Assembly: GCF_008016455.1 (NCBI RefSeq)
Contig: NZ_SAXU01000001.1
Span: 248,001-312,000 of the forward strand
DNA: 64,000 nt
Source of the DNA: Brachyspira aalborgi
GTDB taxonomy: Bacteria > Spirochaetota > Brachyspiria > Brachyspirales > Brachyspiraceae
Direction: 5' to 3'
In this document: piece by piece, positions 1 to 64,000 of the stretch
How positions within the stretch are numbered: position 1 is the stretch's first letter
How the letters are laid out: every line of letters starts with the position of its first letter
The notes under the pieces: generated by a model
Databases searched by the model: none
What the model saw: only the letters and a program-made list of their open reading frames with translations
What the model was told of the DNA's origin: nothing
Program-made: the position numbers and the translations under genes

Positions 1-15
1 ATAAAAAACCCGATA

Positions 16-1428
16 TCAATTAGAAATATCCAACTTTTCAAGCTTTTTAATATTTGTAATGTTTTTAGGCGCTTTTTTAATTTTATTTAAACTTAAATCT
101 ATTTCTTTTAAATTAATCAAACTGCATAATTCTTTTGGGAATTCTTTAAATTTATTATCCGCTAAATAAATTGTGTTCAATTTTTTAAGTTTATTAATAT
201 TTTTAGGTAATTTCTTTAATTTATTACGGCTTGCATCCAAATCTTTTAATTTATTTAAATTAGATATTTTCTCACTTAAATTTTTGATTTTATTATCGGA
301 TATATTTAATACTTTTAAATTTTTTAAATTATATAATTTTTCTGGCAATTCTGTTAAATTATTAAAAGATAAATCAAGCTCCTTTAACTTTTTAAGTTTT
401 TCTATATCTTTGGGTAAATTATTTAATTTATTACCGCTTAAATCGAGTTTTCGTAAATTAATTAAATTGCATAATTCTTTTGGGAATTCCGCTAAATCCT
501 TATTAGAAAAATCAAGCTCTTTTAAGTTCTTAAGTTTTGCCATATTTTTAGGAAATATTTTTATTTCATTCCTATCTATATCCAATATTTCTAAATTTTC
601 CAAATCGCATATTCCTTCTGGCAAACTTTTTAATTTATTATCTCTTAAATCAAGTTCTTTCAATTTTTTTAATTTAGCTATATCTTTGGGTAAATTATTT
701 AATTTATTACCGCTTAAATCGAGTTTTCGTAAATTAATTAAATTGCATAATTCTTCTGGCAACTCTTTTAAATTGTTAAAATATGAATTAAGTTCTTTCA
801 ATTTTTTAAGCTTTGCTATATTTCTGGGTAATATTCTTATTTTATTGCAATTTATATTCAGTATTTCTAAATTTTCTAAATTGCCTATTTCATCTGGTAA
901 ACTTTTTAATCTACTACTGTCTAATTTAAGTTCCTTCAAATTTCTTAATTTAGATATATCTTTTGGCAGTTTATCAATCTCATCAGAGCTAAACTCAAGA
1001 TATTCTAAATTAACTAAATCGCATAATTCTTTTGGAAATTCCGTAAGGTTATTATGGGCTAAACGAACTCCTTTTAATTTTTTCAATTTATTTATTCCTT
1101 CTGACAACTTGTCAATTTTAACTCCCCGTTTTGAGCCGACTATAATAAGTTCTTCTAAATTTTTCAAATTATATATTTCTTCGGGAATGGTTTCTCTATT
1201 TATTATAATTAATTTTTTAATATTTTTAAGTTTAAAAAATTCTTTTGGAATATAATCATAATTAATAGTAAAATAAGTGAGATTTAATAATTTTTCTTTT
1301 GTAATCTTTTTATAATCTACTATTTTATAATCTCCTAAATATTTTATACCGTTGTCTTTAATCCATTTTTTAATTATTTCAAAATCTTTATCAGTCAAAG
1401 TTTCTTTTTTAATTGTCGTATTTTTCAT
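16..1428 (-). CDS. Leucine-rich repeat protein
   Basis: The 470-residue protein consists almost entirely of 23-residue leucine-rich repeats of the form LxxLPxxIxxLxxLKxLxLxxN, about eighteen in number, from roughly residue 65 to the end. A short charged N-terminal segment precedes them, and no signal peptide or membrane segment is visible, so a cytoplasmic location or leaderless export is implied. LRR proteins of this kind usually mediate protein-protein contacts; the partner cannot be told from sequence. The start is an ATG preceded by a purine-rich AAGGAT. Two of the repeats are identical at the nucleotide level, which suggests recent internal duplication. The gene is last in a run of minus-strand genes. 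I am confident of the fold and have no basis for a specific function. Confidence 0.9.
   Translation of the reverse strand: MKNTTIKKETLTDKDFEIIKKWIKDNGIKYLGDYKIVDYKKITKEKLLNLTYFTINYDYIPKEFFKLKNIKKLIIINRETIPEEIYNLKNLEELIIVGSKRGVKIDKLSEGINKLKKLKGVRLAHNNLTEFPKELCDLVNLEYLEFSSDEIDKLPKDISKLRNLKELKLDSSRLKSLPDEIGNLENLEILNINCNKIRILPRNIAKLKKLKELNSYFNNLKELPEELCNLINLRKLDLSGNKLNNLPKDIAKLKKLKELDLRDNKLKSLPEGICDLENLEILDIDRNEIKIFPKNMAKLKNLKELDFSNKDLAEFPKELCNLINLRKLDLSGNKLNNLPKDIEKLKKLKELDLSFNNLTELPEKLYNLKNLKVLNISDNKIKNLSEKISNLNKLKDLDASRNKLKKLPKNINKLKKLNTIYLADNKFKEFPKELCSLINLKEIDLSLNKIKKAPKNITNIKKLEKLDISN
402..755. repeat. Intragenic 78-bp exact duplication in LRR gene
   Basis: Positions 402-479 and 678-755 are identical by eye over 78 bases. 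They are 276 bp apart, exactly four 23-codon LRR units. The neighbouring LRR units are much more diverged, so this pair looks like a recent duplication or gene conversion that kept the frame. Confidence 0.8.
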
Positions 1429-1569
1429 AATATAAAATCCTTAATCATTATATAAAATTACAAATGCCATAATTAATATATTTTCAAATTATGGCATTAC
1501 TCAAATATAAATCTTATTATATAAACTATATTTATAGTTTTACTAAAAAATTAAATCAAAAAACCGCGT

Positions 1570-1737
1570 TTATCTTGTAAGTTCTTTCATTATTTTTTCG
1601 TTTTCTTTTTCCAATCTTTCGATAAGCCTGTTTTTGTTTTCAATAAAATCATCGATAGATTCTCGAATTTTGCTAATCTCCTTATTGTTTTTCTCAAGCT
1701 CCTTAATCATAGTTTTAATTTTCATTTCAGTAAGCAT
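1570..1737 (-). CDS. Small coiled-coil protein (55 aa)
   Basis: This short reading frame encodes 55 residues starting MLTEMKIKTMIKELEKNNKE and ending in KIMKELTR. It is a single highly charged helix with a heptad-like spacing of I and L, so a short coiled coil is likely. The ATG is preceded by a very good ribosome binding site, GGAGGAGC, five bases upstream, which is the main reason to call it real. It lies 43 nt downstream of the MBL hydrolase gene on the same strand and may be the last gene of that cassette. No known family is recognised; it might be an oligomerisation or antitoxin-like partner, but that is speculation. Confidence 0.65.
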   Translation of the reverse strand: MLTEMKIKTMIKELEKNNKEISKIRESIDDFIENKNRLIERLEKENEKIMKELTR

Positions 1738-1780
1738 ATTTGCTCCTCCGTAATTTTTATTTTTTTGTTTTTATCTATTA

Positions 1781-2977
1781 TCAAAAATTATATTGATAAT
1801 CATGAATAATTTTGCTACCTGAATATCTTTCAAACCATTTTGCATTTTCTGTGTGAATGGGAATTATATATTCGGGTTCAGTTTTTTTAATTAAAGCGTC
1901 TATCGTTTTTACATCCGCATGTCCGCTTGTATGTAATTTAATTATTTTCACCTCCTTTTCTTTCATAAAATTTATAAATTGTTTCATCTCGTCATTTTCT
2001 AAATAACCTTTCCACATGGAATAAAATAGAATTCCGCCATTAAAAGATATTTCTTTTGACAGTTTTTCTAAATAATTTTCCATAGACGAGCGAACGCACA
2101 TAATGAATTTTCTTTTTAATATTTCTTTTCTGCCTATCTTTTTATCTTTATATTCTTTTAATATCGAATAATTTTTTTCTGTAGGAATGGTTAAAAATAC
2201 TTTTACATTTTCAAAATCTTTCGGATTTGGAATATTATTTCCCGAAGCGGAAGTTATGCTCGACATATAAACATCTTCTAAAAACAAACGATTTGTATTT
2301 TTAGCGACTTTATAAAAAGTGACAATTCTATCGATATTAACGGACGACATTAACGCAAAAATTGGAGCGTTATTATTTTTTATAATATCAATCGCATGTT
2401 TTTCTAAACTTTTTTCACTATAAGATTTTGAATTTTCTCTCGTAACTGTAGTGCCTTCGGTTATGAGTATATCTACTTTTTCAAGTTTATTTAATAATGA
2501 GTAAAAGCTTTTTCTACCGTTAGCTCTAAAATCTCCCGTGTAAAGAACTTTTTTATTTTCTAAATATAATAAAATCATATAAGAATCAAAAGCGGAGTGG
2601 TCGCATAAAATAGGTTTTACTTTTATATCTCTAATATCAAATTCTTTCTCGGATTGCAAAAAATTCGATATTTTAACCGTTTTATTTCCTAAATATTCGT
2701 TTGCAGTTTTATAAATATGATAACATTTTTCTCCCATAAAAATTGGAATATTTGGAAGTATATTATTAATTAGTCCTATATGGTCGCTATGATAATGCGA
2801 AATTAAAACCGCATCGTAATTTGGTTTATCTTGGAATAATCCTTTTATATCGGGAACTTTTGGTATTTTTTCTTGCAATTCGCTTCCCGTATCTAAAATT
2901 ATTTTTGTATTTTTAGAGCAAATTTCTATGATATTTCCTCCAATTTGATTTTGTCCTCTAATAATACTAATATTCAT
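1781..2977 (-). CDS. MBL-fold hydrolase, RNase J/beta-CASP-like
   Basis: The 398-residue protein carries the metallo-beta-lactamase metal motif HYHSDHIG (H61, H63, D65, H66), a further histidine in CDHS (H127) and an aspartate in TGDFRANG (D149). A middle segment of about residues 170-320 fits a beta-CASP insertion. The C-terminal motifs TSGHADVKT and PIHTEN are those used by RNase J and related beta-CASP nucleases. It is shorter than RNase J (about 550 residues) and lacks its C-terminal domain. A metal-dependent RNase or DNase activity is therefore inferred, not shown. It starts 2 nt after the stop of the preceding membrane-protein gene, so the two are almost certainly co-transcribed and translationally coupled. 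Its sequence context suggests a specialised partner of the nuclease cassette, not housekeeping RNA decay. Confidence 0.85.
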   Translation of the reverse strand: MNISIIRGQNQIGGNIIEICSKNTKIILDTGSELQEKIPKVPDIKGLFQDKPNYDAVLISHYHSDHIGLINNILPNIPIFMGEKCYHIYKTANEYLGNKTVKISNFLQSEKEFDIRDIKVKPILCDHSAFDSYMILLYLENKKVLYTGDFRANGRKSFYSLLNKLEKVDILITEGTTVTRENSKSYSEKSLEKHAIDIIKNNNAPIFALMSSVNIDRIVTFYKVAKNTNRLFLEDVYMSSITSASGNNIPNPKDFENVKVFLTIPTEKNYSILKEYKDKKIGRKEILKRKFIMCVRSSMENYLEKLSKEISFNGGILFYSMWKGYLENDEMKQFINFMKEKEVKIIKLHTSGHADVKTIDALIKKTEPEYIIPIHTENAKWFERYSGSKIIHDYQYNF

Positions 2978-2979
2978 AA

Positions 2980-3669
2980 TTATAATTTTATATTTGCGGA
3001 AACCAAATAAGCTTTAATCATACTATCTAAAATTCTTATTAAAGAATCAATTTCTTCGTCCGTTTGAATTGGGTTAGACATTGTAATAGTAATCGTGTGA
3101 TTTTTATAAAAGATTTTTGATATTTCCGCACTATATATCATTCTTATATAATCAATAATATTATTGGCTATCTTTTCATAACGAGGTTCTAATTCTTCGT
3201 CATTTAATGCCATTCCTTCAAAGAAAGTTCCTTTATTTAAATGAAAATCTATTTTTATATCTTTATGATTATAATTTTCTTCTTTTATTTCAGGAAATCT
3301 AACAAACCAACCCGAATTTTTTGAAAAATCACAGCCTTTATAAAAATTATTCATATCGGTAAACATATCGAAACCGTAAAATCCAGTTTTATCGATTTTG
3401 CTTTTTACTATGACGGTTTTATTATCTTCTTCCCATTGATTTAATTTATTTTTTAATCTACCTTCAAAATCTACTATTTTTTTAACATAGAAATTTTTAA
3501 AAACTAAAAATAAAAGCATAACGGCAAGCATAGTGGCGGAAATATCTTTTATCGCTCCCGCAATATAAACCGTTTCGTAATTATTTAAAGCCATTTCAAT
3601 TATAGCTGCTATAACCGAAATAATGCTAAAAATTCCTCCAAATAATGTTTCAGCGTTTATTTTATTCAT
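2980..3669 (-). CDS. Membrane protein with cytoplasmic C-terminal domain
   Basis: The 229-residue protein has two hydrophobic helices at about residues 9-29 and 33-58, followed by a soluble alpha/beta domain of about 165 residues. The short loop between the helices and a positively charged stretch after the second one (FKNFYVKK) suggest that both ends are cytoplasmic. I do not recognise the soluble domain. The start codon overlaps the stop codon of the PD-(D/E)XK gene by four bases (ATGA), and the MBL gene follows after 2 nt, so it sits in the middle of a coupled set. In defence-like cassettes such a protein could be a membrane effector or anchor. This is inference from context only. Confidence 0.75.
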   Translation of the reverse strand: MNKINAETLFGGIFSIISVIAAIIEMALNNYETVYIAGAIKDISATMLAVMLLFLVFKNFYVKKIVDFEGRLKNKLNQWEEDNKTVIVKSKIDKTGFYGFDMFTDMNNFYKGCDFSKNSGWFVRFPEIKEENYNHKDIKIDFHLNKGTFFEGMALNDEELEPRYEKIANNIIDYIRMIYSAEISKIFYKNHTITITMSNPIQTDEEIDSLIRILDSMIKAYLVSANIKL

Positions 3670-4376
3670 AAGTTATTTTCTCCTTTTGTAATGTTATATT
3701 CAGAATTATTATTTTTAGAAATATAAAATAATTCTATCTCAAGTTTTTTAATTAACTCTTTTAAATATTTATTATCGCTACCCGACATTTCCTTATATTG
3801 AGAACCATTGAAAAATACTAAAGGCGAAGCTTTAATTTTTGTATCTTTTGACAAATTAAAATCTTCTAAAAATTTATCTTTGTCTAAAGTTTTAGAATAT
3901 GTAAAAATTTCTAAAACGCAACGAAGCATAGTTTCTTCGTTATCTTCCTTTTTTAATTCCAAAAGGTAAACGGTTTTAATATCTTTATTATAAGAGACTA
4001 TATCAATTTTTCCCGCTTTGTCGTCCCGTTCATTTTTTAACGGAGTTTGATAATCTAATACTTTTCCAAGAATATTGAGCGATTTTTGATTAAAAATCTC
4101 AATCGCCATTATCTCTTCCAAACGATTAGAATTTTGATTATTATGTTTTCCGTCATGCGTATCAACTTTATAAGAAGATTGACGGGTTATTTTCTTTATA
4201 TTATCAAATAAATTAAAATTTTTTATTAACCATTCGGCTATAACTTCCGTATATTTTTCTTTTGTGTCTGTTGTATCGCCTCTATAGTTAATAAAATCTT
4301 CTTTGTATAAAGTTGAAATATCTTTTAAGTTTTCAAGTTTATTTATTATTTCGTCTTTTTTGTATCCGTTAGCCAT
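3666..4376 (-). CDS. PD-(D/E)XK-type nuclease domain protein
   Basis: The 236-residue protein shows the restriction-endonuclease-like signature: an acidic N-terminal helix NRLEEIMAIEIF (E87/E88), then GKIDIVS with D125, then YLLELKKE with E140 and K142. The spacing between the D and ExK strands (15 residues) is usual for the fold. It has no signal peptide or membrane helix. The ATG has a GGAG site upstream. It is followed with a 4-bp ATGA overlap by a membrane protein and then by an MBL hydrolase, and is preceded by a small membrane protein 20 nt away. The role is probably cleavage of nucleic acid, perhaps of foreign DNA; no specific named family could be assigned by eye. Confidence 0.75.
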   Translation of the reverse strand: MANGYKKDEIINKLENLKDISTLYKEDFINYRGDTTDTKEKYTEVIAEWLIKNFNLFDNIKKITRQSSYKVDTHDGKHNNQNSNRLEEIMAIEIFNQKSLNILGKVLDYQTPLKNERDDKAGKIDIVSYNKDIKTVYLLELKKEDNEETMLRCVLEIFTYSKTLDKDKFLEDFNLSKDTKIKASPLVFFNGSQYKEMSGSDNKYLKELIKKLEIELFYISKNNNSEYNITKGENNL

Positions 4377-4396
4377 TTTTTAACTCCATTTTTAAT

Positions 4397-4705
4397 TTAT
4401 TTTTTACGCTTCTTTTTAGGGGAAGATGCGCTAAACAAAGCGTATAAAAATACAAATACAATTAATACTATTGATAATATTTGAAATATAGCGGAAAAAA
4501 TTGGAATAATGCACCTAAATTTACTTTCTGGCGGTAGTGTAGTAGGTAAAAATAAGAAAACTATCGAACCAATCACCATAGGTAAAGAATAATACCAAGC
4601 AAAATCCTCGCTATAAAATACTAAAAGTATTGTGCCAATAATAAATATTATTGCAAATCCTACATAATAATAAATAATATCTTTATTATTTCCTGTATCT
4701 TCCAT
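4397..4705 (-). CDS. Small integral membrane protein (102 aa)
   Basis: The protein has three predicted membrane helices at about residues 11-30, 37-54 and 66-91 and ends in a strongly basic tail (SPKKKRKK) that should lie in the cytoplasm. It begins with a short acidic N-terminus. A strong AAGGAGA site lies 13 nt before the ATG, a long but usable spacing. It is the first gene of the cassette that continues with the PD-(D/E)XK nuclease 20 nt downstream. A pentanucleotide repeat lies about 155 bp upstream and could affect its transcription. No family is recognised. Confidence 0.7.
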   Translation of the reverse strand: MEDTGNNKDIIYYYVGFAIIFIIGTILLVFYSEDFAWYYSLPMVIGSIVFLFLPTTLPPESKFRCIIPIFSAIFQILSIVLIVFVFLYALFSASSPKKKRKK

Positions 4706-4860
4706 AATCTTAATTATTCTCCTTAAATTTTTGATTATTTATTAAAATATTAAATTTATACAAAATTATTAAATATATATTAAATATGCCATAGATAAGC
4801 ATAATATTTTTTAAAATTGATATAACTAAATTTAATTTATTTAAATTATAGAATACTTGC

Positions 4861-4898
4861 AAGGCAAGGCAAGGCAAGGCAAGGCAAGGCAAGGCAAG
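4861..4898. repeat. Pentanucleotide tandem repeat (AAGGC)7
   Basis: Seven perfect AAGGC units are followed by a partial AAG. The tract is far more GC-rich than its surroundings. It is intergenic, about 155 bp upstream of the minus-strand cassette and about 110 bp upstream of the plus-strand pseudouridine synthase gene. Confidence 0.95.
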
Positions 4899-5010
4899 CG
4901 TCAAAAATATAGTATAAATCGTTATTCATAATAGCATTATTATAACATTAATTAAATTTTTGTCAAGCGTTTTATTTAAAAAATATTAATTTTAATATAA
5001 TATAAATTAA

Positions 5011-5670
5011 ATGAATACTGTTAATATTATTTATGAAGACAAATATTTTATAGCCATATATAAAGAATCGGGAATTGAAGTAGACGATAATTTAATCAAA
5101 TTAATTAAAAAAGAAAATCAAAAAATAGAAAATCTTTATTTGGTTCATAGAATAGATAAATTTACTTCGGGAATAGTTTTACTTGCGAGAGAAGAGAATA
5201 CAAAAAAATATTTTGAAGACGCTTTTAAAAACAGAAATATAAATAAAATATATCATGCGATAGTCGAAGGAATTATAAAAAATAATAGAGGAACTATAGA
5301 TATTTCTATTGGCAAAGATAAGAAAAATCCTAATAAAAGAATTCCTTTGAAAGTAAAAGAGGGCGGAGAGAATGCGATAACAAATTATAAAGTATTGAAA
5401 AGATTAAAAGGACATACTCTTTTAGAATTAAATCCTATTACGGGCAGAACGCATCAAATTAGAGTTCATTTGTCATATATCGGGCATTCTATTATTGGAG
5501 ATAAAATATATTCTAAAAACGCTAAAATATATAAAATGAAAGGTTTCGCTCTTATTTCAAAAGAAATTCATTTTATTCATCCGATTACAAAAAAGAATAT
5601 TGATATAATCGTAAATTATAATAATGAATTTTTAAGCAGATTAAAATTATTAGATAATGCAAAAAACTAA
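5011..5670 (+). CDS. RluA-family 23S rRNA/tRNA pseudouridine synthase
   Basis: The 219-residue protein carries the catalytic motif HRIDKFTSG (Asp49), and downstream a nucleotide-binding segment TGRTHQIRVH, both typical of the RluA family. It has only the catalytic domain and no N-terminal S4 domain, as in RluA itself and in contrast to RluC/RluD. It should convert specific uridines in rRNA or tRNA to pseudouridine; the target site cannot be assigned. A TATAAT lies at 4996-5001, only 9 nt before the ATG, and no Shine-Dalgarno is visible, so the mRNA may have almost no leader. Its stop is 2 nt from the stop of the convergent uvrA gene, with no terminator in between. Confidence 0.9.
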   Translation: MNTVNIIYEDKYFIAIYKESGIEVDDNLIKLIKKENQKIENLYLVHRIDKFTSGIVLLAREENTKKYFEDAFKNRNINKIYHAIVEGIIKNNRGTIDISIGKDKKNPNKRIPLKVKEGGENAITNYKVLKRLKGHTLLELNPITGRTHQIRVHLSYIGHSIIGDKIYSKNAKIYKMKGFALISKEIHFIHPITKKNIDIIVNYNNEFLSRLKLLDNAKN

Positions 5671-5672
5671 AA

Positions 5673-8600
5673 TTAAATATATTTCCAAGTATAGCCTTTT
5701 TTCATTTCAAGAATTTCTTCAACAGTTCCTTTCGCTATTATCTCGCCTCCGTTTAATCCGCCGTCTAATCCTAAATCTATTATATAATCGGCAGCTCTTA
5801 TAACATCGGGATTATGTTCTATAATTATAACGCTATGCCCTTTGTCTACAAGTTTATTTAACGCTATTAAAAGTTTATTAACATCGTCAAAATGAAGTCC
5901 CGTAGTCGGTTCATCAAGTATATAAACTATATGTTCTCCGTATTGTTTTTTTGAAAGTTCGGTTGAAAGTTTTAATCGTTGTAATTCTCCACCCGAAAAA
6001 GTGTCTAATCTTTGAGAGAGTTTTATATAACCCAATCCCACTTCGCTCATAACCGATAAAGTTTTTGTAATCGATTTATCAAAGTCAAAAAATTTTAAAG
6101 CTTCATCAACGGTAAGCTCCAAAACTTCGGCTATATTCAAAGATTTAAATCTAACCGATAAAGTTTCATCGTTATATCTTTTTCCTCCGCAGGCTTCGCA
6201 TATAATTTCCATATCCGATAAAAAATGCATTGCAATTTTTCTTATTCCTTTTCCTTCGCAAATATTACATCTTCCTTCTTTTCCGTTATAAGAAAATCTT
6301 CCCGCAGAAAATCCTTTAGCTCTTGCTATTTGAGTTTTGGCGAATATATTTCTTATTTTATCGAATACTTTACTATAGCTTATTAAAGTGCTTCTAATCG
6401 AACCTACTATTGAAATTTGGTCTACTAAAATAGTGTCTGAAATTATATCGGGAATATACGCACTTTCGTATTTTGAATATTGATTTAATTTTCTTTTTTT
6501 AAGCGCGGGATAGAGCGTGTCGATTATAAGAGACGATTTTCCGCTTCCCGAAACTCCCGTAACAACGACTATTTTTTTTAAAGGAATTTCAATATCTATA
6601 TTTTTTAAATTATTTGTAGAAACATTTTTTAATTTTATCATCTCCGTATTTTCTTTTCTTACAATGTTTTTATCAAATACTTTTTTTATTCCGCTTAAAT
6701 ATTCTCCCGTTAAAGATTTTTTATTTTTTATAATATCGTTAAATTTTCCTTCAAAAATAACCTCACCTCCAAAAGCTCCCGCATAAGGTCCCATATCGAT
6801 TATATTGTCGGCTGATTTCATTGTATCTCTGTCATGTTCTACTATAACTAAAGTATTTTTTAAATCTCTCAATTCTTTTAATGTTTCAAGCAAATGCCCC
6901 GTATCTTTAGGATGAAGTCCTACGGTTGGCTCGTCCAATACATATAAAACGCCCGTGAGTTTTGAGCCAAGCTGACTTGCAAGTCTTATTCTTTGAGCTT
7001 CGCCTCCCGATAGAGTAGAATATCTTCTATCTAAAGACAAATAATTAAGTCCGACTTTATCTAAAAAATTTAATCTTGTTTTAATTTCTTTTATAGCTTC
7101 TTTTGAAATAATATTTTCTCTCTCGCTTAAAATTAACGGAAGTTTATTAAAAAATTGAGACGCGCTTTCAACAGTCATTGAAGCGACTTGACTTATATTT
7201 TTTTTGTCTATCGTATAGGCTCTTACTATTTCGTTTAATCGCTCTCCATTACATTTGGGACAAATTTCATCTATAAAAAATTTAGATAGAGATTTATCTT
7301 TCCACTCTGAATAATCTTCGCTTGTAATATCGTTATTCAAATGCCAATATTCTATAACATTTCCTACGGCGCTTTCTCCTCCAAAAAAGAAAATATTTAT
7401 AATCTCTTTGTCAAGTTGATTAAAAGGAATTTCTTCCAATTCTTTTTTTCCGATTCCGTTTCTTTTAAGCATTCTAAATAAAGAATCGGTATAATATTTT
7501 CCATGCGTTGAAAACATATTATGAAGCATATTGTCCAAAGCTCCGTTTAATAAAGGTTTAGTTTTATCTTTAATAGCCAAATCGATACTGAAAGCTGGCT
7601 TACTTCCTAATCCTTTACATTCTGGGCAATAACCCCAATGCGAATTAAAAGAAAAATGTCTTGGCGTTATTTCAAAATTAAATAATATTCCATGAAGCAA
7701 ACAAGCTGGAAATTTTGTGTGAAAACTCTCTCTTATCATTATTCCGTAATTTGCTTTTATATGAACAATCCCTCCCGATAAATCCATAGCTTTTTCAATC
7801 GCATCCGAAATTCTCGCTCTTTTATCTTTTCCCGCGACTATTCTGTCTATAACTATTCCAATAGAATAAATTTCTTCTTTTGATAATTCTTTTATTTTCT
7901 CTTCGGTAATATCGTCAATAATATAATCGGAAGAGTTTATTTGTATTCTGATATATCCCGCGTCTCTTATTTTTTTTATTATATCGGCTATAGAAATATT
8001 ATCGCTTGAATTAAAAGCAAATCTATGATTAAGAGAACTATGATAAATCGGAGAGATAATCATTAATTTATAATTTTCCATAGTTTGAGATATTTCGGTT
8101 GCAAGCATTGAAGGGCTTTCCGCTTTTAAGTTATCTTTGTCTGCGCAATATGGACAATGCGGAGTCGAAACTCTTGCAAATATTAATCTAAAATAATCGT
8201 ATATTTCTGTAACCGTAGCGACTGTAGAGCGAGGATTTCTGCTAACATTTTTTTGGTCTATAGCTATTGCTGGAGCTAATCCTTCTATTTTATCGACTTT
8301 TGCATCTTCAAATCTTCCTAAAAATCTTCTTGCATAGGTTGAAAGCGATTCTACAAATCTTCTCTGTCCTTCTTTAAATATAGTTTCAAAAGCTAAAGAA
8401 GTTTTTCCGCTTCCCGAAACTCCCGTTATCACATTTATTTTATTTTTAGGCAAAGTTAAACTTATATTTTTTAAATTATGTTTATTCGCTCCTTTTATTA
8501 TAAGATAACTTTCTTCAATATCATTTTTAGATTTTAATATTTTTTTAGAATTATCTTTTATTTTGGTTTTTTGTTTTAATACAGCTTTTAATTCTTTTCC

Positions 8601-11468
8601 CGTTAATGATTCTTTAACTTTTATTATTTCTTCGGGCTTTCCTTCGGCTACTATTCTTCCGCCTTTATCTCCGCTTAAAGGTCCCATATCGATTATATAA
8701 TCGGCGCATTTTATAACATCCAAATTATGCTCTACAACTATAACCGTATTTCCTTTTTCAACCAATTTATCAAGCGCTTTGAGTAATTTTTTTATATCTT
8801 CAAAATGAAGCCCCGTAGTCGGCTCGTCTAAAATATATAAAGTGTTTCCCGTAGATATTTTATGAAGTTCGCTCGCTAATTTTATTCTTTGAGCTTCGCC
8901 TCCCGATAGAGTTGTGGAAGGTTGTCCTAATTTTATATAACCTAATCCTATATCTTCCATTATTTTTAATATTCTTGTTATTGAAGTTATTCCGTCAAAA
9001 AATTCTATCGCTTCCGATACGGTTAACTCCAAAACTTCGTAAATATTTTTATTCTTATATTTAATATCCAAAGTTTCGGCGTTAAATCTTTTTCCCGCGC
9101 ATTCTTCGCAAGGCACAAGAACATTTGAAAGAAATTGCATCTCTAATTCTATTAAACCCGCTCCTTCGCAAGTCGGACATCTTCCTGTTTTTACATTAAA
9201 TGAAAATCTGCCTTTATCGTATCCTCGCATTTTTGAAAGTTTAGTAGCCGCGAATAAATCTCTTATAGGCGATAAAACTTTAGTATAAGTAGCGGGATTG
9301 CTTCTTGGCGTTCTTCCGATTGGCGATTGGTCAACTTCTATAACTTTATCTATATTTTCAAAACCTTCAATTTTTTTATGCTTTCCTACATTAAAAGTTT
9401 TTCCATAAAAATGATTATGCAAAGCTCTCATTAATATATTATCAATCAAAGTAGATTTTCCGCTTCCTGATAATCCGCTTACTACTAAAAATAAACCTAA
9501 AGGAATTTTAACATCTATATTTTTTAAGTTAAATTGCGAAGCTCCGATTATTTTTAAAAATTTTCCGTTTCCTTCCCGTCTCGTTTTTGGAATTGGAATA
9601 TCGTCTTCGCCTCGTAAATATTTTGCCGTATAAGATTTTTCAGATTTTATAAACTCGTTAAAATTTCCAATTCCAACTATATTGCCGCCCGAAACTCCCG
9701 CGTCTAATCCTATATCGATTAAATAATCCGATTCTTCCATAGTTTCTTTATCATGTTCTACTACTATAACCGTATTATTTTTATCTCTTAAAGTTTTTAA
9801 CGATTCTATAAGTTTTTTATTATCCGATTGATGAAGTCCAATAGAAGGCTCGTCCAATACATATAAAACGCCTTCGAGTCCGCTTCCAATTTGAGAGGCT
9901 AATCTTATTCTTTGAGATTCGCCGCCCGAAAGGGTAGGGGAGGCTCTTTCAATCGTCAAATAAGTAAGTCCGACTTTAACTAAAAAAGTTAATCTATAAA
10001 TAATTTCTTTTATAATCGGTTTTCCTATAATCTCTTCGTTTGGTTTTAATTTTAATTTTGAAAAATAATTAAATAAATCTTCAATAGTCATAGAAGAAAA
10101 ATCGGCTATAGTTTTTCCGTCAAATTTAACGGCTAAAGCGTCTTCGTTTATTCTCTTTCCTTTGCATTTCGGACATTCAACTTCATCCATAAAATTTGCA
10201 TAATAAGATATTTTATAAGTTTCGTAATCGTATTTTAATCTTGTAAGAATTCCAGGAATTTTCTCTTCGACTATTTTACTATGATACCAAAATCTTTTTT
10301 TCCATTTAACCTCTTTATCGCTTCCGTATAATAAATATTTTTTTTCATTTTTGCTCAAATCCTTCCAAGCATTTTTTAAGTTTATATTGTAAATTTTCGC
10401 TATTATCTCCAATTCTTCAAAACCGTATTCCATATCAAAACCGATATGATTGTCAACAAAGCAACTTAAAGCGCCTTCGTAAATATTCAAATTTTCATCT
10501 CTTATTATATGTTTTTCCGTAAATATATGTTCTACTCCTAAACCGCCGCATATAGAACAAGCGCCCATAGGATTATTAAACGAAAATAAATTTGGCTCTA
10601 TGTCGGCTATTGAATGCCCGCAGTTTGCGCAAGAACGCTCGGTTGTATATAATCTATAATATTTGTCTATTTCCGATTGTTTGCTTATTTTAGTTTTTTT
10701 TCTTTTAGTTTTTTCTTCGGTTGAATTTTCTTCTTCAATAATTTCATGCTCTTCGTAAAACGCCACTAAACCTTTAGTTATTCTTATAGCTCTTTCAATA
10801 TCGTCCGTTATGCGCGATAAATATTTATCTTCCGCTTTAATTCTATCTATAACTATTTCTAAAGTATGTTTTTCGTATCTTTTGAGTTCGGGAATTATAT
10901 CGTCTTCAAATTTATAAACGATATTGTCTATTCTTATTCTTTGATAGCCCGCATTTTTTACTTCTTCTATTTCTTTTCTATATTCTCCCTTTCTATCTCT
11001 AACTATCGGCGCTAAAATTAAAATTCTTTTATCTTTAAAATCTCTTAAAATAGTTTGCGCTATTTGGTCCTCGCTCTGTTTTGAAATTTTATGTCCGCAT
11101 TTTGAACAATAAGGCGTTCCTAATCTTGCAAATAATAATCTAAAAAAATCGTATATTTCAGTTACCGTGCCAACGGTTGAGCGAGGATTTTTATTTACGC
11201 TCTTTTGGTCTATCGATATTGTCGGCGATAATCCTTCTATATGCTCCACATCGGCTTTTGCCATTACTCCCAAAAATTGCCTTGCATAAGCGGATAAAGA
11301 TTCTAAATATCTTCTCTGTCCTTCTTTAAATATTGTATCGAAAGCAAGAGACGATTTTCCGCTTCCCGAAACTCCCGTTAAAGTAGTTAAAGTTTTATGA
11401 GGAATAGAAAGCGATATATTTTTAAGGTTATGCTCTTTAGCTCCTCTAATTTCAATAGAATCGTTCAT
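5673..11468 (-). CDS. uvrA: Double-length UvrA, tandem fusion of two UvrA copies
   Basis: The protein is 1931 residues, about twice the usual 940. Two complete UvrA-like halves are present, joined near residue 980 by a short lysine-rich linker. Each half has its own pair of ATPase sites: Walker A motifs of the GxSGSGKS/T type occur near residues 36, 669, 1019 and 1641, and each half has paired LSGGE or FSGGE signature motifs. The zinc-binding CxxC...CxxC segments before the C-terminal ATPase are kept in both halves. In the second half one internal zinc pair is changed (ACLLHG instead of CANCGH). UvrA normally works as a homodimer that loads UvrB on DNA damage in nucleotide excision repair, so this protein could act as a covalent pseudo-dimer. 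A similar fused UvrA is known in Chlamydia. No uvrB or uvrC is nearby. A TATAAT lies upstream of a purine-rich leader with AAGG before the ATG. Confidence 0.97.
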   Translation of the reverse strand: MNDSIEIRGAKEHNLKNISLSIPHKTLTTLTGVSGSGKSSLAFDTIFKEGQRRYLESLSAYARQFLGVMAKADVEHIEGLSPTISIDQKSVNKNPRSTVGTVTEIYDFFRLLFARLGTPYCSKCGHKISKQSEDQIAQTILRDFKDKRILILAPIVRDRKGEYRKEIEEVKNAGYQRIRIDNIVYKFEDDIIPELKRYEKHTLEIVIDRIKAEDKYLSRITDDIERAIRITKGLVAFYEEHEIIEEENSTEEKTKRKKTKISKQSEIDKYYRLYTTERSCANCGHSIADIEPNLFSFNNPMGACSICGGLGVEHIFTEKHIIRDENLNIYEGALSCFVDNHIGFDMEYGFEELEIIAKIYNINLKNAWKDLSKNEKKYLLYGSDKEVKWKKRFWYHSKIVEEKIPGILTRLKYDYETYKISYYANFMDEVECPKCKGKRINEDALAVKFDGKTIADFSSMTIEDLFNYFSKLKLKPNEEIIGKPIIKEIIYRLTFLVKVGLTYLTIERASPTLSGGESQRIRLASQIGSGLEGVLYVLDEPSIGLHQSDNKKLIESLKTLRDKNNTVIVVEHDKETMEESDYLIDIGLDAGVSGGNIVGIGNFNEFIKSEKSYTAKYLRGEDDIPIPKTRREGNGKFLKIIGASQFNLKNIDVKIPLGLFLVVSGLSGSGKSTLIDNILMRALHNHFYGKTFNVGKHKKIEGFENIDKVIEVDQSPIGRTPRSNPATYTKVLSPIRDLFAATKLSKMRGYDKGRFSFNVKTGRCPTCEGAGLIELEMQFLSNVLVPCEECAGKRFNAETLDIKYKNKNIYEVLELTVSEAIEFFDGITSITRILKIMEDIGLGYIKLGQPSTTLSGGEAQRIKLASELHKISTGNTLYILDEPTTGLHFEDIKKLLKALDKLVEKGNTVIVVEHNLDVIKCADYIIDMGPLSGDKGGRIVAEGKPEEIIKVKESLTGKELKAVLKQKTKIKDNSKKILKSKNDIEESYLIIKGANKHNLKNISLTLPKNKINVITGVSGSGKTSLAFETIFKEGQRRFVESLSTYARRFLGRFEDAKVDKIEGLAPAIAIDQKNVSRNPRSTVATVTEIYDYFRLIFARVSTPHCPYCADKDNLKAESPSMLATEISQTMENYKLMIISPIYHSSLNHRFAFNSSDNISIADIIKKIRDAGYIRIQINSSDYIIDDITEEKIKELSKEEIYSIGIVIDRIVAGKDKRARISDAIEKAMDLSGGIVHIKANYGIMIRESFHTKFPACLLHGILFNFEITPRHFSFNSHWGYCPECKGLGSKPAFSIDLAIKDKTKPLLNGALDNMLHNMFSTHGKYYTDSLFRMLKRNGIGKKELEEIPFNQLDKEIINIFFFGGESAVGNVIEYWHLNNDITSEDYSEWKDKSLSKFFIDEICPKCNGERLNEIVRAYTIDKKNISQVASMTVESASQFFNKLPLILSERENIISKEAIKEIKTRLNFLDKVGLNYLSLDRRYSTLSGGEAQRIRLASQLGSKLTGVLYVLDEPTVGLHPKDTGHLLETLKELRDLKNTLVIVEHDRDTMKSADNIIDMGPYAGAFGGEVIFEGKFNDIIKNKKSLTGEYLSGIKKVFDKNIVRKENTEMIKLKNVSTNNLKNIDIEIPLKKIVVVTGVSGSGKSSLIIDTLYPALKKRKLNQYSKYESAYIPDIISDTILVDQISIVGSIRSTLISYSKVFDKIRNIFAKTQIARAKGFSAGRFSYNGKEGRCNICEGKGIRKIAMHFLSDMEIICEACGGKRYNDETLSVRFKSLNIAEVLELTVDEALKFFDFDKSITKTLSVMSEVGLGYIKLSQRLDTFSGGELQRLKLSTELSKKQYGEHIVYILDEPTTGLHFDDVNKLLIALNKLVDKGHSVIIIEHNPDVIRAADYIIDLGLDGGLNGGEIIAKGTVEEILEMKKGYTWKYI

Positions 11469-11539
11469 TTTAAAGCCTTTTAAGTAAAAGAAATAATCGA
11501 TATATTATAACATAGATTTTATATAAAAACAAAGAATTA

Positions 11540-12289
11540 TTAAATACCGTTCCATTGCGAAGCTTGATTATGATAAGCCCAACGATAACCGCTACTTGAA
11601 TTTAACCAAACTTTAGCCAAAGCAGATTGTCCCGTATTTGAAAATATATAAAGTCCGTTAAGAGAGTAAGCGTCTTTTTCGTAAAAATTCTTATTTGTAA
11701 TTACTACAACCGCGTTAAAATCGCTTTGAGGTCCGAAATATTGAAGTTTCCAACCTCCGCTCGCTGTAACTAAATTTTGAGTTTTATCTATAGTGCCAAC
11801 GGTTTGACTGTTTGCAGTTATTGTATTTCCCGTGCCATTGCCTTCCGTTCTCGGAATAACGGGAACTATAGCGTTTATTTTAGTTTCTATATATTTAGTA
11901 TCAGTCAAATCGTTTGTGCCATAAGCGGTTACGGTAACATAATATAAAGTGCCGTTTTGATAAGTTTGTCCTGTTTGAGTAGGCGGCACTTGTATTGTAA
12001 AATTAGTCCTTGTATGAGTTGAATTTGCTACGGTAGGATAACCGCCCAAATTATTTTTTATAGCGTCCGTAGGTTGAGTAAAACTAGAATTGCCTTGTTT
12101 AATGTATATATTAAATCCCACGAAATCGGAAGCTAAAATTCCCGACCAAAAACTAATACTTATTGAATTATTTCCTGGAATAGCTTTTATTCCGTAAGGC
12201 GGATTATATTCGTCAACTACCGTAATAAGTTCGTTTGAGCAAGAGATAAATATAAATAATATTGATATAAAAAAAATAATCTTTTTCAT
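11540..12289 (-). CDS. Lipoprotein with fibronectin III-like fold
   Basis: The 249-residue protein begins with a basic-hydrophobic signal peptide and a lipobox FIFISC (Cys17), so it is predicted to be lipidated and envelope-anchored. Residues 30-145 resemble a fibronectin type III repeat: PYGIKAIPGNNSISISFWSG with a later GFNIYIKQG. A second beta-rich part follows. It is paralogous to the preceding lipoprotein gene, which ends 3 nt upstream; the lack of a separate ribosome binding site suggests translational coupling. The stop is 71 nt upstream of the uvrA start on the same strand. Function is unknown; a surface adhesin-like or scaffolding role is possible. Confidence 0.8.
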   Translation of the reverse strand: MKKIIFFISILFIFISCSNELITVVDEYNPPYGIKAIPGNNSISISFWSGILASDFVGFNIYIKQGNSSFTQPTDAIKNNLGGYPTVANSTHTRTNFTIQVPPTQTGQTYQNGTLYYVTVTAYGTNDLTDTKYIETKINAIVPVIPRTEGNGTGNTITANSQTVGTIDKTQNLVTASGGWKLQYFGPQSDFNAVVVITNKNFYEKDAYSLNGLYIFSNTGQSALAKVWLNSSSGYRWAYHNQASQWNGI

Positions 12290-12292
12290 AAA

Positions 12293-13108
12293 TTAATAGC
12301 TTAATACATCCGCGGCTGTCTGAAGGCAATAATCTACCGTTGCAGTTGTCCCGCTAACGCTTTTTACAAATATTTTACCATAATAATTTTTTCCTCCGTC
12401 CACTGTCTTCGTTAAATATAATTTATTTGCTTCAACGGTTAAAGCTGCAGTTGAATATCCGCTTTCTGGAGGAATCGTTACTTCATACAACGAAGATGCC
12501 GAACGAGATTGAATTCCGCCCCCGTTTTGAAAAGTTAAATTTCCTCCGCTTGTTCCTACGGTTGCTAATGTTTTACCTCCACTTGTAATATTTCCCGAAG
12601 AAAAGCTTCCCGTATTTTCCTCTCTAGGAGTAGCCATTTGAGCATAATCAAAATAATAAATACTTTCGTTTTGCGGCGTTATTTGATAGGCGCTCACCCA
12701 TACATAAATAGGAATTCCGTTTTGAATTTCCGATGCGGTTAAAGTTGTGACTTCGCTATCTCCTCCCGTAGAATAATAACTTCCAACTCCTATTGTATAA
12801 CTATACGAAGTTATATTTTGTGAATTTTTATTTATAATTGTCGGGCGAGTTTTTTGCTGATTGTATAATTTATATTTTTGAGGATTTACGCTATCTCCAA
12901 AATATATATTATAACCGCTAAAAGCAGGCTCATTATTTTGGGCTTGAAATTCAACGGTTACTTTATTAGGTCCTGGTATAAGTTTCGTAATAAAAGGCTG
13001 ATTCATTTCTTGATATATGCTTGTAATATCGGGAAGTCCGCATGATATAGTAAACATAATATTAAAAAATAATATCGATATAAAAAATAACTTAAATAAA
13101 CTTTTCAT
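12293..13108 (-). CDS. Lipoprotein with fibronectin III-like fold
   Basis: The 271-residue protein has a signal peptide ending in a lipobox MFTISC (Cys23). The N-terminal mature part contains a fibronectin III-like segment (PFITKLIPGPNKVTVEF followed by FSGYNIYFG) that aligns by eye with the lipoprotein encoded just downstream. Its C-terminal part is glycine- and serine-rich and beta-type. The pair probably arose by duplication and is expressed as a two-gene unit. No membrane helix follows the signal, so the mature chain should be periplasmic or surface exposed. The specific role is unknown. Confidence 0.8.
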   Translation of the reverse strand: MKSLFKLFFISILFFNIMFTISCGLPDITSIYQEMNQPFITKLIPGPNKVTVEFQAQNNEPAFSGYNIYFGDSVNPQKYKLYNQQKTRPTIINKNSQNITSYSYTIGVGSYYSTGGDSEVTTLTASEIQNGIPIYVWVSAYQITPQNESIYYFDYAQMATPREENTGSFSSGNITSGGKTLATVGTSGGNLTFQNGGGIQSRSASSLYEVTIPPESGYSTAALTVEANKLYLTKTVDGGKNYYGKIFVKSVSGTTATVDYCLQTAADVLSY

Positions 13109-13293
13109 AATTTCAATTATACGACTTTTAAAAAATTATTCAATACATTTATTAATAATTTCGTCATTATTACATAATATATTAAAACTTTTTCAATAGT
13201 TTCAATTAATTATTCATAAATGACAATTTTTTAAATCTCCTACTTATTATAACAACTATTTTTTAAAAAAGTTAAAAAATTAATTGTTTTTAA

Positions 13294-13728
13294 TTATTTA
13301 TTCGTGCTTCCAAAACCGCCTTCGCCTCTAATCGATTGAGATAAACTTTCAACCTCTTCAAATTCCGCTTTTTCCACTTTTGCAAAAACAATTTGGGCGA
13401 TTCTATCTCTAAAATTAATAGTAAAAGGCTCTTCGCTTAAAGAAGCCAAAATAATTTTTATCTCTCCTCTATAATCGCTGTCTATTGTAGCGGGAGAGTT
13501 TAAACAAAATATTCCATGTTTTAAAGCTAAAGAACTTCTGCTCCTCACTTGCGCCTCGTATCCTTCGGGAATTTCTATATATAATCCCGTTGGCACTAAA
13601 ACTATATCGTTTTTTTTCAAAATTATAGGCTCTTCGACATTAGCATGCAAATCCAATCCCGATGCGCCAGCAGTTTGATATTTAGGCAAAGGATTTTTCG
13701 ATTTATTAATTACTTTAATTTTTAACAT
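13294..13728 (-). CDS. dut: Deoxyuridine 5'-triphosphate nucleotidohydrolase
   Basis: The 144-residue protein has all five dUTPase motifs in order: AGASGLDLHA, the PTGLYIEIPEGYEAQVRSRSS segment split over motifs 2, NSPATIDSDYRGEI as motif 3, FRDRIAQIVF as motif 4 and RGEGGFGSTNK as motif 5. Length fits the trimeric family. It hydrolyses dUTP to dUMP and pyrophosphate, limiting uracil in DNA and supplying dUMP for thymidylate synthesis. It lies 26 nt downstream of the GntP permease gene on the same strand and may be co-transcribed with it. Confidence 0.97.
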   Translation of the reverse strand: MLKIKVINKSKNPLPKYQTAGASGLDLHANVEEPIILKKNDIVLVPTGLYIEIPEGYEAQVRSRSSLALKHGIFCLNSPATIDSDYRGEIKIILASLSEEPFTINFRDRIAQIVFAKVEKAEFEEVESLSQSIRGEGGFGSTNK

Positions 13729-13754
13729 AAATATTTTTTCCTTGTCTTTATAAA

Positions 13755-15137
13755 TTATCTAAATAAAAATGAAATTACCATAATAATAATTAAAGCCGTT
13801 AGTCCTTGAACTAAAGTTGCAAGCGTTCTCGCCTTATAAGCGTCTTTTATTTTTAAGCCCGATAATTCCACGACTATCCAAAAATAACTATCATTTGCAT
13901 GCGATACAACCATAGAACCAGCGCCGATTGCCATTAAAACCAATACTTTAGATATTATTGTCGTATATCCTAAAATATTTAAATACGGAGCGAATAAAGT
14001 GGAAACCGTTATAACCGCTATAGTCGAAGAACCTAAAATTATTTTAAGCAAAGACGATATTGCAAAAAGAAATACAAGCCCTAAACTTGGCGAAGAAATT
14101 AAATTATTTAATTGAGGTATAGAATTTACTAAATCGGTAGATTTTAATACTTCTGCAAATGCTCCGCTAGCGCCTACAATAGCCAATATTCTTCCCGAGC
14201 TTGCTATTCCATCGCCAATCCATAAATGAATTTCTTCTTTATTAAATTTATGCGTAAGAGAAAGAGAAACTAAAAAGCCGATAAACAAAGCCATTGAAGG
14301 TTCGCCTAAAAATATAAATATATTTTCTAAAACGCTTTCGTCAAATTTTGTAGGCATAAATCTAACTATAGTTCCCATTGCCATTAATATTATAGGAATA
14401 AAAATCGGAGCGAAAGATTTATAAGCGGGCGGAAGTTCGCCGATATCGCTTATTAAAGTTTCGTAAGTCGGCGATTTATCAACATAATTTGGCTTTTGTA
14501 TATATTTTGAAATAAATATTCCGTATAAAGCGCCAATTAAAGAAGTTGGAATTGCCACTATTAAACCGATTATAATTACCGCTAATATATCTTCTTGCAA
14601 ATTAAATAAATTAACCATAGCGGCGGGTCCTGGAGTTGGCGGAATTAAAGCATGCGAAGTATAAAGCCCTGTCGATAAAGCTATTGATAAAGCTACGGGA
14701 GAAGCGCCCGTTTTTTTCGCCACAACCTTTCTTAAAGGAGTTAAAATTAAATAACCAGAATCGCAGAAAACGGGAATTGAAACTATAAAACCAAGTATAT
14801 TCATTGCAATAGCGGGATGATATTTGCCGACTATTTTTATTATAACTTCGCCCATTTTTAATGCTGCGCCTGACATTTCGAGTATATTTCCTATAATGCT
14901 TCCCAAAACTATAATTATTCCGACATTTGCTAAAGCGTATCCAAAACCTTTTCCTATTAATGCCGACACTTCGGTAATAGAATCCGTTTCTCTATTTGGC
15001 GGTATATATAAAGTAAAAGCTAAAAATATCGCGACTAAAATCATAGCTATAAAAGGATTAACTTGAAATTTCATAGTTAAAATCATAAGAGAGGCTATGG
15101 ATATGACGAGTATAATTATAGTGAAATAACCTATCAT
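13755..15137 (-). CDS. GntP-family gluconate/organic acid permease
   Basis: The 460-residue protein is hydrophobic throughout, with about 12-14 membrane segments. Characteristic GntP-family sequence is present, including SIPVFCDSGYLILTPL and SHALIPPTPGPAAM and a conserved GAGSMVVSHANDSYFW near the C-terminus. Family members import gluconate or related sugar acids by proton symport. No gluconate kinase or sugar-acid catabolic gene is adjacent, so the exact substrate stays open. It is encoded between dut and the HPr gene, all on the minus strand. Confidence 0.93.
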   Translation of the reverse strand: MIGYFTIIILVISIASLMILTMKFQVNPFIAMILVAIFLAFTLYIPPNRETDSITEVSALIGKGFGYALANVGIIIVLGSIIGNILEMSGAALKMGEVIIKIVGKYHPAIAMNILGFIVSIPVFCDSGYLILTPLRKVVAKKTGASPVALSIALSTGLYTSHALIPPTPGPAAMVNLFNLQEDILAVIIIGLIVAIPTSLIGALYGIFISKYIQKPNYVDKSPTYETLISDIGELPPAYKSFAPIFIPIILMAMGTIVRFMPTKFDESVLENIFIFLGEPSMALFIGFLVSLSLTHKFNKEEIHLWIGDGIASSGRILAIVGASGAFAEVLKSTDLVNSIPQLNNLISSPSLGLVFLFAISSLLKIILGSSTIAVITVSTLFAPYLNILGYTTIISKVLVLMAIGAGSMVVSHANDSYFWIVVELSGLKIKDAYKARTLATLVQGLTALIIIMVISFLFR

Positions 15138-15213
15138 TGAATATCCTTAAAATATTATTTTTTATAATCTATATTTTGCAATAACTTATTTTTTAAAATT
15201 ATTATTTAAAAAA

Positions 15214-15528
15214 TTATTCTTCTTCTTCTGGAACTTCGGCGTTAATATAGCCTTCTTCAAAAAAATCAATTAATTCTTTTTCGGCGTTTTTTGCAATCTC
15301 TTCCATTCCGTCTTCGTATTCTATTTCAAGTATTAAATTCGCTCCTTGAAAAGCCCCAAGTCCCATTATATTAAATACGCTTTTTGCATCCGCCCTTACT
15401 CCGTTATAAAGCAAAAATATGCCTATATCTGAATATTCCGATTTGCTCGATATTTGAGATAAAATGCCTGCTGGTCTTAAATGCATGCCGTTTTTACTTT
15501 TTATGGTTACAACATTGTTTAATGTCAT
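15214..15528 (-). CDS. ptsH: Phosphocarrier protein HPr
   Basis: The 104-residue protein has the HPr active site NGMHLRPAG with His16, the residue phosphorylated by enzyme I, and the regulatory-serine region ADAKSVFNIMGLGA with Ser50. It is longer than the usual 85-90 residues because of an acidic tail ending PEEEE. HPr carries phosphate from enzyme I to PTS permeases or to regulators. Enzyme I is encoded 13 kb away at 28938-30722 on the other strand, so the general PTS proteins are split. The Ser50 context suggests possible control by HPr kinase, but no hprK is present here. Confidence 0.93.
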   Translation of the reverse strand: MTLNNVVTIKSKNGMHLRPAGILSQISSKSEYSDIGIFLLYNGVRADAKSVFNIMGLGAFQGANLILEIEYEDGMEEIAKNAEKELIDFFEEGYINAEVPEEEE

Positions 15529-15593
15529 AATAAATAATTATCTCCCGTTTTTCTTTATTATAACATATTAAGCTATAATTTTCAATATAAAAT

Positions 15594-18500
15594 TTATCCT
15601 CTCGATTGTTTATCTTTCCACTTTTTTATAATCGTTTCAACTTCGTCTCTTGAATAAGAAGAATTTTTTACTATTTCGTCAGTTTTCCATCCTTGTTTAT
15701 ACATTTTAATAATAAATTCTTCTTTCTTATTGTCGACTATATTCGATTTGCTTCTTTTAGATGTAGTTTTTCCATCCGACATATATTTTTCCGCATTATC
15801 AAGCAAATCTTGTAAATATCTAACAAAATATTCCGCTCTTTCAAGATTCTTAACTATATTATCATTTTCTTTTTTCATATAGTTAAGATTTTCTCTTTGA
15901 TTTTGCATCTCTTCAAGTATAATATTTAACTCTTCAAGTTTATTTAAGAATAGTTGAACTTTTTTATCGTTTTTCTCTATTTTATTAAAGTCTTTTTCTA
16001 AAGAAGAAATTTTATCCATGAAGACTTTCCTTTTCTCTTCCACATCTACCATAGCGGATTTAATGCCGTCAACTTTTTCTAAAACGGTTTCAATTTCAAT
16101 ATCCGCTTTATTCATTTGAGATAATATATTTTCCGCATATTCTTCTTTATCTTTTATAAATGAAAGTTTATCTTCTATTTGCGAAGCTATATCTATAACC
16201 GCTTTTATTCCCTCTTCGGTATTTTCTATCATAGAATTGCTTTCGGCTATATTTAAGAATTTATTTTGAATATCGTCAGTCATTTCAATTAAAATATTAA
16301 CTTTATCTTGAGTGTCTTTTAAGCTTTCTCTTTCTTTTTTTATGCCTTTAGAATATTCTAATATTTCTTTATGCATTTGTTTAAGCCCTTCAAATTCAGA
16401 CATAGTTTTATTCATATCAGAAACCGCGACTTTTGTATCTTTTACTAAAACATCCAATTTTGAAACATCTTCTTTTATAGTTTTTGCGCTCTCTTCGGCT
16501 TTATCAAATATTTTAATAGTATTCATATATTTATCGATATCTTTTTGTATATCTTCTATTTTCATTTTTAAAATATCGTATTCGTTTGCAATATCGTCCG
16601 ATTTTTCGTCAAGCAAATTATCTATTGCCATAACGACACCGTCAAGTTTTTTATTTAAAGAGTTCGCTCTATTATCCAAATCTTTAAGTATAATATTAGT
16701 TTTTTCATTATAACTTAAATTAAGCTCTTCTAATCTCGCTTCAATTTCGCTTGAATATTTTGTTATATCATTTTCCAAAGCGTCTACAATATTTTTCATA
16801 CCTTCGATTCTGTTATCGTATATGTCTAAATTTTCGTTTTGAGTTTTAATTATCTCGGTTTTAGCGTTTTGAACATATTCTTTAGCGTCATTCATAAGAA
16901 GAGATAAAGTTTGCTCTAAATTAGAATTTAATCTCGCGACATATTTATCGTATTTTTCGTTTGTCTGCTCTTCAATAGAGTTTATATTTTCTTCTATAAT
17001 AGAATTAGCGTCCGCTATTTTTTCATTAATCGCTTTTGAAATAGAATCTCTTAAATTTAATAACGATTCTGACAAGCTTATATAATTAGATTTTAATTCT
17101 TCAAATTCGGAATTTTTGCCTTCTAATATTTCATCCATTCTTTGAGATATATTATTTATTATAGAATCAAATTCTTCAATCTTGCCTTCAACGGATAATT
17201 TGGCGTTATTTGATAATTCTTCCAATCTATCGTTAAATTTTTTGCCTTGCTCTTCTATATCTTTAGAATAATTTTCTATTTTATTTTGCAATTCTAAAGC
17301 TTTTTCTTCTATAATCGATTTTAATCTTTCTATGGAAGGAGTAAATTCATTTTCTAAATTATTCATTTTCTCTTCCACATTTTTTAATTTTGCTTGATTG
17401 CTTTCAACAGAAGACATAAACTCGTCTTTTATCTTCATTGCATCTTGCAAATCTGCAACCATTTCATTAACGGAATTAGTTAAATTCGATTTGCTATTTT
17501 CAAGCTCGTCATACAGAGAGTTGATTTTATCTTTATATTCTTTATAAGTTTCTTCAAATAGGGTAGTGAAGGATTCATGATTTCTCTCTTGTCTATCGGT
17601 ATAGAATTTTTCAGAAGTAAGATACATATCTTTTAATTTTGCCATCTCCTCGTTATATCTATCGTTTATTTCCTCAATCGTCCTCGCACCTTCTTGATTT
17701 GCCGAAATTTTAAACTCGCTTATAATTTTCTCTTCGTATTCCGACATTTTTTTCTTTAATTCTTCCATATTATTTTCAAGTTTTGTATTTATAATATTGA
17801 AAGATTCATTTAATCTATCGTTAATAGTTAATTCTATATCTTCTATAGATTTTTTAATGTCGGAGAATTTTTCAAATTTGCTCGTTTCTTTATTTATAAA
17901 ATTCTGCACGGCAGTCATTATATGAGGAGTTAAATCTTTAGTTTCTTTAATAATCTCTTCGTTGAAAGAGGCTATTAAATTATCTATAGTTTCTTTTGAT
18001 TTATTTAAATAATCTTCGTTAATATGGTTTTCTACAGAAGTAAGATAATTTTCAATTTCTTTAACTCTATCGTTAAATATATTTTCTTTTTTAGCCATTC
18101 TTTCATAAGCTTTTTTTGACGCATCGGCAACCGCTTCGGTTAAACTATCAAGTTTATTTTTTATATTTACATCGCTATTTTTAACCATTTCTATTAAAGC
18201 TTCTCTTTCTTTGCGAACATTTTCTATATCTTGCGATATATGTTTTTGAGATTGTCCTAACATTCTAATCTCGTTTTCTTGTTCTTTAAGATTTGCTTTT
18301 ATAGTTTCTACTAAAGCGTCTATATTATTTTGAGCTTCGTCTATTCTGTTTATAATATTATTAACTTTTTCATTTTCTATTATATCGACTTTATTTTTAG
18401 CTTCTTCGACTTTTAAGTTTATATCGTTAAGTATATTTGAAGTTTCGCTTTTTAAATTATCTACTTCGACTTCTATAGCGTCTCTGTAAAATTCTTTAAT

Positions 18501-21500
18501 TTTATCAGGTTCTGAATAAGCGTCTTCAAAATGCTCTATTCTTGCTTCTACTCTTTTTCTAAACTCTTCGTTAGAATCCTCAAATACTTTTATAATATCG
18601 TCTCTAAAAGAATCGTAAGAAAAATCGTTTTTCAAAGCTTCGTTTTGCAAATTTTCAAACATATCGATTATATATTTTTTCTCTTCTTCAATCATAGAGG
18701 AAATTTCTTCTCTATTAGGAATATCTAAAGAAATTTTATTATTTAATTCTTCTATATTTTGAGTTATATTATTTTTTTCATTTGATAATAAACTTATAGC
18801 TTCTTCTTGTTCTTTCATTAAATCGGAAATAGATTTTCTAAAATCTAAAAATTCGCTTACAAGTTTATCTCTGTCGCTTTCTATTGAGTTTAAAGCCTCG
18901 TTTGAATAAATAGCTCCGCTTTCGTATTTTGTTTTTATATCTTCAATTTCTGCGGATAATCTGTCTCTTTCAATTTGCAAATTGCTTGCCAAATTATTTA
19001 TAATGGAAATTTTTTCTACGAATTCGTTTTTGAAATCGTATATTTCATTCATTATATTATCTTTATATCTCTTTATGCTTTCTGAAAAATCTTCTTCCAA
19101 TATGCTAAAATTATTTTTAATTTCCGCTTCATGCCCTTTGTAAATATTTTCAAAATATTCCAAAGTCGGCATAGAGTTTAAAATTTCATTTCTTAACGAA
19201 TCAAACTCTTCTCTTAAAGAATCTTTTTCTTCAATAAATATTTGGCTTATATCTTCAATCGTAGGAATTTCTTTAATAATATTTTCCTTCATTTCGGATA
19301 ATTTATTTTCGATTTTATTATCTATAGAATCTTCTTCTTTAGAAAAAACTTCGGCTATAGCTTCAACCGTTGAATAATTATCTTCTATATTTTTCTTAAA
19401 CGATTCTAATATTTCGTCTATTCTCAATCTTTCTTTTTCAATTATATTTTCTATATAAGGTTTATCAATTTTTTCAGAATTATCGGAAATTTCTTTTTTA
19501 GTATTTTCAACCGATAAAGTTATATCGTCTTTATATTTATTTATAAGTTTTTCTACATATTCATTATTAATTGAATTATCTTTTAAGGAATCGATTCTTT
19601 TATTTATATCTTCTAATGAATTTTCTAATAAAGAATGCAATTTTTCTTTTTCATTATCTAGAAATCGATTAATATTATTTAAATATTCTTCTTTAAGCAA
19701 ATCAAATTTTTCTTCGTTAGACATATATTCCACTCTAATAGCGGATTTAAAATTATCTAATTCTTCTATTAATCTTGTTTTCTCTTCTTCAAATATTTGA
19801 GCGAAATTATTATTTTCTATATGATATTCCAAGATTTCTTTTTTAAACTCTTCAAATTCATTTATTAATCCTTCTTTTTCAGATACAAATAAATCAGTAA
19901 GTTCTTCCATATTAGGAACATTATTTTTTAAACCTTCAAAATCTTTTTCTATTTTAGAATACATATCTTTTTTAAGTTGATATATAGTTTCTATTAATTC
20001 GTTTTTATCTTTAGCCAATTCTTTTGAAAGTTCTAAATTGCTATTGTCTAATCTATTTATATAATTTTCTAAGTCGGATAATCTTATTTCCACATTGCTA
20101 AAATCGTCATTATTTTTTACAATGTTTACATAATTCATAGCTTTATCGTTTTCTTGTTTTATAGAATCTTCGATATTGATAATTTTTGATTTAATACGCT
20201 CTTCATATTCTTTCAATACATTATCCAATTTATTTGAATATTTTTCCATGTTTTCATTTATAGAGCTTTGATTATATTCAATATCTTTTAATCTATCGTC
20301 AAAAGCCATTATGCTGCTTTCAACATCGGATATTTTATCCTCAAATGAAGAAGCCAAATCGTTATGTTTTTGATTTATTTTTTCTCTTAATTCTTCTATC
20401 ATATTTAACATATTTGAAATATTATCATTGTTTTCAAAATTAATATTTTCTTTAAGCGCATCCAAATCGTTTATAATAGAATTAAGATTATTGTCTTTCC
20501 AAAGATTTAAATCTTTTTCCATTTCGTTTATTTTTTCTTTATATTCTTCTAGAGATTGCTCCAAAGCTTCCTCTATAGAAAGATTTAATTTAGATTCTAA
20601 TTTTTCTTTTAATGATTTAAATTTATCGTTTGTCAAATCGCTAAATAATCTTTTTATATTTTCTTTATTAGACCAAGAATCTTCAAAGAACGCTATTCTT
20701 TTTTCAATTCTATCTTTAAACTCTTTATTATTATTGTTTATATCGTCTTTTATATTTTCCAATGCATTTTTCAAAGTGGCAATTTTTTCAATATATTCGT
20801 TTAGCAAAGACGATGCAGAATTTTCGTTAGTATCGTTAATCTTTTCGTTTGCATTCGCTATATTTATATTAGATTTAAATATTTCAAATTCTTTTGATAA
20901 ATTATTGAAAGAATCCGACAATTCTTTTTTATCGTTATCTATTTTAGTTGAAACGATTTTATTATTTTCTTCTAATTGAGCGAGCGAATTTTCTATATGG
21001 AATAATTTATCCGACATATAATTTAAACTCTCAATATCGATATCGTTTTTAAATGAATCGTATAAATCAAATAATTCTTTCCTTATAGATTCAAAATAAT
21101 TTGATTGTTTATTTTCAATTTCGTCTTCATAAGAGTTTATTCTGTTTATAATATCGTTTTCTTTATTGTTTATTAAATCGTTAATTCGATTTTCCATCTC
21201 TTCCGCTTTTTCAATATATTCTTTAAACTCTAAAGTATATTCTCCCAAACAAGAATCAATATATTCTCTGCTATAATCTTCTATTTTTAAAATTATTTCA
21301 TTTTTCTTCTCTTCTGAACTTTCAATAAATAAATCTATATTTTCTTTAGCGTTTCTCAACTGCTCAAGCAAATCGGATAAACTTCCGTCTTCCAAAACGG
21401 TTATATTATTTTCTATTTTTCCTAATTGTTCTTGCATATTAGAAACTTCTTCAAGTATTTTTTCAATTTCATTATTTAAAGCGTTATCTTTTTCTTTAGA

Positions 21501-24500
21501 ATTATCAAAAATATTTTTTATATTATAAAATTCGTTTTCCAAATTACCTATTCTTTCAAAATCATTTTTCAAAGAATTAAAAGCTTGTTCTAATTTTATT
21601 CTCTCCGCTTCTAAATCGTCAATAGCATCGTTATTTTTCAAAGAATCTAATTCAAATCTAAAGGCTTCAATATTTGCAAGCATGGAATTTTTTTCTTCTA
21701 TAATAATATTTTTCATTTCTTCTATATCTAATTTAGAATTACACATTTTTTCAATCATATCTCTACCGAAAGAATCAAAAGAATTTTCAAATTTAATTTT
21801 CTCTTCTTCAAATAAGCTATAAATATTATCTTTGCTCGCGTTTAGAACTTCATTTTTGAAAGATGCAAATTCTTCTTTTAATTGATTTATCTGTTCGTTA
21901 TTTAATACGGAACTTTCAATATTAACAAATTTATCATTGAAATATTGATTTGCAGATTCGTATTTGTTATTAGCTTCGGATATTTTATTTCCCAACTGCT
22001 CATATAATTTATTTACTTTTTCTTCTAATTTCTTTATATATGCTTTATTATTTTTAACGCTATCTACTTTTTTCTCTAAAATATTATATTTTTCTTCTAC
22101 GGCTAATATTTTTTCATCGACTTTATTATACATTTCTTTAACTTTATCTTCGTTTATAGTCTCTCCAATTTTATTTTCTAAATTAGACAAAGTATTATTT
22201 ATAATATTGTCAGATTTTTCTTCAAAGTTATTTATAGCCTTCTCCAAATCGGAATTAATAGCGTTGAAAGATTCGTTTATAATATCGTTAAATTGTTGTT
22301 TGCTATCCTCTAACATATTTAATTTCTCAGATAATCTATTCTCTAATTCTATAGAACGTTCCTCTAAATATTCCTCTATATAATTTTTCTCATTTGAAAT
22401 AAGATTAGTCTCCGCTTCATTTATAATCTTATCTATCTCATTTTTTATACTCTGAAGATTATTTTCTAATTCTTTAGTCGCATCATTATACATTTTATCA
22501 AGCGCTATCGAATATCCTTCATAATCTTTGCGTATGCTCTCTGACAATTCTTTAATATCGTCCGTTATTAAATCTTTTTCGTTATTTCTATGATGTTCTA
22601 TATTCTTTATCTCTTCGTTATATCTTTCTACGGCTTCTCTAATATTATTATGAATATCTTCTAAATTATTTTCTATCTCATTATTTATTTTATCGTCTAT
22701 ATTTGATAATTTATTTTCTATATAGGATAACCTTTCATTTATATTTTTATCTATACGAGAATAAATTTCATTTTCTTTATATTCAATAGTTTTCAACATT
22801 TCGGATAATAATTCTTCTTTCTTGTTTTCAGAAGTTTCTACAAATCCTTCAATGCTTAATTTAGCTTGATTTAATTGATTTAATAATTCATTTAAATTGC
22901 CTTCCTTCCAATCTTCTATATCTTTTCCTATCGTATCCATTCTATCTCTTAATTGAGAATAAATTTCATTTTCTTTATCTTCAATAGTTTTTAACATTTC
23001 GGATAATAATTCTTCTTTCTTATTTTCAGAAGCTTCTACAAATCCTTCAATACTTACTTTAGCTTGATTTAATTGATTCAATAATTCATTTAAATTACCT
23101 TCCTTCCAATCGCCTATGCCTCTCTCTATATCATCCATTTTCTCTTTCAAATCAGAAATGTAATGTTCAAATTTTATATCCGCCTCTTTCCTTAAATTCT
23201 CTACCTCCTCTCTTATATCGCTATTAAATAAACTCTTTATCCTGTTATTGTCAGACCATATATCCTCAAAATGCGCTATCCTCTTCTCTAATCTATCCTT
23301 AAAATCTTTATTCTCATTACTCAAATCCTTAAATACAGAATCTATTTTATTCTCTATCGTTTCAGCTTTACTCATAGAACTTAAAAGATTATCTTTTATA
23401 GATTCAAAATCTTTATTAAGAGAGGCTAAATCTTCAAATAAACTTTCAGAATCGCTATCTATTTTATTTTCAAGATTAACTTTGAAATCTTTTAATTTAT
23501 CCGATAAAATCTCTATATCGCCTCTCAAATCTATATCTATTCCGTCAATTTTATTTTTCAATTCTAATAAATTATTTTCTAAACCCTCTACCTTCTCAAA
23601 ATCTTCTCTCAAACTTATTAAAGAATTCTCTAATTTAGACTTATCTTCCGTTAATGATTCAATTCTGTTATCCTCTCTTATATTGTTAATATCATCTTTC
23701 AAAGATTCAAATTGAGATATTAAATTATTCTTTTCTTCTAATAAATGATTTTTTATATAAGTTAAATCACTCTCATTATCCGAAACCCTATTAAGTAGAT
23801 TTTTAGAAAAATCCTCAAACATATTCTCTATTCTTTCTTTCTCTTCTTCAAATAAACTAGGAAGCTCTATCTCATTGGCTCTTAAAGTTTGAGATTTCAA
23901 TAATTCAAACTCTTCTTTGAAATCTTCTATTTGATTGTTTAATAATTCTTTTTCGCTATCATATAATTTTACAAACTCATCCTTATCAATTAAAGAAGAT
24001 TTTATCGATTCTATAGTTTTATCAATCTCATTATCTCTATATGATAAATTATATTTTAATTCCTCAATTTCGTTATTTAAGTCGCCTTTAATATCGTTTA
24101 TTAAATTTGAAAACTCTTCTATATATTTAATCTTCTTATCATAATCGTCAAATATCGATAATATGCTCTCATTATTTGAAATTAAACTATCGGTTTGCTC
24201 TTTGATTCTATAATCCATCCCTTCTCTTAATTCCAAAAACTCTCTCTTCAAATCATCCATAGACAAACTTATTGATTCTTTAGCTTCAATAATTCTATTG
24301 TCTACAAGCTCCTCCGCATACTTTTTCATCTCTTCTACAGATTCTGAAGTTTTAGCGTTATACATTTCTTTAGTTTTCTCAAGTAAATCATTAACGCCTT
24401 TATGCAATGTATTAAATGATTCATTTAAGGTTTCGTTTAATCCTTTAACTTTCTCGTCTATCTTCAAAGAAGTCTTATTAAGATAATCGTCTATGTAATT

Positions 24501-27290
24501 AGTCTCATTTTCTAAATGTTTAGCTTCGGATTCCTCCCTGCTCTTCTCTATCTCCTCTCTTAATCGATTCGCATAATCATTTAAAGAAACCTTCTCATTG
24601 TTATAAATATCCTCAAGAGTATTAATATATTCTTCATAATTTTCTCTTATTTCAACTCCAATATTTTCAACTTCTTCAATTATATTTTTATTCTCTTCAA
24701 GTCTATAGGTTTCAATTTCTTTTATCTCTTCTCTGTATTTTTCTACGGAGCTTTCTATTAAATCTTTAAGCTCGTTTATTTTTTTATTTATTCCTTCTTC
24801 GGCATTGTTAAATATATTATCAACCTTGCTTTCAACTAAAGCTTTTTTATCGTTAATATAAACTTCTATAGAGTCCATTTTATTGTCTATGCTATATTTT
24901 ATATTATCCGCATTTGAAGAAATTTCATTTAATTTCATTACCAAAGTATCCATACGAACTTTATATTCGTCAGCGACTATATCGGAATGATGTTTTAACT
25001 GCTCGTATTCTTCTTTTAATTCTGCAAAAGTATTTTCTATAATAGAATGATATTTTGCGCTCATATTATTTAAATCGGTTTTCTTTTCATCAAATAAAGT
25101 CTCTATTTTTTTATCTAAATTATTATATTTATTTTCTATATCAGAAACTAATTCTTTTTCTTTATTATCCGCTTTTTCGTAAACGCCGTTTATAGTTTTT
25201 TCAAAAGATTCTTTTCCAATCTCTAATCTATGCATAATATCTTCAAGCTCGTCTCTTATTTTATTCATATCGTCTCTTTTGCCTTCTAAAAGAGAATTGA
25301 AAGATTCGGTAGCTTTATGCAATTCGTTATGAAGCATATCGACTATATTCTTTTTATTATCTTCGCTGTATTTAATATTTTCATTTACAATATTATTAAC
25401 TCTATTTTTAAAATCCTCTAAAGAAGATTCCAAATTATTAATCATATCGTTTAATTCAATACGCTTTTCAGTATTTTCTTTAATATGATTTTCCATATCT
25501 TTGCTTAAAGAATCTATATTATTAAATTCTTCGTTATATTTTTCTTTTAAGATAGACAATTTATTATCCATATCTTCCAATTCTGAAGCCGTATTTCTAA
25601 TATAATTATCTATATTTCCTTCCAAATTATCTTTTATATAATTATATTGATTTTGAAGTTCCTGCATTCTATTATTTGCCTGATTTTCTAAATCTTTATA
25701 CAAATATTCTTTTTCTAAACTTAAAGAATCTAATATTTCTTCTTGTTTATTAGTCAATATTGAAGAAAATTCAGAAGTTTGATAATGTATTTCCTCTATT
25801 TTTTCTTTTAATAAATTTGTCTCTCCTTCTACATCCGCTCTAAGTTCGTTTATTTCGGCAATTAAAGAACCTCTCGCATTATCTATAGAATATTCCATGT
25901 CGTCTTGAGTCTTTAATAAAATATCGTTTTTCAATTTTTCTATATCGTTTGAAATTTCTTCAAATCTGCTTTCGGCTTTTAATAAAGTTTCTTCGCTCAT
26001 TCCGTCTAAAGCGATAATTAAATCGGACAATTCTTTTGTTTTATTTCTGTAAAGCGTGATTATTCCGTTATTTTCATTTTCAAGAACATCTCTTATATTA
26101 TTTGAAAACGCTTCAACTTCGTTTAATAATCTTCTGTTTATATCGTCTTTAAGCGCCACAAAATCAGAATCTAATTGACCCGTTCTTTCCTCATAATCTT
26201 TTGAAATAAAATCCGCCTTATCTTTTATATAATCTATTGACTGCTCTAAAGAAACCGCTTTTTGTTCTATCGACTCTAAAAACTCTTCTTTATCTTGAGT
26301 TATTTTTTCAAGTCCTTCTCTTAAAGAAGAATATAACATTTCTTTAGTTTTTTCCATTTCGTCTTTAAACTCTAAAATGCTCGATTCTGTTATAGAATTT
26401 AATCTATCATGAATCGTATCTCTTAAATTAATTAATTCGTTTTCAAGTCCGTCTTTAGATTGACTTATAACTTCAAATCTCTCTTCAATATCTTTTGATT
26501 TAAAATCAATTTCATCTGCAAATAAAGAATATTTATTAATAAGTTCTTCTCTGCTCTTTTCAAATAATTCCGCTAATTGTTCTATATTATTTCTTGCCGT
26601 TCTCTCCGCAAGCTGCGTAAGTTGATTCGTAAATAATTCTTCTTTCTTTGCAACATGAAGTTTAAACTCTTCGGTTAATGCTGAAATTTTTTCTTTCTCT
26701 TGTTCCGCCATATCTATATAATGAGCGTCTCTAGCGAGTAGGTTAGAAGTGAGAGCGTCAAATCTTTTATATAATTCGGATTCAAAATCGTTGAATTTAG
26801 AATTATAAGAATCTATAAGCTTATCTTGAACTGTAGAAACATTTTTTTCTAATTCTATCATTTTAGTTTTTACATCGGAAATTCTTTTATAAGTTTTTTC
26901 TATAGTATTTCTTTCTTTCAAAACCGTATCGACTTTATTTAAAATATCTAAATAAGCTTCTTCCAAAGAATCAACTTGCTCTTGATATTGCGAAACTGCG
27001 GCTTTATAATCTTTATAAGATTCAATTTTAGTATTAAGTTTGGCTAAATCTTCTTCCATTGATTTGCTTATAAATCCAGCTTTTTTAACGGCAATTTCTA
27101 AATCTATAGCATTGTCTTTCACTTCGGAAATTTTTTCTTCTATAATTCCTTCTAACGCCGCTTTTTCTTCTTCAAAAATATTATTGAAATTTCCAATATT
27201 TGAATTTCTTTTATTATCAATAATTTTGGCAATTCCAACCACTATAATTGGTATTATAAACATTAATGCAAAATTGAGTATAGGGAACAT
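15594..27290 (-). CDS. Giant coiled-coil membrane-anchored protein (SpiroCoCo-like)
   Basis: At 3898 residues this is by far the largest gene in the window. It starts with one membrane helix (about residues 3-22, NFALMFIIPIIVVGIAK) and then is almost uninterrupted coiled coil rich in E, K, N, D and I to about residue 3830. The last 45 residues (FIIKMYKQGWKTDEIVKNSS onward) look like a small helix-turn-helix domain. A recurring block of the type RIEKRIAHFED.WS...IK.LF occurs at least three times, and a 66-residue unit is tandemly duplicated. I recall that NCBI uses the name SpiroCoCo for such spirochaete coiled-coil proteins; I could not check it. A long inner-membrane tether that projects into the cytoplasm, perhaps a cytoskeletal or cell-length ruler element, is inferred. 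It lies 65 nt upstream of the HPr gene start on the same strand. Confidence 0.9.
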   Translation of the reverse strand: MFPILNFALMFIIPIIVVGIAKIIDNKRNSNIGNFNNIFEEEKAALEGIIEEKISEVKDNAIDLEIAVKKAGFISKSMEEDLAKLNTKIESYKDYKAAVSQYQEQVDSLEEAYLDILNKVDTVLKERNTIEKTYKRISDVKTKMIELEKNVSTVQDKLIDSYNSKFNDFESELYKRFDALTSNLLARDAHYIDMAEQEKEKISALTEEFKLHVAKKEELFTNQLTQLAERTARNNIEQLAELFEKSREELINKYSLFADEIDFKSKDIEERFEVISQSKDGLENELINLRDTIHDRLNSITESSILEFKDEMEKTKEMLYSSLREGLEKITQDKEEFLESIEQKAVSLEQSIDYIKDKADFISKDYEERTGQLDSDFVALKDDINRRLLNEVEAFSNNIRDVLENENNGIITLYRNKTKELSDLIIALDGMSEETLLKAESRFEEISNDIEKLKNDILLKTQDDMEYSIDNARGSLIAEINELRADVEGETNLLKEKIEEIHYQTSEFSSILTNKQEEILDSLSLEKEYLYKDLENQANNRMQELQNQYNYIKDNLEGNIDNYIRNTASELEDMDNKLSILKEKYNEEFNNIDSLSKDMENHIKENTEKRIELNDMINNLESSLEDFKNRVNNIVNENIKYSEDNKKNIVDMLHNELHKATESFNSLLEGKRDDMNKIRDELEDIMHRLEIGKESFEKTINGVYEKADNKEKELVSDIENKYNNLDKKIETLFDEKKTDLNNMSAKYHSIIENTFAELKEEYEQLKHHSDIVADEYKVRMDTLVMKLNEISSNADNIKYSIDNKMDSIEVYINDKKALVESKVDNIFNNAEEGINKKINELKDLIESSVEKYREEIKEIETYRLEENKNIIEEVENIGVEIRENYEEYINTLEDIYNNEKVSLNDYANRLREEIEKSREESEAKHLENETNYIDDYLNKTSLKIDEKVKGLNETLNESFNTLHKGVNDLLEKTKEMYNAKTSESVEEMKKYAEELVDNRIIEAKESISLSMDDLKREFLELREGMDYRIKEQTDSLISNNESILSIFDDYDKKIKYIEEFSNLINDIKGDLNNEIEELKYNLSYRDNEIDKTIESIKSSLIDKDEFVKLYDSEKELLNNQIEDFKEEFELLKSQTLRANEIELPSLFEEEKERIENMFEDFSKNLLNRVSDNESDLTYIKNHLLEEKNNLISQFESLKDDINNIREDNRIESLTEDKSKLENSLISLREDFEKVEGLENNLLELKNKIDGIDIDLRGDIEILSDKLKDFKVNLENKIDSDSESLFEDLASLNKDFESIKDNLLSSMSKAETIENKIDSVFKDLSNENKDFKDRLEKRIAHFEDIWSDNNRIKSLFNSDIREEVENLRKEADIKFEHYISDLKEKMDDIERGIGDWKEGNLNELLNQLNQAKVSIEGFVEASENKKEELLSEMLKTIEDKENEIYSQLRDRMDTIGKDIEDWKEGNLNELLNQLNQAKLSIEGFVETSENKKEELLSEMLKTIEYKENEIYSRIDKNINERLSYIENKLSNIDDKINNEIENNLEDIHNNIREAVERYNEEIKNIEHHRNNEKDLITDDIKELSESIRKDYEGYSIALDKMYNDATKELENNLQSIKNEIDKIINEAETNLISNEKNYIEEYLEERSIELENRLSEKLNMLEDSKQQFNDIINESFNAINSDLEKAINNFEEKSDNIINNTLSNLENKIGETINEDKVKEMYNKVDEKILAVEEKYNILEKKVDSVKNNKAYIKKLEEKVNKLYEQLGNKISEANNKYESANQYFNDKFVNIESSVLNNEQINQLKEEFASFKNEVLNASKDNIYSLFEEEKIKFENSFDSFGRDMIEKMCNSKLDIEEMKNIIIEEKNSMLANIEAFRFELDSLKNNDAIDDLEAERIKLEQAFNSLKNDFERIGNLENEFYNIKNIFDNSKEKDNALNNEIEKILEEVSNMQEQLGKIENNITVLEDGSLSDLLEQLRNAKENIDLFIESSEEKKNEIILKIEDYSREYIDSCLGEYTLEFKEYIEKAEEMENRINDLINNKENDIINRINSYEDEIENKQSNYFESIRKELFDLYDSFKNDIDIESLNYMSDKLFHIENSLAQLEENNKIVSTKIDNDKKELSDSFNNLSKEFEIFKSNINIANANEKINDTNENSASSLLNEYIEKIATLKNALENIKDDINNNNKEFKDRIEKRIAFFEDSWSNKENIKRLFSDLTNDKFKSLKEKLESKLNLSIEEALEQSLEEYKEKINEMEKDLNLWKDNNLNSIINDLDALKENINFENNDNISNMLNMIEELREKINQKHNDLASSFEDKISDVESSIMAFDDRLKDIEYNQSSINENMEKYSNKLDNVLKEYEERIKSKIINIEDSIKQENDKAMNYVNIVKNNDDFSNVEIRLSDLENYINRLDNSNLELSKELAKDKNELIETIYQLKKDMYSKIEKDFEGLKNNVPNMEELTDLFVSEKEGLINEFEEFKKEILEYHIENNNFAQIFEEEKTRLIEELDNFKSAIRVEYMSNEEKFDLLKEEYLNNINRFLDNEKEKLHSLLENSLEDINKRIDSLKDNSINNEYVEKLINKYKDDITLSVENTKKEISDNSEKIDKPYIENIIEKERLRIDEILESFKKNIEDNYSTVEAIAEVFSKEEDSIDNKIENKLSEMKENIIKEIPTIEDISQIFIEEKDSLREEFDSLRNEILNSMPTLEYFENIYKGHEAEIKNNFSILEEDFSESIKRYKDNIMNEIYDFKNEFVEKISIINNLASNLQIERDRLSAEIEDIKTKYESGAIYSNEALNSIESDRDKLVSEFLDFRKSISDLMKEQEEAISLLSNEKNNITQNIEELNNKISLDIPNREEISSMIEEEKKYIIDMFENLQNEALKNDFSYDSFRDDIIKVFEDSNEEFRKRVEARIEHFEDAYSEPDKIKEFYRDAIEVEVDNLKSETSNILNDINLKVEEAKNKVDIIENEKVNNIINRIDEAQNNIDALVETIKANLKEQENEIRMLGQSQKHISQDIENVRKEREALIEMVKNSDVNIKNKLDSLTEAVADASKKAYERMAKKENIFNDRVKEIENYLTSVENHINEDYLNKSKETIDNLIASFNEEIIKETKDLTPHIMTAVQNFINKETSKFEKFSDIKKSIEDIELTINDRLNESFNIINTKLENNMEELKKKMSEYEEKIISEFKISANQEGARTIEEINDRYNEEMAKLKDMYLTSEKFYTDRQERNHESFTTLFEETYKEYKDKINSLYDELENSKSNLTNSVNEMVADLQDAMKIKDEFMSSVESNQAKLKNVEEKMNNLENEFTPSIERLKSIIEEKALELQNKIENYSKDIEEQGKKFNDRLEELSNNAKLSVEGKIEEFDSIINNISQRMDEILEGKNSEFEELKSNYISLSESLLNLRDSISKAINEKIADANSIIEENINSIEEQTNEKYDKYVARLNSNLEQTLSLLMNDAKEYVQNAKTEIIKTQNENLDIYDNRIEGMKNIVDALENDITKYSSEIEARLEELNLSYNEKTNIILKDLDNRANSLNKKLDGVVMAIDNLLDEKSDDIANEYDILKMKIEDIQKDIDKYMNTIKIFDKAEESAKTIKEDVSKLDVLVKDTKVAVSDMNKTMSEFEGLKQMHKEILEYSKGIKKERESLKDTQDKVNILIEMTDDIQNKFLNIAESNSMIENTEEGIKAVIDIASQIEDKLSFIKDKEEYAENILSQMNKADIEIETVLEKVDGIKSAMVDVEEKRKVFMDKISSLEKDFNKIEKNDKKVQLFLNKLEELNIILEEMQNQRENLNYMKKENDNIVKNLERAEYFVRYLQDLLDNAEKYMSDGKTTSKRSKSNIVDNKKEEFIIKMYKQGWKTDEIVKNSSYSRDEVETIIKKWKDKQSRG
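22757..23152 (-). repeat. 198-nt tandem duplication inside the giant coiled-coil gene
   Basis: Two adjacent copies start near 22757 and 22955, with an offset of 198 nt (66 codons) and only scattered substitutions. They encode the units beginning DIGDWKEGNLNELLNQLNQ and DIEDWKEGNLNELLNQLNQ. The copy number could change by recombination without breaking the reading frame or the heptad phase. Confidence 0.8.
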
Positions 27291-27701
27291 ACAAATCTCC
27301 GAATTTATTTTTAATTAACATAATAATATATTATGTTAATTAATTTGTCAATAGTTTTTTTAAAATTTTTTTAAAAAATTCACTGTTATTTTTTATACCG
27401 AAAGAATAAGAACTTTATTTATATTTTATTTCCACTTTGTAATCTTTTATAATCTTTTTTTATAAAAAATCGTCATTGCGAATGAGTGAAACGAACGAAG
27501 CAATCCACTATTAATAAAGTTAAATTTTAAAATAGAATTTTATTAATTTTGGATTACCACGCTTTAAAGATGCTCGCTCCAGCATTAACGCACATTCTGT
27601 GGGCTGTAAGCCGAGCGAATGAAAATATTTTTAATTCTTTATCAATAGTTAAATTTAGTTAAATTTCCAATTCGTCTGAAAATACAAAATTTAATAAACT
27701 A
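27291..27701. other. Intergenic region with dispersed repeat
   Basis: This non-coding stretch separates the giant coiled-coil gene from the RNase P RNA gene. It holds a copy of a dispersed repeat at 27471-27620 and otherwise AT-rich sequence without a convincing reading frame. Confidence 0.7.
27471..27620. repeat. Dispersed GTCATTGCGA-type repeat, copy 1
   Basis: The segment begins CGTCATTGCGAATGAG and continues GAACGAAGCAATCC, a core shared with copies at 49614 and 56746. It goes on to a second GGATT box and a GCTCGC/GAGCGA-rich part. The element is non-coding; translations across it give spurious short peptides. Confidence 0.75.
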
Positions 27702-27730
27702 TTGACTTTTTAATCTCTATATAATATAAA
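27702..27730 (+). promoter_or_regulatory. Putative promoter of rnpB
   Basis: TTGACT at 27702-27707 and TATAAA at 27725-27730 are separated by 17 bp. Transcription would start near 27737, about 25 nt before the mature RNase P RNA end. The region is AT-rich, so the -10 choice is uncertain. Confidence 0.45.
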
Positions 27731-27763
27731 TTATTTATATAAATTATAATAAAAAATAAATAT

Positions 27764-28096
27764 GCGGAGCGGATAAACGCGGTATTTAAGTTAATAATAT
27801 CGAGGAAAGTCCGAACCTCTAAAGGGCTTCATGCAAGCTAACGGCTTGAAGACGAAAGTCTATGGAAAGCGCAACAGAAAATATACCGCCCGTTTGGGTA
27901 AGGGTGAAAAGGTATGGTAAGAGCATACCGCATTTATGGCGACATAGATGGCAGTGCAAACCCCATGAGAGGCAAGAGCAAAACGAAACGATATAGATTG
28001 CCCTTTTCAAAGTTTCAGGTGGCTCGCTGAATCATTATAGCGATATAATGATAAGATAAATGTTTATCCAAGACAGAATTCGGCTTATAGCTCCGC
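27764..28096 (+). ncRNA. rnpB: RNase P RNA, bacterial type
   Basis: The 5' P4/CR-I signature GAGGAAAGTCCGAAC and the 3' CR-V signature ACAGAATTCGGCTTATAG are both present and correctly spaced. The ends GCGGAGC (27764-27770) and GCTCCGC (28090-28096) pair as helix P1, which sets the boundaries. A GACGAAAGTC hairpin and the internal AGAGCATACCGC region fit the usual fold. The RNA is the catalytic subunit that removes 5' leaders from pre-tRNAs. It lies directly upstream of mtnN; the RNase P protein gene is not here. The length of about 333 nt is on the short side for a type A RNA. Confidence 0.95.
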
Positions 28097-28138
28097 TAAT
28101 TTTTTATTAAATTTTTATTTTATTTAAGGAAAAGACAA

Positions 28139-28846
28139 ATGGAAACTATAGCGATAATCGGAGCAATGGACTCTGAAATAACAAACTTAAAAAGCAAAAT
28201 CGAAAATATAGAAGAGATAGAAATAGCGGGAATTATTTTCTATAAAGGAAAATTATGCGATAAAGATATAGTTTTATTAAAATCGGGAGTTGGAAAAGTC
28301 AATTCTGCTGTAGTGACTACGATAGCGATAGAAATATTTAAAGCAAAAAAAATAATATTTACGGGAGTTGCTGGCTCTTGCAATCCTAATTACGATATAG
28401 CCGATATTGTAATTTCAAAAGATTTAATAGAACATGATTTTGATACAAGCGCTTTAGACGGAGACGAATTAACCGTTTTAGTTAAAGGCTATGATAAAAA
28501 TTATTATCCTGCCGACAAATATTTAATTGAGCTTGCAAAATCGTCCGCCGAAAAAGTTATTAAAAATAATAAAGTTTATATAGATACTATTGCTACGGGA
28601 GACCAATTTATAGGAGATGGTGCGAAAGTAAAATATATAAGAGATAAGTTTAAAGCGGGAGCTATAGAAATGGAAGGCGCTTCGGTTGGACATGTCGCTT
28701 TAATGTTTAAAACTCCTTTTGTAGTTATTCGTTCTCTATCGGATAAAGCGGATAGTAACGCGATAGTCGATTTTCCTAAATTCGTAGTTGAAGCTTCGGA
28801 GAATTCGACAAAAATAGTAATTGAAATGCTAAAAAATATGAAATAA
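28139..28846 (+). CDS. mtnN: 5'-methylthioadenosine/S-adenosylhomocysteine nucleosidase
   Basis: The 235-residue protein matches the MTA/SAH nucleosidase family: IAIIGAMDSEI at the N-terminus, GVGKVNSA, FTGVAGSCNP, a GDQFIG loop, and AIEMEGASVGHVA carrying the catalytic glutamates. It cleaves methylthioadenosine and S-adenosylhomocysteine to adenine and the thioribose sugars, which recycles methyl-donor by-products and can feed autoinducer-2 synthesis. The ATG follows an AAGGA site at good spacing. It is preceded by rnpB and followed 91 nt later by ptsI on the same strand. Confidence 0.97.
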   Translation: METIAIIGAMDSEITNLKSKIENIEEIEIAGIIFYKGKLCDKDIVLLKSGVGKVNSAVVTTIAIEIFKAKKIIFTGVAGSCNPNYDIADIVISKDLIEHDFDTSALDGDELTVLVKGYDKNYYPADKYLIELAKSSAEKVIKNNKVYIDTIATGDQFIGDGAKVKYIRDKFKAGAIEMEGASVGHVALMFKTPFVVIRSLSDKADSNAIVDFPKFVVEASENSTKIVIEMLKNMK

Positions 28847-28937
28847 CTTAAATCTATTAAAATTTACTATTGAAAATATTATTATTTATAATATAATTTT
28901 CATATCGTAAAAATAAATTATCGTATATCGGAGAATT

Positions 28938-30722
28938 ATGCGAGATAAAAGAACCATATTAAACGGACATGGAGTAGGCGATTATGTGTCTATAGGAAAT
29001 TCTTTTTTACATGTGGATTCGCTTGATATTCCTATATACAAAATAGAAAAAGAAGATATTGAAGAAGAATATAAAAGATTAGACTTTGCAATAGATAAAT
29101 CGGTAAAAGAAATAGAAGATATGCAAAAACATGCGGATAATAATATTAAAAATATTTTATCAATGCATATATTAATGCTTAAAGATAGAGTTATTATAGA
29201 GCGGATTAAAAACGAAATAAAAGAAACATTATATAACGCGGAATATATATACGATAATATAGTTTCTGAATATTTGGATAAATTATCTTCTTTCAGCGAT
29301 AAAACTTTATCGGAGAGAGCGAGCGATATTGTAGATATAAAATCGAGAGTTATAAAAAATTTGATTCAGCCATTTTCGGAAAATTCTAATCAAATTCCCG
29401 AAGATTGCATAGTTATAGCGAAAACTCTAAAGCCGAGCGATGTTTTAAAATTTAACGCTATGGGAGTTAATGGTTTTATAGTAGAAAGCGGAGGTTTTAC
29501 TTCGCATGCTTCTATACTTGCAAAATCTTTTGGAATAACGGCAATATTTAATGTTTCGGATATTTTAAATAAAATAAAAAACGGAAAAAAAGTAATTGTC
29601 GATTGTAGAAGTAATATAGTTATAATAAATCCGAGCAAAAAAGATATAGAAAATTATACGATACTAACCGAAAACATAAAAAAGTATAAAGAGCAATCGA
29701 TAATAGATATTAAAGAAAAAGCGATAACAAAAGACGGAATAGAAATAAAAGTAAACGCCAATATAGATATTCCCGAAGAAACCGAAAGTTTGTTAAAATA
29801 CGAAATTGATTCTATAGGTTTATACAGAACGGAATTTTTATATATTTTTTCCGACATAAATGAAAATGAGAATTCGGTTTTTCCAAGCGAAGAGGTTCAA
29901 TTTAAAGTATATAAAAATATAGCTTCTAAAATAAAAGGAAAAATTATTATAAGAACTTTAGATATAGGCGGCGATAAAATGTCGCCCGCTTTGGGTTTAA
30001 TGGATTTTAAGAAAGAAGATAATCCTTTTTTGGGATGGCGAGCTATAAGATTCTGTTTATCAAATAAAAATGTGTTTAAAGAGCAGTTAAAGGCGCTTTT
30101 AAGAGCTTCCGCTTTTGGCGATATTGAAATAATGATTCCTATGATAAGCGTTTTGGAAGAATTTACGGAAACTAAAAAATTTATTGAAGAGATAAAATTA
30201 GAACTTAAAAATGAAAATGTAGAGTTTAACGAAAATATAAAAATCGGCGCTTTAATAGAAACTCCTTCGGCTGCGATTATTATGGATTTAATAGTTAAAG
30301 AAGCGGATTTTATTTCTATTGGCACAAATGATTTAGTTCAATATATGATGGCTTGCGATAGAACTAACGAAAAATTAAGCGGATTATATAATCCTATAGA
30401 TATATCGGTTTTGAGAATGTTAAAACATATAATAGATGTAACTAATAAAGCGAATAAAAAAGTCGCTATATGCGGAGAGATGGGAAGCGTATCTAAATAT
30501 GCGCCCGTTTTATTAGGGCTTGGAATAAGAGAGATTTCAATGTCTATTACTTCTATAGCTAAAATAAAAAATACAATTAGAGCCGTTTCAATTAAAGAAT
30601 GCGAAGATTTGATAAACGCGATGCTTGAGAAAAACGACAATAATTTTTCAAAATCGATTTTAAATAGTTTTATGAATAAAATAAATATTAAAAATTATGA
30701 ATATATAGTAGAAGGTAATTAA
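28938..30722 (+). CDS. ptsI: Phosphoenolpyruvate-protein phosphotransferase (enzyme I)
   Basis: The 594-residue protein has the enzyme I layout: an N-terminal HPr-binding helical domain, a phosphohistidine domain with GGFTSHASILAKSFG (His190), and a PEP-binding TIM barrel with GLYRTEFLY, ISIGTNDLVQY and AICGEMG (Cys512). It moves phosphate from PEP to HPr, the first step of the sugar phosphotransferase system. The start ATG has a GGAG site. A lipoprotein gene begins within the stop codon (TAATG), so the two are translationally coupled, which is unusual for ptsI. The partner HPr is encoded elsewhere in the window on the opposite strand. Confidence 0.97.
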   Translation: MRDKRTILNGHGVGDYVSIGNSFLHVDSLDIPIYKIEKEDIEEEYKRLDFAIDKSVKEIEDMQKHADNNIKNILSMHILMLKDRVIIERIKNEIKETLYNAEYIYDNIVSEYLDKLSSFSDKTLSERASDIVDIKSRVIKNLIQPFSENSNQIPEDCIVIAKTLKPSDVLKFNAMGVNGFIVESGGFTSHASILAKSFGITAIFNVSDILNKIKNGKKVIVDCRSNIVIINPSKKDIENYTILTENIKKYKEQSIIDIKEKAITKDGIEIKVNANIDIPEETESLLKYEIDSIGLYRTEFLYIFSDINENENSVFPSEEVQFKVYKNIASKIKGKIIIRTLDIGGDKMSPALGLMDFKKEDNPFLGWRAIRFCLSNKNVFKEQLKALLRASAFGDIEIMIPMISVLEEFTETKKFIEEIKLELKNENVEFNENIKIGALIETPSAAIIMDLIVKEADFISIGTNDLVQYMMACDRTNEKLSGLYNPIDISVLRMLKHIIDVTNKANKKVAICGEMGSVSKYAPVLLGLGIREISMSITSIAKIKNTIRAVSIKECEDLINAMLEKNDNNFSKSILNSFMNKINIKNYEYIVEGN

Positions 30723-32161
30723 TGCGAAAAATAAATTATTTAATTATTATATCGTTTGTTATAATGTTTGTATTATCTTGTAAAGTAAAAGATTCTATAG
30801 ACGAAATGCAAAAATTAAGAACGATAGAAAAAACCGAAGATTATGGAGCTTTAAGCGATTTTTTAAAATCTCTTCCAAAAAATCAGCAGGAAAACGCTCA
30901 AACTCCTTATAATGAAATAAACACTTTTCTAAAAGGAAGAAATGAAATACTTGCTTCAAATTATAAAGAAGGTTTTGAAACTTTGGCGAGATTTTTATTT
31001 ACCTATCCATCGAGTTATTATGAAAGCGAGGCTTCTTATTTGCTTGGGCAGGCTTTAATTTATATGATAGAAAATAATCCTTTATATGTCGAAGAATTTT
31101 ACAAAAAATTAATATCGGAAGGAATAACGGAAGGCGAGGACAATAAAGAAGTTAGTTTAACAAATCAAACTAACGCTTTAAAAAATATTTATAGTCAAAT
31201 GGGAATAATAGAAAAAAACGGCAAATATTCTTTTAACGGTTATGTTTTCGATAGAATAATTCAAGACAGCGAAAGCGCATTTCCTTTAAAAGATTTCGCT
31301 TATTATTTTAGCGTAAGGCATAGATTTAAAAATATTTTATCAAAAGAAGATAAAGAAAGTTTTATAACGAATGTTAATTATTTAAAAAGATTTTCCGACA
31401 GATATAGAACGAGCGTTTTACAAGAAAATATATTAAATAATAAATCTTATTTTCCCGATTCCTTGCCTTTTCAATTAAGTCAAAGAGAAAAATTGGATTA
31501 CGACAATACGGTTAAAACCGTGAGAGAGAGAATTGAAAAAATAAACCCCGCTTTTGAAGAAGATTATTATATAATTGGAAACGGAATAATAATAAGAGAT
31601 AGAATTCCCGCGATAGACGGAAATGAAAATCAATTATTTAAATTATATAATTATGATTTTGTAAATGTGCTTAATAAAACTAATGTTTATAATGCAAAAG
31701 ACAGACAAAGAGAAGATTGGGCTTTAGTGCGATACGATACTTATTACGGTCCAATAATAGGATGGAGTTATTTAAGATATATGACGAATAATTTTCAAAA
31801 TATAGACAAAGTATTTGAAAGTTATAAATCGGCTATGAATCATTATAAGAATTACGATTATTTAAAATCTGCAGATTATTTTTCTTATGTTTTGAGTCAG
31901 CCCGAAACGAATTATTTTACAGACAAATCAGTTTATTTTTTATGGAAGGTAAATAATAAAATAGGGGAGCTTGTAAGTTCTAAAAATAATCCTTATTACG
32001 ATTATGTTTTAAATTATCCGAAATATTTTTATTATAATACAAACAATTCCACTCTTCATAGTTCGACTTTGCTTTATAATTATTTAATTAAAATAATGCC
32101 ATCAAATCCTTATAGATTTATTATAAGCGGAGATAGCGAAGCGGAATATTCAGTCGATTAA
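30722..32161 (+). CDS. Lipoprotein with TPR-like and SH3-like regions
   Basis: The 479-residue protein starts with a signal peptide and lipobox MFVLSC (Cys20). The first half is helical with TPR-like spacing (for example NTFLKGRNEILASNYKEGFE). Residues about 285-355 resemble a bacterial SH3 domain: DRIPAIDG, a LYNYDFVNVLNKTNVY strand, and WALVRYDTYYGPIIGWSYLRYM, a typical closing strand. Such domains often bind cell-wall peptides. The start codon overlaps the ptsI stop by one base. The protein is probably anchored in the envelope with a structural or wall-sensing role; no named family is recognised. Confidence 0.75.
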   Translation: MRKINYLIIISFVIMFVLSCKVKDSIDEMQKLRTIEKTEDYGALSDFLKSLPKNQQENAQTPYNEINTFLKGRNEILASNYKEGFETLARFLFTYPSSYYESEASYLLGQALIYMIENNPLYVEEFYKKLISEGITEGEDNKEVSLTNQTNALKNIYSQMGIIEKNGKYSFNGYVFDRIIQDSESAFPLKDFAYYFSVRHRFKNILSKEDKESFITNVNYLKRFSDRYRTSVLQENILNNKSYFPDSLPFQLSQREKLDYDNTVKTVRERIEKINPAFEEDYYIIGNGIIIRDRIPAIDGNENQLFKLYNYDFVNVLNKTNVYNAKDRQREDWALVRYDTYYGPIIGWSYLRYMTNNFQNIDKVFESYKSAMNHYKNYDYLKSADYFSYVLSQPETNYFTDKSVYFLWKVNNKIGELVSSKNNPYYDYVLNYPKYFYYNTNNSTLHSSTLLYNYLIKIMPSNPYRFIISGDSEAEYSVD

Positions 32162-32205
32162 AAATAAAATATAAAACAAAATAAAAAAACAAAAATAATA
32201 AAAAA

Positions 32206-32240
32206 ATAAAGCCCTATATTTTTTATATAAGGCTTTTATT
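32206..32240. terminator. Bidirectional terminator between convergent genes
   Basis: A stem formed by ATAAAGCC and GGCTTTTAT has an AT-rich inner stem (CTATAT with ATATAA) and is flanked by A- and T-rich tracts on both sides. It lies between the convergent lipoprotein and pta genes and could stop transcription from either side. Confidence 0.75.
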
Positions 32241-32263
32241 TTATAATTTAAAATATTATTTAA

Positions 32264-33262
32264 TTATTGTAATGAAGTTAAAACCGACAAATCCGCTATA
32301 TCTTGAGCCGAACAACCTCTAGATAAATCGTTCGCGGGCTTTGCTATTCCTTGAAGCATAGGACCTATAGCCGTGCATTTTCCTACTCTTTGAGCTATTT
32401 TATATCCTATATTTCCTGCATTCAAATTTGGGAATATAAGAACATTAGCGTTTCCTTTTACTTTTGAGTTTGGCGCTTTTTGTTCGCCTACTTTAGGAAC
32501 TATAGCCGCGTCAAATTGCAACTCTCCGTCAAAAACAAAATTTACATTTCTTGAGTCTAAAATCTTTTTCGCTTCAATAACTTTATCGACAGATTCATGT
32601 TGAGCCGAGCCTTTTGTAGAAAACGAAAGTAGCGCCACTCTCGGGTCTTTTCCCGTCATTGTCTTAAAAGATTCCGCTGTAGATTCCGCAATGTCCGCTA
32701 ACTGTTCGGCGTTAGGGTCGGGTATAACGGCGCAATCCGCGAAGCATGCGATTCCGTCATCAAATAAAGCTTTATCGGGACTTTCAATAAAGAATGTGCT
32801 TGAAAGCGTTTTTATTCCTTGTTTTAATCCGATTAAAAATAAAGCCGCTCTTAACATTTCGCCCGTAGCGTAAACCGCTCCTCCAACCATTCCGTCCGCT
32901 CCGTTGTCGGCAAGAATAGCCGCTCCCGTATAAACGGAATTATAAACGATTAACTCTTTAGCTTGGTCTTTAGTCATTCCTTTTTTTTCTCTCTTCTTAA
33001 AAAGCATTTCGATATAGCTTTCGGTTTTATATTCGGTTTTTGGGTCGAATATTCTTGCAAAATCGTCAATCTCTAAAGAATTTTCTTTCGCCAAAGATTC
33101 GATTTTAGCCTTATCTCCCAAAAGTATAACACTTTTTGCAAGCTTTTCTTTTTTTAATATTACCGCCGCTTTAACATGCCTTTCGTCATAACCTTCGGCA
33201 AGCACGATAGTTTTGGGATTAGCTTTAACTTTTTCCCTTAAATTGTCCATAAAAGATGCCAT
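32264..33262 (-). CDS. pta: Phosphate acetyltransferase
   Basis: The 332-residue protein aligns throughout with the short Pta family: IVLAEGYDERHVKAA, ADNGADGMVGGAVYATGEMLR, CAVIPDPNAEQLADIA, ALLSFSTKGSA, FDGELQFDAAIVP and NAGNIGYKIAQR. It interconverts acetyl-CoA and acetyl phosphate, giving ATP and acetate with acetate kinase during fermentation. No ackA is adjacent. It is a single-gene unit facing the lipoprotein gene across a bidirectional terminator. Confidence 0.97.
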   Translation of the reverse strand: MASFMDNLREKVKANPKTIVLAEGYDERHVKAAVILKKEKLAKSVILLGDKAKIESLAKENSLEIDDFARIFDPKTEYKTESYIEMLFKKREKKGMTKDQAKELIVYNSVYTGAAILADNGADGMVGGAVYATGEMLRAALFLIGLKQGIKTLSSTFFIESPDKALFDDGIACFADCAVIPDPNAEQLADIAESTAESFKTMTGKDPRVALLSFSTKGSAQHESVDKVIEAKKILDSRNVNFVFDGELQFDAAIVPKVGEQKAPNSKVKGNANVLIFPNLNAGNIGYKIAQRVGKCTAIGPMLQGIAKPANDLSRGCSAQDIADLSVLTSLQ

Positions 33263-33417
33263 AATAAAACCCCTTTAAAAATTTTAATAATATTAATATT
33301 TTATTATAAAAATTATATTATTGCAATCTTTATTAAAAAAAAATAATACTTTTATAATCGTTTAATTATTGATTTAAATTTATGTTTATTCTAAAATTAA
33401 AATTAAACGGAGTAATT

Positions 33418-33690
33418 ATGTTTTATAAATTTTATAAAATTAAAGAAGTTAAACCAAAACCCGATATGAAACTTTTAATACAATTTGAAAACGGAATATT
33501 TAAAATATACGATGTTAAACAATTACTTGAAAAATTCAAAAATTTTGAAGCGTTAGAAGACGAAATTTTATTTAATCTTGTAAAAATTGACGCTCATGGT
33601 TATGGTGTTTATTGGAATGATTATCTCGATATTAGTTGCAATGAATTATGGCATAACGGAAAAGAAATAGACTTAAAAAATATTAAATAA
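33418..33690 (+). CDS. DUF2442-family protein (90 aa)
   Basis: The protein MFYKFYKIKEVKPKPDMKLL has the DUF2442 pattern: a strand that ends in a conserved FENGIFKIYDV and later a GYGVYWNDYLDISCNELW segment. The ATG at 33418 is chosen because CGGAG lies 5 nt upstream; an in-frame ATG at 33382 has no such site. DUF2442 proteins often accompany toxin-like or DUF4160 proteins, but no partner gene is next to this one. Its role is unknown. Confidence 0.8.
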   Translation: MFYKFYKIKEVKPKPDMKLLIQFENGIFKIYDVKQLLEKFKNFEALEDEILFNLVKIDAHGYGVYWNDYLDISCNELWHNGKEIDLKNIK

Positions 33691-33704
33691 AAATTATAAA
33701 ATAA

Positions 33705-33741
33705 AAATCGGACAGAGGAATTATTTTCCAATGCCCGATTT
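33705..33741. terminator. Hairpin terminator between convergent genes
   Basis: AAATCGG (33705-33711) and CCGATTT (33735-33741) can pair, with an inner GGAA/TTCC stem. It sits between the DUF2442 gene and the convergent lipoprotein fragment. The trailing T tract is weak, so the call is moderate. Confidence 0.5.
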
Positions 33742-33759
33742 ATAATTATCTTAATATAT

Positions 33760-34215
33760 TTACGATGCGGATTTGAACTCTAAAGTATAAGTTACATCGG
33801 CGCATTCATAGAAGCCCGTAATTCCTTTCCATAAATATCTTATAGTATAATCTTTTTTCTCGCCTCTTTTAAGCGTAAAATTATTATTAATACTCATATC
33901 GCTAAAAGTATTTTGATTTCTTTTACTATATATTTCAAAAGCTCCTTTATCGTCATTATATAGAAGAGTAATTTTTTGAGAACCGCTTTGAGCAATCCAA
34001 CCGCTTCCGTCTCTTCCAAAACCTCCCGTATCTGCATAAATCGTATTCAAATTATACTTCGCTATATCAGAGCCTAATTCTATATAAACATCCTTATTTC
34101 TTATATCTTCAACTTCAAAAGTTTGAGAACCCGATAAATTTACTTGCTCATTCCAATCTAATTTAAGCAAATCTTCATAAGGCGTTATTCCGCCGACATC
34201 GTTCATACTTGCCAA
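33760..34215 (-). CDS. C-terminal part of a split lipoprotein
   Basis: The open frame of 151 residues starts at a TTG and has no signal peptide and no ribosome binding site. It is in the same reading frame as the lipoprotein gene just upstream and separated from it by a single TAA plus one TAT codon. Read through, the two make one 572-residue lipoprotein. The sequence is beta-rich and ends FYECADVTYTLEFKSAS. It is therefore best seen as the stranded C-terminal domain of that gene, although expression as a separate chain cannot be excluded. Confidence 0.55.
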   Translation of the reverse strand: MASMNDVGGITPYEDLLKLDWNEQVNLSGSQTFEVEDIRNKDVYIELGSDIAKYNLNTIYADTGGFGRDGSGWIAQSGSQKITLLYNDDKGAFEIYSKRNQNTFSDMSINNNFTLKRGEKKDYTIRYLWKGITGFYECADVTYTLEFKSAS

Positions 34216-34218
34216 ATA

Positions 34219-35481
34219 TTAAATTCCGCTCGGAAAACTATCGTCATAAATCGCTGCGCCAATTTTATAATTGTAAAATCCGACAGACCTTTTAAGATTT
34301 CCCGATAGATAAACATTATAATGCCAAGAATAAGCTTTTATACTTTTAAAACTTTTAGCCGTAACGGTTATTATATCTTTTGTTATCTCGCCGTCATCTT
34401 CGATAATTCCGCCTCCGCCGCTGCCATTATTGATATAATCGTCTACATTTCCGCCAGGAGGAACTACTATAGTAATATTGGTTTGTATAGGAATATAAGG
34501 AGAGCGTCCAGGTTTTCCATAAGTCGCAATCGCTCTGCTCGTATCTCGGGCGTTATTTCCTTCAATTCTAGGTCCATATCTGCTATTATTACCGATTGAA
34601 TCTAAACACCATTGATACATTTCAATAGTTCCGTCAGATTTAAGTATTCCAACAGGGTCGTATTCGTAGAAATAAGAAGCGCCGTTAACTTTAAAACTTG
34701 CTTTACCGCCGCTATCTTTATCGATTTCATAGCCTAATTCAACGCTTCCCCAATTTACAGGAGCTTTAGGAGTTCCCGCGACATATTGTTTCCATTCTAC
34801 AGGAACTGCAAAACCAAATACTAATTTTGAATATTTATCTATAGCGATTAAATAATTATCAATATATACCAATCCCAAAGCCATTCCGTTAAATCTATAA
34901 AAATAAAATCTTTCAATTCTATTAGTTTTATTATATCTTGCATCGGGCTTAAAAAGAGGATTTCTGCCTTTATAAAGCCAATATTGAACGGAATTAATAT
35001 TATTTCCCGCAGCCGAAGTGTTTGGTCCATTATAAGAATATGATTTTTCTCTAGCATTTCCTAAACTCCAACCTCCGTTAACTAATTTATAAGAAGGTCT
35101 ATTATTTCCATCAAATGAAGCTTGTATAACCATATTATCAAAATTCATTGAAAATCTATAATTAGGGTCGTTCCATTCTCCATTTTGGAAAGGGTCTAAA
35201 TATACGGTTTTAGTAATAGTCATAGAACCATCGCTATTCGTTATAGTAGAACCTCCGCTATTTGTATTGCCGCCTTGATTTGTATCTCCGTTTTGATTCG
35301 TATCGCCTGGTTCTTCAGGTTCAAAATCGTCAGGCAAATCGCCGCCGCCAATATATCCTGCATTAGCGTTTAAATTCTTATTATAATAATATCTTGGGTT
35401 GAAACGGCTACCGCATGAATATATTAACATAAAAACCGCTACTATAAGCAAAATAAATAAATATATTTTTTTAATTTTCAT
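34219..35481 (-). CDS. Lipoprotein, probably truncated by an in-frame stop
   Basis: The 420-residue protein has a signal peptide with lipobox LIYSC (Cys23), followed by a low-complexity stretch of G, N, T and P residues (about residues 47-80) and a beta-rich body. It ends FPSGI at a TAA. The same frame continues directly downstream for another 150 codons. A glycine- and N-rich spacer and no membrane helix suggest a surface lipoprotein. A good AAGGATG site precedes the ATG. I do not recognise the family. The likely history is a point mutation that created the stop in a longer ancestral gene. Confidence 0.75.
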   Translation of the reverse strand: MKIKKIYLFILLIVAVFMLIYSCGSRFNPRYYYNKNLNANAGYIGGGDLPDDFEPEEPGDTNQNGDTNQGGNTNSGGSTITNSDGSMTITKTVYLDPFQNGEWNDPNYRFSMNFDNMVIQASFDGNNRPSYKLVNGGWSLGNAREKSYSYNGPNTSAAGNNINSVQYWLYKGRNPLFKPDARYNKTNRIERFYFYRFNGMALGLVYIDNYLIAIDKYSKLVFGFAVPVEWKQYVAGTPKAPVNWGSVELGYEIDKDSGGKASFKVNGASYFYEYDPVGILKSDGTIEMYQWCLDSIGNNSRYGPRIEGNNARDTSRAIATYGKPGRSPYIPIQTNITIVVPPGGNVDDYINNGSGGGGIIEDDGEITKDIITVTAKSFKSIKAYSWHYNVYLSGNLKRSVGFYNYKIGAAIYDDSFPSGI

Positions 35482-35525
35482 TTTTACATCCTTAAAATTT
35501 AATTTTATTTATTATAAATTATTAA

Positions 35526-36365
35526 TTAACCTCTAAATTGTAAACCTAAAGTTAAACCAAAATCTAATGAGTTTATATAATATGTAGGCATTGGCGTTTC
35601 GGTACTAAAATTAGGCTTTTGCGCTCCTTTTTTTATCATTTCAAGTAAACTATCGGGCATAGTTATGTATTTAGGTTTATATATATTAAATCTTGTATAT
35701 ATTCCCAAAACTACCTCGACTCTATCGTTTATAGGTTGATTATATTCTAACATTAATTTTATACTAAACATAACGGGATTCATATTTTTCTTCATAAAAT
35801 CGGTTACAATTATTTCCCCCACTTGTGGAAGAGTTATATTTGTAAAAACTGCGCTTAAATCCATATCCGAATAAGCCAAATATTCAGGCGAAGTATCGGC
35901 AATTAATTTACCGCCTAATTGAAGTCCTATAGCCATTCTGCTTTCTAAAAGATATAATTTGCTTCCTATTCCAAAACTTATTACGGGAGTATATTTAACA
36001 TTTATAAACATATTTGGATTTATTCCGTTTATTGTATTTCCAGCTACCAATCCTGTAAATCCGTTTCCAACTCCAATAGAAACATATAAACTCATTCCGC
36101 TGAATTTACTAAAATCGGATTTTTCTTTTCCAAACCATCTTTCCGCTCCAAATAAATATCCTAATTCCGCCTCGCCATCCATTGTATAACCGACAGCTCC
36201 TTTCATATAGGCAGCTCCCATTTTATTTAAATCTTCTTGACTAATTGAAGGAAGAGTTAACGAACCGTTGAAGTTGGCTCTCAATCCCCAAATAAAACCT
36301 TCCTCAAAGCTATATAAAATCGAAGTTATCATAAAAAGCATAACTACTAAAAATTTTCTATTCAT
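35526..36365 (-). CDS. Probable outer-membrane beta-barrel protein
   Basis: The 279-residue protein has a cleavable signal peptide (MNRKFLVVMLFMITSILYSF, cleavage near residue 20). The mature part consists of alternating hydrophobic strands rich in glycine and aromatic residues, such as YLFGAERWF, VSIGVGNGF and FGLTLGLQFRG at the C-terminus. That pattern fits a small outer-membrane barrel of the kind common in spirochaetes. A GAGGG site precedes the ATG. A promoter-like TTGACT and two overlapping TATAGT boxes lie upstream on the minus strand (36430-36435 and 36406-36416). It sits 45 nt upstream of the split lipoprotein gene and may be co-transcribed. Confidence 0.7.
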   Translation of the reverse strand: MNRKFLVVMLFMITSILYSFEEGFIWGLRANFNGSLTLPSISQEDLNKMGAAYMKGAVGYTMDGEAELGYLFGAERWFGKEKSDFSKFSGMSLYVSIGVGNGFTGLVAGNTINGINPNMFINVKYTPVISFGIGSKLYLLESRMAIGLQLGGKLIADTSPEYLAYSDMDLSAVFTNITLPQVGEIIVTDFMKKNMNPVMFSIKLMLEYNQPINDRVEVVLGIYTRFNIYKPKYITMPDSLLEMIKKGAQKPNFSTETPMPTYYINSLDFGLTLGLQFRG

Positions 36366-36672
36366 AAAAACATGCCCTCATTTTCAATAATTAATTATTA
36401 GTTAAACTATACTATATAATAATCGAATAAGTCAATAGCAATAATACATTTTTTTTAATAAATTTAGCGAAATTCTTAAAAAAAATAATAAAATGCCTTA
36501 TATTATAATACATTTCATACAAATTAATCGACATTTTTTATTAATTGTAGTTTTATTTATAGACATTTTTTAATTATTGTAGGATAAATCATATTTTATT
36601 TATTTTATAAAACAAGGCTTATAAATTAAAAAAATTTGTTTAATTATAAAATATAATAAAAAAGGATAATTT
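36366..36672. other. AT-rich divergent intergenic region
   Basis: This region lies between the divergent outer-membrane protein and radC genes. It carries a minus-strand promoter candidate (TTGACT at 36430-36435) and an imperfect direct repeat: a GACATTTTTT-ending-TTGTAG unit at 36529-36549 and again at 36561-36581. The repeat could be an operator, but it may only reflect AT richness. Confidence 0.5.
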
Positions 36673-37341
36673 ATGATTAATGATTTTGAAAATAGTTTAA
36701 TTGAAAATATTGATAATCAAAACGATAAAGAAAAAGAAATTATAAGTTTTCTTTTGTCAAATGGAATTTCTGCGGAAAAATCAAAAATGATAACCGAAAA
36801 ACTTTATTATAAATTTTATAATCTTTATAATATAGTCAACGCTTCTAAAAACGAACTTATAAAAATAAAAGGGCTTGGAAATAAAAGAGCGGATTTATTA
36901 AAAAGTTTGCCTAAAATTTTAGAATATTATTTATTAAGTCGTTTGAAATTATCAACTTTGCATTTTAATAAAAAAGATTTGATTGATTATCTGATTATAA
37001 AATTTGGAAAATTAAAATTTGAAGCTTTTTCAATAATTTGTTTAGATATAAATAAAAGATTTATTTCTATGGAGCAAATTTTTAGAGGAACTATAGATTC
37101 CGCTACAATTTACCCGAATGATTTAGTTGAAAAATCTTTATCTTTAGGTGCAAGTTATGTAATTATTTCGCATAATCATCCTTCGGGAATTTCAAAACCT
37201 TCAAAAGAAGATATAGAAATAACGAAAATTTTATATAAAGCCTTTTTAATAGTAAATATAAAAATGATAGACCATTTAATAATAGCGGGAGATTCAATTT
37301 ATAGTTTTAGAGAAAGCGGAATTTTAGACGATTTCAATTAA
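36673..37341 (+). CDS. radC: RadC-family JAB/MPN domain protein
   Basis: The 222-residue protein has a helix-hairpin-helix segment (KIKGLGNKRADLL) in the first third and a C-terminal JAB/MPN-like domain with the metal motif SHNHPSG (H167, H169) and D180. That is the RadC pattern. RadC proteins were once linked to DNA repair, but their real role is unresolved. The start follows an AAAGGA site. It is a single gene upstream of fliD with about 150 nt between them. Confidence 0.92.
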   Translation: MINDFENSLIENIDNQNDKEKEIISFLLSNGISAEKSKMITEKLYYKFYNLYNIVNASKNELIKIKGLGNKRADLLKSLPKILEYYLLSRLKLSTLHFNKKDLIDYLIIKFGKLKFEAFSIICLDINKRFISMEQIFRGTIDSATIYPNDLVEKSLSLGASYVIISHNHPSGISKPSKEDIEITKILYKAFLIVNIKMIDHLIIAGDSIYSFRESGILDDFN

Positions 37342-37495
37342 ATATATTATGTTAAATAACTAATAAAAATTTTTAGCTTTCCGAAAATTTGAATATAGTT
37401 TAAATTATTTTACGCAATGTATAAATTTTTAGTTTTTAATTTATAATATGTTTATTAAAAGTTTTAATTTATAAATTTTATTTGGAGATAATTAT

Positions 37496-39703
37496 ATGGC
37501 AACTAGCGAAGCTTTTCTTGAAGAAGTTTATAAAAACGCTGTGGATGCGGAAGTTATAAAAAGAAGTTCCACGCTTTCAAATTTAGTAGATAACGCGAAA
37601 GATTATCAAAGAGAAATATCGGCTTATGAAGATTTGAAATATAGACTCGATACTTTAGCTTCAGCCTCAAAAGAATTATACGGTTTTCGTTCTCCTTTTA
37701 GAAATTTTGCGGGCAGAGGCGAAGGCGTTCCAAATTATTTTACAGTTACGGCAAATAGAATGGCAAATACTACAACTTACGATATAGCGATTAAAGAATT
37801 GGCAAAAAGCGAAAAATTTTCTTCAAAAGCTTATAATATGAAAGATAAATTGCCTGCGGGAATTATAAAATTAAAAGTCGGAGAAGACGAATATTCTATA
37901 GATTTTGCGGGCGGAAGTTTGGTAGATTTGCAAAAAGCTTTTGACAAAACATTTGGAAAAAAAGCAAAAACTACGGTGACTCAAAAATCGAAAAATTTGC
38001 AAGTTTTGACAATTGATTTAGTTAAAACAGGCTCAAAAAATATTGCCGAAGTTATAAGCGATGAATCGGGAATATTAAAAGAATTAAATATGTTTACAAG
38101 AAGAAATTATAGATATTTGGGGCATATTTTTAATCAAGAACTTTTAAGCAAATGGAAAGACGAATCGGATAATTTAACCACAAATTATATGATAAAAAAT
38201 GATTTTTTAGTTTTGAAAGGTATAAATAAATTATCGATGCCTTTGCATAGAGAAGCGGAAGCAAACGAAAATATAACGATTTCAATAACTGCAAGAGCGT
38301 CCGACACTTTAGACGATGAGGAAGAAACCGTTATTCCCGTAATGCCGCCAACTGTTGATTTGTCGATACCAGACACGGGAATTATATTCGATAAAATAGA
38401 CAGCGTTAAATTTAAAGATGTAGAATTATACGGAGAAGGTTTATCGCCAGCCGACAGTTCGAGGACTTTTGAAGATATAAAAAGATATAAAGAAGCGCTT
38501 GAAAGCGAAAGAAGAGAAAAGGAAGGAATTGAAGCGAAAATTCCAGATGCGATAGACGAAACAGGATTTAATTCTGAAATTATCGGCGTAAAATATATAA
38601 ATAAAGCGGGAGACGAGGTTGAAAAATTTTTTGCTTTGCCTACAATAAGTTCTTCTTGGCAGAGATTAAATATTCCGATTGGAAGCCAATTTGAAGAGGG
38701 CGATGTTATAACTCAAATAGTTTTGATAAATAAAAATCCTAAATATAATATTTTTTATAAAGATTTATTAGTTGAAGATTCGGGAAAAGAAGAAGATGCT
38801 CCAAATTATTTAATATCGGAAGCGACAGACGCGCGAGCTTCTATAGACGGAATAGATATTTTAAGCGAAAGCAATGAATTTAACGATGTTATAAACGGAC
38901 TCAATATAGTCGCTATAAAACCTACGCCCGAAGCATTTGCCACGACTATAGAAATTAATAAAGAGGGAGTTGTTGACGCTATAGTTAATTTTGTAAGCGC
39001 TTATAATTCTCTTATAGATTTTTTGAACGATTCTACTCAAAGACCTTTAACTAAAGAAGTTAGAAATTCTTTAGACGATATGAATAGAACGGATATGAAC
39101 GATTTAGCCACTACTTTACAAATAAGTTTTAATCCTGAAATGAGCGACTCCGATTTAAGAAAAAAATTATTTTATGTCGGAGTGTTTAGCGGAAATACTT
39201 TAGTAGGAACGATTTCGCAAAGAGTTAAGGCTATAGTTTCGGATTCTTATAAAACCGATTACGGCGAAGAATTGGCTTTATTAGACCAAATAGGAATTAA
39301 TAGAGGAAATGCGGGCGAGGATTGGAATGTAGTAAAAAAAGGATTTCTTCAAATAGAAGAAGAAAAATTTATGAATAAAATTGAAACTCAAATGGACGGA
39401 GTAGAAGAATTATTTGCAAACGATACTACGGGAGATAATTTGCCCGATACGGGAGCCGCTTATACTATGAACGATTTTATAACTCCGTATTCGCAAACAA
39501 GAGGAATAGTAGATAATAGCATTTCCGTTGCAAAAACGAGATTAGAAAGCAATCAAAAACGAATGGATAGCGAAAAAGAAAGAATAGAACAATATAGACA
39601 GGAAAGACTCGCTTCTTATTATAGAATGCAATCCGATTTGAAACAGGCTGAAAGAGACAGAAAGAGATTAGAGGCTATGCAAAATCAAAATAACGGTAAT
39701 TAA
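37496..39703 (+). CDS. fliD: Flagellar filament capping protein FliD
   Basis: The 735-residue protein has the FliD_N region (about residues 20-120, DYQREISAYEDLKYRLDTLA) and a FliD_C region (about residues 470-700) ending in a long helical coil KERIEQYRQERLASYYRMQ. It is larger than the enterobacterial protein (about 470 residues) because of an insertion in the middle, as usual for spirochaetes. It caps the growing flagellar filament, which in spirochaetes is periplasmic. No other flagellar gene is adjacent. A GGAG site precedes the ATG. Confidence 0.93.
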   Translation: MATSEAFLEEVYKNAVDAEVIKRSSTLSNLVDNAKDYQREISAYEDLKYRLDTLASASKELYGFRSPFRNFAGRGEGVPNYFTVTANRMANTTTYDIAIKELAKSEKFSSKAYNMKDKLPAGIIKLKVGEDEYSIDFAGGSLVDLQKAFDKTFGKKAKTTVTQKSKNLQVLTIDLVKTGSKNIAEVISDESGILKELNMFTRRNYRYLGHIFNQELLSKWKDESDNLTTNYMIKNDFLVLKGINKLSMPLHREAEANENITISITARASDTLDDEEETVIPVMPPTVDLSIPDTGIIFDKIDSVKFKDVELYGEGLSPADSSRTFEDIKRYKEALESERREKEGIEAKIPDAIDETGFNSEIIGVKYINKAGDEVEKFFALPTISSSWQRLNIPIGSQFEEGDVITQIVLINKNPKYNIFYKDLLVEDSGKEEDAPNYLISEATDARASIDGIDILSESNEFNDVINGLNIVAIKPTPEAFATTIEINKEGVVDAIVNFVSAYNSLIDFLNDSTQRPLTKEVRNSLDDMNRTDMNDLATTLQISFNPEMSDSDLRKKLFYVGVFSGNTLVGTISQRVKAIVSDSYKTDYGEELALLDQIGINRGNAGEDWNVVKKGFLQIEEEKFMNKIETQMDGVEELFANDTTGDNLPDTGAAYTMNDFITPYSQTRGIVDNSISVAKTRLESNQKRMDSEKERIEQYRQERLASYYRMQSDLKQAERDRKRLEAMQNQNNGN

Positions 39704-39709
39704 ATTTAG

Positions 39710-39729
39710 TAAACTTCCGCTAATAATTT
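39710..39729. repeat. 20-bp direct repeat, left copy
   Basis: The sequence TAAACTTCCGCTAATAATTT occurs here and again at 40710-40729, exactly 1000 bp away. The two copies bracket the Rpn nuclease gene. The right copy overlaps the last codons of the FkbM methyltransferase gene. Confidence 0.9.
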
Positions 39730-39764
39730 TATATTTTATTAAAAAAATTATAATTATTAAAATT

Positions 39765-39792
39765 TTGACAAATAAAAATATTCTGTTATAAT
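39765..39792 (+). promoter_or_regulatory. Consensus promoter, leaderless, for the Rpn gene
   Basis: TTGACA (39765-39770) and TATAAT (39787-39792) are both perfect consensus boxes with a 16-bp spacer. Only 7 nt separate the -10 box from the ATG at 39800, and no Shine-Dalgarno is present, so the transcript should begin at or next to the start codon. Confidence 0.75.
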
Positions 39793-39799
39793 ATTCTTA

Positions 39800-40675
39800 A
39801 TGATAAAAGAAGTAATAAAAACTAATGACTTTTTTGTCCGATTCTTTTTCGGAAGTAAAGGGAATGAGGATTTACTATTAAGTTTCATTAACGCTATAAT
39901 GATAGATTCAAATTTTGCTACTTTTAAATTGGTAGAAATTTTAAATCCGTTTAATCTTAAAGATAAAATAGATAATAAAGAAAGCATTGTAGATTTAAAA
40001 GCAATCACAGAAAATGGAGCTATTGTTATAATTGAAATTCAAACTTATTCGACTAAAAATTTCTTTGAGAGAACGCTTTATTATTGGAGTAAAAATTATT
40101 CAAGCGTTTTGAAAAAAGGCAAGGGATATGAAGAGCTAAAACCTGTTATAAGCATTAATTTAGTAAATGATTTTCTTTTTGACAAAACCGATAACAGAAT
40201 GCATACTTGTTATTTACTAAAAGAGAAAAAGAGTAATAAAATTCTAACCGACCATATACAATTACATTATGTAGAGCTTCCGAAGTTTAACAAAAAGAGC
40301 AACATTAAGAAAGAATTAAGGAATTGGATTTTATTTTTAAAATCTAACAAGGAGGAAGATATGTCTCAATTATTAAAAGAGGATACGATTTTTGAAAAGG
40401 CGATAAATAAGTATAATTATTTTACGGATAACAAAGATTTATTAAATGAATATGACAGGAGAGAGGCTTACTTAATTTATCAAGATAGTTTAATGAGAGG
40501 AGCTAAAAAAGACGGATTTGACGAAGGAATAGAAGAAGGCATTAAAAGAGGAATAAAAGAAGGCGAAAAAAATAAAGCAATCTCAATGGCAAAATCAATG
40601 AAAGCAAAAAACATGGATATTAATTTTATAAGCGAAATAACAGGATTAACCATTAAAGAAATAAATAAACTATAA
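39800..40675 (+). CDS. Rpn family recombination-promoting nuclease/putative transposase
   Basis: The 291-residue protein matches the Rpn/PD-(D/E)XK transposase-like family: an opening NDFFVRFFFG, a D at IVDLKAITENG followed by IVIIEIQTYST, with the E-x-Q variant of the nuclease motif, and FFERTLYYWSKNYS afterwards. The C-terminus is a basic and acidic helical tail (GIEEGIKRGIKEG) as in many family members. Rpn proteins are DNA nucleases that raise recombination; they are widespread, often multicopy, and have been proposed as defence or mobile genes. The gene is bracketed by 20-bp direct repeats and has a consensus promoter right at its start. Confidence 0.92.
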   Translation: MIKEVIKTNDFFVRFFFGSKGNEDLLLSFINAIMIDSNFATFKLVEILNPFNLKDKIDNKESIVDLKAITENGAIVIIEIQTYSTKNFFERTLYYWSKNYSSVLKKGKGYEELKPVISINLVNDFLFDKTDNRMHTCYLLKEKKSNKILTDHIQLHYVELPKFNKKSNIKKELRNWILFLKSNKEEDMSQLLKEDTIFEKAINKYNYFTDNKDLLNEYDRREAYLIYQDSLMRGAKKDGFDEGIEEGIKRGIKEGEKNKAISMAKSMKAKNMDINFISEITGLTIKEINKL

Positions 40676-40708
40676 ACAAGAAAAGCGATTTTTTATTTTT
40701 TTATTTGA

Positions 40709-41728
40709 TTAAACTTCCGCTAATAATTTATTTTCCGCAATTACTTTATTTAATCTGTTTTTTATTATTCTAAACTTATAACCCAAATTTAAATTTTCCA
40801 ACATTGGTTTTATTTCAAAAAAGTCGCTATAATTATGATATATGCTTATTATTAAAACGGGTTTTTGTTCTTTTATAGTTTCAATCGCTCCTTTCAAAAA
40901 TGGCTGTTCAAAACCTTCCAAATCGGTTTTTATCAAGCCGACTTCAATATTATTTTCTTTCACATAACTATCGAGAGTTACCATTTTTACTTTATTCTCA
41001 AAGCTATTAATATCAGATTGTTTTGTTTCTACCGAAAGTCCGCTATTGGCTGTATCACTATTTGAATAAATACTTATTTCTTTATTTTCATTTCCAAGCG
41101 CCATATTTACGGGAATAATATTATTCTTTTTATTTAATTCTATAGTTTTTAACATCAGATTATAATTTTGTAAAAATGGTTCAAAACTATAAACATTTTT
41201 ATCGGTATAATCAGAAAATACTATTGCAGAATCTCCAATATAACCGCCTGCGTCTATAATATTTTTATTTTTAACTTGATTTAAATTTTTTACATAATCC
41301 ATTCCGTATTTTCCGTAAAAAGCTTCAAACTCAAATTGGTTCTTTGGTAAAATATATTTATCGTATATAAATAATTCTTCATTTATTTTTATTATTTTGT
41401 TATTAAATTCTTCGTATAAATCGTTTAATCTTTTCGATTCTTTATGCGAAAAATAAATATCGTCTTCAATATTATTATAATTTGTAATCTTGGATAATAT
41501 TCCAATAACAATTTCTACGCTTTCTTTATCTAAATTTTTAATTAAATTCAAATATTTTTGATAAAAATTAGCGTCATTTTTTATTTCTTTTCTAAAATGA
41601 GTAGCTCCATCCCAAGCTTTTAGCGGTTTATTTAAGTTGTATATAAAATTCATATAATCTCTAATATTATCTCTTAATTTTCTAAATGGAATAAACCAAA
41701 CGATATTATCAATAGTTTTTGAAGTCAT
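40709..41728 (-). CDS. FkbM family methyltransferase
   Basis: The 339-residue protein has a class I SAM-dependent methyltransferase domain at about residues 150-320. The SAM motif is IIDAGGYIGDSA, then NVYSFEPF, and the FkbM-typical LIKTDLEGFEQPFLKGA and PVLIISIYHN follow. Such enzymes O-methylate sugars or other small molecules, and in surface-glycan loci modify polysaccharide. The first 140 residues are helical and unassigned. The ATG has an AGGAG site. Its last codons lie in the right copy of the 20-bp repeat. A pentanucleotide repeat lies 84 bp upstream. Confidence 0.9.
   Translation of the reverse strand: MTSKTIDNIVWFIPFRKLRDNIRDYMNFIYNLNKPLKAWDGATHFRKEIKNDANFYQKYLNLIKNLDKESVEIVIGILSKITNYNNIEDDIYFSHKESKRLNDLYEEFNNKIIKINEELFIYDKYILPKNQFEFEAFYGKYGMDYVKNLNQVKNKNIIDAGGYIGDSAIVFSDYTDKNVYSFEPFLQNYNLMLKTIELNKKNNIIPVNMALGNENKEISIYSNSDTANSGLSVETKQSDINSFENKVKMVTLDSYVKENNIEVGLIKTDLEGFEQPFLKGAIETIKEQKPVLIISIYHNYSDFFEIKPMLENLNLGYKFRIIKNRLNKVIAENKLLAEV
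40710..40729. repeat. 20-bp direct repeat, right copy
   Basis: This is the partner of the copy at 39710-39729. It encodes the last residues (KLLAEV and stop) of the FkbM methyltransferase on the minus strand, so a copy of a gene's 3' end is found beyond the Rpn gene. Confidence 0.9.
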
Positions 41729-41811
41729 AGAATTCTCCTAAATGTAAAATAATAAAAAATGCAATAGAAAAAGACCTATTAAAGAAAATAGGAATTATGC
41801 AAAAATTATGC

Positions 41812-41854
41812 TTGAATTGAATTGAATTGAATTGAATTGAATTGAATTGAATTG
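41812..41854. repeat. Pentanucleotide tandem repeat (TTGAA)8
   Basis: Eight perfect TTGAA units (41812-41851) are followed by TTG. On the minus strand the unit reads TTCAA. The tract lies 84 bp upstream of the FkbM methyltransferase start and about 160 bp upstream of the divergent Obg fusion gene. Confidence 0.95.
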
Positions 41855-42015
41855 CAAGAGCGCAAATTTATTTTATTCATTACAAAATCAAACATATAAA
41901 TATTTTACAATATCTTAAAATTTATGTCAAGTTTAAATTTGATAATTTTTATTATAAATTATAATTGATAAAATAATTTTTTATAATATAATTTATCACT
42001 TAAAAGGATTATAAA

Positions 42016-44046
42016 ATGAAACAATTTATAGATGTCGTTAATTTTGAAATCGAAGCGGGACATGGCGGAGCTGGATGCGTTAGCTTTAGAAGAGAGGCGC
42101 ATGTCCCAATGGGCGGTCCCGATGGAGGAAACGGAGGAGACGGAGGCGATGTAATTGTAATTGTTGATGCGAGAATAAATAGTTTTGGAAAAATAAAAAG
42201 CAGAAAAAAATTCAAAGCGAGAGATGGCGAGTCGGGTAGGGCAAGATTAAGCGATGGAAAAAAAGGCGACAATGTAATAATAAGAGTTCCAATCGGCACG
42301 GTAATTTATAACGAAGAGACTGAAAATATAATTGCAGATTTAACTGAAGACGGACAGAGCGAAACTATTGCAAGAGGAGGAAAAGGTGGCAAGGGAAATA
42401 AATTCTACGCTACTTCTACAAATCAAGCGCCCGATTATGCTCAACATGGTTTAGACGGAGATAAATTAAATATAAGACTTGAAGTGAAATTAATCGCCGA
42501 TATTGGACTTGTCGGAATGCCTAATGCGGGAAAATCGAGTTTGCTTGCAAGATTAACGAGAGCAAATCCTAAAATTGCATCGTATCCTTTTACGACTCTT
42601 ACGCCAAATTTGGGAGTTTGTTATTTGGATTATGAAAGAAGTTTTATAATCGCAGATATTCCTGGAATTATAGAGGGAGCGAGCGAAGGAGCGGGATTAG
42701 GACTCACATTTTTAAGACATATTGAGAGAACGGGAGCTTTAGTTTTTGTAATCGATATAACTGACGAAGATATTAACGAAACTTATTTAAAATTAAGAAA
42801 AGAATTAAAATTATATAGCAAAGAATTAATAAAAAAGAAATCAATAATTATTTTGAATAAAACCGATATGCTTGAAAAAAAAGAAATTGAAGAGAAAATT
42901 AAAAGCGTAAAAAAAGTTATAAATAAAGAATATAAAAATAATAAAGAAAATTATTTTGAAATTCCCGAAGTATTTGCGATATCTGTTTTTAGTTTAGATG
43001 AAGAAGAATTGGAAAAAATTACAAACGCTTTATATAAGGCAAACGAATTAAGATATTTTGAAACTAAAAAAAATTATAAAGAGCCTTTATTATTAAATAA
43101 TAAAAAATTAAAAACAAAAAGAGTATTTGGTCCCGTTCTTTCAAAGAGACTTGGAAATTCTTTGGGAATAGATGTAATTCCTCATAAAACTTGTTCTTAT
43201 AATTGCATATATTGTCAATTAGGTTCTGAAGAAAATACTATAACCGATTTAACAAATTATTATTCCGTTGATGAAATAATTTACGAATTAAAAGAGGCTT
43301 TGCTTAATAATAAAAATATCGATTATATAACTTTCACGGGTTCGGGAGAGCCTACTTTATATAAAGACTTGAAAAAACTTATTTACGAAATAAAGCAAAT
43401 AACAGATATTCCCGTATGCGTAATAACTAACGGTTCTTTATTATACAAACAGGAAATGCGTTCAAATTTGCTTTTGGCAGATTTAATTATTCCATCGCTT
43501 GATGCGGGAAATGAAGAAACTTTTAAATTGATAGATAATCCTAATAAAGAAATTGATTTTGATAAAATGGTTGAAGGATTAATTGAATTCAAAAAAGTAT
43601 TCAAAGGCGAATATTGGCTTGAAATATTTTTACTTAAAGACATAAACGATAACGAAGACGAACTTGACGATATAATAAAAATTGTAAAAAAAATTAAACC
43701 CGACAGAATTCAGCTTATAACGGCGACAAGAAGAGTGGCAAATGAAAAAGCTAAAGCGTTATCTGACGAAGAGCTTAAAAAAATAAAAAAATATTTTAAT
43801 TCAAAATGCGATATTGAAATCGATATTCCAAACATTTCTGAAAATCATAAAGGAAATACGAGAATATTAACCGAAGAGGATATTGTCAATTTTTTAATTC
43901 GCCAACCTGATACGGCATATATTATAGCTAAAAGTTTTAATGAAAACGAAAGAAAAGTTAAGGAATTGTTGGACTTACTTATTAAAAAAAATAAGGTTAG
44001 AGAAGAGATTGTTAACGGAGTTGTTTCTTATGCGGTTAATATTTAA
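42016..44046 (+). CDS. Obg GTPase fused to a COG0731-like radical SAM enzyme
   Basis: The first 340 residues of this 676-residue protein are a full Obg GTPase: the glycine-rich Obg fold (GHGGAGCVSFRREAHVPMGG, GGNGGDGGDV), the G1 motif GMPNAGKSS (about 167-175), DIPGIIEGASEGAGLG, and NKTD. Instead of the usual C-terminal OCT or TGS-type domain there is a radical SAM module of the COG0731 type: FGPVLSKRLGNSLGIDVIP then CSYNCIYCQLG with the cluster cysteines C393, C397 and C400, and GSGEPTLY. A winged-helix-like tail ends the protein. Obg acts in 50S ribosome assembly and stress control. The radical SAM family is related to tRNA wyosine-type enzymes. The reading frame is continuous. A start with AAAGGA supports the ATG chosen. 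Confidence 0.93.
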   Translation: MKQFIDVVNFEIEAGHGGAGCVSFRREAHVPMGGPDGGNGGDGGDVIVIVDARINSFGKIKSRKKFKARDGESGRARLSDGKKGDNVIIRVPIGTVIYNEETENIIADLTEDGQSETIARGGKGGKGNKFYATSTNQAPDYAQHGLDGDKLNIRLEVKLIADIGLVGMPNAGKSSLLARLTRANPKIASYPFTTLTPNLGVCYLDYERSFIIADIPGIIEGASEGAGLGLTFLRHIERTGALVFVIDITDEDINETYLKLRKELKLYSKELIKKKSIIILNKTDMLEKKEIEEKIKSVKKVINKEYKNNKENYFEIPEVFAISVFSLDEEELEKITNALYKANELRYFETKKNYKEPLLLNNKKLKTKRVFGPVLSKRLGNSLGIDVIPHKTCSYNCIYCQLGSEENTITDLTNYYSVDEIIYELKEALLNNKNIDYITFTGSGEPTLYKDLKKLIYEIKQITDIPVCVITNGSLLYKQEMRSNLLLADLIIPSLDAGNEETFKLIDNPNKEIDFDKMVEGLIEFKKVFKGEYWLEIFLLKDINDNEDELDDIIKIVKKIKPDRIQLITATRRVANEKAKALSDEELKKIKKYFNSKCDIEIDIPNISENHKGNTRILTEEDIVNFLIRQPDTAYIIAKSFNENERKVKELLDLLIKKNKVREEIVNGVVSYAVNI

Positions 44047-44193
44047 GTTTTAATAAAAAATTATTTTTCTATGAGATTTAAATAAACTTTTTTTATTATA
44101 ATATTTAAAGTTGTTACATTTTATAGCCTTCGCTTAAAACTGTTACGATTTTTAGCTTATTTTATAAATGTGGTAATTTTATCGTATTTATTA

Positions 44194-44811
44194 TTATAAT
44201 TTTTTTCTCTGCCCTAATTTAAATCCATAAGCTTCATGACCTGGATATAATAAAGTTTCATCGTCTAATTTAAATAATTTTTCCATTATGCTATTTTCTA
44301 ATTCCGAATAATTTCCCGTAGGCAAATCGGTTCTTCCTATTCCGTTGGCAAATATCGTGTCTCCGCAAAATAAATGTCCTTCGGTATAATAACAAACTCC
44401 TCCTCTCGTATGTCCTGGCGTATGAATTACTTTAAACTCAATATCTTTTAATTTGAAAGTTTCGCCGTCTTCAAATTTTATTTCTGGCGATTGCCATTTT
44501 ATGCCATTTCCAAAATATCCGCTCGCATTCAAAGTGGCGTCTCCAAAAAAATCATAATCCAAACTATGAATGCAATGCTCTACTCCTTTATATTTTTTTC
44601 TTATATCATCGCTACCCGATATATGGTCAAAATGCCCATGCGTATAAATTACTCTTTTTAATTTTTTACCGTCAAGTAATTTATCGTAATCTTCATATCC
44701 AAAAGATAATTTAGAAATATCTATAATCATAGCTTCGTCATCGGCGGACACTATATAAGAATTCATACCGTAAATATTAAGATTAATGCAATCAATTTTT
44801 AATTCGCTCAT
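44194..44811 (-). CDS. MBL-fold hydrolase, glyoxalase II-like
   Basis: The 205-residue protein has the MBL motif HGHFDHISG and later HTPGHTRGG, LFCGDTIFANGIGRTDLPTGN and LYPGHEAYGF, the order of metal ligands found in glyoxalase II-like hydrolases. It lacks the long C-terminal substrate-binding domain of true hydroxyacylglutathione hydrolases, so the substrate is uncertain; a thioester is plausible. The ATG has a CGGAGA site. It is a single minus-strand gene between the Obg fusion and rimP. Confidence 0.9.
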   Translation of the reverse strand: MSELKIDCINLNIYGMNSYIVSADDEAMIIDISKLSFGYEDYDKLLDGKKLKRVIYTHGHFDHISGSDDIRKKYKGVEHCIHSLDYDFFGDATLNASGYFGNGIKWQSPEIKFEDGETFKLKDIEFKVIHTPGHTRGGVCYYTEGHLFCGDTIFANGIGRTDLPTGNYSELENSIMEKLFKLDDETLLYPGHEAYGFKLGQRKKL

Positions 44812-44885
44812 TTCTTTCTCCGTAATTTTTTAATAAAATGTATATTTATATTTTATAATTTTTAAATTAAAAATCAATTTAACTA

Positions 44886-44913
44886 TTGACAAAAATATTA
44901 GGTTATATATAAT
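44886..44913 (+). promoter_or_regulatory. Consensus promoter of the rimP-nusA operon
   Basis: TTGACA (44886-44891) and TATAAT (44908-44913) are exact sigma-70-type boxes with a 16-bp spacer. Transcription should start near 44920 and produce a leader of about 120 nt before rimP, containing a terminator-like hairpin. Confidence 0.85.
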
Positions 44914-44947
44914 TAGAACACCTTTTAAATTAATTTCAATTAAATTA

Positions 44948-45000
44948 AGAGCGTTGGTTTTTGTTTCTTCAAAATGGGAAAAACCGACACTCTTTTTTTA
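44948..45000 (+). terminator. Terminator-like hairpin in the rimP leader (attenuator?)
   Basis: AGAGCGTTGGTTTTT (44948-44962) pairs with AAAAACCGACACTCT (44979-44993), with one mismatch and one G-U, and is followed by seven T. It is an intrinsic terminator by form, yet it lies between the promoter and rimP, about 40 nt upstream of the start codon. Confidence 0.75.
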
Positions 45001-45040
45001 TTGTTAAATTCCGTTTTATAGTATTAAGGTTTTATATGAT

Positions 45041-45598
45041 ATGAAAAATAATAAAAGAATTATTCAAAAACAAAAAGAATACGGAAGAGGAGATAAAGCA
45101 AACAGAAGAAAAGCTGGCAATAAAAATAATATTAGAAAAAACGAAACGATTAATATAATAGACGAGACAATATTATTTGAAAAAAGCAAAAATATATTGG
45201 AGAAAAATAAAATATATTTGCTTAATCTTAAAGTCGGAGCTATAAAAGATAATAAAAAAATATACGCCGTGATTTTTAAGAAAAAAGAAAATATTTCGCA
45301 TAGTCATTGTATAGAGGCTACTAAAATAATTCAGCAAATAATAAAATCCGAAGGATATGACGAAGGCGATTATACGATTACCGTTTCAAGCGCGGGCTTT
45401 AGATGGAAAATCGAAAATAGATTTGAACTTTTTGAAGATATGCCTGTAAAAATAAAATATAAAAATGAAGATAAAATTATAACGGAAGGCGGAATATTAA
45501 AAGAAGCGAAAGAAGATTATATTATTTTAGAATTAGAAAATGAAATTAAAAAAACAATAAAAATTAAAGATATTATAAAAGCAAGATTAAACTGCTAA
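45041..45598 (+). CDS. rimP: Ribosome maturation factor RimP
   Basis: The 185-residue protein fits RimP: the first 45 residues are basic and not conserved, then about 140 residues of RimP fold with SHSHCIEATKIIQQII, a YTITVSSAGFRW (the family signature SSPGxxR in a variant form) and a C-terminal SH3-like strand pattern. RimP is needed for 30S subunit assembly. The gene lies 24 nt upstream of nusA, the usual order. The signature proline is replaced by alanine (SSAGFRW). Start ATG has only a weak upstream site. Confidence 0.85.
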   Translation: MKNNKRIIQKQKEYGRGDKANRRKAGNKNNIRKNETINIIDETILFEKSKNILEKNKIYLLNLKVGAIKDNKKIYAVIFKKKENISHSHCIEATKIIQQIIKSEGYDEGDYTITVSSAGFRWKIENRFELFEDMPVKIKYKNEDKIITEGGILKEAKEDYIILELENEIKKTIKIKDIIKARLNC

Positions 45599-45622
45599 AA
45601 AATTAAAAAATGGAGATAAAAA

Positions 45623-47092
45623 ATGTTTGAAAATGTAGGAACTTATTTACAATTACTTTCAGAGGAAAAAGATATTAGCGTTGACCTTCTTAAAGAGGTT
45701 ATAGAATCTACTATGATTTTAGCCTTAAAAAAGAAATACGGAAACGATACTAACTTCCATATTAATTTTGACGAAAAAAATAATCCGACTGTTTATAGAG
45801 CGGTAATAGTCGTTGAAAATGTAGAAGACGATAAAAAAGAAATTTCTTTAGAAGAAGCTAAAAAACTTGATGAAGATATTAATTTGGGAGACGAAGTTTT
45901 ATTATTAGTCGACCATGTGGAAGAGTTTGGCAGAATAGAAAGCACGGTTGCAAAAACTACATTCTTTCAAAAAATTGCAGAACTTGAAAAAAATATTATT
46001 TATAACGAATTCAAAAGACGAGAAAATCAACTTGTAAACGGATATTTTCAAAGAGAAACGAGAGGAAATATTTATGTTAATTTAGGCAAAACGGAAGGAA
46101 TTTTATTAAGAAAAGACCAATCTCCAAGAGAGCATTATTCGGTTGGCGATAGAATAAGAGCCTATATTTATAAAGTTGAAAACGATAGAGGCGGACATCC
46201 TACGATTTATTTAACGAGAAGCAAAGGCGCTTTTATTAAAAAACTTTTTGAACTTGAAATACCAGAAGTGGCGGACGGAACTATAGAAATAAAAAATATA
46301 GTCCGACAACCAGGATTAAAAATAAAAATGTCCGTAATCTCAAATAAGCCAGAAGTCGACCCTGTTGGCGCTTGCATCGGGCAGAAGGGAATTAGAATTC
46401 AATCGATTATAAAAGAAATAGAAGGCGAAAAAATCGATGTCGTAAAATGGTCTAAAGATATAAGAGAATATATAGCCGAAGCAATATCGCCTGCAAAACC
46501 TATAAGAATAATAATCACAGAGCCTGAAAATAAAGAAGCAATGATTATAATTCCTGACGAACAATTAACTTTAGCGCTTGGCAAAAGCGGTTATAATGTT
46601 AAACTTGCATCTCAACTTACGGGTTATACTTTTGACTTAAAAACCGAAACAGATATTAAATCGAATCCTGAATTATTAAAAGATTTAGTTCCTTTAAGTC
46701 AAATATTCTCCGATAATTCCGAAGAAACTGAAGATACAGCCTCACAAGAAGAAAATAAAGAAGTCGTAAGTAATCTTTATTCTCTTTCTGGAGTAGATAA
46801 AGAGATTATAGAAACTTTAATTAATAACAATATCAATTCTATAGAAGAGCTTTATAGTTTATCTGCAGAAGAAATTATGGAAAAAACAAATTTAGATAAA
46901 GATACGGTTGATAATATAATAAATATACTTAAAGAAGTTGTTACGGTAGTAGAATCTGACGAAGAAGGCTACGAAACTACAGAAGAAGTTGTTGAAGAGA
47001 TTGAAGTTTATGAATGTCCAAATTGCGGTTCTACAATAACGGAAGATATGACAAAATGTCCTAAATGCGGAGTTGAACTCTCTTTTGAATAA
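45623..47092 (+). CDS. nusA: Transcription factor NusA with C-terminal zinc ribbon
   Basis: The 489-residue protein has the NusA N-terminal domain (1-125), an S1 domain (about 130-200), two KH domains (about 225-345, with ACIGQKGIRIQSI and LALGKSGYNVKLA), and a helix-hairpin-helix-like region around residues 380-435. The end is unusual: four cysteines, CPNC and CPKC (C465, C468, C479, C482), form a zinc-ribbon. NusA modulates pausing, termination and antitermination by RNA polymerase. infB, which usually follows nusA, is absent; two methyltransferases follow instead. A GGAG site precedes the ATG. Confidence 0.95.
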   Translation: MFENVGTYLQLLSEEKDISVDLLKEVIESTMILALKKKYGNDTNFHINFDEKNNPTVYRAVIVVENVEDDKKEISLEEAKKLDEDINLGDEVLLLVDHVEEFGRIESTVAKTTFFQKIAELEKNIIYNEFKRRENQLVNGYFQRETRGNIYVNLGKTEGILLRKDQSPREHYSVGDRIRAYIYKVENDRGGHPTIYLTRSKGAFIKKLFELEIPEVADGTIEIKNIVRQPGLKIKMSVISNKPEVDPVGACIGQKGIRIQSIIKEIEGEKIDVVKWSKDIREYIAEAISPAKPIRIIITEPENKEAMIIIPDEQLTLALGKSGYNVKLASQLTGYTFDLKTETDIKSNPELLKDLVPLSQIFSDNSEETEDTASQEENKEVVSNLYSLSGVDKEIIETLINNNINSIEELYSLSAEEIMEKTNLDKDTVDNIINILKEVVTVVESDEEGYETTEEVVEEIEVYECPNCGSTITEDMTKCPKCGVELSFE

Positions 47093-47105
47093 TTAAAATA
47101 AAATT

Positions 47106-48008
47106 ATGATTTGTAAAGTTTGCGAAAGCGATAAATATAATAAAATCGGCGAGATTAAAGGAATTTGGAAAGAAAATAAAAATATTTATCAATGCGAAAA
47201 ATGTTTTTTATATTTTATAGAATCTCCAAGCGATGAAGAAATTTATTTATTGTATAAAAACGAATATCATAATAGCATAAAAAATAAAATATTCGAGTTT
47301 GCAAAAAGCAAAATGCGATATTCAAGATGCTTAAATCAATTTAATTTTATAAAAGCTAATATAAATTGCGACAATAAAAAAGTATGCGAAATCGGAGCTT
47401 TTGACGGATTATTATTAAATATATTCAAAAATAATAAATGCGAAGTTCACGGATACGAACTTAACGACAGGGCGAGAGAATATGCAAAAAATAAATATAA
47501 TATATACTTAAAACAAAATTTTTTAGAAGATAATCAAAAATACGATATTATAATTCTTTCGCATGTTATAGAGCATTTCAAAGAGCCTAAAGAAATTTTA
47601 TTAAAAATAAAATCTATGTTAAACGAAAACGGATTTATTTATATAGAAGTTCCTAACTCTCCGTTAAAAAATCAATGTTCTTATGAAACGCTTATTAAAT
47701 ATTTAACAACTACTCATACGGTTAATTTTAATATTGATAATTTAAAAACTTTTGTAGAAAACGGAGGCTTTAAAATAATTAAATATCAATATTACGATTA
47801 TAATGTAAATAAAAATAATGAAAAACTTAAAATAAGTTTGCTTGAAGGCGGTTTTCCTTCTTTTGATAATCTTTTTAATTTTTTATTAATCGCCTTAAAA
47901 ACTATAATTTATCCGAAGTCAGTTTTTATTAACTATGACGATAATAAAAATATTTGGAGCTATGGAGAAAATATAAGAATAATAGCGAAGGAGCGGATTT
48001 TTGAATAA
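47106..48008 (+). CDS. SAM-dependent methyltransferase with zinc motif
   Basis: The 300-residue protein has an N-terminal zinc-binding module (C3xxC6 and YQCEKC) typical of many class I methyltransferases, followed by a SAM-binding motif KVCEIGAFDGLLLNIF and a post-motif HVIEHFKEP. Sequence of this type methylates small molecules or sugars, often in surface-glycan pathways. The start is 13 nt after nusA with no clear ribosome binding site, so it may be coupled to nusA. A paralogue follows with an 8-nt overlap. Confidence 0.85.
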   Translation: MICKVCESDKYNKIGEIKGIWKENKNIYQCEKCFLYFIESPSDEEIYLLYKNEYHNSIKNKIFEFAKSKMRYSRCLNQFNFIKANINCDNKKVCEIGAFDGLLLNIFKNNKCEVHGYELNDRAREYAKNKYNIYLKQNFLEDNQKYDIIILSHVIEHFKEPKEILLKIKSMLNENGFIYIEVPNSPLKNQCSYETLIKYLTTTHTVNFNIDNLKTFVENGGFKIIKYQYYDYNVNKNNEKLKISLLEGGFPSFDNLFNFLLIALKTIIYPKSVFINYDDNKNIWSYGENIRIIAKERIFE

Positions 48009-48935
48009 TATAAATTTAAATAAAAAATTATGTCCTTTATGCGAAGCGGAAGCTAATGAAAATAATATAGTCGATATTGTAGAAAATATTTGGGAAAATA
48101 ATAAAAATGTTTACGAATGTAGTAATTGCAAACTTTATTTTATAGACGAGCCTTCTCAAAGCGAAATTAAATTTTTATATAATAGCGATTTTTATGCAAG
48201 GAATAATAATATTATTTATAAATTTATTGACGCTAAAATGAAATATGCAAGAGCTTTAAATAGATTTAATTATATAAAAAAATTTATTAAAAAAACTGAC
48301 AATTTAAATGTTTTGGAAATAGGCGCATCGGACGGACTTTTGCTTTCTATTTTTAAAAAAGAAAATTTTAATGTTTTTGGATACGAATTAAATGAAAATG
48401 CAAGAAAGGACGCTTTAAAAAAATACGATATAAAAATGAAAGATGATTTTTTGAAAGATAAAAATATTGATAAAAATAAATATAATATCGTTATAATGTC
48501 GCATATTTTAGAGCATTTTACAAATCCAAAATATATTTTAAATGGCGTTCATAACTTCATAGGGGGGGGGTAAACGATATCTTATTTATTGAAATTCCAT
48601 ATACTCCAAATTATAAAATAGTTTCAAAAGACGACATGAAAATATTTTTTGAAACCGAGCATACGGTTCATTTTAACGAAAAGAATATTTCGCTTTTAAT
48701 GAAAGAATGCAATTTTAAGATTTTGGATATTTGCTATAACGAATATAATATAAACGATAATAATTTGAAGAAAAATATATGGCTTGGAAAATTTGATTTT
48801 AAATCGTCAATAAATTTTTTGTATTTTATCTCTAAAATTTGTTTTAATCCAAAAAACGCTTTTATAGATTATAAAATTTCTGATAATTTTAATTTTGGAA
48901 GGAATATAAGAATAATAGCTGCAAAAAATAATTAA
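48001..48935 (+). pseudogene. Second methyltransferase, frameshifted at a poly-G tract (phase-variable?)
   Basis: The gene is a paralogue of the methyltransferase just upstream (CPLC and YECSNC zinc motifs, NVLEIGASDGLLLSIF, SHILEHFTNP). It starts at TTG at 48001, 7 nt after an AAGGAG site. At 48562-48570 a run of nine G shifts the frame and the protein stops at 48573 after 190 residues. The rest, which matches the paralogue (FIEIPYTPN, ETEHTVHFNEKN), is open in another frame up to 48935. Ten or seven G would restore a continuous protein of about 311 residues. The intact coding of both halves fits phase variation by slipped-strand mispairing better than old decay, but a sequencing error in the tract or true inactivation is possible. 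Confidence 0.85.
48562..48570. repeat. Poly-G tract (G9) inside a methyltransferase gene
   Basis: Nine consecutive G occur in an AT-rich gene, exactly at the frameshift point between the two homologous halves. It is the only such run of G noticed in the window. Confidence 0.95.
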
Positions 48936-48944
48936 TATCTATTA

Positions 48945-48972
48945 TTGACATATATCTTACAAAATATATACT
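48945..48972 (+). promoter_or_regulatory. Consensus promoter, leaderless, for the DUF4390 gene
   Basis: TTGACA (48945-48950) and TATACT (48967-48972) are separated by 16 bp. Seven nt separate the -10 box from the ATG at 48980 and there is no Shine-Dalgarno, the same arrangement as at 39765-39800. Confidence 0.7.
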
Positions 48973-48979
48973 TTTACAA

Positions 48980-49555
48980 ATGCTAAAATATAAAAACTTT
49001 ATTAAATTAATTATAATATTATTAATATCGTCTATTCCTCTATATTCGCATGAATTAAGGCTTCATTATTCAAGGAGCTATATTGACAATAATATTTTAT
49101 ACGCCGATGTTTACGCGGGAATAAATATAGAAATAGACGAAAATATAAAAAGATATGTAGAAAGCGGAATTATAGTATTTTTGAATTTTAGAATAGATTT
49201 TTTAAGAAAGAGAGCGATTTTTAACGAAAACCTTAAAGAAGTTTATTTAAGTAGAAGAATATATTATGATTTTTTTACAAAAGAATATGTAGCAGTTAAT
49301 TCTGAAACCTCTCTTGAAACGAGAAGTCAAAATTTTTATGTTTTAATAAGAACTTTATACCAAATAAGCAGAGTAGAAATATACGAAACCGATAAATTAA
49401 ACGAAGAGAATATTTATTTTTTCAAAACAAGATTATCTATAAGATTTCAAAACGCTTTTCCATATTTGTCAATCTTTTTTAATATTATAACGCCTTTGCA
49501 ATATAGAATTAAATGGCTTAAGTCGGAAGAGTTTAAAATTGGCGAATTATATTGA
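48980..49555 (+). CDS. DUF4390-like secreted protein
   Basis: The 191-residue protein has a signal peptide (LIIILLISSIPLYSHEL) and a body resembling DUF4390: an opening YSRSYIDNNILYADVYAG, an IDENIKRYVESGIIVFLNFRI element, RRIYYDFFTKEYVA, and a final NIITPLQYRIKWLKSEEF. DUF4390 proteins are periplasmic and often encoded near two-component sensors; none is present here. It is preceded by a methyltransferase and has its own near-consensus promoter. The exact role is unknown. Confidence 0.75.
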   Translation: MLKYKNFIKLIIILLISSIPLYSHELRLHYSRSYIDNNILYADVYAGINIEIDENIKRYVESGIIVFLNFRIDFLRKRAIFNENLKEVYLSRRIYYDFFTKEYVAVNSETSLETRSQNFYVLIRTLYQISRVEIYETDKLNEENIYFFKTRLSIRFQNAFPYLSIFFNIITPLQYRIKWLKSEEFKIGELY

Positions 49556-49920
49556 TATTATTTTGAATTCTTTATTCCGCTTGTAAAAACATTTTCGCAA
49601 TATTTATAAAGTCCGTCATTGCGAGCGGGCGTCTGCCCACTTTTAGTGTGAGCGTGACAATCTATATATCTGGATTGCTTCGGTAAAGCCTCGCAATGAC
49701 TAGATTTTTTTGCGACTGCCCAACTTTGGCGTGGGATTGGCAAGGCACACAGAGTGAGCGAAGACTTTATCCCGAAACAATCTATTATTCATAAATTTAT
49801 TATTTTTTATAAATTTCTTTATCTTATTTAAGAATAAGAAATTTTACATGACTTTTTTAATCAAATATATTATATTTTTAACATAAATTTTAAAAAATAA
49901 TTAAATCAAGGCGAAAAACA
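49556..49920. other. Intergenic region with dispersed repeat
   Basis: The region holds a copy of the dispersed repeat at 49614-49700 and more related GC-rich sequence to about 49765. Beyond it is AT-rich sequence leading to the ankyrin gene; an AAGGCG site lies before its ATG. No reading frame is credible. Confidence 0.7.
49614..49700. repeat. Dispersed GTCATTGCGA-type repeat, copy 2 (palindromic)
   Basis: The element starts CGTCATTGCGAGCGGGC and ends GCCTCGCAATGAC, so its two ends are inverted repeats of about 10-11 bp. The interior has GGATTGCTTCGG. This is the most complete copy and could fold as a hairpin or act as a miniature inverted-repeat element. Confidence 0.8.
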
Positions 49921-51741
49921 ATGATAAAAAAAATAATATTAATTGCTATTATAACTATTATAACTTTTGGAGTAATAGCCTGTTCTTCAAATTCGGGAGA
50001 AGCGTTAATAGATACCGCGAGGAATGAAGATTTAGAAACGGCTAAACTTTTAATAGAGAATGGCGCGGATATTAACGCTAATGATAAAGACGGAGTGACG
50101 GATTTAATGCAGGCTTCGGAAAATGGGAATTTAGAAACCGTAAAGGATTTAGTAGAAAGAAAACGAGTAAATATTAACGCTAAAGATGAAGATGGTTATA
50201 CCTCTTTAATGTATGCTTCATTTAATGGAAATTTAGAAATAGTCAAATATTTAGTAGAAAATGGAGCGGATGTCAACGCTAGAGTTGATAACGACTGGAC
50301 AGCTTTGGAATTTGCTTCAGGAAAAGGACATTTAGAAATAGTTAAATATTTGTTAGAAAACGGAGCGGATATTAATTCTGGAAGTGAACGGAACGGCGGA
50401 GCTTTATTGAATGCTTCAGCTAATGGACATTTAGAAATAGTTAAATATTTGATAGAAAACGGAGCGGATATTAACGCTGAAGATAATATTGACTGGACGG
50501 CTTTAATATGGGCTTCATATAATGGGCATTTAGAAATAGTTAAATATTTGGTAGAAAACGGTGCGGAGATTGATTATTATATTGACAAGTCGGCTTTAAT
50601 GAATGCTTCATATAATGGACATTTAGAAATAGTTAAATTTTTAATAGAAAACTACGCGGAGATTGACGCTAAAGATAATAATGGTAATACCGCTTTAATG
50701 TATGCTTCAATAAGTGGAAATTTAGAAATAGTTAAATATTTATTAGAAAATGGAGCGGATATTAACTCTAAAAATGATGACGGCGTAACGGCTTTATTGA
50801 ATGCTTCATATGAAGGACAATTAGAAGTAGTTAAATATTTAATAGAAAACGGCGCGGATATTAATACTAATGATAAAGACGGCGTTACGGATTTAATGCA
50901 GGCTTCGGCATTTGGTAATTTAGAAATGGTTAAATATTTGATAGAAGATATTGAAGTCGATATAAACGAAAAAGATAATATTGACAGGACGGCTTTAATA
51001 GTCGCTTCATTTAATGGACATTTAAAAATAGTTAAATATTTAGTAGAAAACGGAGCGGATATTAACGCTAATGATAAAGACGGAGTGACCGCTTTAATGA
51101 ATGCTTCAAAAGAAGGTAATTTAGAAATAGTTAAATATTTGGTAGAAAAAGGGGCTAATGTTAATATTAAAGATAATGAAGGTAAAACCGCTTTAATTAA
51201 TGCTTCATACGAAGGACAATTAGAAATAGTTAAATTTTTAATAGAGAATGGCGCGGATGTTAATCTCAAAAATAATAACGGACAAACTGCTTTAATGTAT
51301 GTTTCAAATTTAGAAATAGCTAAATATTTATTAGAAAATGGCGCGGATATTAACGCTAAAGATAGTAAGTGGGGCTATACCGCTTTAATATACGCCACAG
51401 AATATGGAAATTTAGAAACGGTTCAATTTTTAATAAAGAACGGAGCGAATATTAACGCTCAAGATGATATTGGCAGAACGGCTTTAATTAATGCTTCATT
51501 TAATGGACATTTAAAAATAGTTAAATTTTTAATAGAGAATGGCGCGGATGTTAATATTAAAAATAATTATGGAATAACCGCTTTAATATACGCTGCAGAA
51601 CATGGAAATTTAGAAATAGTTAAATATTTGGTAGAAAAAGGGGCTAATGTTAATATTAAAGATAATCATGGAAGAACCGCTTTAGATTTGGCGGAAACCG
51701 AAGAGATAAAAAAAGTATTGAGGAAAGCTGGAGCTAAATAA
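49921..51741 (+). CDS. Ankyrin-repeat lipoprotein
   Basis: The 606-residue protein starts with a signal peptide and lipobox GVIAC (Cys21). The remainder is about seventeen 33-residue ankyrin repeats of the form DGxTALMxASxxGxLEIVKYLIENGADINAKD, to the C-terminus. Secreted ankyrin proteins often bind partner proteins. The repeats are close enough at DNA level to recombine: 51118-51177 and 51607-51666 are identical over 60 bp by eye. An imperfect hairpin lies just after the gene. The lipobox implies an outer face anchor; the binding partner is unknown. Confidence 0.92.
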   Translation: MIKKIILIAIITIITFGVIACSSNSGEALIDTARNEDLETAKLLIENGADINANDKDGVTDLMQASENGNLETVKDLVERKRVNINAKDEDGYTSLMYASFNGNLEIVKYLVENGADVNARVDNDWTALEFASGKGHLEIVKYLLENGADINSGSERNGGALLNASANGHLEIVKYLIENGADINAEDNIDWTALIWASYNGHLEIVKYLVENGAEIDYYIDKSALMNASYNGHLEIVKFLIENYAEIDAKDNNGNTALMYASISGNLEIVKYLLENGADINSKNDDGVTALLNASYEGQLEVVKYLIENGADINTNDKDGVTDLMQASAFGNLEMVKYLIEDIEVDINEKDNIDRTALIVASFNGHLKIVKYLVENGADINANDKDGVTALMNASKEGNLEIVKYLVEKGANVNIKDNEGKTALINASYEGQLEIVKFLIENGADVNLKNNNGQTALMYVSNLEIAKYLLENGADINAKDSKWGYTALIYATEYGNLETVQFLIKNGANINAQDDIGRTALINASFNGHLKIVKFLIENGADVNIKNNYGITALIYAAEHGNLEIVKYLVEKGANVNIKDNHGRTALDLAETEEIKKVLRKAGAK

Positions 51742-51760
51742 TAATATATCGTTTCTATTA

Positions 51761-51796
51761 ACCTCATGCATAGACGCGTGGGGTTTAATTATTTTT
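51761..51796 (+). terminator. Hairpin terminator after the ankyrin gene
   Basis: ACCTCATGC (51761-51769) pairs with GCGTGGGGT (51776-51784) through two G-U pairs around an ATAGAC loop and is followed by an interrupted T-rich tract. It lies 20 nt after the ankyrin stop codon. Confidence 0.65.
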
Positions 51797-51924
51797 ACAA
51801 ATAGAATTATATTTAGAATTATATTTAAAATAAAAAATCCGATTTAAACCTTATAGTATAAATTAATTATATTGACTTTTTATAAATATCTTATAAAATT
51901 ATTTTCTATTAAAAAGAGATAGAT

Positions 51925-52599
51925 ATGCGTTTTAATATTGTTATATTTTATATATTATTATCTACTTTTGCGTTTGCTCAAAATTACGGATACGATAAAA
52001 AATACCAAAAGCAATTAAGCGAAAGCGGAGTTGAAATAAACGAAGAGCAGAAAAAGAAAGTCAGAGAGGATATAAAAAAATATGCAAATTTTTATTTGGA
52101 TAAACATTATAAATATAATGAAAAAGCCGAATTGACGCATCCAATCTCTAAAGAAAAAAAGAATTTTAATTTTGACTGCTCGGGTTTTGTAGCCGCGGTT
52201 TATTGGACAAGCAATATAGCGGTATTTGAAAAGCAAGCGGTTTTGGGAGAAAGCGGAGTAAAAACTATATACGGCACTTTAGAAAAATATAAAAAAATAT
52301 ATAATAATTCTTTGCCGAATATAGGCGATATTATTATGTTTGATAGAACTACTTCCGAAACAAAAAAACTTACTCATGCGGGAATAGTAGTTAATGTCGA
52401 TAAAGAAGACGAAACTATAACTTATATTCATGCATCAACGAGTAAAGGGCTTGTTTTAGGATATATGAATTTAAAATATCCCGATTTGGCAAGAAAGAAT
52501 GGCAAAGTTATAAATAGCTATTTAAGGGCAGGCGGAGGAATCGATTCTTTGGCTTCAAAATGTTTTAATAGCTACGGAACGATTTTAGATTTGCCTTAA
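51925..52599 (+). CDS. NlpC/P60-family cell-wall hydrolase
   Basis: The 224-residue protein has a signal peptide (MRFNIVIFYILLSTFAFAQ) and an NlpC/P60 domain with the catalytic triad signature: FDCSGFV (Cys85), LTHAGIVV (His151) and YIHAST (His169). The insertion between Cys and His holds an IGDIIMFDR segment. Members cleave peptide bonds in peptidoglycan stems. No SH3 or LysM domain is present, so substrate targeting is not evident. It lies 68 nt upstream of ftsH on the same strand. Confidence 0.9.
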   Translation: MRFNIVIFYILLSTFAFAQNYGYDKKYQKQLSESGVEINEEQKKKVREDIKKYANFYLDKHYKYNEKAELTHPISKEKKNFNFDCSGFVAAVYWTSNIAVFEKQAVLGESGVKTIYGTLEKYKKIYNNSLPNIGDIIMFDRTTSETKKLTHAGIVVNVDKEDETITYIHASTSKGLVLGYMNLKYPDLARKNGKVINSYLRAGGGIDSLASKCFNSYGTILDLP

Positions 52600-52667
52600 T
52601 TTTTATATAGATAAAAAGTTAGATTTTAAATATAAATTAATAGAATTAAATAATGGAGAATTAATAT

Positions 52668-54764
52668 ATGAGCAATAAAAAAAATAATAATAGAAAAAGC
52701 CCAATGCCTCAATCTGGAGGCGGAGGAAATCAAATAATAATAGTTTTGCTTCTAACTATGGTTGTAGTTATGGCGGTTATGTATTTTCAAAAAAATCCTC
52801 AAGAGAAAGCTGTTGAATGGGATTATTCTACCGTAGTTCAAAAAGTTAAAGAAGGAGCGGTAACCGAAGTAACGATAGTCGACCAAAATATAAGAAACGG
52901 CAAAGCCTTTGAAACGGTTAACGGTAAAATAAACGAAACAAGTTTTTATTCTTTTATACCTTTTACTGCAAACGGATTTGTAGATTTGCTTATAGAAAAT
53001 AATGTAAAAGTCAAAGGAGAAGAAAATAAACCGAGTTATTTTAGTATAATACTTGTTAATTTGCTTCCGATTCTTGCCATAGGATTTTTATTATGGTTTT
53101 TTATGTTTAGGCAGGTTCAAGGCTCAAATAATAGAGCTATGAGTTTTGGAAAAAGCCGAGCTAGATTATTGACTAAAGAAGATGTTAAAGTAACTTTTAA
53201 GGATGTAGAAGGATGTAAAGAAGCTAAAGAAGAATTAGTCGAAGTTGTGCAATTTTTAAAAGACCCTGTTAAATTTACTAAACTTGGCGCTAAAATACCG
53301 AAAGGCGTTTTATTGGTAGGTCCTCCAGGAACGGGTAAAACTCTTCTTGCAAAAGCGGTTGCGGGCGAGGCAAATGTTCCGTTTTTCAGCATGTCGGGTT
53401 CTGAATTTGTTGAAATGTTTGTCGGAGTAGGAGCTTCGAGAGTTAGAGATTTATTCGAGCAGGGAAAGAGAAGCGCTCCTTGTATAATATTTATAGACGA
53501 GCTTGACGCGGTTGGAAGAACGAGAGGCGCTGGATACGGAGGCGGACATGACGAAAGAGAGCAGACTTTAAACCAAATGTTAGTAGAAATGGACGGATTT
53601 AATACCGACACAAGAATAATAATATTTGCAGCGACTAACCGTCCCGATGTATTGGACCCAGCTTTACTTCGTCCTGGAAGATTCGACAGGCAAGTTGTGG
53701 TTGATTTACCCGATGTTAAAGGAAGAGAGGGAATATTTAAAGTTCATGTTTCAAAAATACAACATGACCCTTCAATAGATTTGTATCATTTAGCGAGAGC
53801 GACTCCTGGATTTTCGGGAGCGGATATTGCCAATATGGTTAATGAAGCCGCTTTAATTGCCGCAAGAAACGATAAACCGAGAGTTGAACTTCCCGATTTT
53901 GAGGAAGCGAGAGATAAAGTTATGATGGGACCAGAAAGACGAAGCATATTAATAAGCGAGAGAGAAAAATTGAATACGGCTTATCATGAAGCGGGACATA
54001 CTTTAATGGCGGTTTTACTTCAAAATACCGATTCTTTGCATAAAGTGACTATTGTGCCGAGAGGAAGAAGTTTAGGCGCTACTTGGACTTTGCCATCTGA
54101 CGGAAGATATACTTTACAGAGAAAAAAAGCTATAGACGAAATGTCATTACTTTTGGGAGGAAGAGTCGCCGAAGAGTTTAAATTTGGAGAAGATTCGGTT
54201 ACTACGGGAGCTTCAAACGATATTGAAAGAGTGACGGAAATGGCAAGAAGGATGGTTTGCGAATGGGGAATGAGTAAGCTTGGACCAATCGCTTTTGGAC
54301 AGAAAGAACAGCCTATATTTTTAGGAAAAGAGATTGCAAGACATAAAGATTATAGCGAAGAGACAGCTCAAAAAATAGACGAAGAAGTTCATAGATTTGT
54401 TATGAAAGCTTATGAAAGAACTCAAAGACTTCTTAAAGAAAATTCTGATAAGTTTGAAAGTTTAGCGAAGGAATTATTTGAAAAAGAATCTTTGGATATA
54501 GAAGATATAGAGAGAATATGCGAAGTTAAACTTGATAGAGTAAAAGATAAACTCGTATATGCAGGAAAGGACCCTAAAAGAGGAACGGATGAACTTGAAG
54601 ATAGCGATTATCAAGATAGAGATGTAAAAAGCGTTAAGGAAGAGGTTTTTAATAGCCCGCTTAAAACCGTTAAAAAAAGCGAAGACGAAGAAAAGTCTGC
54701 TAAAATGATAAAAAAAACTACTTCAATGAAAAAAATTAATCCGAAGAAAAAGAAAGAAGAATAA
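52668..54764 (+). CDS. ftsH: ATP-dependent zinc metalloprotease FtsH
   Basis: The 698-residue protein has two membrane helices (about 25-42 and 125-148) flanking a periplasmic segment, an AAA+ ATPase with Walker A GPPGTGKT (about 217-224), Walker B IIFIDELDAVG and the second region of homology ATNRPDVLDPALLRPGRFDR. The protease active site is HEAGH (about residue 440). The C-terminal tail is long, highly charged and lysine-rich. FtsH degrades damaged membrane and regulatory proteins. A GGAG site precedes the ATG, and a strong terminator follows. Confidence 0.98.
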   Translation: MSNKKNNNRKSPMPQSGGGGNQIIIVLLLTMVVVMAVMYFQKNPQEKAVEWDYSTVVQKVKEGAVTEVTIVDQNIRNGKAFETVNGKINETSFYSFIPFTANGFVDLLIENNVKVKGEENKPSYFSIILVNLLPILAIGFLLWFFMFRQVQGSNNRAMSFGKSRARLLTKEDVKVTFKDVEGCKEAKEELVEVVQFLKDPVKFTKLGAKIPKGVLLVGPPGTGKTLLAKAVAGEANVPFFSMSGSEFVEMFVGVGASRVRDLFEQGKRSAPCIIFIDELDAVGRTRGAGYGGGHDEREQTLNQMLVEMDGFNTDTRIIIFAATNRPDVLDPALLRPGRFDRQVVVDLPDVKGREGIFKVHVSKIQHDPSIDLYHLARATPGFSGADIANMVNEAALIAARNDKPRVELPDFEEARDKVMMGPERRSILISEREKLNTAYHEAGHTLMAVLLQNTDSLHKVTIVPRGRSLGATWTLPSDGRYTLQRKKAIDEMSLLLGGRVAEEFKFGEDSVTTGASNDIERVTEMARRMVCEWGMSKLGPIAFGQKEQPIFLGKEIARHKDYSEETAQKIDEEVHRFVMKAYERTQRLLKENSDKFESLAKELFEKESLDIEDIERICEVKLDRVKDKLVYAGKDPKRGTDELEDSDYQDRDVKSVKEEVFNSPLKTVKKSEDEEKSAKMIKKTTSMKKINPKKKKEE

Positions 54765-54780
54765 AAATAAATGTTTCATT

Positions 54781-54818
54781 AATTACCGTAGTATTTATTA
54801 ATATTGCGGTAATTTTTA
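54781..54818 (+). terminator. Intrinsic terminator after ftsH
   Basis: AATTACCG (54781-54788) and CGGTAATT (54807-54814) form a perfect 8-bp stem, extended by AT pairs inside, and are followed by TTTT. It lies 16 nt after the ftsH stop codon. Confidence 0.8.
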
Positions 54819-55256
54819 TTTAACTGTTTTTATAAATAATTTTTAATGTTAACTTTATTTATATTTTTTACTTTATAAAAAATTGTTATTGCAATTGATA
54901 ATGCGACAAGTCGGGCAAAAGCCAAACAACCCATAAAAACCTTTTACTTTTTTAATATAAATAAAAACCTCTAAAACCTTAAACTAACGAACAACAAAAA
55001 AAAGAAGCTCGCCCATTTCAGACAAGCTCCTTCAATAATATAAAAAAAGAATTTTCTAACCGCAACCTAAAAACCGCAACTTAAACCCTCAACTTTTATA
55101 AACTACTTTATCAAACCCTCACTGCAAGCAAAAACTACTTACAATGAGGAGTTTAACAAAATTTATTAATAATTGATTGACTTATATTTTACAATTATTA
55201 TTGTCCTAAATTATTATCCCACTTTATTTTTTTAAGTAAAATTTTATTAAAATTAT
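54819..55256. other. Intergenic region between ftsH and a lipoprotein gene
   Basis: No credible reading frame is seen on either strand. It contains the minus-strand hairpins and terminator described at 54996-55149 and otherwise A-rich sequence. Confidence 0.6.
54996..55149 (-). ncRNA. Structured minus-strand 3' region or small RNA candidate
   Basis: Read on the minus strand this contains a hairpin (55149-55117) in which CCTCATTGTAAG pairs with CTTGCAGTGAGG by means of two G-U pairs. Further down, GGAGCTTG (55030-55023) pairs with CGAGCTTC (55011-55004), followed by eight T in the transcript, an intrinsic terminator. The G-U pairs are stable only in minus-strand RNA, which gives the direction. 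It lies 108 nt after the lipoprotein gene at 55257 and may be its long 3' end or a separate RNA; no promoter is clear. Confidence 0.5.
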
Positions 55257-56087
55257 TTACTTTGCGTTAGTTGAAACAAACTCTCCATTTGTCATAATGA
55301 ACTTAAACATATACGGTTCATAAAAAGTAGCTGGCTCAAATTTAAGTTTCACTATAGCATTAGTTTTGTCTTCAATAGAAGTTTCGATTGAATAAGAATC
55401 TCCAAAACTTTGCCAAGTAGTTTTTATTAGTTCATTAAAGTTACTATAGAATTTGTCTTTAGATATTAAATTATCTTTACTGCCTTCCTTACTATTAGTG
55501 AAAACTAAATAATTATTGCTATCTTTGCTAAGTTCGGGATTAAAATCAAATTGAATTTTTTGCTCTTTATTTTTATCGCCAAACAAGTCTTTGTCATTGT
55601 CAATTTTACCTGCACCACTTAATTGTTTTGCAAAGTCATTAGTGCCGATATTAGTTTGCATTTTTCCAATATAAATATTCGCCGTTTCGGTATATTTAGT
55701 AATCGGAGTAGACGAATTTGGAGTTAGAGAAAAAGTTAAAGTTGCAAAATTGGAAACCGCTGCTTTTTTTGTATCTAAATCAACATTCGTTAACTTCAAA
55801 GTATTATTCTCAATTAAGAAATTGTCTTTTTTTATGCTGTCATTCATATCGTTTGTTGCATCGATTACTACATCTGATACAGTTGCGTCTGCATAATCAA
55901 ATCGCAAAGAAATTCCTTGAACCGTGTCTTTTCCGTTAGTTGAAATAATCAGCAAATTCCCAATACTCATATTAGGATTTTGTGGCGTTGGGTCTCCTCC
56001 GCCTCCGCTTTTTCTACAGCTTACCGCGAATAATGATAATACCGCTATCATTATTACTAAAATTTTTAAAATGTTTTTGTTAGTCAT
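55257..56087 (-). CDS. Lipoprotein of unknown function
   Basis: The 276-residue protein has a signal peptide with lipobox LFAVSC (Cys24), followed by a glycine- and proline-rich linker (RKSGGGGDPTPQNPN) and a mature part rich in N, D, K, S and T with beta-type pattern. No known domain is recognised. A GGAG site precedes the ATG. The gene stands alone, with a (CGTCTCG)6 tract 180 bp upstream and a structured region downstream. It is probably surface-exposed, as many spirochaetal lipoproteins are, but this is inference. Confidence 0.8.
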   Translation of the reverse strand: MTNKNILKILVIMIAVLSLFAVSCRKSGGGGDPTPQNPNMSIGNLLIISTNGKDTVQGISLRFDYADATVSDVVIDATNDMNDSIKKDNFLIENNTLKLTNVDLDTKKAAVSNFATLTFSLTPNSSTPITKYTETANIYIGKMQTNIGTNDFAKQLSGAGKIDNDKDLFGDKNKEQKIQFDFNPELSKDSNNYLVFTNSKEGSKDNLISKDKFYSNFNELIKTTWQSFGDSYSIETSIEDKTNAIVKLKFEPATFYEPYMFKFIMTNGEFVSTNAK

Positions 56088-56267
56088 GATGACTCTCCTT
56101 TATAATTTAATTTTAAATGAACAAGCTTTTGAGCTTGAGGATTTACCAAATAAAAAGCCTGCAAGGTTGCAAGCCAAATAAAATATAATTTCGTTAAAGT
56201 TGTAATAAAAAGTTTTGCAGTGAAAAAATAAACTACAAGCGAAGTAAGTTTTAAGACATAGTAAGGG

Positions 56268-56313
56268 CGTCTCGCGTCTCGCGTCTCGCGTCTCGCGTCT
56301 CGCGTCTCGCGTC
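56268..56313. repeat. Heptanucleotide tandem repeat (CGTCTCG)6
   Basis: Six perfect CGTCTCG units (56268-56309) are followed by a partial CGTC. The GC content is in sharp contrast to the surroundings. It lies about 180 bp upstream of the minus-strand lipoprotein gene. Confidence 0.95.
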
Positions 56314-56745
56314 AATCACATTATTCAAAGTTAAACACCTCAATTCCGAATTTTTAGTTCGGCGATTTATTTGAGAAAAATATAACATAAACAAAATAAA
56401 TGTCAAGCTATTTATCGCGCAAATTTTCATTTTCCATCCCATTTTTCTGAAATATTAATAAATCTTTTAATTTTTATCATACATTTAATACATTTTCACT
56501 CTTTCAATTAAAAAAAATCTATAAACATTATACATTTTTTTTACTTAATTTATCGGATTATAATTTTATAAATTTAAATCAAATCATAATAATTTTTATA
56601 AATTCAATATTAATTATAATAATCTATATAAATTAAATATTAATCATAAGTCAAATAAATTTATTCTTTTAATATATTAATAAGATAATAAACTTTTTAA
56701 AAAGTAAACTAATTTTTATACTTCTTCATTGCAATTTTACCAATT

Positions 56746-56855
56746 CGTCATTGCGAACGAAGTGAAGCAATCCAAAAATAATAAAATCTCTATTCGCTGT
56801 ATTGCTTTCAAATCCTCGTTTCAAAATGGACGCCTTCGACAAATGACAATTTTCA
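56746..56855. repeat. Dispersed GTCATTGCGA-type repeat, copy 3
   Basis: The copy begins CGTCATTGCGAACGAAGTG followed by AAGCAATCC, the same core as at 27471 and 49614. A GACGCCTTCGACAAATGAC sequence at the far end resembles a degenerate inverted end. Confidence 0.75.
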
Positions 56856-56973
56856 TTATGCATATAGTAAAAATCAATTTTAAGGAAAATCTAAATAAAT
56901 GCTTGTTTTTTATATTTTTTACTATATAATAACTATATTTAGAAATTAATTGCTTTGGCATAAGAGTTGAAAA

Positions 56974-57702
56974 ATGAGGGAATGCTTTTTTATATTTATA
57001 TCGTTCATTATATTTGGAATGAATTTATTTTCGCAAATAATGACTCCTGAAAAAGTCGTTAGTATGATTTCAAATAGATTTGCAACTATAGACAATTTTT
57101 ACGCCGCTTTTGCCGAAAGAAATGGAAACAGAATCAATTACGGAAATATAATTTCAAAAAATCCAAATCTTTTTAAGTTGGAATATTCTGCAGGCACTAA
57201 CGGACAACAAATTTATTGCGATGGTAAAACTTTATGGATAATATTTCCTAAAAAAAATATAGTGAGCGAACAGACATTAAATTATGGAGATACGGGAGCG
57301 ATTTATACTAAAGCGGGAATTTCAAGATTAACTTCAAAATATAATGTAAATTTTTATAAAGAGAGGGAATTAAAACCTGTAAAAAGTTTTGACGGGAAGG
57401 AATTAAATATAGCGGGTTATGATAGTTCTTATTATACGGCGGAAGATAATAGACTCGCTTATCACATGCTTTTAACTCCAAAACAGGCAAGCGTTGACAG
57501 AACAGGATTTCCGATTATACATTTATGGGTTGACGGAGACGGAATGATTATAAGAATATTAGGAATATCTGCTATAAATACTCCCGTAGAATATTTATTT
57601 ACTTCGATTAGATACAACTTGAAACTTGAAGATAAGATTTTTACTCCCGAAATACCCGAAGAGATGCAAGTTTTAAAAGACGGTTTAGTTCCGAATAATT
57701 AA
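56974..57702 (+). CDS. lolA: LolA-like outer-membrane lipoprotein carrier
   Basis: The 242-residue protein has a signal peptide (FIFISFIIFGMNLFSQ) and the LolA-type fold: an opening helix with MTPEKVVSMISNRFATIDNFYAAF, then NPNLFKLEYSAGTNGQQIYCDGKTLWII as the characteristic strands, and a later PIIHLWVDGDGMIIRI. LolA shuttles lipoproteins through the periplasm to the outer membrane. The gene directly precedes a RodZ-like gene, with 28 nt between them. The many lipoproteins in the window would be natural clients. Confidence 0.85.
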   Translation: MRECFFIFISFIIFGMNLFSQIMTPEKVVSMISNRFATIDNFYAAFAERNGNRINYGNIISKNPNLFKLEYSAGTNGQQIYCDGKTLWIIFPKKNIVSEQTLNYGDTGAIYTKAGISRLTSKYNVNFYKERELKPVKSFDGKELNIAGYDSSYYTAEDNRLAYHMLLTPKQASVDRTGFPIIHLWVDGDGMIIRILGISAINTPVEYLFTSIRYNLKLEDKIFTPEIPEEMQVLKDGLVPNN

Positions 57703-57730
57703 GTAAAAATTGTTAAGCAGAAGGATTTTT

Positions 57731-59059
57731 ATGGAAACTGTAGGTGAAATATTAAAAAATGCCCGTGAAAAAAAAGGACTTACTATAGAGTCGCTTGAGA
57801 AAAAGACTCGCATAGTATCAAGATATATAGAAGCTTTAGAAAACAACGAATTTGATAAATTGCCAGGCGAAATATATGTAAAAGGTTTTATTAAAACTAT
57901 AAGCGATAAATTATTGTTGGACTCCGATAAAGTTTTAGAAAGATATAATTTGCAAATAAACGAAGATAGATTTGAAGAAGATTTATATAAATCCGACAAA
58001 AACGCAAAGCCAACAAAAAAAGAGAAAGAATCAAAAACAAAGAAAGAAAAAAAAATTGAAGATAGCGCTATTTCTTCTTCAGAAGCTACAAATATAGAAA
58101 TAAAAAAAGCCGCTATTTCAAATGTAAACGAAGAATTTAATAAAGTAAAACCAAAAATACGAAGCAATATAAGTAATGCAGAATCCGATTTACTTGCAAC
58201 AACAAGAAGAGATTTAGACAGATTGAGAAGTAGAAGAAAAAGTTTTCCAATAGTTCCCATTATAGTCGTTCTTGCAATATTGGTTATTTTGCTGGTTATA
58301 TTTGTATCTTTTAGTGGAATAATAGGAAGAAAAAATAATAACGATAACAGAAAAAACGAAGTTGAAATAGTTAGAAATATAGTTAATAATAGCGTATCGA
58401 GACAGAATGTTAAATCGGGAGATATTATAAATTTTAAACCTCTTGGAATATCTGCAAATATTAAATTTAATTCTATAGGAAACGCTATACATTTAAATAT
58501 TAACGGGCAGGATTTAACTTTATCAAAAGGAAGTCCTATAATATTAGATTTAAGCGGAAACGGAATTGACGATTTTAAGATTAGCGTTATAGAAATTTAC
58601 GATAATTTAGCTACCGTTGAAATGGAAAAACTTGAAGAAAATCAAATGATAAACGCGGGCATTGTCTATAGCAATAATAATTTTAGTAATAATATTCAAA
58701 ATACAACCGCTATAGCTTCTAATTTTCAAGTAATTGACGGCGATACTTATATAATGAGAAATGTTGAAAAAGAAGATATTAAAATTGAAATAACTGCAAA
58801 ACAATTTGTTTATGTTAGATATTTTATAGATTCGGGCGCGCCAGCGACTCAAAATTTATTAAGCGGAAAAACTATAAATTTGACTGCAAGCGATGTTATA
58901 ATGCTTACTATAGGAAATGCGGGAGAAGTTATAGTTAAAGTTAATGGAAATATTGTAAATGTCGGAGAAGCGGGCGAGACTGTAAATAAAACTATAAAAT
59001 GGATTAAAGATATTGGCGATTCTACAAAATATAATTTAATTATGTCCGATACGAGATAG
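57731..59059 (+). CDS. RodZ-like helix-turn-helix membrane protein
   Basis: The 442-residue protein has an N-terminal HTH (METVGEILKNAREKKGLTIE to FDKLPGEIYVKGFIKTIS, about residues 1-70) of the RodZ type, a charged linker, one membrane helix (FPIVPIIVVLAILVILLVIF, about residues 170-192) and a periplasmic beta-rich domain like DUF4115. RodZ links MreB to the cell envelope and helps set cell shape. The ATG at 57731 is chosen because AGAAGG precedes it; an upstream in-frame TTG at 57710 has no such site. It lies 49 nt upstream of rimO. Confidence 0.85.
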   Translation: METVGEILKNAREKKGLTIESLEKKTRIVSRYIEALENNEFDKLPGEIYVKGFIKTISDKLLLDSDKVLERYNLQINEDRFEEDLYKSDKNAKPTKKEKESKTKKEKKIEDSAISSSEATNIEIKKAAISNVNEEFNKVKPKIRSNISNAESDLLATTRRDLDRLRSRRKSFPIVPIIVVLAILVILLVIFVSFSGIIGRKNNNDNRKNEVEIVRNIVNNSVSRQNVKSGDIINFKPLGISANIKFNSIGNAIHLNINGQDLTLSKGSPIILDLSGNGIDDFKISVIEIYDNLATVEMEKLEENQMINAGIVYSNNNFSNNIQNTTAIASNFQVIDGDTYIMRNVEKEDIKIEITAKQFVYVRYFIDSGAPATQNLLSGKTINLTASDVIMLTIGNAGEVIVKVNGNIVNVGEAGETVNKTIKWIKDIGDSTKYNLIMSDTR

Positions 59060-59108
59060 AATTTTTTATTTATATTTTATTTAAATTAAATTACAAAAGG
59101 AAAGCATA

Positions 59109-60425
59109 TTGCATAATATATATTTACAAAATTTGGGATGCGAAAAAAATACAGTTGATGGCGAGCATATATTAGCCATAGTTAAAAATAAAGGATATAA
59201 TATTATAGATAATCCCGAAGAAGCGGATATTATAATAATAAATACTTGCGCTTTTATTGAAGATTCTAAAAAAGAGTCGATTGATTCTATATTCGAGCAT
59301 TCGATTTATAAAAAATATGGAAAATGCAAAAGGCTTATAGTTTCAGGTTGCATGAGCGAAAGATATAAAGAAAATTTTTTAGAAATGTTCAAAGAAGTCG
59401 ATTCTGCAATAGGAATTCATAATCTTAATAATATATTGGATGCTATAGAAAAAGACGGATTTCATAACGCTGAAGAAAATCTTTCTTATAAAGAATATAA
59501 CGAAAGAATAAATACGGGAAGTTTGCATAGCGCATATATAAGAATAAGCGATGGTTGTCATGCGAATTGTAGTTTTTGCGCCATTCCAAGCATAAGAGGA
59601 AAACATAGAAGTCGAAAAATTGAAGATATAGTTAAAGAAGTTAAAAATTACTCTCAAAACGGAGTTAAAGAGATTAATTTAATAGCTCAAGAAACAACTT
59701 ATTATGGATACGATTTATATAAAAAATTGGCTTTACCCAATTTGCTTAAAAGTTTATCGGAAGTAGAAGGAATTGAATGGATAAGAGTTTTATATCAAAA
59801 TCCCGTTATTTTAACCGACAAAATAATAGAATCTTTTTTTAAAATTGATAAAGTTTTGCCTTATTTCGATATTCCTTTGCAACATGTCGATAAAAATATA
59901 TTAAAAGATATGAATAGAGGAAACAGAGGATATAAATTTTATAGAAATATGATTGATAAAATTCGTAAGTTTGACGATAATGCCGTTATAAGAACTTCTT
60001 TTATAGTCGGATTTCCAGGTGAAACTTCAGAGAGTTTTAAGAAGCTTTTAAAATTTATTAAAAACGCTAAAATCGATAGAGTAGGCGTATTTACATATTC
60101 AGAAGAGGACGGAACGGATGCTTTGCTTATAAATAAAACTAAAATTAGCAAACGAAAAAAATTATTTTTGAGAGAAAAATTAATGAAAACGGCGATTGAA
60201 GTTTCGGAAGAGAGATTATCAAGATTTATTGGAAAAACTATAGATGTTTTGATTGAAAAAAAAGAAGACGATAAATTTATAGGAAGAAGCATTTATGACG
60301 CGCCAGAAGTTGACGGATATGTTGAAGTTTATAACGGAAATGATAATATAAAAGCGGGAGATATTATTAAAGTCGATATAAAACATAATACCGAATACGA
60401 TTTAATAGGCGATTATATTAATTGA
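59109..60425 (+). CDS. rimO: Ribosomal protein S12 methylthiotransferase RimO
   Basis: The 438-residue protein has the MiaB/RimO layout: an N-terminal [4Fe-4S] domain with NLGCEKNTVD, INTCAF and VSGCMSERY, a radical SAM motif CHANCSFCAIPSIRGKHRSR, and a C-terminal TRAM domain. SDGCHANCSFCAIP is RimO-typical. The enzyme adds a methylthio group to an aspartate of ribosomal protein S12. The start is TTG at 59109 with an AAGG site 8 nt upstream. It lies in the block with lolA and the RodZ-like gene. Confidence 0.95.
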   Translation: MHNIYLQNLGCEKNTVDGEHILAIVKNKGYNIIDNPEEADIIIINTCAFIEDSKKESIDSIFEHSIYKKYGKCKRLIVSGCMSERYKENFLEMFKEVDSAIGIHNLNNILDAIEKDGFHNAEENLSYKEYNERINTGSLHSAYIRISDGCHANCSFCAIPSIRGKHRSRKIEDIVKEVKNYSQNGVKEINLIAQETTYYGYDLYKKLALPNLLKSLSEVEGIEWIRVLYQNPVILTDKIIESFFKIDKVLPYFDIPLQHVDKNILKDMNRGNRGYKFYRNMIDKIRKFDDNAVIRTSFIVGFPGETSESFKKLLKFIKNAKIDRVGVFTYSEEDGTDALLINKTKISKRKKLFLREKLMKTAIEVSEERLSRFIGKTIDVLIEKKEDDKFIGRSIYDAPEVDGYVEVYNGNDNIKAGDIIKVDIKHNTEYDLIGDYIN

Positions 60426-60462
60426 TTTTAGTTTTAAGAATATTGGGAGTAAATTAAATAAA

Positions 60463-62283
60463 ATGAAGAAAAAGATAAACGATAACGAATATTCGAGCAG
60501 AGAAGACGCTTTTAGAGTTTATTTCGATACAGTTACAAAAATAGTCTATACTTTAAATCTCATATCCGATAAAAACGATATGACAAGAAGATTATCAAAT
60601 AATATAGACAGAACTTTAGGCTATGAAGAAGAGATGATTTCAAATAATGAAAAAACTATAAATAATAATAATAACGAAGTCGGATTATTAATTAATTCTT
60701 TGAAAGTAGATTTAAAAAAAATAGATTCTTTTAAGAAATATAATTTTAATATAGAGAGATTTATTGAAGAGATTGATTTAAATACTGACGAAAGGTTTAT
60801 ATTATATTGCCTTATAGTTTATACGATTTACGGAGATTCTATGTCGGCAATTTCAGTTAGAAGAATTTTAGAACTTATAAGCATCGACTCCGACATTTAT
60901 ATAAATAAATATAATTATTTTGAAAATGACGGAAAATTAATGTCTTCAGGAATATTGACTCTATCGCATGAACCTTATCCGAGTATAGGTTTGCTTGAAG
61001 TAACAAATACTTTAGTGACTTTTATTAACTCTAAAATAGTTTTTGCATTTTTAGAAAAAGATAAATACGATATTATATCTGAAATTATTAACGCGGAAAA
61101 TATAAATAATTCTGTAATCATAGATATTAAAACGGGAGCGAGAAAAAAAGCGACAAAAGAATTCAATATTTTAACGCCAAAAGAAATTGTAAATGAATTA
61201 AATAAAACTGTAATAGGGCAGGACGAAGCTAAAAAAGCTTTATCCGTTCACGCGTATTTGCATTGCTTAAGAATAAACGGAAATAAAGATATTCCTTTTC
61301 GCTCGAATATACTTATGATAGGTCCCACTGGAGTCGGTAAAACATATTTGGTAAAAACTTTAGCCGAAATATTGGGGCTTCCATTTTCAAGAGCGGATGT
61401 TACCACTCTTACTGAAACGGGGTATGTTGGAGATGATGTCGAAGTAGTTCTTTATAATTTATATAGAAAAGCTAACGGTGATTTAGATAAGGCTCAATAC
61501 GGTATAGTATTTTTAGACGAAATTGATAAGATAGCTAAGGCGGAGCCTCATCAATCTACTACGGGCAATCCTTCCGATAAAGCGGTTCAGGAGGCTTTAC
61601 TTTCTATGATGAATGGAGAGGATATAAGAGTTCCCGAGTTTGGAGATAGAAGAATGATGCATTCGAGCGATGGAATTATTATGAATACGAAAAATATATT
61701 ATTCATATTCGGAGGGGCTTTCATAGGATTGGAAGATATAATAAAAATGAGATTGAAAGGCGAAAGCGGTCTTGGTTTCGGTTCTAACGCTATTTTAAAT
61801 AAAAATAAATTGCAAAAAAATAGAATATTAAGTCAAGTGGATGTTAAAGATGTGGAAAAATACGGTATGATACCAGAATTCATAGGAAGAATACCTATAA
61901 TAGTTACTCTTAACGAACTTACTAAAGATAATTTGAAAGATATTTTAATTAAAACTTCAGAATCGCCGATTAAAAAATATGTAGATTTTTTTAATAGCAT
62001 AGGAAAAAAATTAATATTAACCGATGACGCTATAAATTATATAGTCGATAGAGCTTCGGGAATGGATATGGGAGCGAGAGCATTAAAAAGTATAGTCGAA
62101 ACGGCAATGGTTAATATATTATTTAATTTGGACGGAATAAAAGGAAATTCTCTAACTTTAACGAGAGACGATATTGAAGAAGTATTTAATAAAAAAGAAA
62201 CTGTAATTTCAAATAAAGAAGATATATTAAAAAAATCTAATATTAATATTGCGAAAAAAGACGATAAAAACTATATGGCTTGA
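60463..62283 (+). CDS. ClpX-like AAA+ ATPase with unusual N-terminal domain
   Basis: The 606-residue protein contains a complete ClpX ATPase module: GPTGVGKTYL (about 287-296), the pore motif GYVGDDVE, Walker B IVFLDEIDKI (about 349), and IPEFIGRIPIIVTLNEL. The ClpP-docking loop is kept as GLGFGS, close to the usual IGF. But the N-terminal zinc-binding domain of ClpX (four cysteines) is absent and replaced by about 230 residues without recognisable domain. ClpX unfolds substrates for ClpP, and the N-terminus selects them, so substrate choice here may differ. Starts with a GGGAG-like site upstream. No clpP is adjacent. Confidence 0.88.
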   Translation: MKKKINDNEYSSREDAFRVYFDTVTKIVYTLNLISDKNDMTRRLSNNIDRTLGYEEEMISNNEKTINNNNNEVGLLINSLKVDLKKIDSFKKYNFNIERFIEEIDLNTDERFILYCLIVYTIYGDSMSAISVRRILELISIDSDIYINKYNYFENDGKLMSSGILTLSHEPYPSIGLLEVTNTLVTFINSKIVFAFLEKDKYDIISEIINAENINNSVIIDIKTGARKKATKEFNILTPKEIVNELNKTVIGQDEAKKALSVHAYLHCLRINGNKDIPFRSNILMIGPTGVGKTYLVKTLAEILGLPFSRADVTTLTETGYVGDDVEVVLYNLYRKANGDLDKAQYGIVFLDEIDKIAKAEPHQSTTGNPSDKAVQEALLSMMNGEDIRVPEFGDRRMMHSSDGIIMNTKNILFIFGGAFIGLEDIIKMRLKGESGLGFGSNAILNKNKLQKNRILSQVDVKDVEKYGMIPEFIGRIPIIVTLNELTKDNLKDILIKTSESPIKKYVDFFNSIGKKLILTDDAINYIVDRASGMDMGARALKSIVETAMVNILFNLDGIKGNSLTLTRDDIEEVFNKKETVISNKEDILKKSNINIAKKDDKNYMA

Positions 62284-62385
62284 TTTTACTTTATATATAT
62301 TTTTTTGTTATATATAGTATAAATAATTGAAAGTAAAACAAGATAGAAAATAAAGTTATAAATTTAGAATTGGAGTTTGCAGAAG

Positions 62386-62955
62386 ATGGAAATAAAAGAA
62401 AAAGAATCGCTCAAAGATTATGAGTTAATAGAAGAATATAAAAAAGGCAATAATGAAGCTTTAGATATATTATTAACGAGATATAAAAATTATATTTTTA
62501 ATATATCTTATCGCTTTATGCATAATTATGAAGACGCTATGGATTTAACGCAGGATGTTTTGATTCGCGTTTATAAAGCGATAGGAAGATATGAAGAGCG
62601 AAATTATTTTAAGGGTTGGCTATACAGAATAATAAGCAATACGGCTATAAATATGTATACAAAAGCCTATAGAAGAGAATCGCCTTATCTTGAAAAATTA
62701 GATATTGTTGACGATAAAAGATATAACACGGAAAAAGAATATGAAAGAGTTTATTTGCAGGGAAAAATTTATAGCGCTTCTATGAAATTGAAAGGAAAGC
62801 AAAGGGATGTGTTTATATTGAGATATTATGAAAATTATTCGTATAAGGAAATTGCAAATATACTTAATATTTCAAGCGATTCGGCTAAAAGCAATTATTC
62901 TTATGCGCTTAAAAAAATGAAATCTTTATTAGAAAAAGAAAGGACTCTTTTATGA
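62386..62955 (+). CDS. ECF-type RNA polymerase sigma factor
   Basis: The 189-residue protein has region 2 (NYIFNISYRFMHNYEDAMDL) and region 4 (GKQRDVFILRYYENYSYKEI, ANILNISSDSAKSNYSYALK), with region 3 missing, the ECF layout. The ATG at 62386 follows a GGAG site 10 nt upstream; a TTG at 62377 would be too close to it. It overlaps the next gene by four bases, which is the usual arrangement for a sigma factor with its regulator. Confidence 0.93.
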   Translation: MEIKEKESLKDYELIEEYKKGNNEALDILLTRYKNYIFNISYRFMHNYEDAMDLTQDVLIRVYKAIGRYEERNYFKGWLYRIISNTAINMYTKAYRRESPYLEKLDIVDDKRYNTEKEYERVYLQGKIYSASMKLKGKQRDVFILRYYENYSYKEIANILNISSDSAKSNYSYALKKMKSLLEKERTLL

Positions 62956-63284
62956 AACTATATGAGATTATGAAATTTAAAAACAGAATTGAAAAAAGAA
63001 AATCTTATTTTGAGTTGCCAACTTTACCCGATAGAGAATGGCAGCATCTTTTAAGCATAGCTAGAATTGAAAAAACTAACGATATTAAAGATTATAATAT
63101 TGCAGATAAATTATATTCTTTTATGTGTTCTAAAAAACTTTCATTTGTTTTATCTATAGCCATAATTGTGGCTTTAATGTTTTCTCTGTTGTTTTCAAAT
63201 GCCGTAAATGAAAATAATAATACGGCTTCAAATAATAGAGTAAATGCTCCTATAGTTAATATTTCTAATAATAGTTTTATTTGA
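62952..63284 (+). CDS. Putative anti-sigma factor (small membrane protein)
   Basis: The 110-residue protein has a helical basic cytoplasmic N-terminus (about 1-70), one membrane helix (KLSFVLSIAIIVALMFSLLF, about 72-91) and a short N-rich periplasmic tail. It overlaps the sigma-factor gene by four bases (ATGA), and the layout matches small transmembrane anti-sigma factors. No zinc-binding ZAS motif is present, so the identification rests on position and topology. Confidence 0.65.
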   Translation: MKLYEIMKFKNRIEKRKSYFELPTLPDREWQHLLSIARIEKTNDIKDYNIADKLYSFMCSKKLSFVLSIAIIVALMFSLLFSNAVNENNNTASNNRVNAPIVNISNNSFI

Positions 63285-63432
63285 TTTATAAATATGTAAT
63301 TATAGGTTTTTAAATATTTGTATATTAAATTTCTTATTAAAACCGATAATTATAATAAATTTATATTTTCTTACTTGAATAAATAATATATTAAATATAT
63401 AATAGATTAAGTTATAAATTAGGATAACAATT

Positions 63433-64000
63433 ATGTGGCAATTTCATTTAACCAGAAGAGCTAAAGTAGTTATAGATTTTTACTCTCAAGAAGAAGCGAA
63501 AAGATTAAATCATGACCAAGTGACTCCCGAGCATGTTTTATTGGGTTTGCTTCGAGAACCTGAATCTATAGCCATAAAATCTTTAAGAAATTTAAAAGTA
63601 GATTTGGATAAACTTAAAATAGAATTGGAAACTTCAATGGCTAAATCTTCTTCAAATACGAAATTATTTGGACAAATTCCAACCTCTCCAAGAGTTCAAA
63701 GATTAATAGCTTTTTCTGCGGAAGAAGCGAAAGCATTCGGACATAATTATATCGGAACGGAACATTTGCTTTTAGGATTATTGAGAGAAGAAAACGGAGT
63801 AGCTTATAATGTTCTTACAAGTTTAGGAATAGAGTTAAATTCTCTAAAACAGGAAATAATGAAAGTAATCGGAGTAGTAGGAGTAGCCGCCACAAATTCA
63901 AACGAACAAGCTCATCAAGATGAAGTTGTAAGAAAAGTAAAAACTCCCACTTTAGACCAATTTGCAAGAGACTTGACAAAACTTGCAAGAGAAAAAGCAT
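63433..64000 (+). CDS. clpC: ClpC-type AAA+ ATPase, N-terminal part (cut by window end)
   Basis: The reading frame from the ATG at 63433 runs open to the window end (189 codons). Its product starts [20 protein letters not shown] and has two Clp N repeats ([17 protein letters not shown] and [17 protein letters not shown]), then the start of a linker to the first ATPase domain ([17 protein letters not shown]). That pattern is ClpC/ClpA-like. AGGA precedes the ATG. ClpC unfolds proteins for ClpP. The ATPase domains lie outside the window. Confidence 0.9.

Follow-up and report, generated by a model that had tools for sequence, protein, structure and literature searches.

The locus described here bears on the question of how rpn genes, though not transposons, are able to spread as single-gene units. 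In the passages of their preprint that concern mobility, Zhong et al. (2023, PMC10327210) describe rpn coding regions without flanking target-site duplications and judge that they are not transposases. For the spread of rpn genes in E. coli, the corresponding passages of Kingston et al. (2017, PMC5350276) keep both autonomous action and recombination with imported copies as options. In the 64,000-nucleotide stretch of Brachyspira aalborgi DNA analysed here (the window), an Rpn gene lies between fliD and a gene for an FkbM-type methyltransferase, and is bracketed by two copies of a 20-bp direct repeat, TAAACTTCCGCTAATAATTT, at positions 39710 and 40710 (Table 1). A literature search retrieved no paper on Rpn insertion footprints or on leaderless Rpn mRNAs in Brachyspira.

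Reading of the sequence, together with matching against the window and the genome, placed both copies of the 20-mer where a preliminary description of this DNA had put them. According to the ORF coordinates, the right copy consists of the last codons of the FkbM gene and its stop codon less one base, in keeping with the earlier view of this copy as a gene tail. The 20-mer contains four C and one G and carries 36.8 bits. At up to three mismatches it matched only these two positions in the window, and at up to two mismatches only these two in the whole genome (2,504,147 bases). Shuffled sequence yielded a mean of 0.07 matches to the 20-mer, and two matches were found in none of 100 shuffles. If one small indel is allowed, the repeat reaches ∼26 nt. 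The spacing of exactly 1000 bp that had been remarked upon is correct as to position but has no support as a feature: it is a coincidence, since the promoter region and the tail are both short and, with the gene, happen to add up to this length. Exact repeats of at least 18 nt at a distance of 200–3000 bp account for 32 rows in the window, the Rpn-flanking pair included. The others are clustered at about 0.1–0.5, 6.5–8.4, 19.8–21.8, 29.1 and 50–51 kb, and presumably reflect repeat-domain or paralogous genes.

Table 1. Features of the Rpn locus and its neighbours, in window positions. The edges of the inserted segment are uncertain by a few to ∼15 nt.
Feature	Position	Strand	Basis or comment
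fliD, left neighbour	37496..39703	+	PF07195/PF02465
Left 20-bp repeat copy	39710..39729	+	Between fliD stop and Rpn promoter
Inserted segment (inferred), ∼980 bp	39730..40709	+	Comparison with the empty site in G006/L004
−35 box TTGACA, Rpn promoter	39765..39770	+	Motif also upstream of other Rpn loci
−10 box TATAAT	39787..39792	+	7 nt ahead of ATG; predicted leaderless mRNA
Rpn family nuclease gene, 291 aa, RpnL-like	39800..40675	+	PF12784, TIGR01784
Internal Shine-Dalgarno AGGAGG for RpnS-like form	40350..40355	+	Sequence
RpnS-like in-frame internal ORF, 104 aa, presumed antitoxin	40361..40675	+	Internal Shine-Dalgarno and ATG
Right 20-bp repeat copy	40710..40729	+	FkbM gene 3′ end (coding on − strand)
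FkbM-type methyltransferase gene, right neighbour, convergent	40709..41728	−	PF05050, TIGR01444

The Rpn gene is the only gene between the two repeats, and no integrase is encoded there. Its membership of the Rpn nuclease family, already proposed in the preliminary description, was established by matches to PF12784 (180.6 bits, cut-off 27.4, E = 5.1e-53) and TIGR01784 (167.6 bits, cut-off 52.1, E = 4.8e-49). Local alignment found no terminal inverted repeats on the putative insert (score 21; shuffle mean 21.5, with 55% of shuffles reaching the score). To the right, positions 40760–41989, comprising FkbM and its upstream region with a run of GAATT repeats, have a second genomic copy of 89% identity (G000:C1:212339-213576, L034), and the copied stretch ends near the start of obg. 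Inspected by eye, the 676-aa ORF at 42016–44046 encodes an Obg-like GTPase in frame with an apparent radical-SAM domain (CSYNCIYC motif).

A DNA search of 41 genomes identified one, G006, in which fliD and FkbM are adjacent and no Rpn gene intervenes (contig C417, locus L004). In this relative, the fliD stop codon is followed by a short spacer and then by a single FkbM tail that contains one diverged equivalent of the 20-mer. In this tail, 14 of the 17 bases of ACTTCCGCTAATAATTT are identical, this relative being ∼15–20% diverged. When the outer flanks of the window locus were joined at the 20-mer, the resulting empty site could be aligned against G006. Because the Rpn gene is absent and the 20-mer is single in G006, the comparison points to a segment of ∼0.98 kb that was inserted and whose target is now present twice. 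The preliminary description had read the repeat as a duplicated gene tail or target, and had reasoned that relatives free of Rpn should then carry one 20-mer and not two; the single, diverged copy in G006 agrees with this reading. FkbM follows fliD in this genome alone among the 24 fliD loci examined, so that the comparison has a single informative relative and lacks an outgroup. The Rpn gene was thus either gained on the branch of the window or cleanly lost in G006. Under gain and loss alike, a gene that one genome has and the other lacks is bracketed by a repeat that is single at the empty site. The window FliD shares 89% identity with its counterpart in B. catarrhinii Z12 (NZ_SJDU01000047.1) and 80% with those of two B. 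pilosicoli records.

The stretch between the Rpn gene and the right copy, TTTTTATTTGATTAAA, resembles the spacer of G006, TTTTTATGATTAAA (2.7% of shuffles reach the score). Because of this resemblance, a simple duplication with sharp edges is not established: the original spacer may be the one on the right, and the left copy a shortened duplicate. The ambiguity leaves the duplication in place and blurs its exact length, which is at least 20 nt and perhaps as much as 30 nt. Empty sites for the other 22 Rpn loci of the B. aalborgi genome were also sought in G006, where most contigs end at or carry another Rpn gene, or are without the second flank. At the sole other site with both flanks (L281/L271), G006 has unrelated palindrome-rich DNA in place of the Rpn gene and a lipoprotein gene.

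Rpn profile matches are found in 25 of the 26 genomes of the genus. The B. aalborgi genome itself has 25, two of which are pieces of one broken gene, giving 24 Rpn loci. The survey set of 103 loci comprised 23 of these 24, the broken gene (G000:C1:785041-785777) being left out, and 80 drawn from the best-scoring listed ones among 386 matches in other genomes; it is therefore not a random sample. A −10-like hexamer lies 3–11 nt ahead of the ATG in 91 of the 103 loci, compared with 6 of 175 control ORFs, and at exactly 6 nt in 80 of the 103. By contrast, a Shine-Dalgarno core at the start of the long form is found in none of the 103 loci and in 82 of the 175 control ORFs. A strong internal Shine-Dalgarno sequence with an ATG near codon 187–221 is present in 84 loci, the window gene included; the 19 loci that lack it by the same test include most of the other loci of the B. 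aalborgi genome in two subgroups. These data suggest that the toxin (long) form would be translated from a leaderless mRNA and the antitoxin (short) form from a canonical start. At two loci, L050 and L094, an intact internal RpnS frame persists in a different reading frame from the long Rpn frame, which is broken; this is what one would expect if the antitoxin were kept after loss of the toxin. Homology between many of the paralogues begins near the −35 box, and the recurring unit therefore extends from promoter to stop.

On these sequence features, the window gene appears to be an undamaged member of the gene-within-gene class of toxin-antitoxin systems that Zhong et al. (PMC10327210) described, with an internal in-frame start preceded by a ribosome binding site. 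Such systems are defined by a toxic RpnL nuclease that RpnS blocks and by protection against phage. The window gene shares with the systems in the relevant parts of that preprint an internal start that would yield the C-terminal part, single-gene horizontal spread and a high copy number within a genome, as well as short repeats containing glycine in the C-terminal helix, the last seen here by eye in the translations. The expression signals differ: in E. coli rpn, the transcription start described in those parts of PMC10327210 lies inside the gene, whereas the genes here have a leaderless-type promoter for the long form, with no Shine-Dalgarno sequence, and a strong Shine-Dalgarno sequence for the short form. 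Among 198 genomes of the phylum no donor gene was found, the best other Rpn having 54% amino-acid identity. Plasmid relatives were at most 35.2% identical among the best 10 of 187 matches, and phage relatives at most 31.3% (7 of 7 matches).

Flanking repeats were assessed in the survey set as the best exact repeat between the 300 nt upstream, promoter excluded, and the 300 nt downstream, a strong repeat being one of at least 26 bits. The controls were 273 non-Rpn genes of similar size, of which 95 have spacers on both sides. A strong flanking repeat was found at 10 of the 103 Rpn loci and at 1 of the 273 non-Rpn genes (Fisher p = 1.4e-5). Counted by site, the figures were 7 of 49 Rpn sites and 1 of the 95 control genes with two spacers (p = 0.002); the clustering into 49 sites split L119 from L113/L118/L131, which have similar ankyrin arrays, and merging them leaves 6 positive sites. 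The sole control positive has an exact repeat of 46 nt and looks like a tandem paralogue. The repeats at Rpn loci differ in both sequence and length: 117 bp at L142, 49 bp at L073, 44 bp at L070, 31 bp at L118 and 20 bp in the window. As candidates for clean insertion footprints, L142 and L073 were rejected and judged to be dispersed repeats, and both are still counted among the 10. The L073 repeat looks like the hairpin downstream of many Rpn genes.

The earlier expectation that other Rpn copies would be flanked by repeats therefore stands in part: 93 of the 103 loci are without a strong repeat, and those that have one carry different sequences. The window 20-mer itself was found at no other Rpn copy of its own genome (whole-genome match, up to two mismatches). 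The resemblance to a site-specific insertion that had been noted is not upheld, since the repeats at other Rpn loci vary in sequence and length. In E. coli, almost every genome has K-12 rpnA (5371 of 5426, counting places that cover 80% or more of the query), and for rpnE (4137 of 5426 genomes) no clean empty site was seen among the 30 matches listed.

Two further places in the genus are suggestive. The first is the spacer downstream of an RNase R-like gene, named rnr by eye from its ORF. In G009 (L202), the order is rnr, terminator, Rpn, terminator, next gene, with ∼47 identical rnr-terminator bases on each side and a broken Rpn gene. Rpn likewise lies between two rnr-terminator copies in G004 (L070/L198) and G002 (L080). 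A single rnr terminator and no Rpn are present in G011, G013 and G008, and in G021 and G005 an Rpn gene follows rnr with a single copy of the terminator. Eight of the 15 loci examined do not bear on the point: L207 did not yield a gene tail, the Rpn-like frame of L206 is truncated, and L205 and L208–L212 continue into other sequence. The second place is within arrays of ankyrin-type genes, where L113, L118, L119 and L131 each have Rpn with a copy of the array terminator on either side, and all 6 Rpn-free junctions have one terminator copy. Because the repeats at both places are terminator hairpins, the ankyrin one dispersed, recombination could explain both without a duplication at insertion. 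The window site is free of this problem. Overall, a single clean locus is accompanied by two places that are suggestive and by a statistical excess, which together do not amount to a rule.

The explanation that we favour, and consider probable though far from certain, is that an Rpn toxin-antitoxin cassette was inserted between fliD and FkbM by an illegitimate event that duplicated ∼20–26 bp of the target. A single-gene unit of ∼0.98 kb, running from its own promoter through its stop codon, would have entered the short spacer between the convergent genes, and the insertion would have copied ∼20–26 bp of target corresponding to the end of FkbM. One option is a break with two separated nicks, which would be filled in while the piece of DNA was captured. 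Another is that replication switched template to an Rpn donor and then back to a position a few bases upstream. Illegitimate insertion, by capture or by template switch, is favoured because the insert has no inverted repeats and because the duplications elsewhere vary in length and sequence. One might guess that a sequence-unspecific Rpn nuclease provoked the insertion; the passages of PMC5350276 on E. coli RpnA describe DNA cleavage that shows no evident specificity. The variable ends described in the mobility passages of PMC10327210 agree with a reading as illegitimate insertion. Much more doubtful is the broader idea that Rpn proteins drive non-transposase mobile cassettes as nucleases, through wide nicks or template switching at forks, capturing their own genes as leaderless-promoter units and leaving target duplications of variable length.

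Among the alternatives, homologous recombination would have brought in an Rpn cassette that was flanked by, or circularised with, sequence shared with the target, a single crossover of the Campbell type giving the order repeat, Rpn, repeat. This would suit the ankyrin and rnr places, where the terminators are themselves repeated, as well as the 3′ hairpins of Rpn genes that occur in tandem arrays with steps of ∼79–82 bp. At the window site, however, the 20-mer is a gene end absent elsewhere in the genome, and a stretch of 20 bp offers very little homology for RecA-type exchange; we regard this route as unlikely here. It is also unlikely that Rpn once lay between two tandem FkbM genes and that the left one was then deleted except for its tail, of which the left 20-mer would be the last trace. 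FkbM paralogues do exist, as the second copy in the same genome and two FkbM matches ∼300 bp apart in G009 attest, but that second copy has a different 3′ end, the homology stopping at 40760, and G006 has one FkbM beside fliD and no trace of another.

True transposition, with the Rpn protein as a transposase cutting in a staggered fashion and mobilising its own gene, appears improbable. The PD-(D/E)XK fold of the family, the 24 Rpn loci in one genome and the single-gene unit with its flanking duplication and empty site would fit such a mechanism. Insertion sequences share the short single-gene unit, the direct target duplication and the empty site in a relative, here with a single target copy in G006. 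Unlike them, the locus has no terminal inverted repeats, and its 20-bp duplication has counterparts of other lengths elsewhere, ranging from 20 to ∼50 bp or more. Rather than a duplication of constant length at most copies, only 10 of the 103 loci have a strong flanking repeat, of differing sequence and length; this variation in length makes classical transposition unlikely. A transposase role was also judged highly unlikely in the discussion of mobility by Zhong et al. (PMC10327210).

Site-specific integration by an integrase acting in trans, with the 20-mer as the att core, would account for a gene 3′ end duplicated on the far side of the insert, which is the anatomy of att sites. It is very improbable for a 1-kb unit that contains no integrase and whose 20-mer, absent elsewhere in the genome and different from the repeats at other Rpn loci, is no reusable core. 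Chance similarity of two AT-rich stretches is scarcely credible: the genome is AT-rich and an exact 46-nt repeat flanks one of the 273 non-Rpn genes, but 20 exact bases at 36.8 bits, a pair that no shuffle reproduced and an empty site with a single copy all stand against it.

The window site serves as a qualified counter-example to the lack of duplications reported in the mobility passages of Zhong et al. (PMC10327210): none accompanies the coding regions treated there, whereas here a 20-bp duplication is paired with an empty site. The statement in the preliminary description that a 20-bp duplication is no known signature of Rpn genes agrees with the same passages. Separate insertions of Rpn genes into one intergenic site resemble the case of the E. 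coli Rpn (YhgA-like) gene rpnC at panC-panD (Kingston et al. 2017, PMC5350276). The corresponding passages of that paper report no flanking duplication like the 20-bp one described here; in its main text the term 'direct repeat' does not occur and 'duplication' occurs once. The unique 20-bp duplication, the empty site and the further repeats in the genus constitute a footprint that can be searched for in strain collections. Such a footprint would tell homologous recombination apart from template switching or break capture.

Three further features of Rpn genes were observed. The last 80–150 nt are 95–98% identical between Rpn paralogues of the B. aalborgi genome (L043–L065) that have different N-terminal groups, such as L046 and L061, and these shared 3′ ends suggest domain shuffling of the antitoxin part. 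Copies of a small lipoprotein gene sit convergent with several Rpn genes (L046, L047 and L063), and some Rpn copies may therefore travel with this neighbour. Finally, hairpin-bearing tandem arrays with a step of ∼79–82 bp adjoin Rpn genes in two genomes (G020:C1:2861427-2861933 and G017:C1:2437515-2438119), and the array unit resembles the 3′ hairpin downstream of many Rpn genes.

Follow-up and report, generated by a model that had tools for sequence, protein, structure and literature searches.

A nine-G tract splits a putatively phase-variable methyltransferase gene in Brachyspira aalborgi, with similar tracts in further glycan and surface genes

Background

Phase-variable SAM methyltransferases with poly-G tracts are well established in Campylobacter, where Cj0170 and UbiE_3 are examples (PMC6321876). 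Within the spirochaetes, the poly-G tracts of Treponema pallidum (tprL, tprE/G/J, tp0126) vary in length in vivo and mostly consist of nine G (PMC7864442).

Here we describe a split methyltransferase gene found in a 64-kb stretch of the B. aalborgi genome (64,000 nucleotides, referred to as the window). It resembles the Campylobacter system, in which tracts of 8 to 13 G lie inside a SAM methyltransferase gene, and the likeness extends to the many tracts per genome, with lengths peaking at 9 and 10, and to targets that include glycan and surface genes (PMC6321876). However, variation in Campylobacter has been documented across many strains, whereas the B. aalborgi tract is known from one genome, and the Brachyspira tracts belong to a spirochaete with MutS1 and MutL. 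T. pallidum is a spirochaete as well and has poly-G tracts of similar length, but the tracts studied there are located in promoters and act on the transcription of outer membrane proteins, whereas the Brachyspira tract lies within a reading frame (PMC7864442).

The paper on the B. aalborgi genome mentions neither phase variation nor homopolymers or frameshifts (PMC6779451). A search of the open literature, which covered few subscription papers, yielded no report of SSR phase variation for Brachyspira. The kind of mechanism is known; a Brachyspira phasome that includes the split methyltransferase gene appears to be unreported in the papers searched.

Genomes and sequence comparison

The window originates from strain B. 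aalborgi 513A(T). The genome of this strain comprises 2,504,147 bp in 8 contigs and was assembled from MiSeq 2x300 reads with an average coverage of more than 300-fold (PMC6779451). The species used for comparison was B. catarrhinii, represented by strain Z12 (contig NZ_SJDU01000057.1, split-gene locus L084:2823-4720), and one genome per species was compared. G run lengths were counted genome-wide by pattern searches, and a mononucleotide run of approximately 7-8 G or more within a reading frame was regarded as long enough to slip. Structure model and fold search were carried out with the intact paralogue in place of the joined-frame protein. The features of the locus and the tract-bearing genes of B. 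aalborgi are listed in Table 1.

Table 1. Features of the split-gene locus (positions within the window) and tract-bearing genes of B. aalborgi
Feature	Location	Strand	Basis or remark
nusA, upstream neighbour	45623..47092	+	Pfam NusA_N, KH_5
Intact tandem paralogue, 300 aa, Methyltransf_23 with N-terminal CxxC...CxxC	47106..48008	+	ORF, Pfam, alignment; AlphaFold pLDDT 87
Putative ribosome-binding site GGAG, 7 bases 5' of the TTG start	47990..47993	+	Read from the sequence
Split class I SAM methyltransferase gene, putatively phase-variable, TTG start to stop of the downstream frame	48001..48935	+	ORFs, joined reading, Methyltransf_23 on upstream half, B. catarrhinii orthologue
Upstream frame of 190 aa, the last three (GGG) encoded by the tract, TAA immediately after the tract	48001..48573	+	Sequence and ORFs
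Poly-G tract, nine G, coding for the Gly turn before strand beta-5	48562..48570	+	Sequence; position of the turn from alignment and model
Downstream frame, 120 open codons plus stop, purifying selection	48573..48935	+	dN/dS 0.117 versus B. catarrhinii
FkbM methyltransferases with tract	L069, L071, L072	- (L072 copy)	FkbM among the genes split
Other class I methyltransferases with tract	window gene, L078, L082		Class I genes also among those split
Radical SAM/SPASM protein with tract	L072	+	In frame
GT10 fucosyltransferase with G8 tract	L073:2450-3589 (G000:C1 ~1059404)		In frame
GT2 with tract	L083		Out of frame
Serpulina_VSP variable surface protein split by G9	L077:2739-3901 (G000:C1 ~1700376)		Out of frame

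Structure of the split gene and its neighbourhood

The sequence-only reading had reported a run of nine G which breaks a methyltransferase gene near nusA into two open halves, and this description is exact. The run at 48562-48570 is the sole G run of at least 8 on both strands of the window, compared with a mean of 0.06 such runs in dinucleotide shuffles. The upstream half consists of 187 codons from the TTG at 48001 to the tract, followed by GGG GGG GGG TAA. At its start the gene overlaps the stop of the preceding gene, and the putative GGAG site in front of it does not recur at this distance in B. catarrhinii. Downstream of the tract, 120 codons from 48573 are free of stops up to the stop codon at 48933-48935; the other two frames contain 12 and 18 stops.

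Computation of the frames agreed with the expectation that ten or seven G restore one protein of about 311 residues. The two halves are joined by all lengths of 1 mod 3 (7, 10, 13), with G10 yielding 311 codons, and other lengths lead to a stop soon after the tract, so unit changes in length switch between a full-length and a truncated product. A reading of the tract from the C strand, as proline, was rejected since opposite-strand frames are short here.

Both halves match the intact paralogue directly upstream, as had been claimed, with identities of 47% (upstream half) and 37% (downstream half). This intact copy is the usual neighbour of nusA in Brachyspira. The gene order is nusA-intact-split in B. 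aalborgi and nusA-split-intact in B. catarrhinii. When the swapped methyltransferases are compared (47106-48935 versus L084:2823-4720), TTTGAATA forms the end of the gene that precedes the split copy in either species, and this shared ending is a possible short homology for the rearrangement between B. aalborgi and B. catarrhinii.

Elsewhere in the window, an Obg GTPase (GTP1_OBG and MMR_HSR1) and a radical SAM domain are fused in a single ORF of 676 aa (42016-44046), and a lipoprotein-like protein of 606 aa at 49921-51741 contains many ankyrin repeats that resemble one another.

Conservation of the tract and selection on both halves

The orthologue of B. catarrhinii shares 78% identity with the upstream half and 87% with the downstream half. 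It carries the tract at the same codon, here also as G9 and out of frame, so that the locus reads OFF in both species, each represented by one genome. Stops in the downstream part of relatives had been named as evidence against switching; none was found in B. catarrhinii, where 119 codons are open. A more distant MAG (G019, L011) contains an intact 300-aa orthologue without tract, which has HSMLNDNGLLYIEIP at the position where the split gene has "HNFI-Gn-NDILFIEIP". Because of this tract-free orthologue, the tract was probably gained in the aalborgi/catarrhinii lineage.

An error of sequencing or assembly in the homopolymer, the gene being simply intact or simply broken, has to be considered, given the draft state of the assemblies and the proneness of homopolymers to error. 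However, an artefact is unlikely because of the more than 300-fold MiSeq coverage and the presence of the same tract in the independently sequenced B. catarrhinii (L084). Moreover, a miscall of one base would still leave a long tract and the genome-wide excess described below. We regard this explanation as extremely improbable.

Across 119 codons of the downstream half, the two species are separated by 16.5 nonsynonymous and 22.5 synonymous changes, corresponding to a dN/dS of 0.117. For the same species pair the ratio was 0.25 in the upstream half, 0.13 in the intact paralogue, 0.08 in nusA and 0.16 in the DUF4390 neighbour. The nonsynonymous fraction in the downstream half was approximately 42% versus 75-83% expected under neutrality, which was rejected with p values from 5e-9 to 3e-5 depending on the assumed transition bias. 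Coding capacity has been kept by selection on either side of the tract. For a large part of its history the out-of-frame half has been translated and of use, which speaks against a dead gene.

These values bear on an alternative reading as a pseudogene, in which the split copy would be a redundant duplicate, inactivated for good by the frameshift at the G run, while the paralogue does the work. Such a duplicate would be in line with the intact paralogue adjoining the split gene and with the identical out-of-frame length in both genomes. Nevertheless, we consider it quite improbable. The downstream half is stop-free in both species and, since purifying selection on it is as strong as on the intact paralogue, it is not a decaying pseudogene; in addition, the genome-wide excess of long, mostly intragenic G tracts speaks against this reading.

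Poly-G tracts across the genome

The genome of 513A contains 18 G runs of at least 8, where approximately 0.4 would be expected by decay, whereas runs of exactly G7 number only 2 and those of exactly G6 number 11. The run-length distribution is bimodal. B. catarrhinii has 16 runs of at least G8 versus one of exactly G7; the remaining Brachyspira genomes have between 0 and 8, and G7 is commoner in most of them. The tracts in 513A are 8 (three tracts), 9 (five), 10 (four), 11 (two), 12 (two), 13 (one) and 17 G (one) long, G9 being the commonest length. Loss of mismatch repair as the cause of so many tracts was ruled out, as MutS1 and MutL are present in B. aalborgi and across Brachyspira. Given these genes, slippage may be slower than in Campylobacter.

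The frame states of the tract genes in 513A are mixed (in, +1 and +2 at lengths of 8-17), which fits random slippage and not a programmed -1 frameshift. If ribosomes were programmed to shift by -1 on G9, or if transcription slipped there, a steady full-length fraction would be produced from unchanged DNA. A run of G may serve as a slippery site, here with a stop directly after it, and the tract length is the same in both species. However, the equal G9 says little when G9 is the commonest length, and a fixed -1 shift does not explain the other tract genes, some of which would have to be shifted in one direction, some in the other and some not at all. Additionally, a stimulatory RNA structure adjoining the tract was not found beyond the level of shuffles (z -0.23 and -0.14). 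Programmed frameshifting or transcriptional slippage is thus a very improbable explanation.

Methyltransferases, glycosyltransferases, radical SAM and surface proteins are over-represented among the tract genes. The B. catarrhinii set contains methyltransferases and GT2s along with radical SAM proteins and sugar or solute transporters. The GT10 gene of B. aalborgi has a tract which the 88%-identical gene of B. catarrhinii lacks, and this suggests a recent birth of the tract; the gene of a further genome (G020) is also without it. In Helicobacter pylori, Lewis antigens are shaped by phase-variable fucosyltransferases.

Two long tracts of B. aalborgi, G17 (L074:9869) and G13 (L076:2989), were found outside long open frames. 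They are perhaps located in promoters, as in Treponema pallidum.

Recurrence of tracts at one glycine turn

In the alignment of the methyltransferases, the tract stands in place of the Gly turn that connects a helix to strand beta-5. The Gly at this turn is invariant in the alignment of the nusA-linked methyltransferase family. AlphaFold modelling of the intact paralogue places it (residue 176) between helix 161-170 and strand 172-183.

The same turn carries a tract in at least three groups: the window gene with its orthologue, the homologous genes in L082 and L141, and a tandem pair of Zn-ribbon-like methyltransferases of other Brachyspira. Tract lengths are n=11 in L082 and n=14 in L141; in the tandem pair they are 12, 10, 8 and 9 in the first copies and 10, 10 and 13 in the second copies of different species. 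Five further methyltransferase tracts are situated elsewhere in the protein. Array paralogues (G003 against G005), compared with regard to recombination at the tract, share 95% identity upstream of it and 65% downstream.

The tandem Zn-ribbon methyltransferases belong to a glycan locus found in other Brachyspira (L096, L097, L098, L101 and L102), arranged as radical SAM/SPASM, the methyltransferase pair and GT9 of the heptosyltransferase family. Here poly-G occurs in the first, the second or both methyltransferase copies, and in L101 the radical SAM gene bears a tract as well.

Putative function of the enzyme

Pfam assigned the upstream half and the intact paralogue to Methyltransf_23, and only generic methyltransferase families were found. 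No DNA-methylase family was matched in the Pfam and NCBIfam scans. A phasevarion DNA methyltransferase was rejected, as a DNA methyltransferase domain was found by neither scan.

The solved folds closest to the intact paralogue are the dTDP-sugar C-methyltransferases TcaB9, KijD1 and MtmC, although the matches are weak (TM approximately 0.6, 11-14% identity). In them, as in the intact paralogue, a CxxC...CxxC segment at the N-terminus precedes the class I methyltransferase domain, but they are about 100 residues longer and their identity to it is low. The three-domain architecture of the TcaB9/KijD1 type, with Methyltransf_13 and Methyltransf_14 around Methyltransf_23, was not found in the intact paralogue, so the likeness is one of fold only. 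Based on the dTDP-sugar C-methyltransferase folds and the GT9-linked paralogues, the substrate is most likely a sugar of a surface glycan.

Proposed mechanism

Switching by simple-sequence slippage had been suggested from the G run, and the comparative data strengthen this suggestion: the codon of the tract is conserved, purifying selection acts on the out-of-frame half, the genome has far more long G tracts than expected, in mixed frames, and tracts of homologous methyltransferases vary in length between species, although the directly orthologous pair is G9 in both. We therefore think it highly probable that the split gene is a contingency gene, a sugar or surface methyltransferase subject to slipped-strand, translational phase variation.

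Slipped-strand mispairing at the tract during replication would add or remove G residues; slippage in growing cells and its reversibility are inferred. Lengths of 1 mod 3 would be ON and give the full-length class I methyltransferase of approximately 311 aa, all others would be OFF. With G9, a truncated product of 190 aa lacking beta-5 to beta-7 would be made. The Gly turn before beta-5 probably accommodates one or two additional glycines. Switching of a sugar-methylating enzyme would in turn alter the cell surface.

Conclusions

On the whole we lean, with some reserve, towards a wider phasome of 16-18 tracts in B. aalborgi and B. catarrhinii, which would combinatorially switch glycan methylation, fucosylation, glycosyl transfer and a Vsp surface protein. 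In Brachyspira, this Gly turn of class I methyltransferases would be a structural hot spot for new switches, at which poly-G tracts have arisen repeatedly.

Phase switching would account for split genes which are annotated as broken, with the warning that single consensus genomes may misreport tract-split genes as pseudogenes. In colonic spirochaetosis, a dense bacterial layer persists on the human epithelium. Stochastic switches acting on surface sugars and Vsp would give B. aalborgi a testable means of coat variation.
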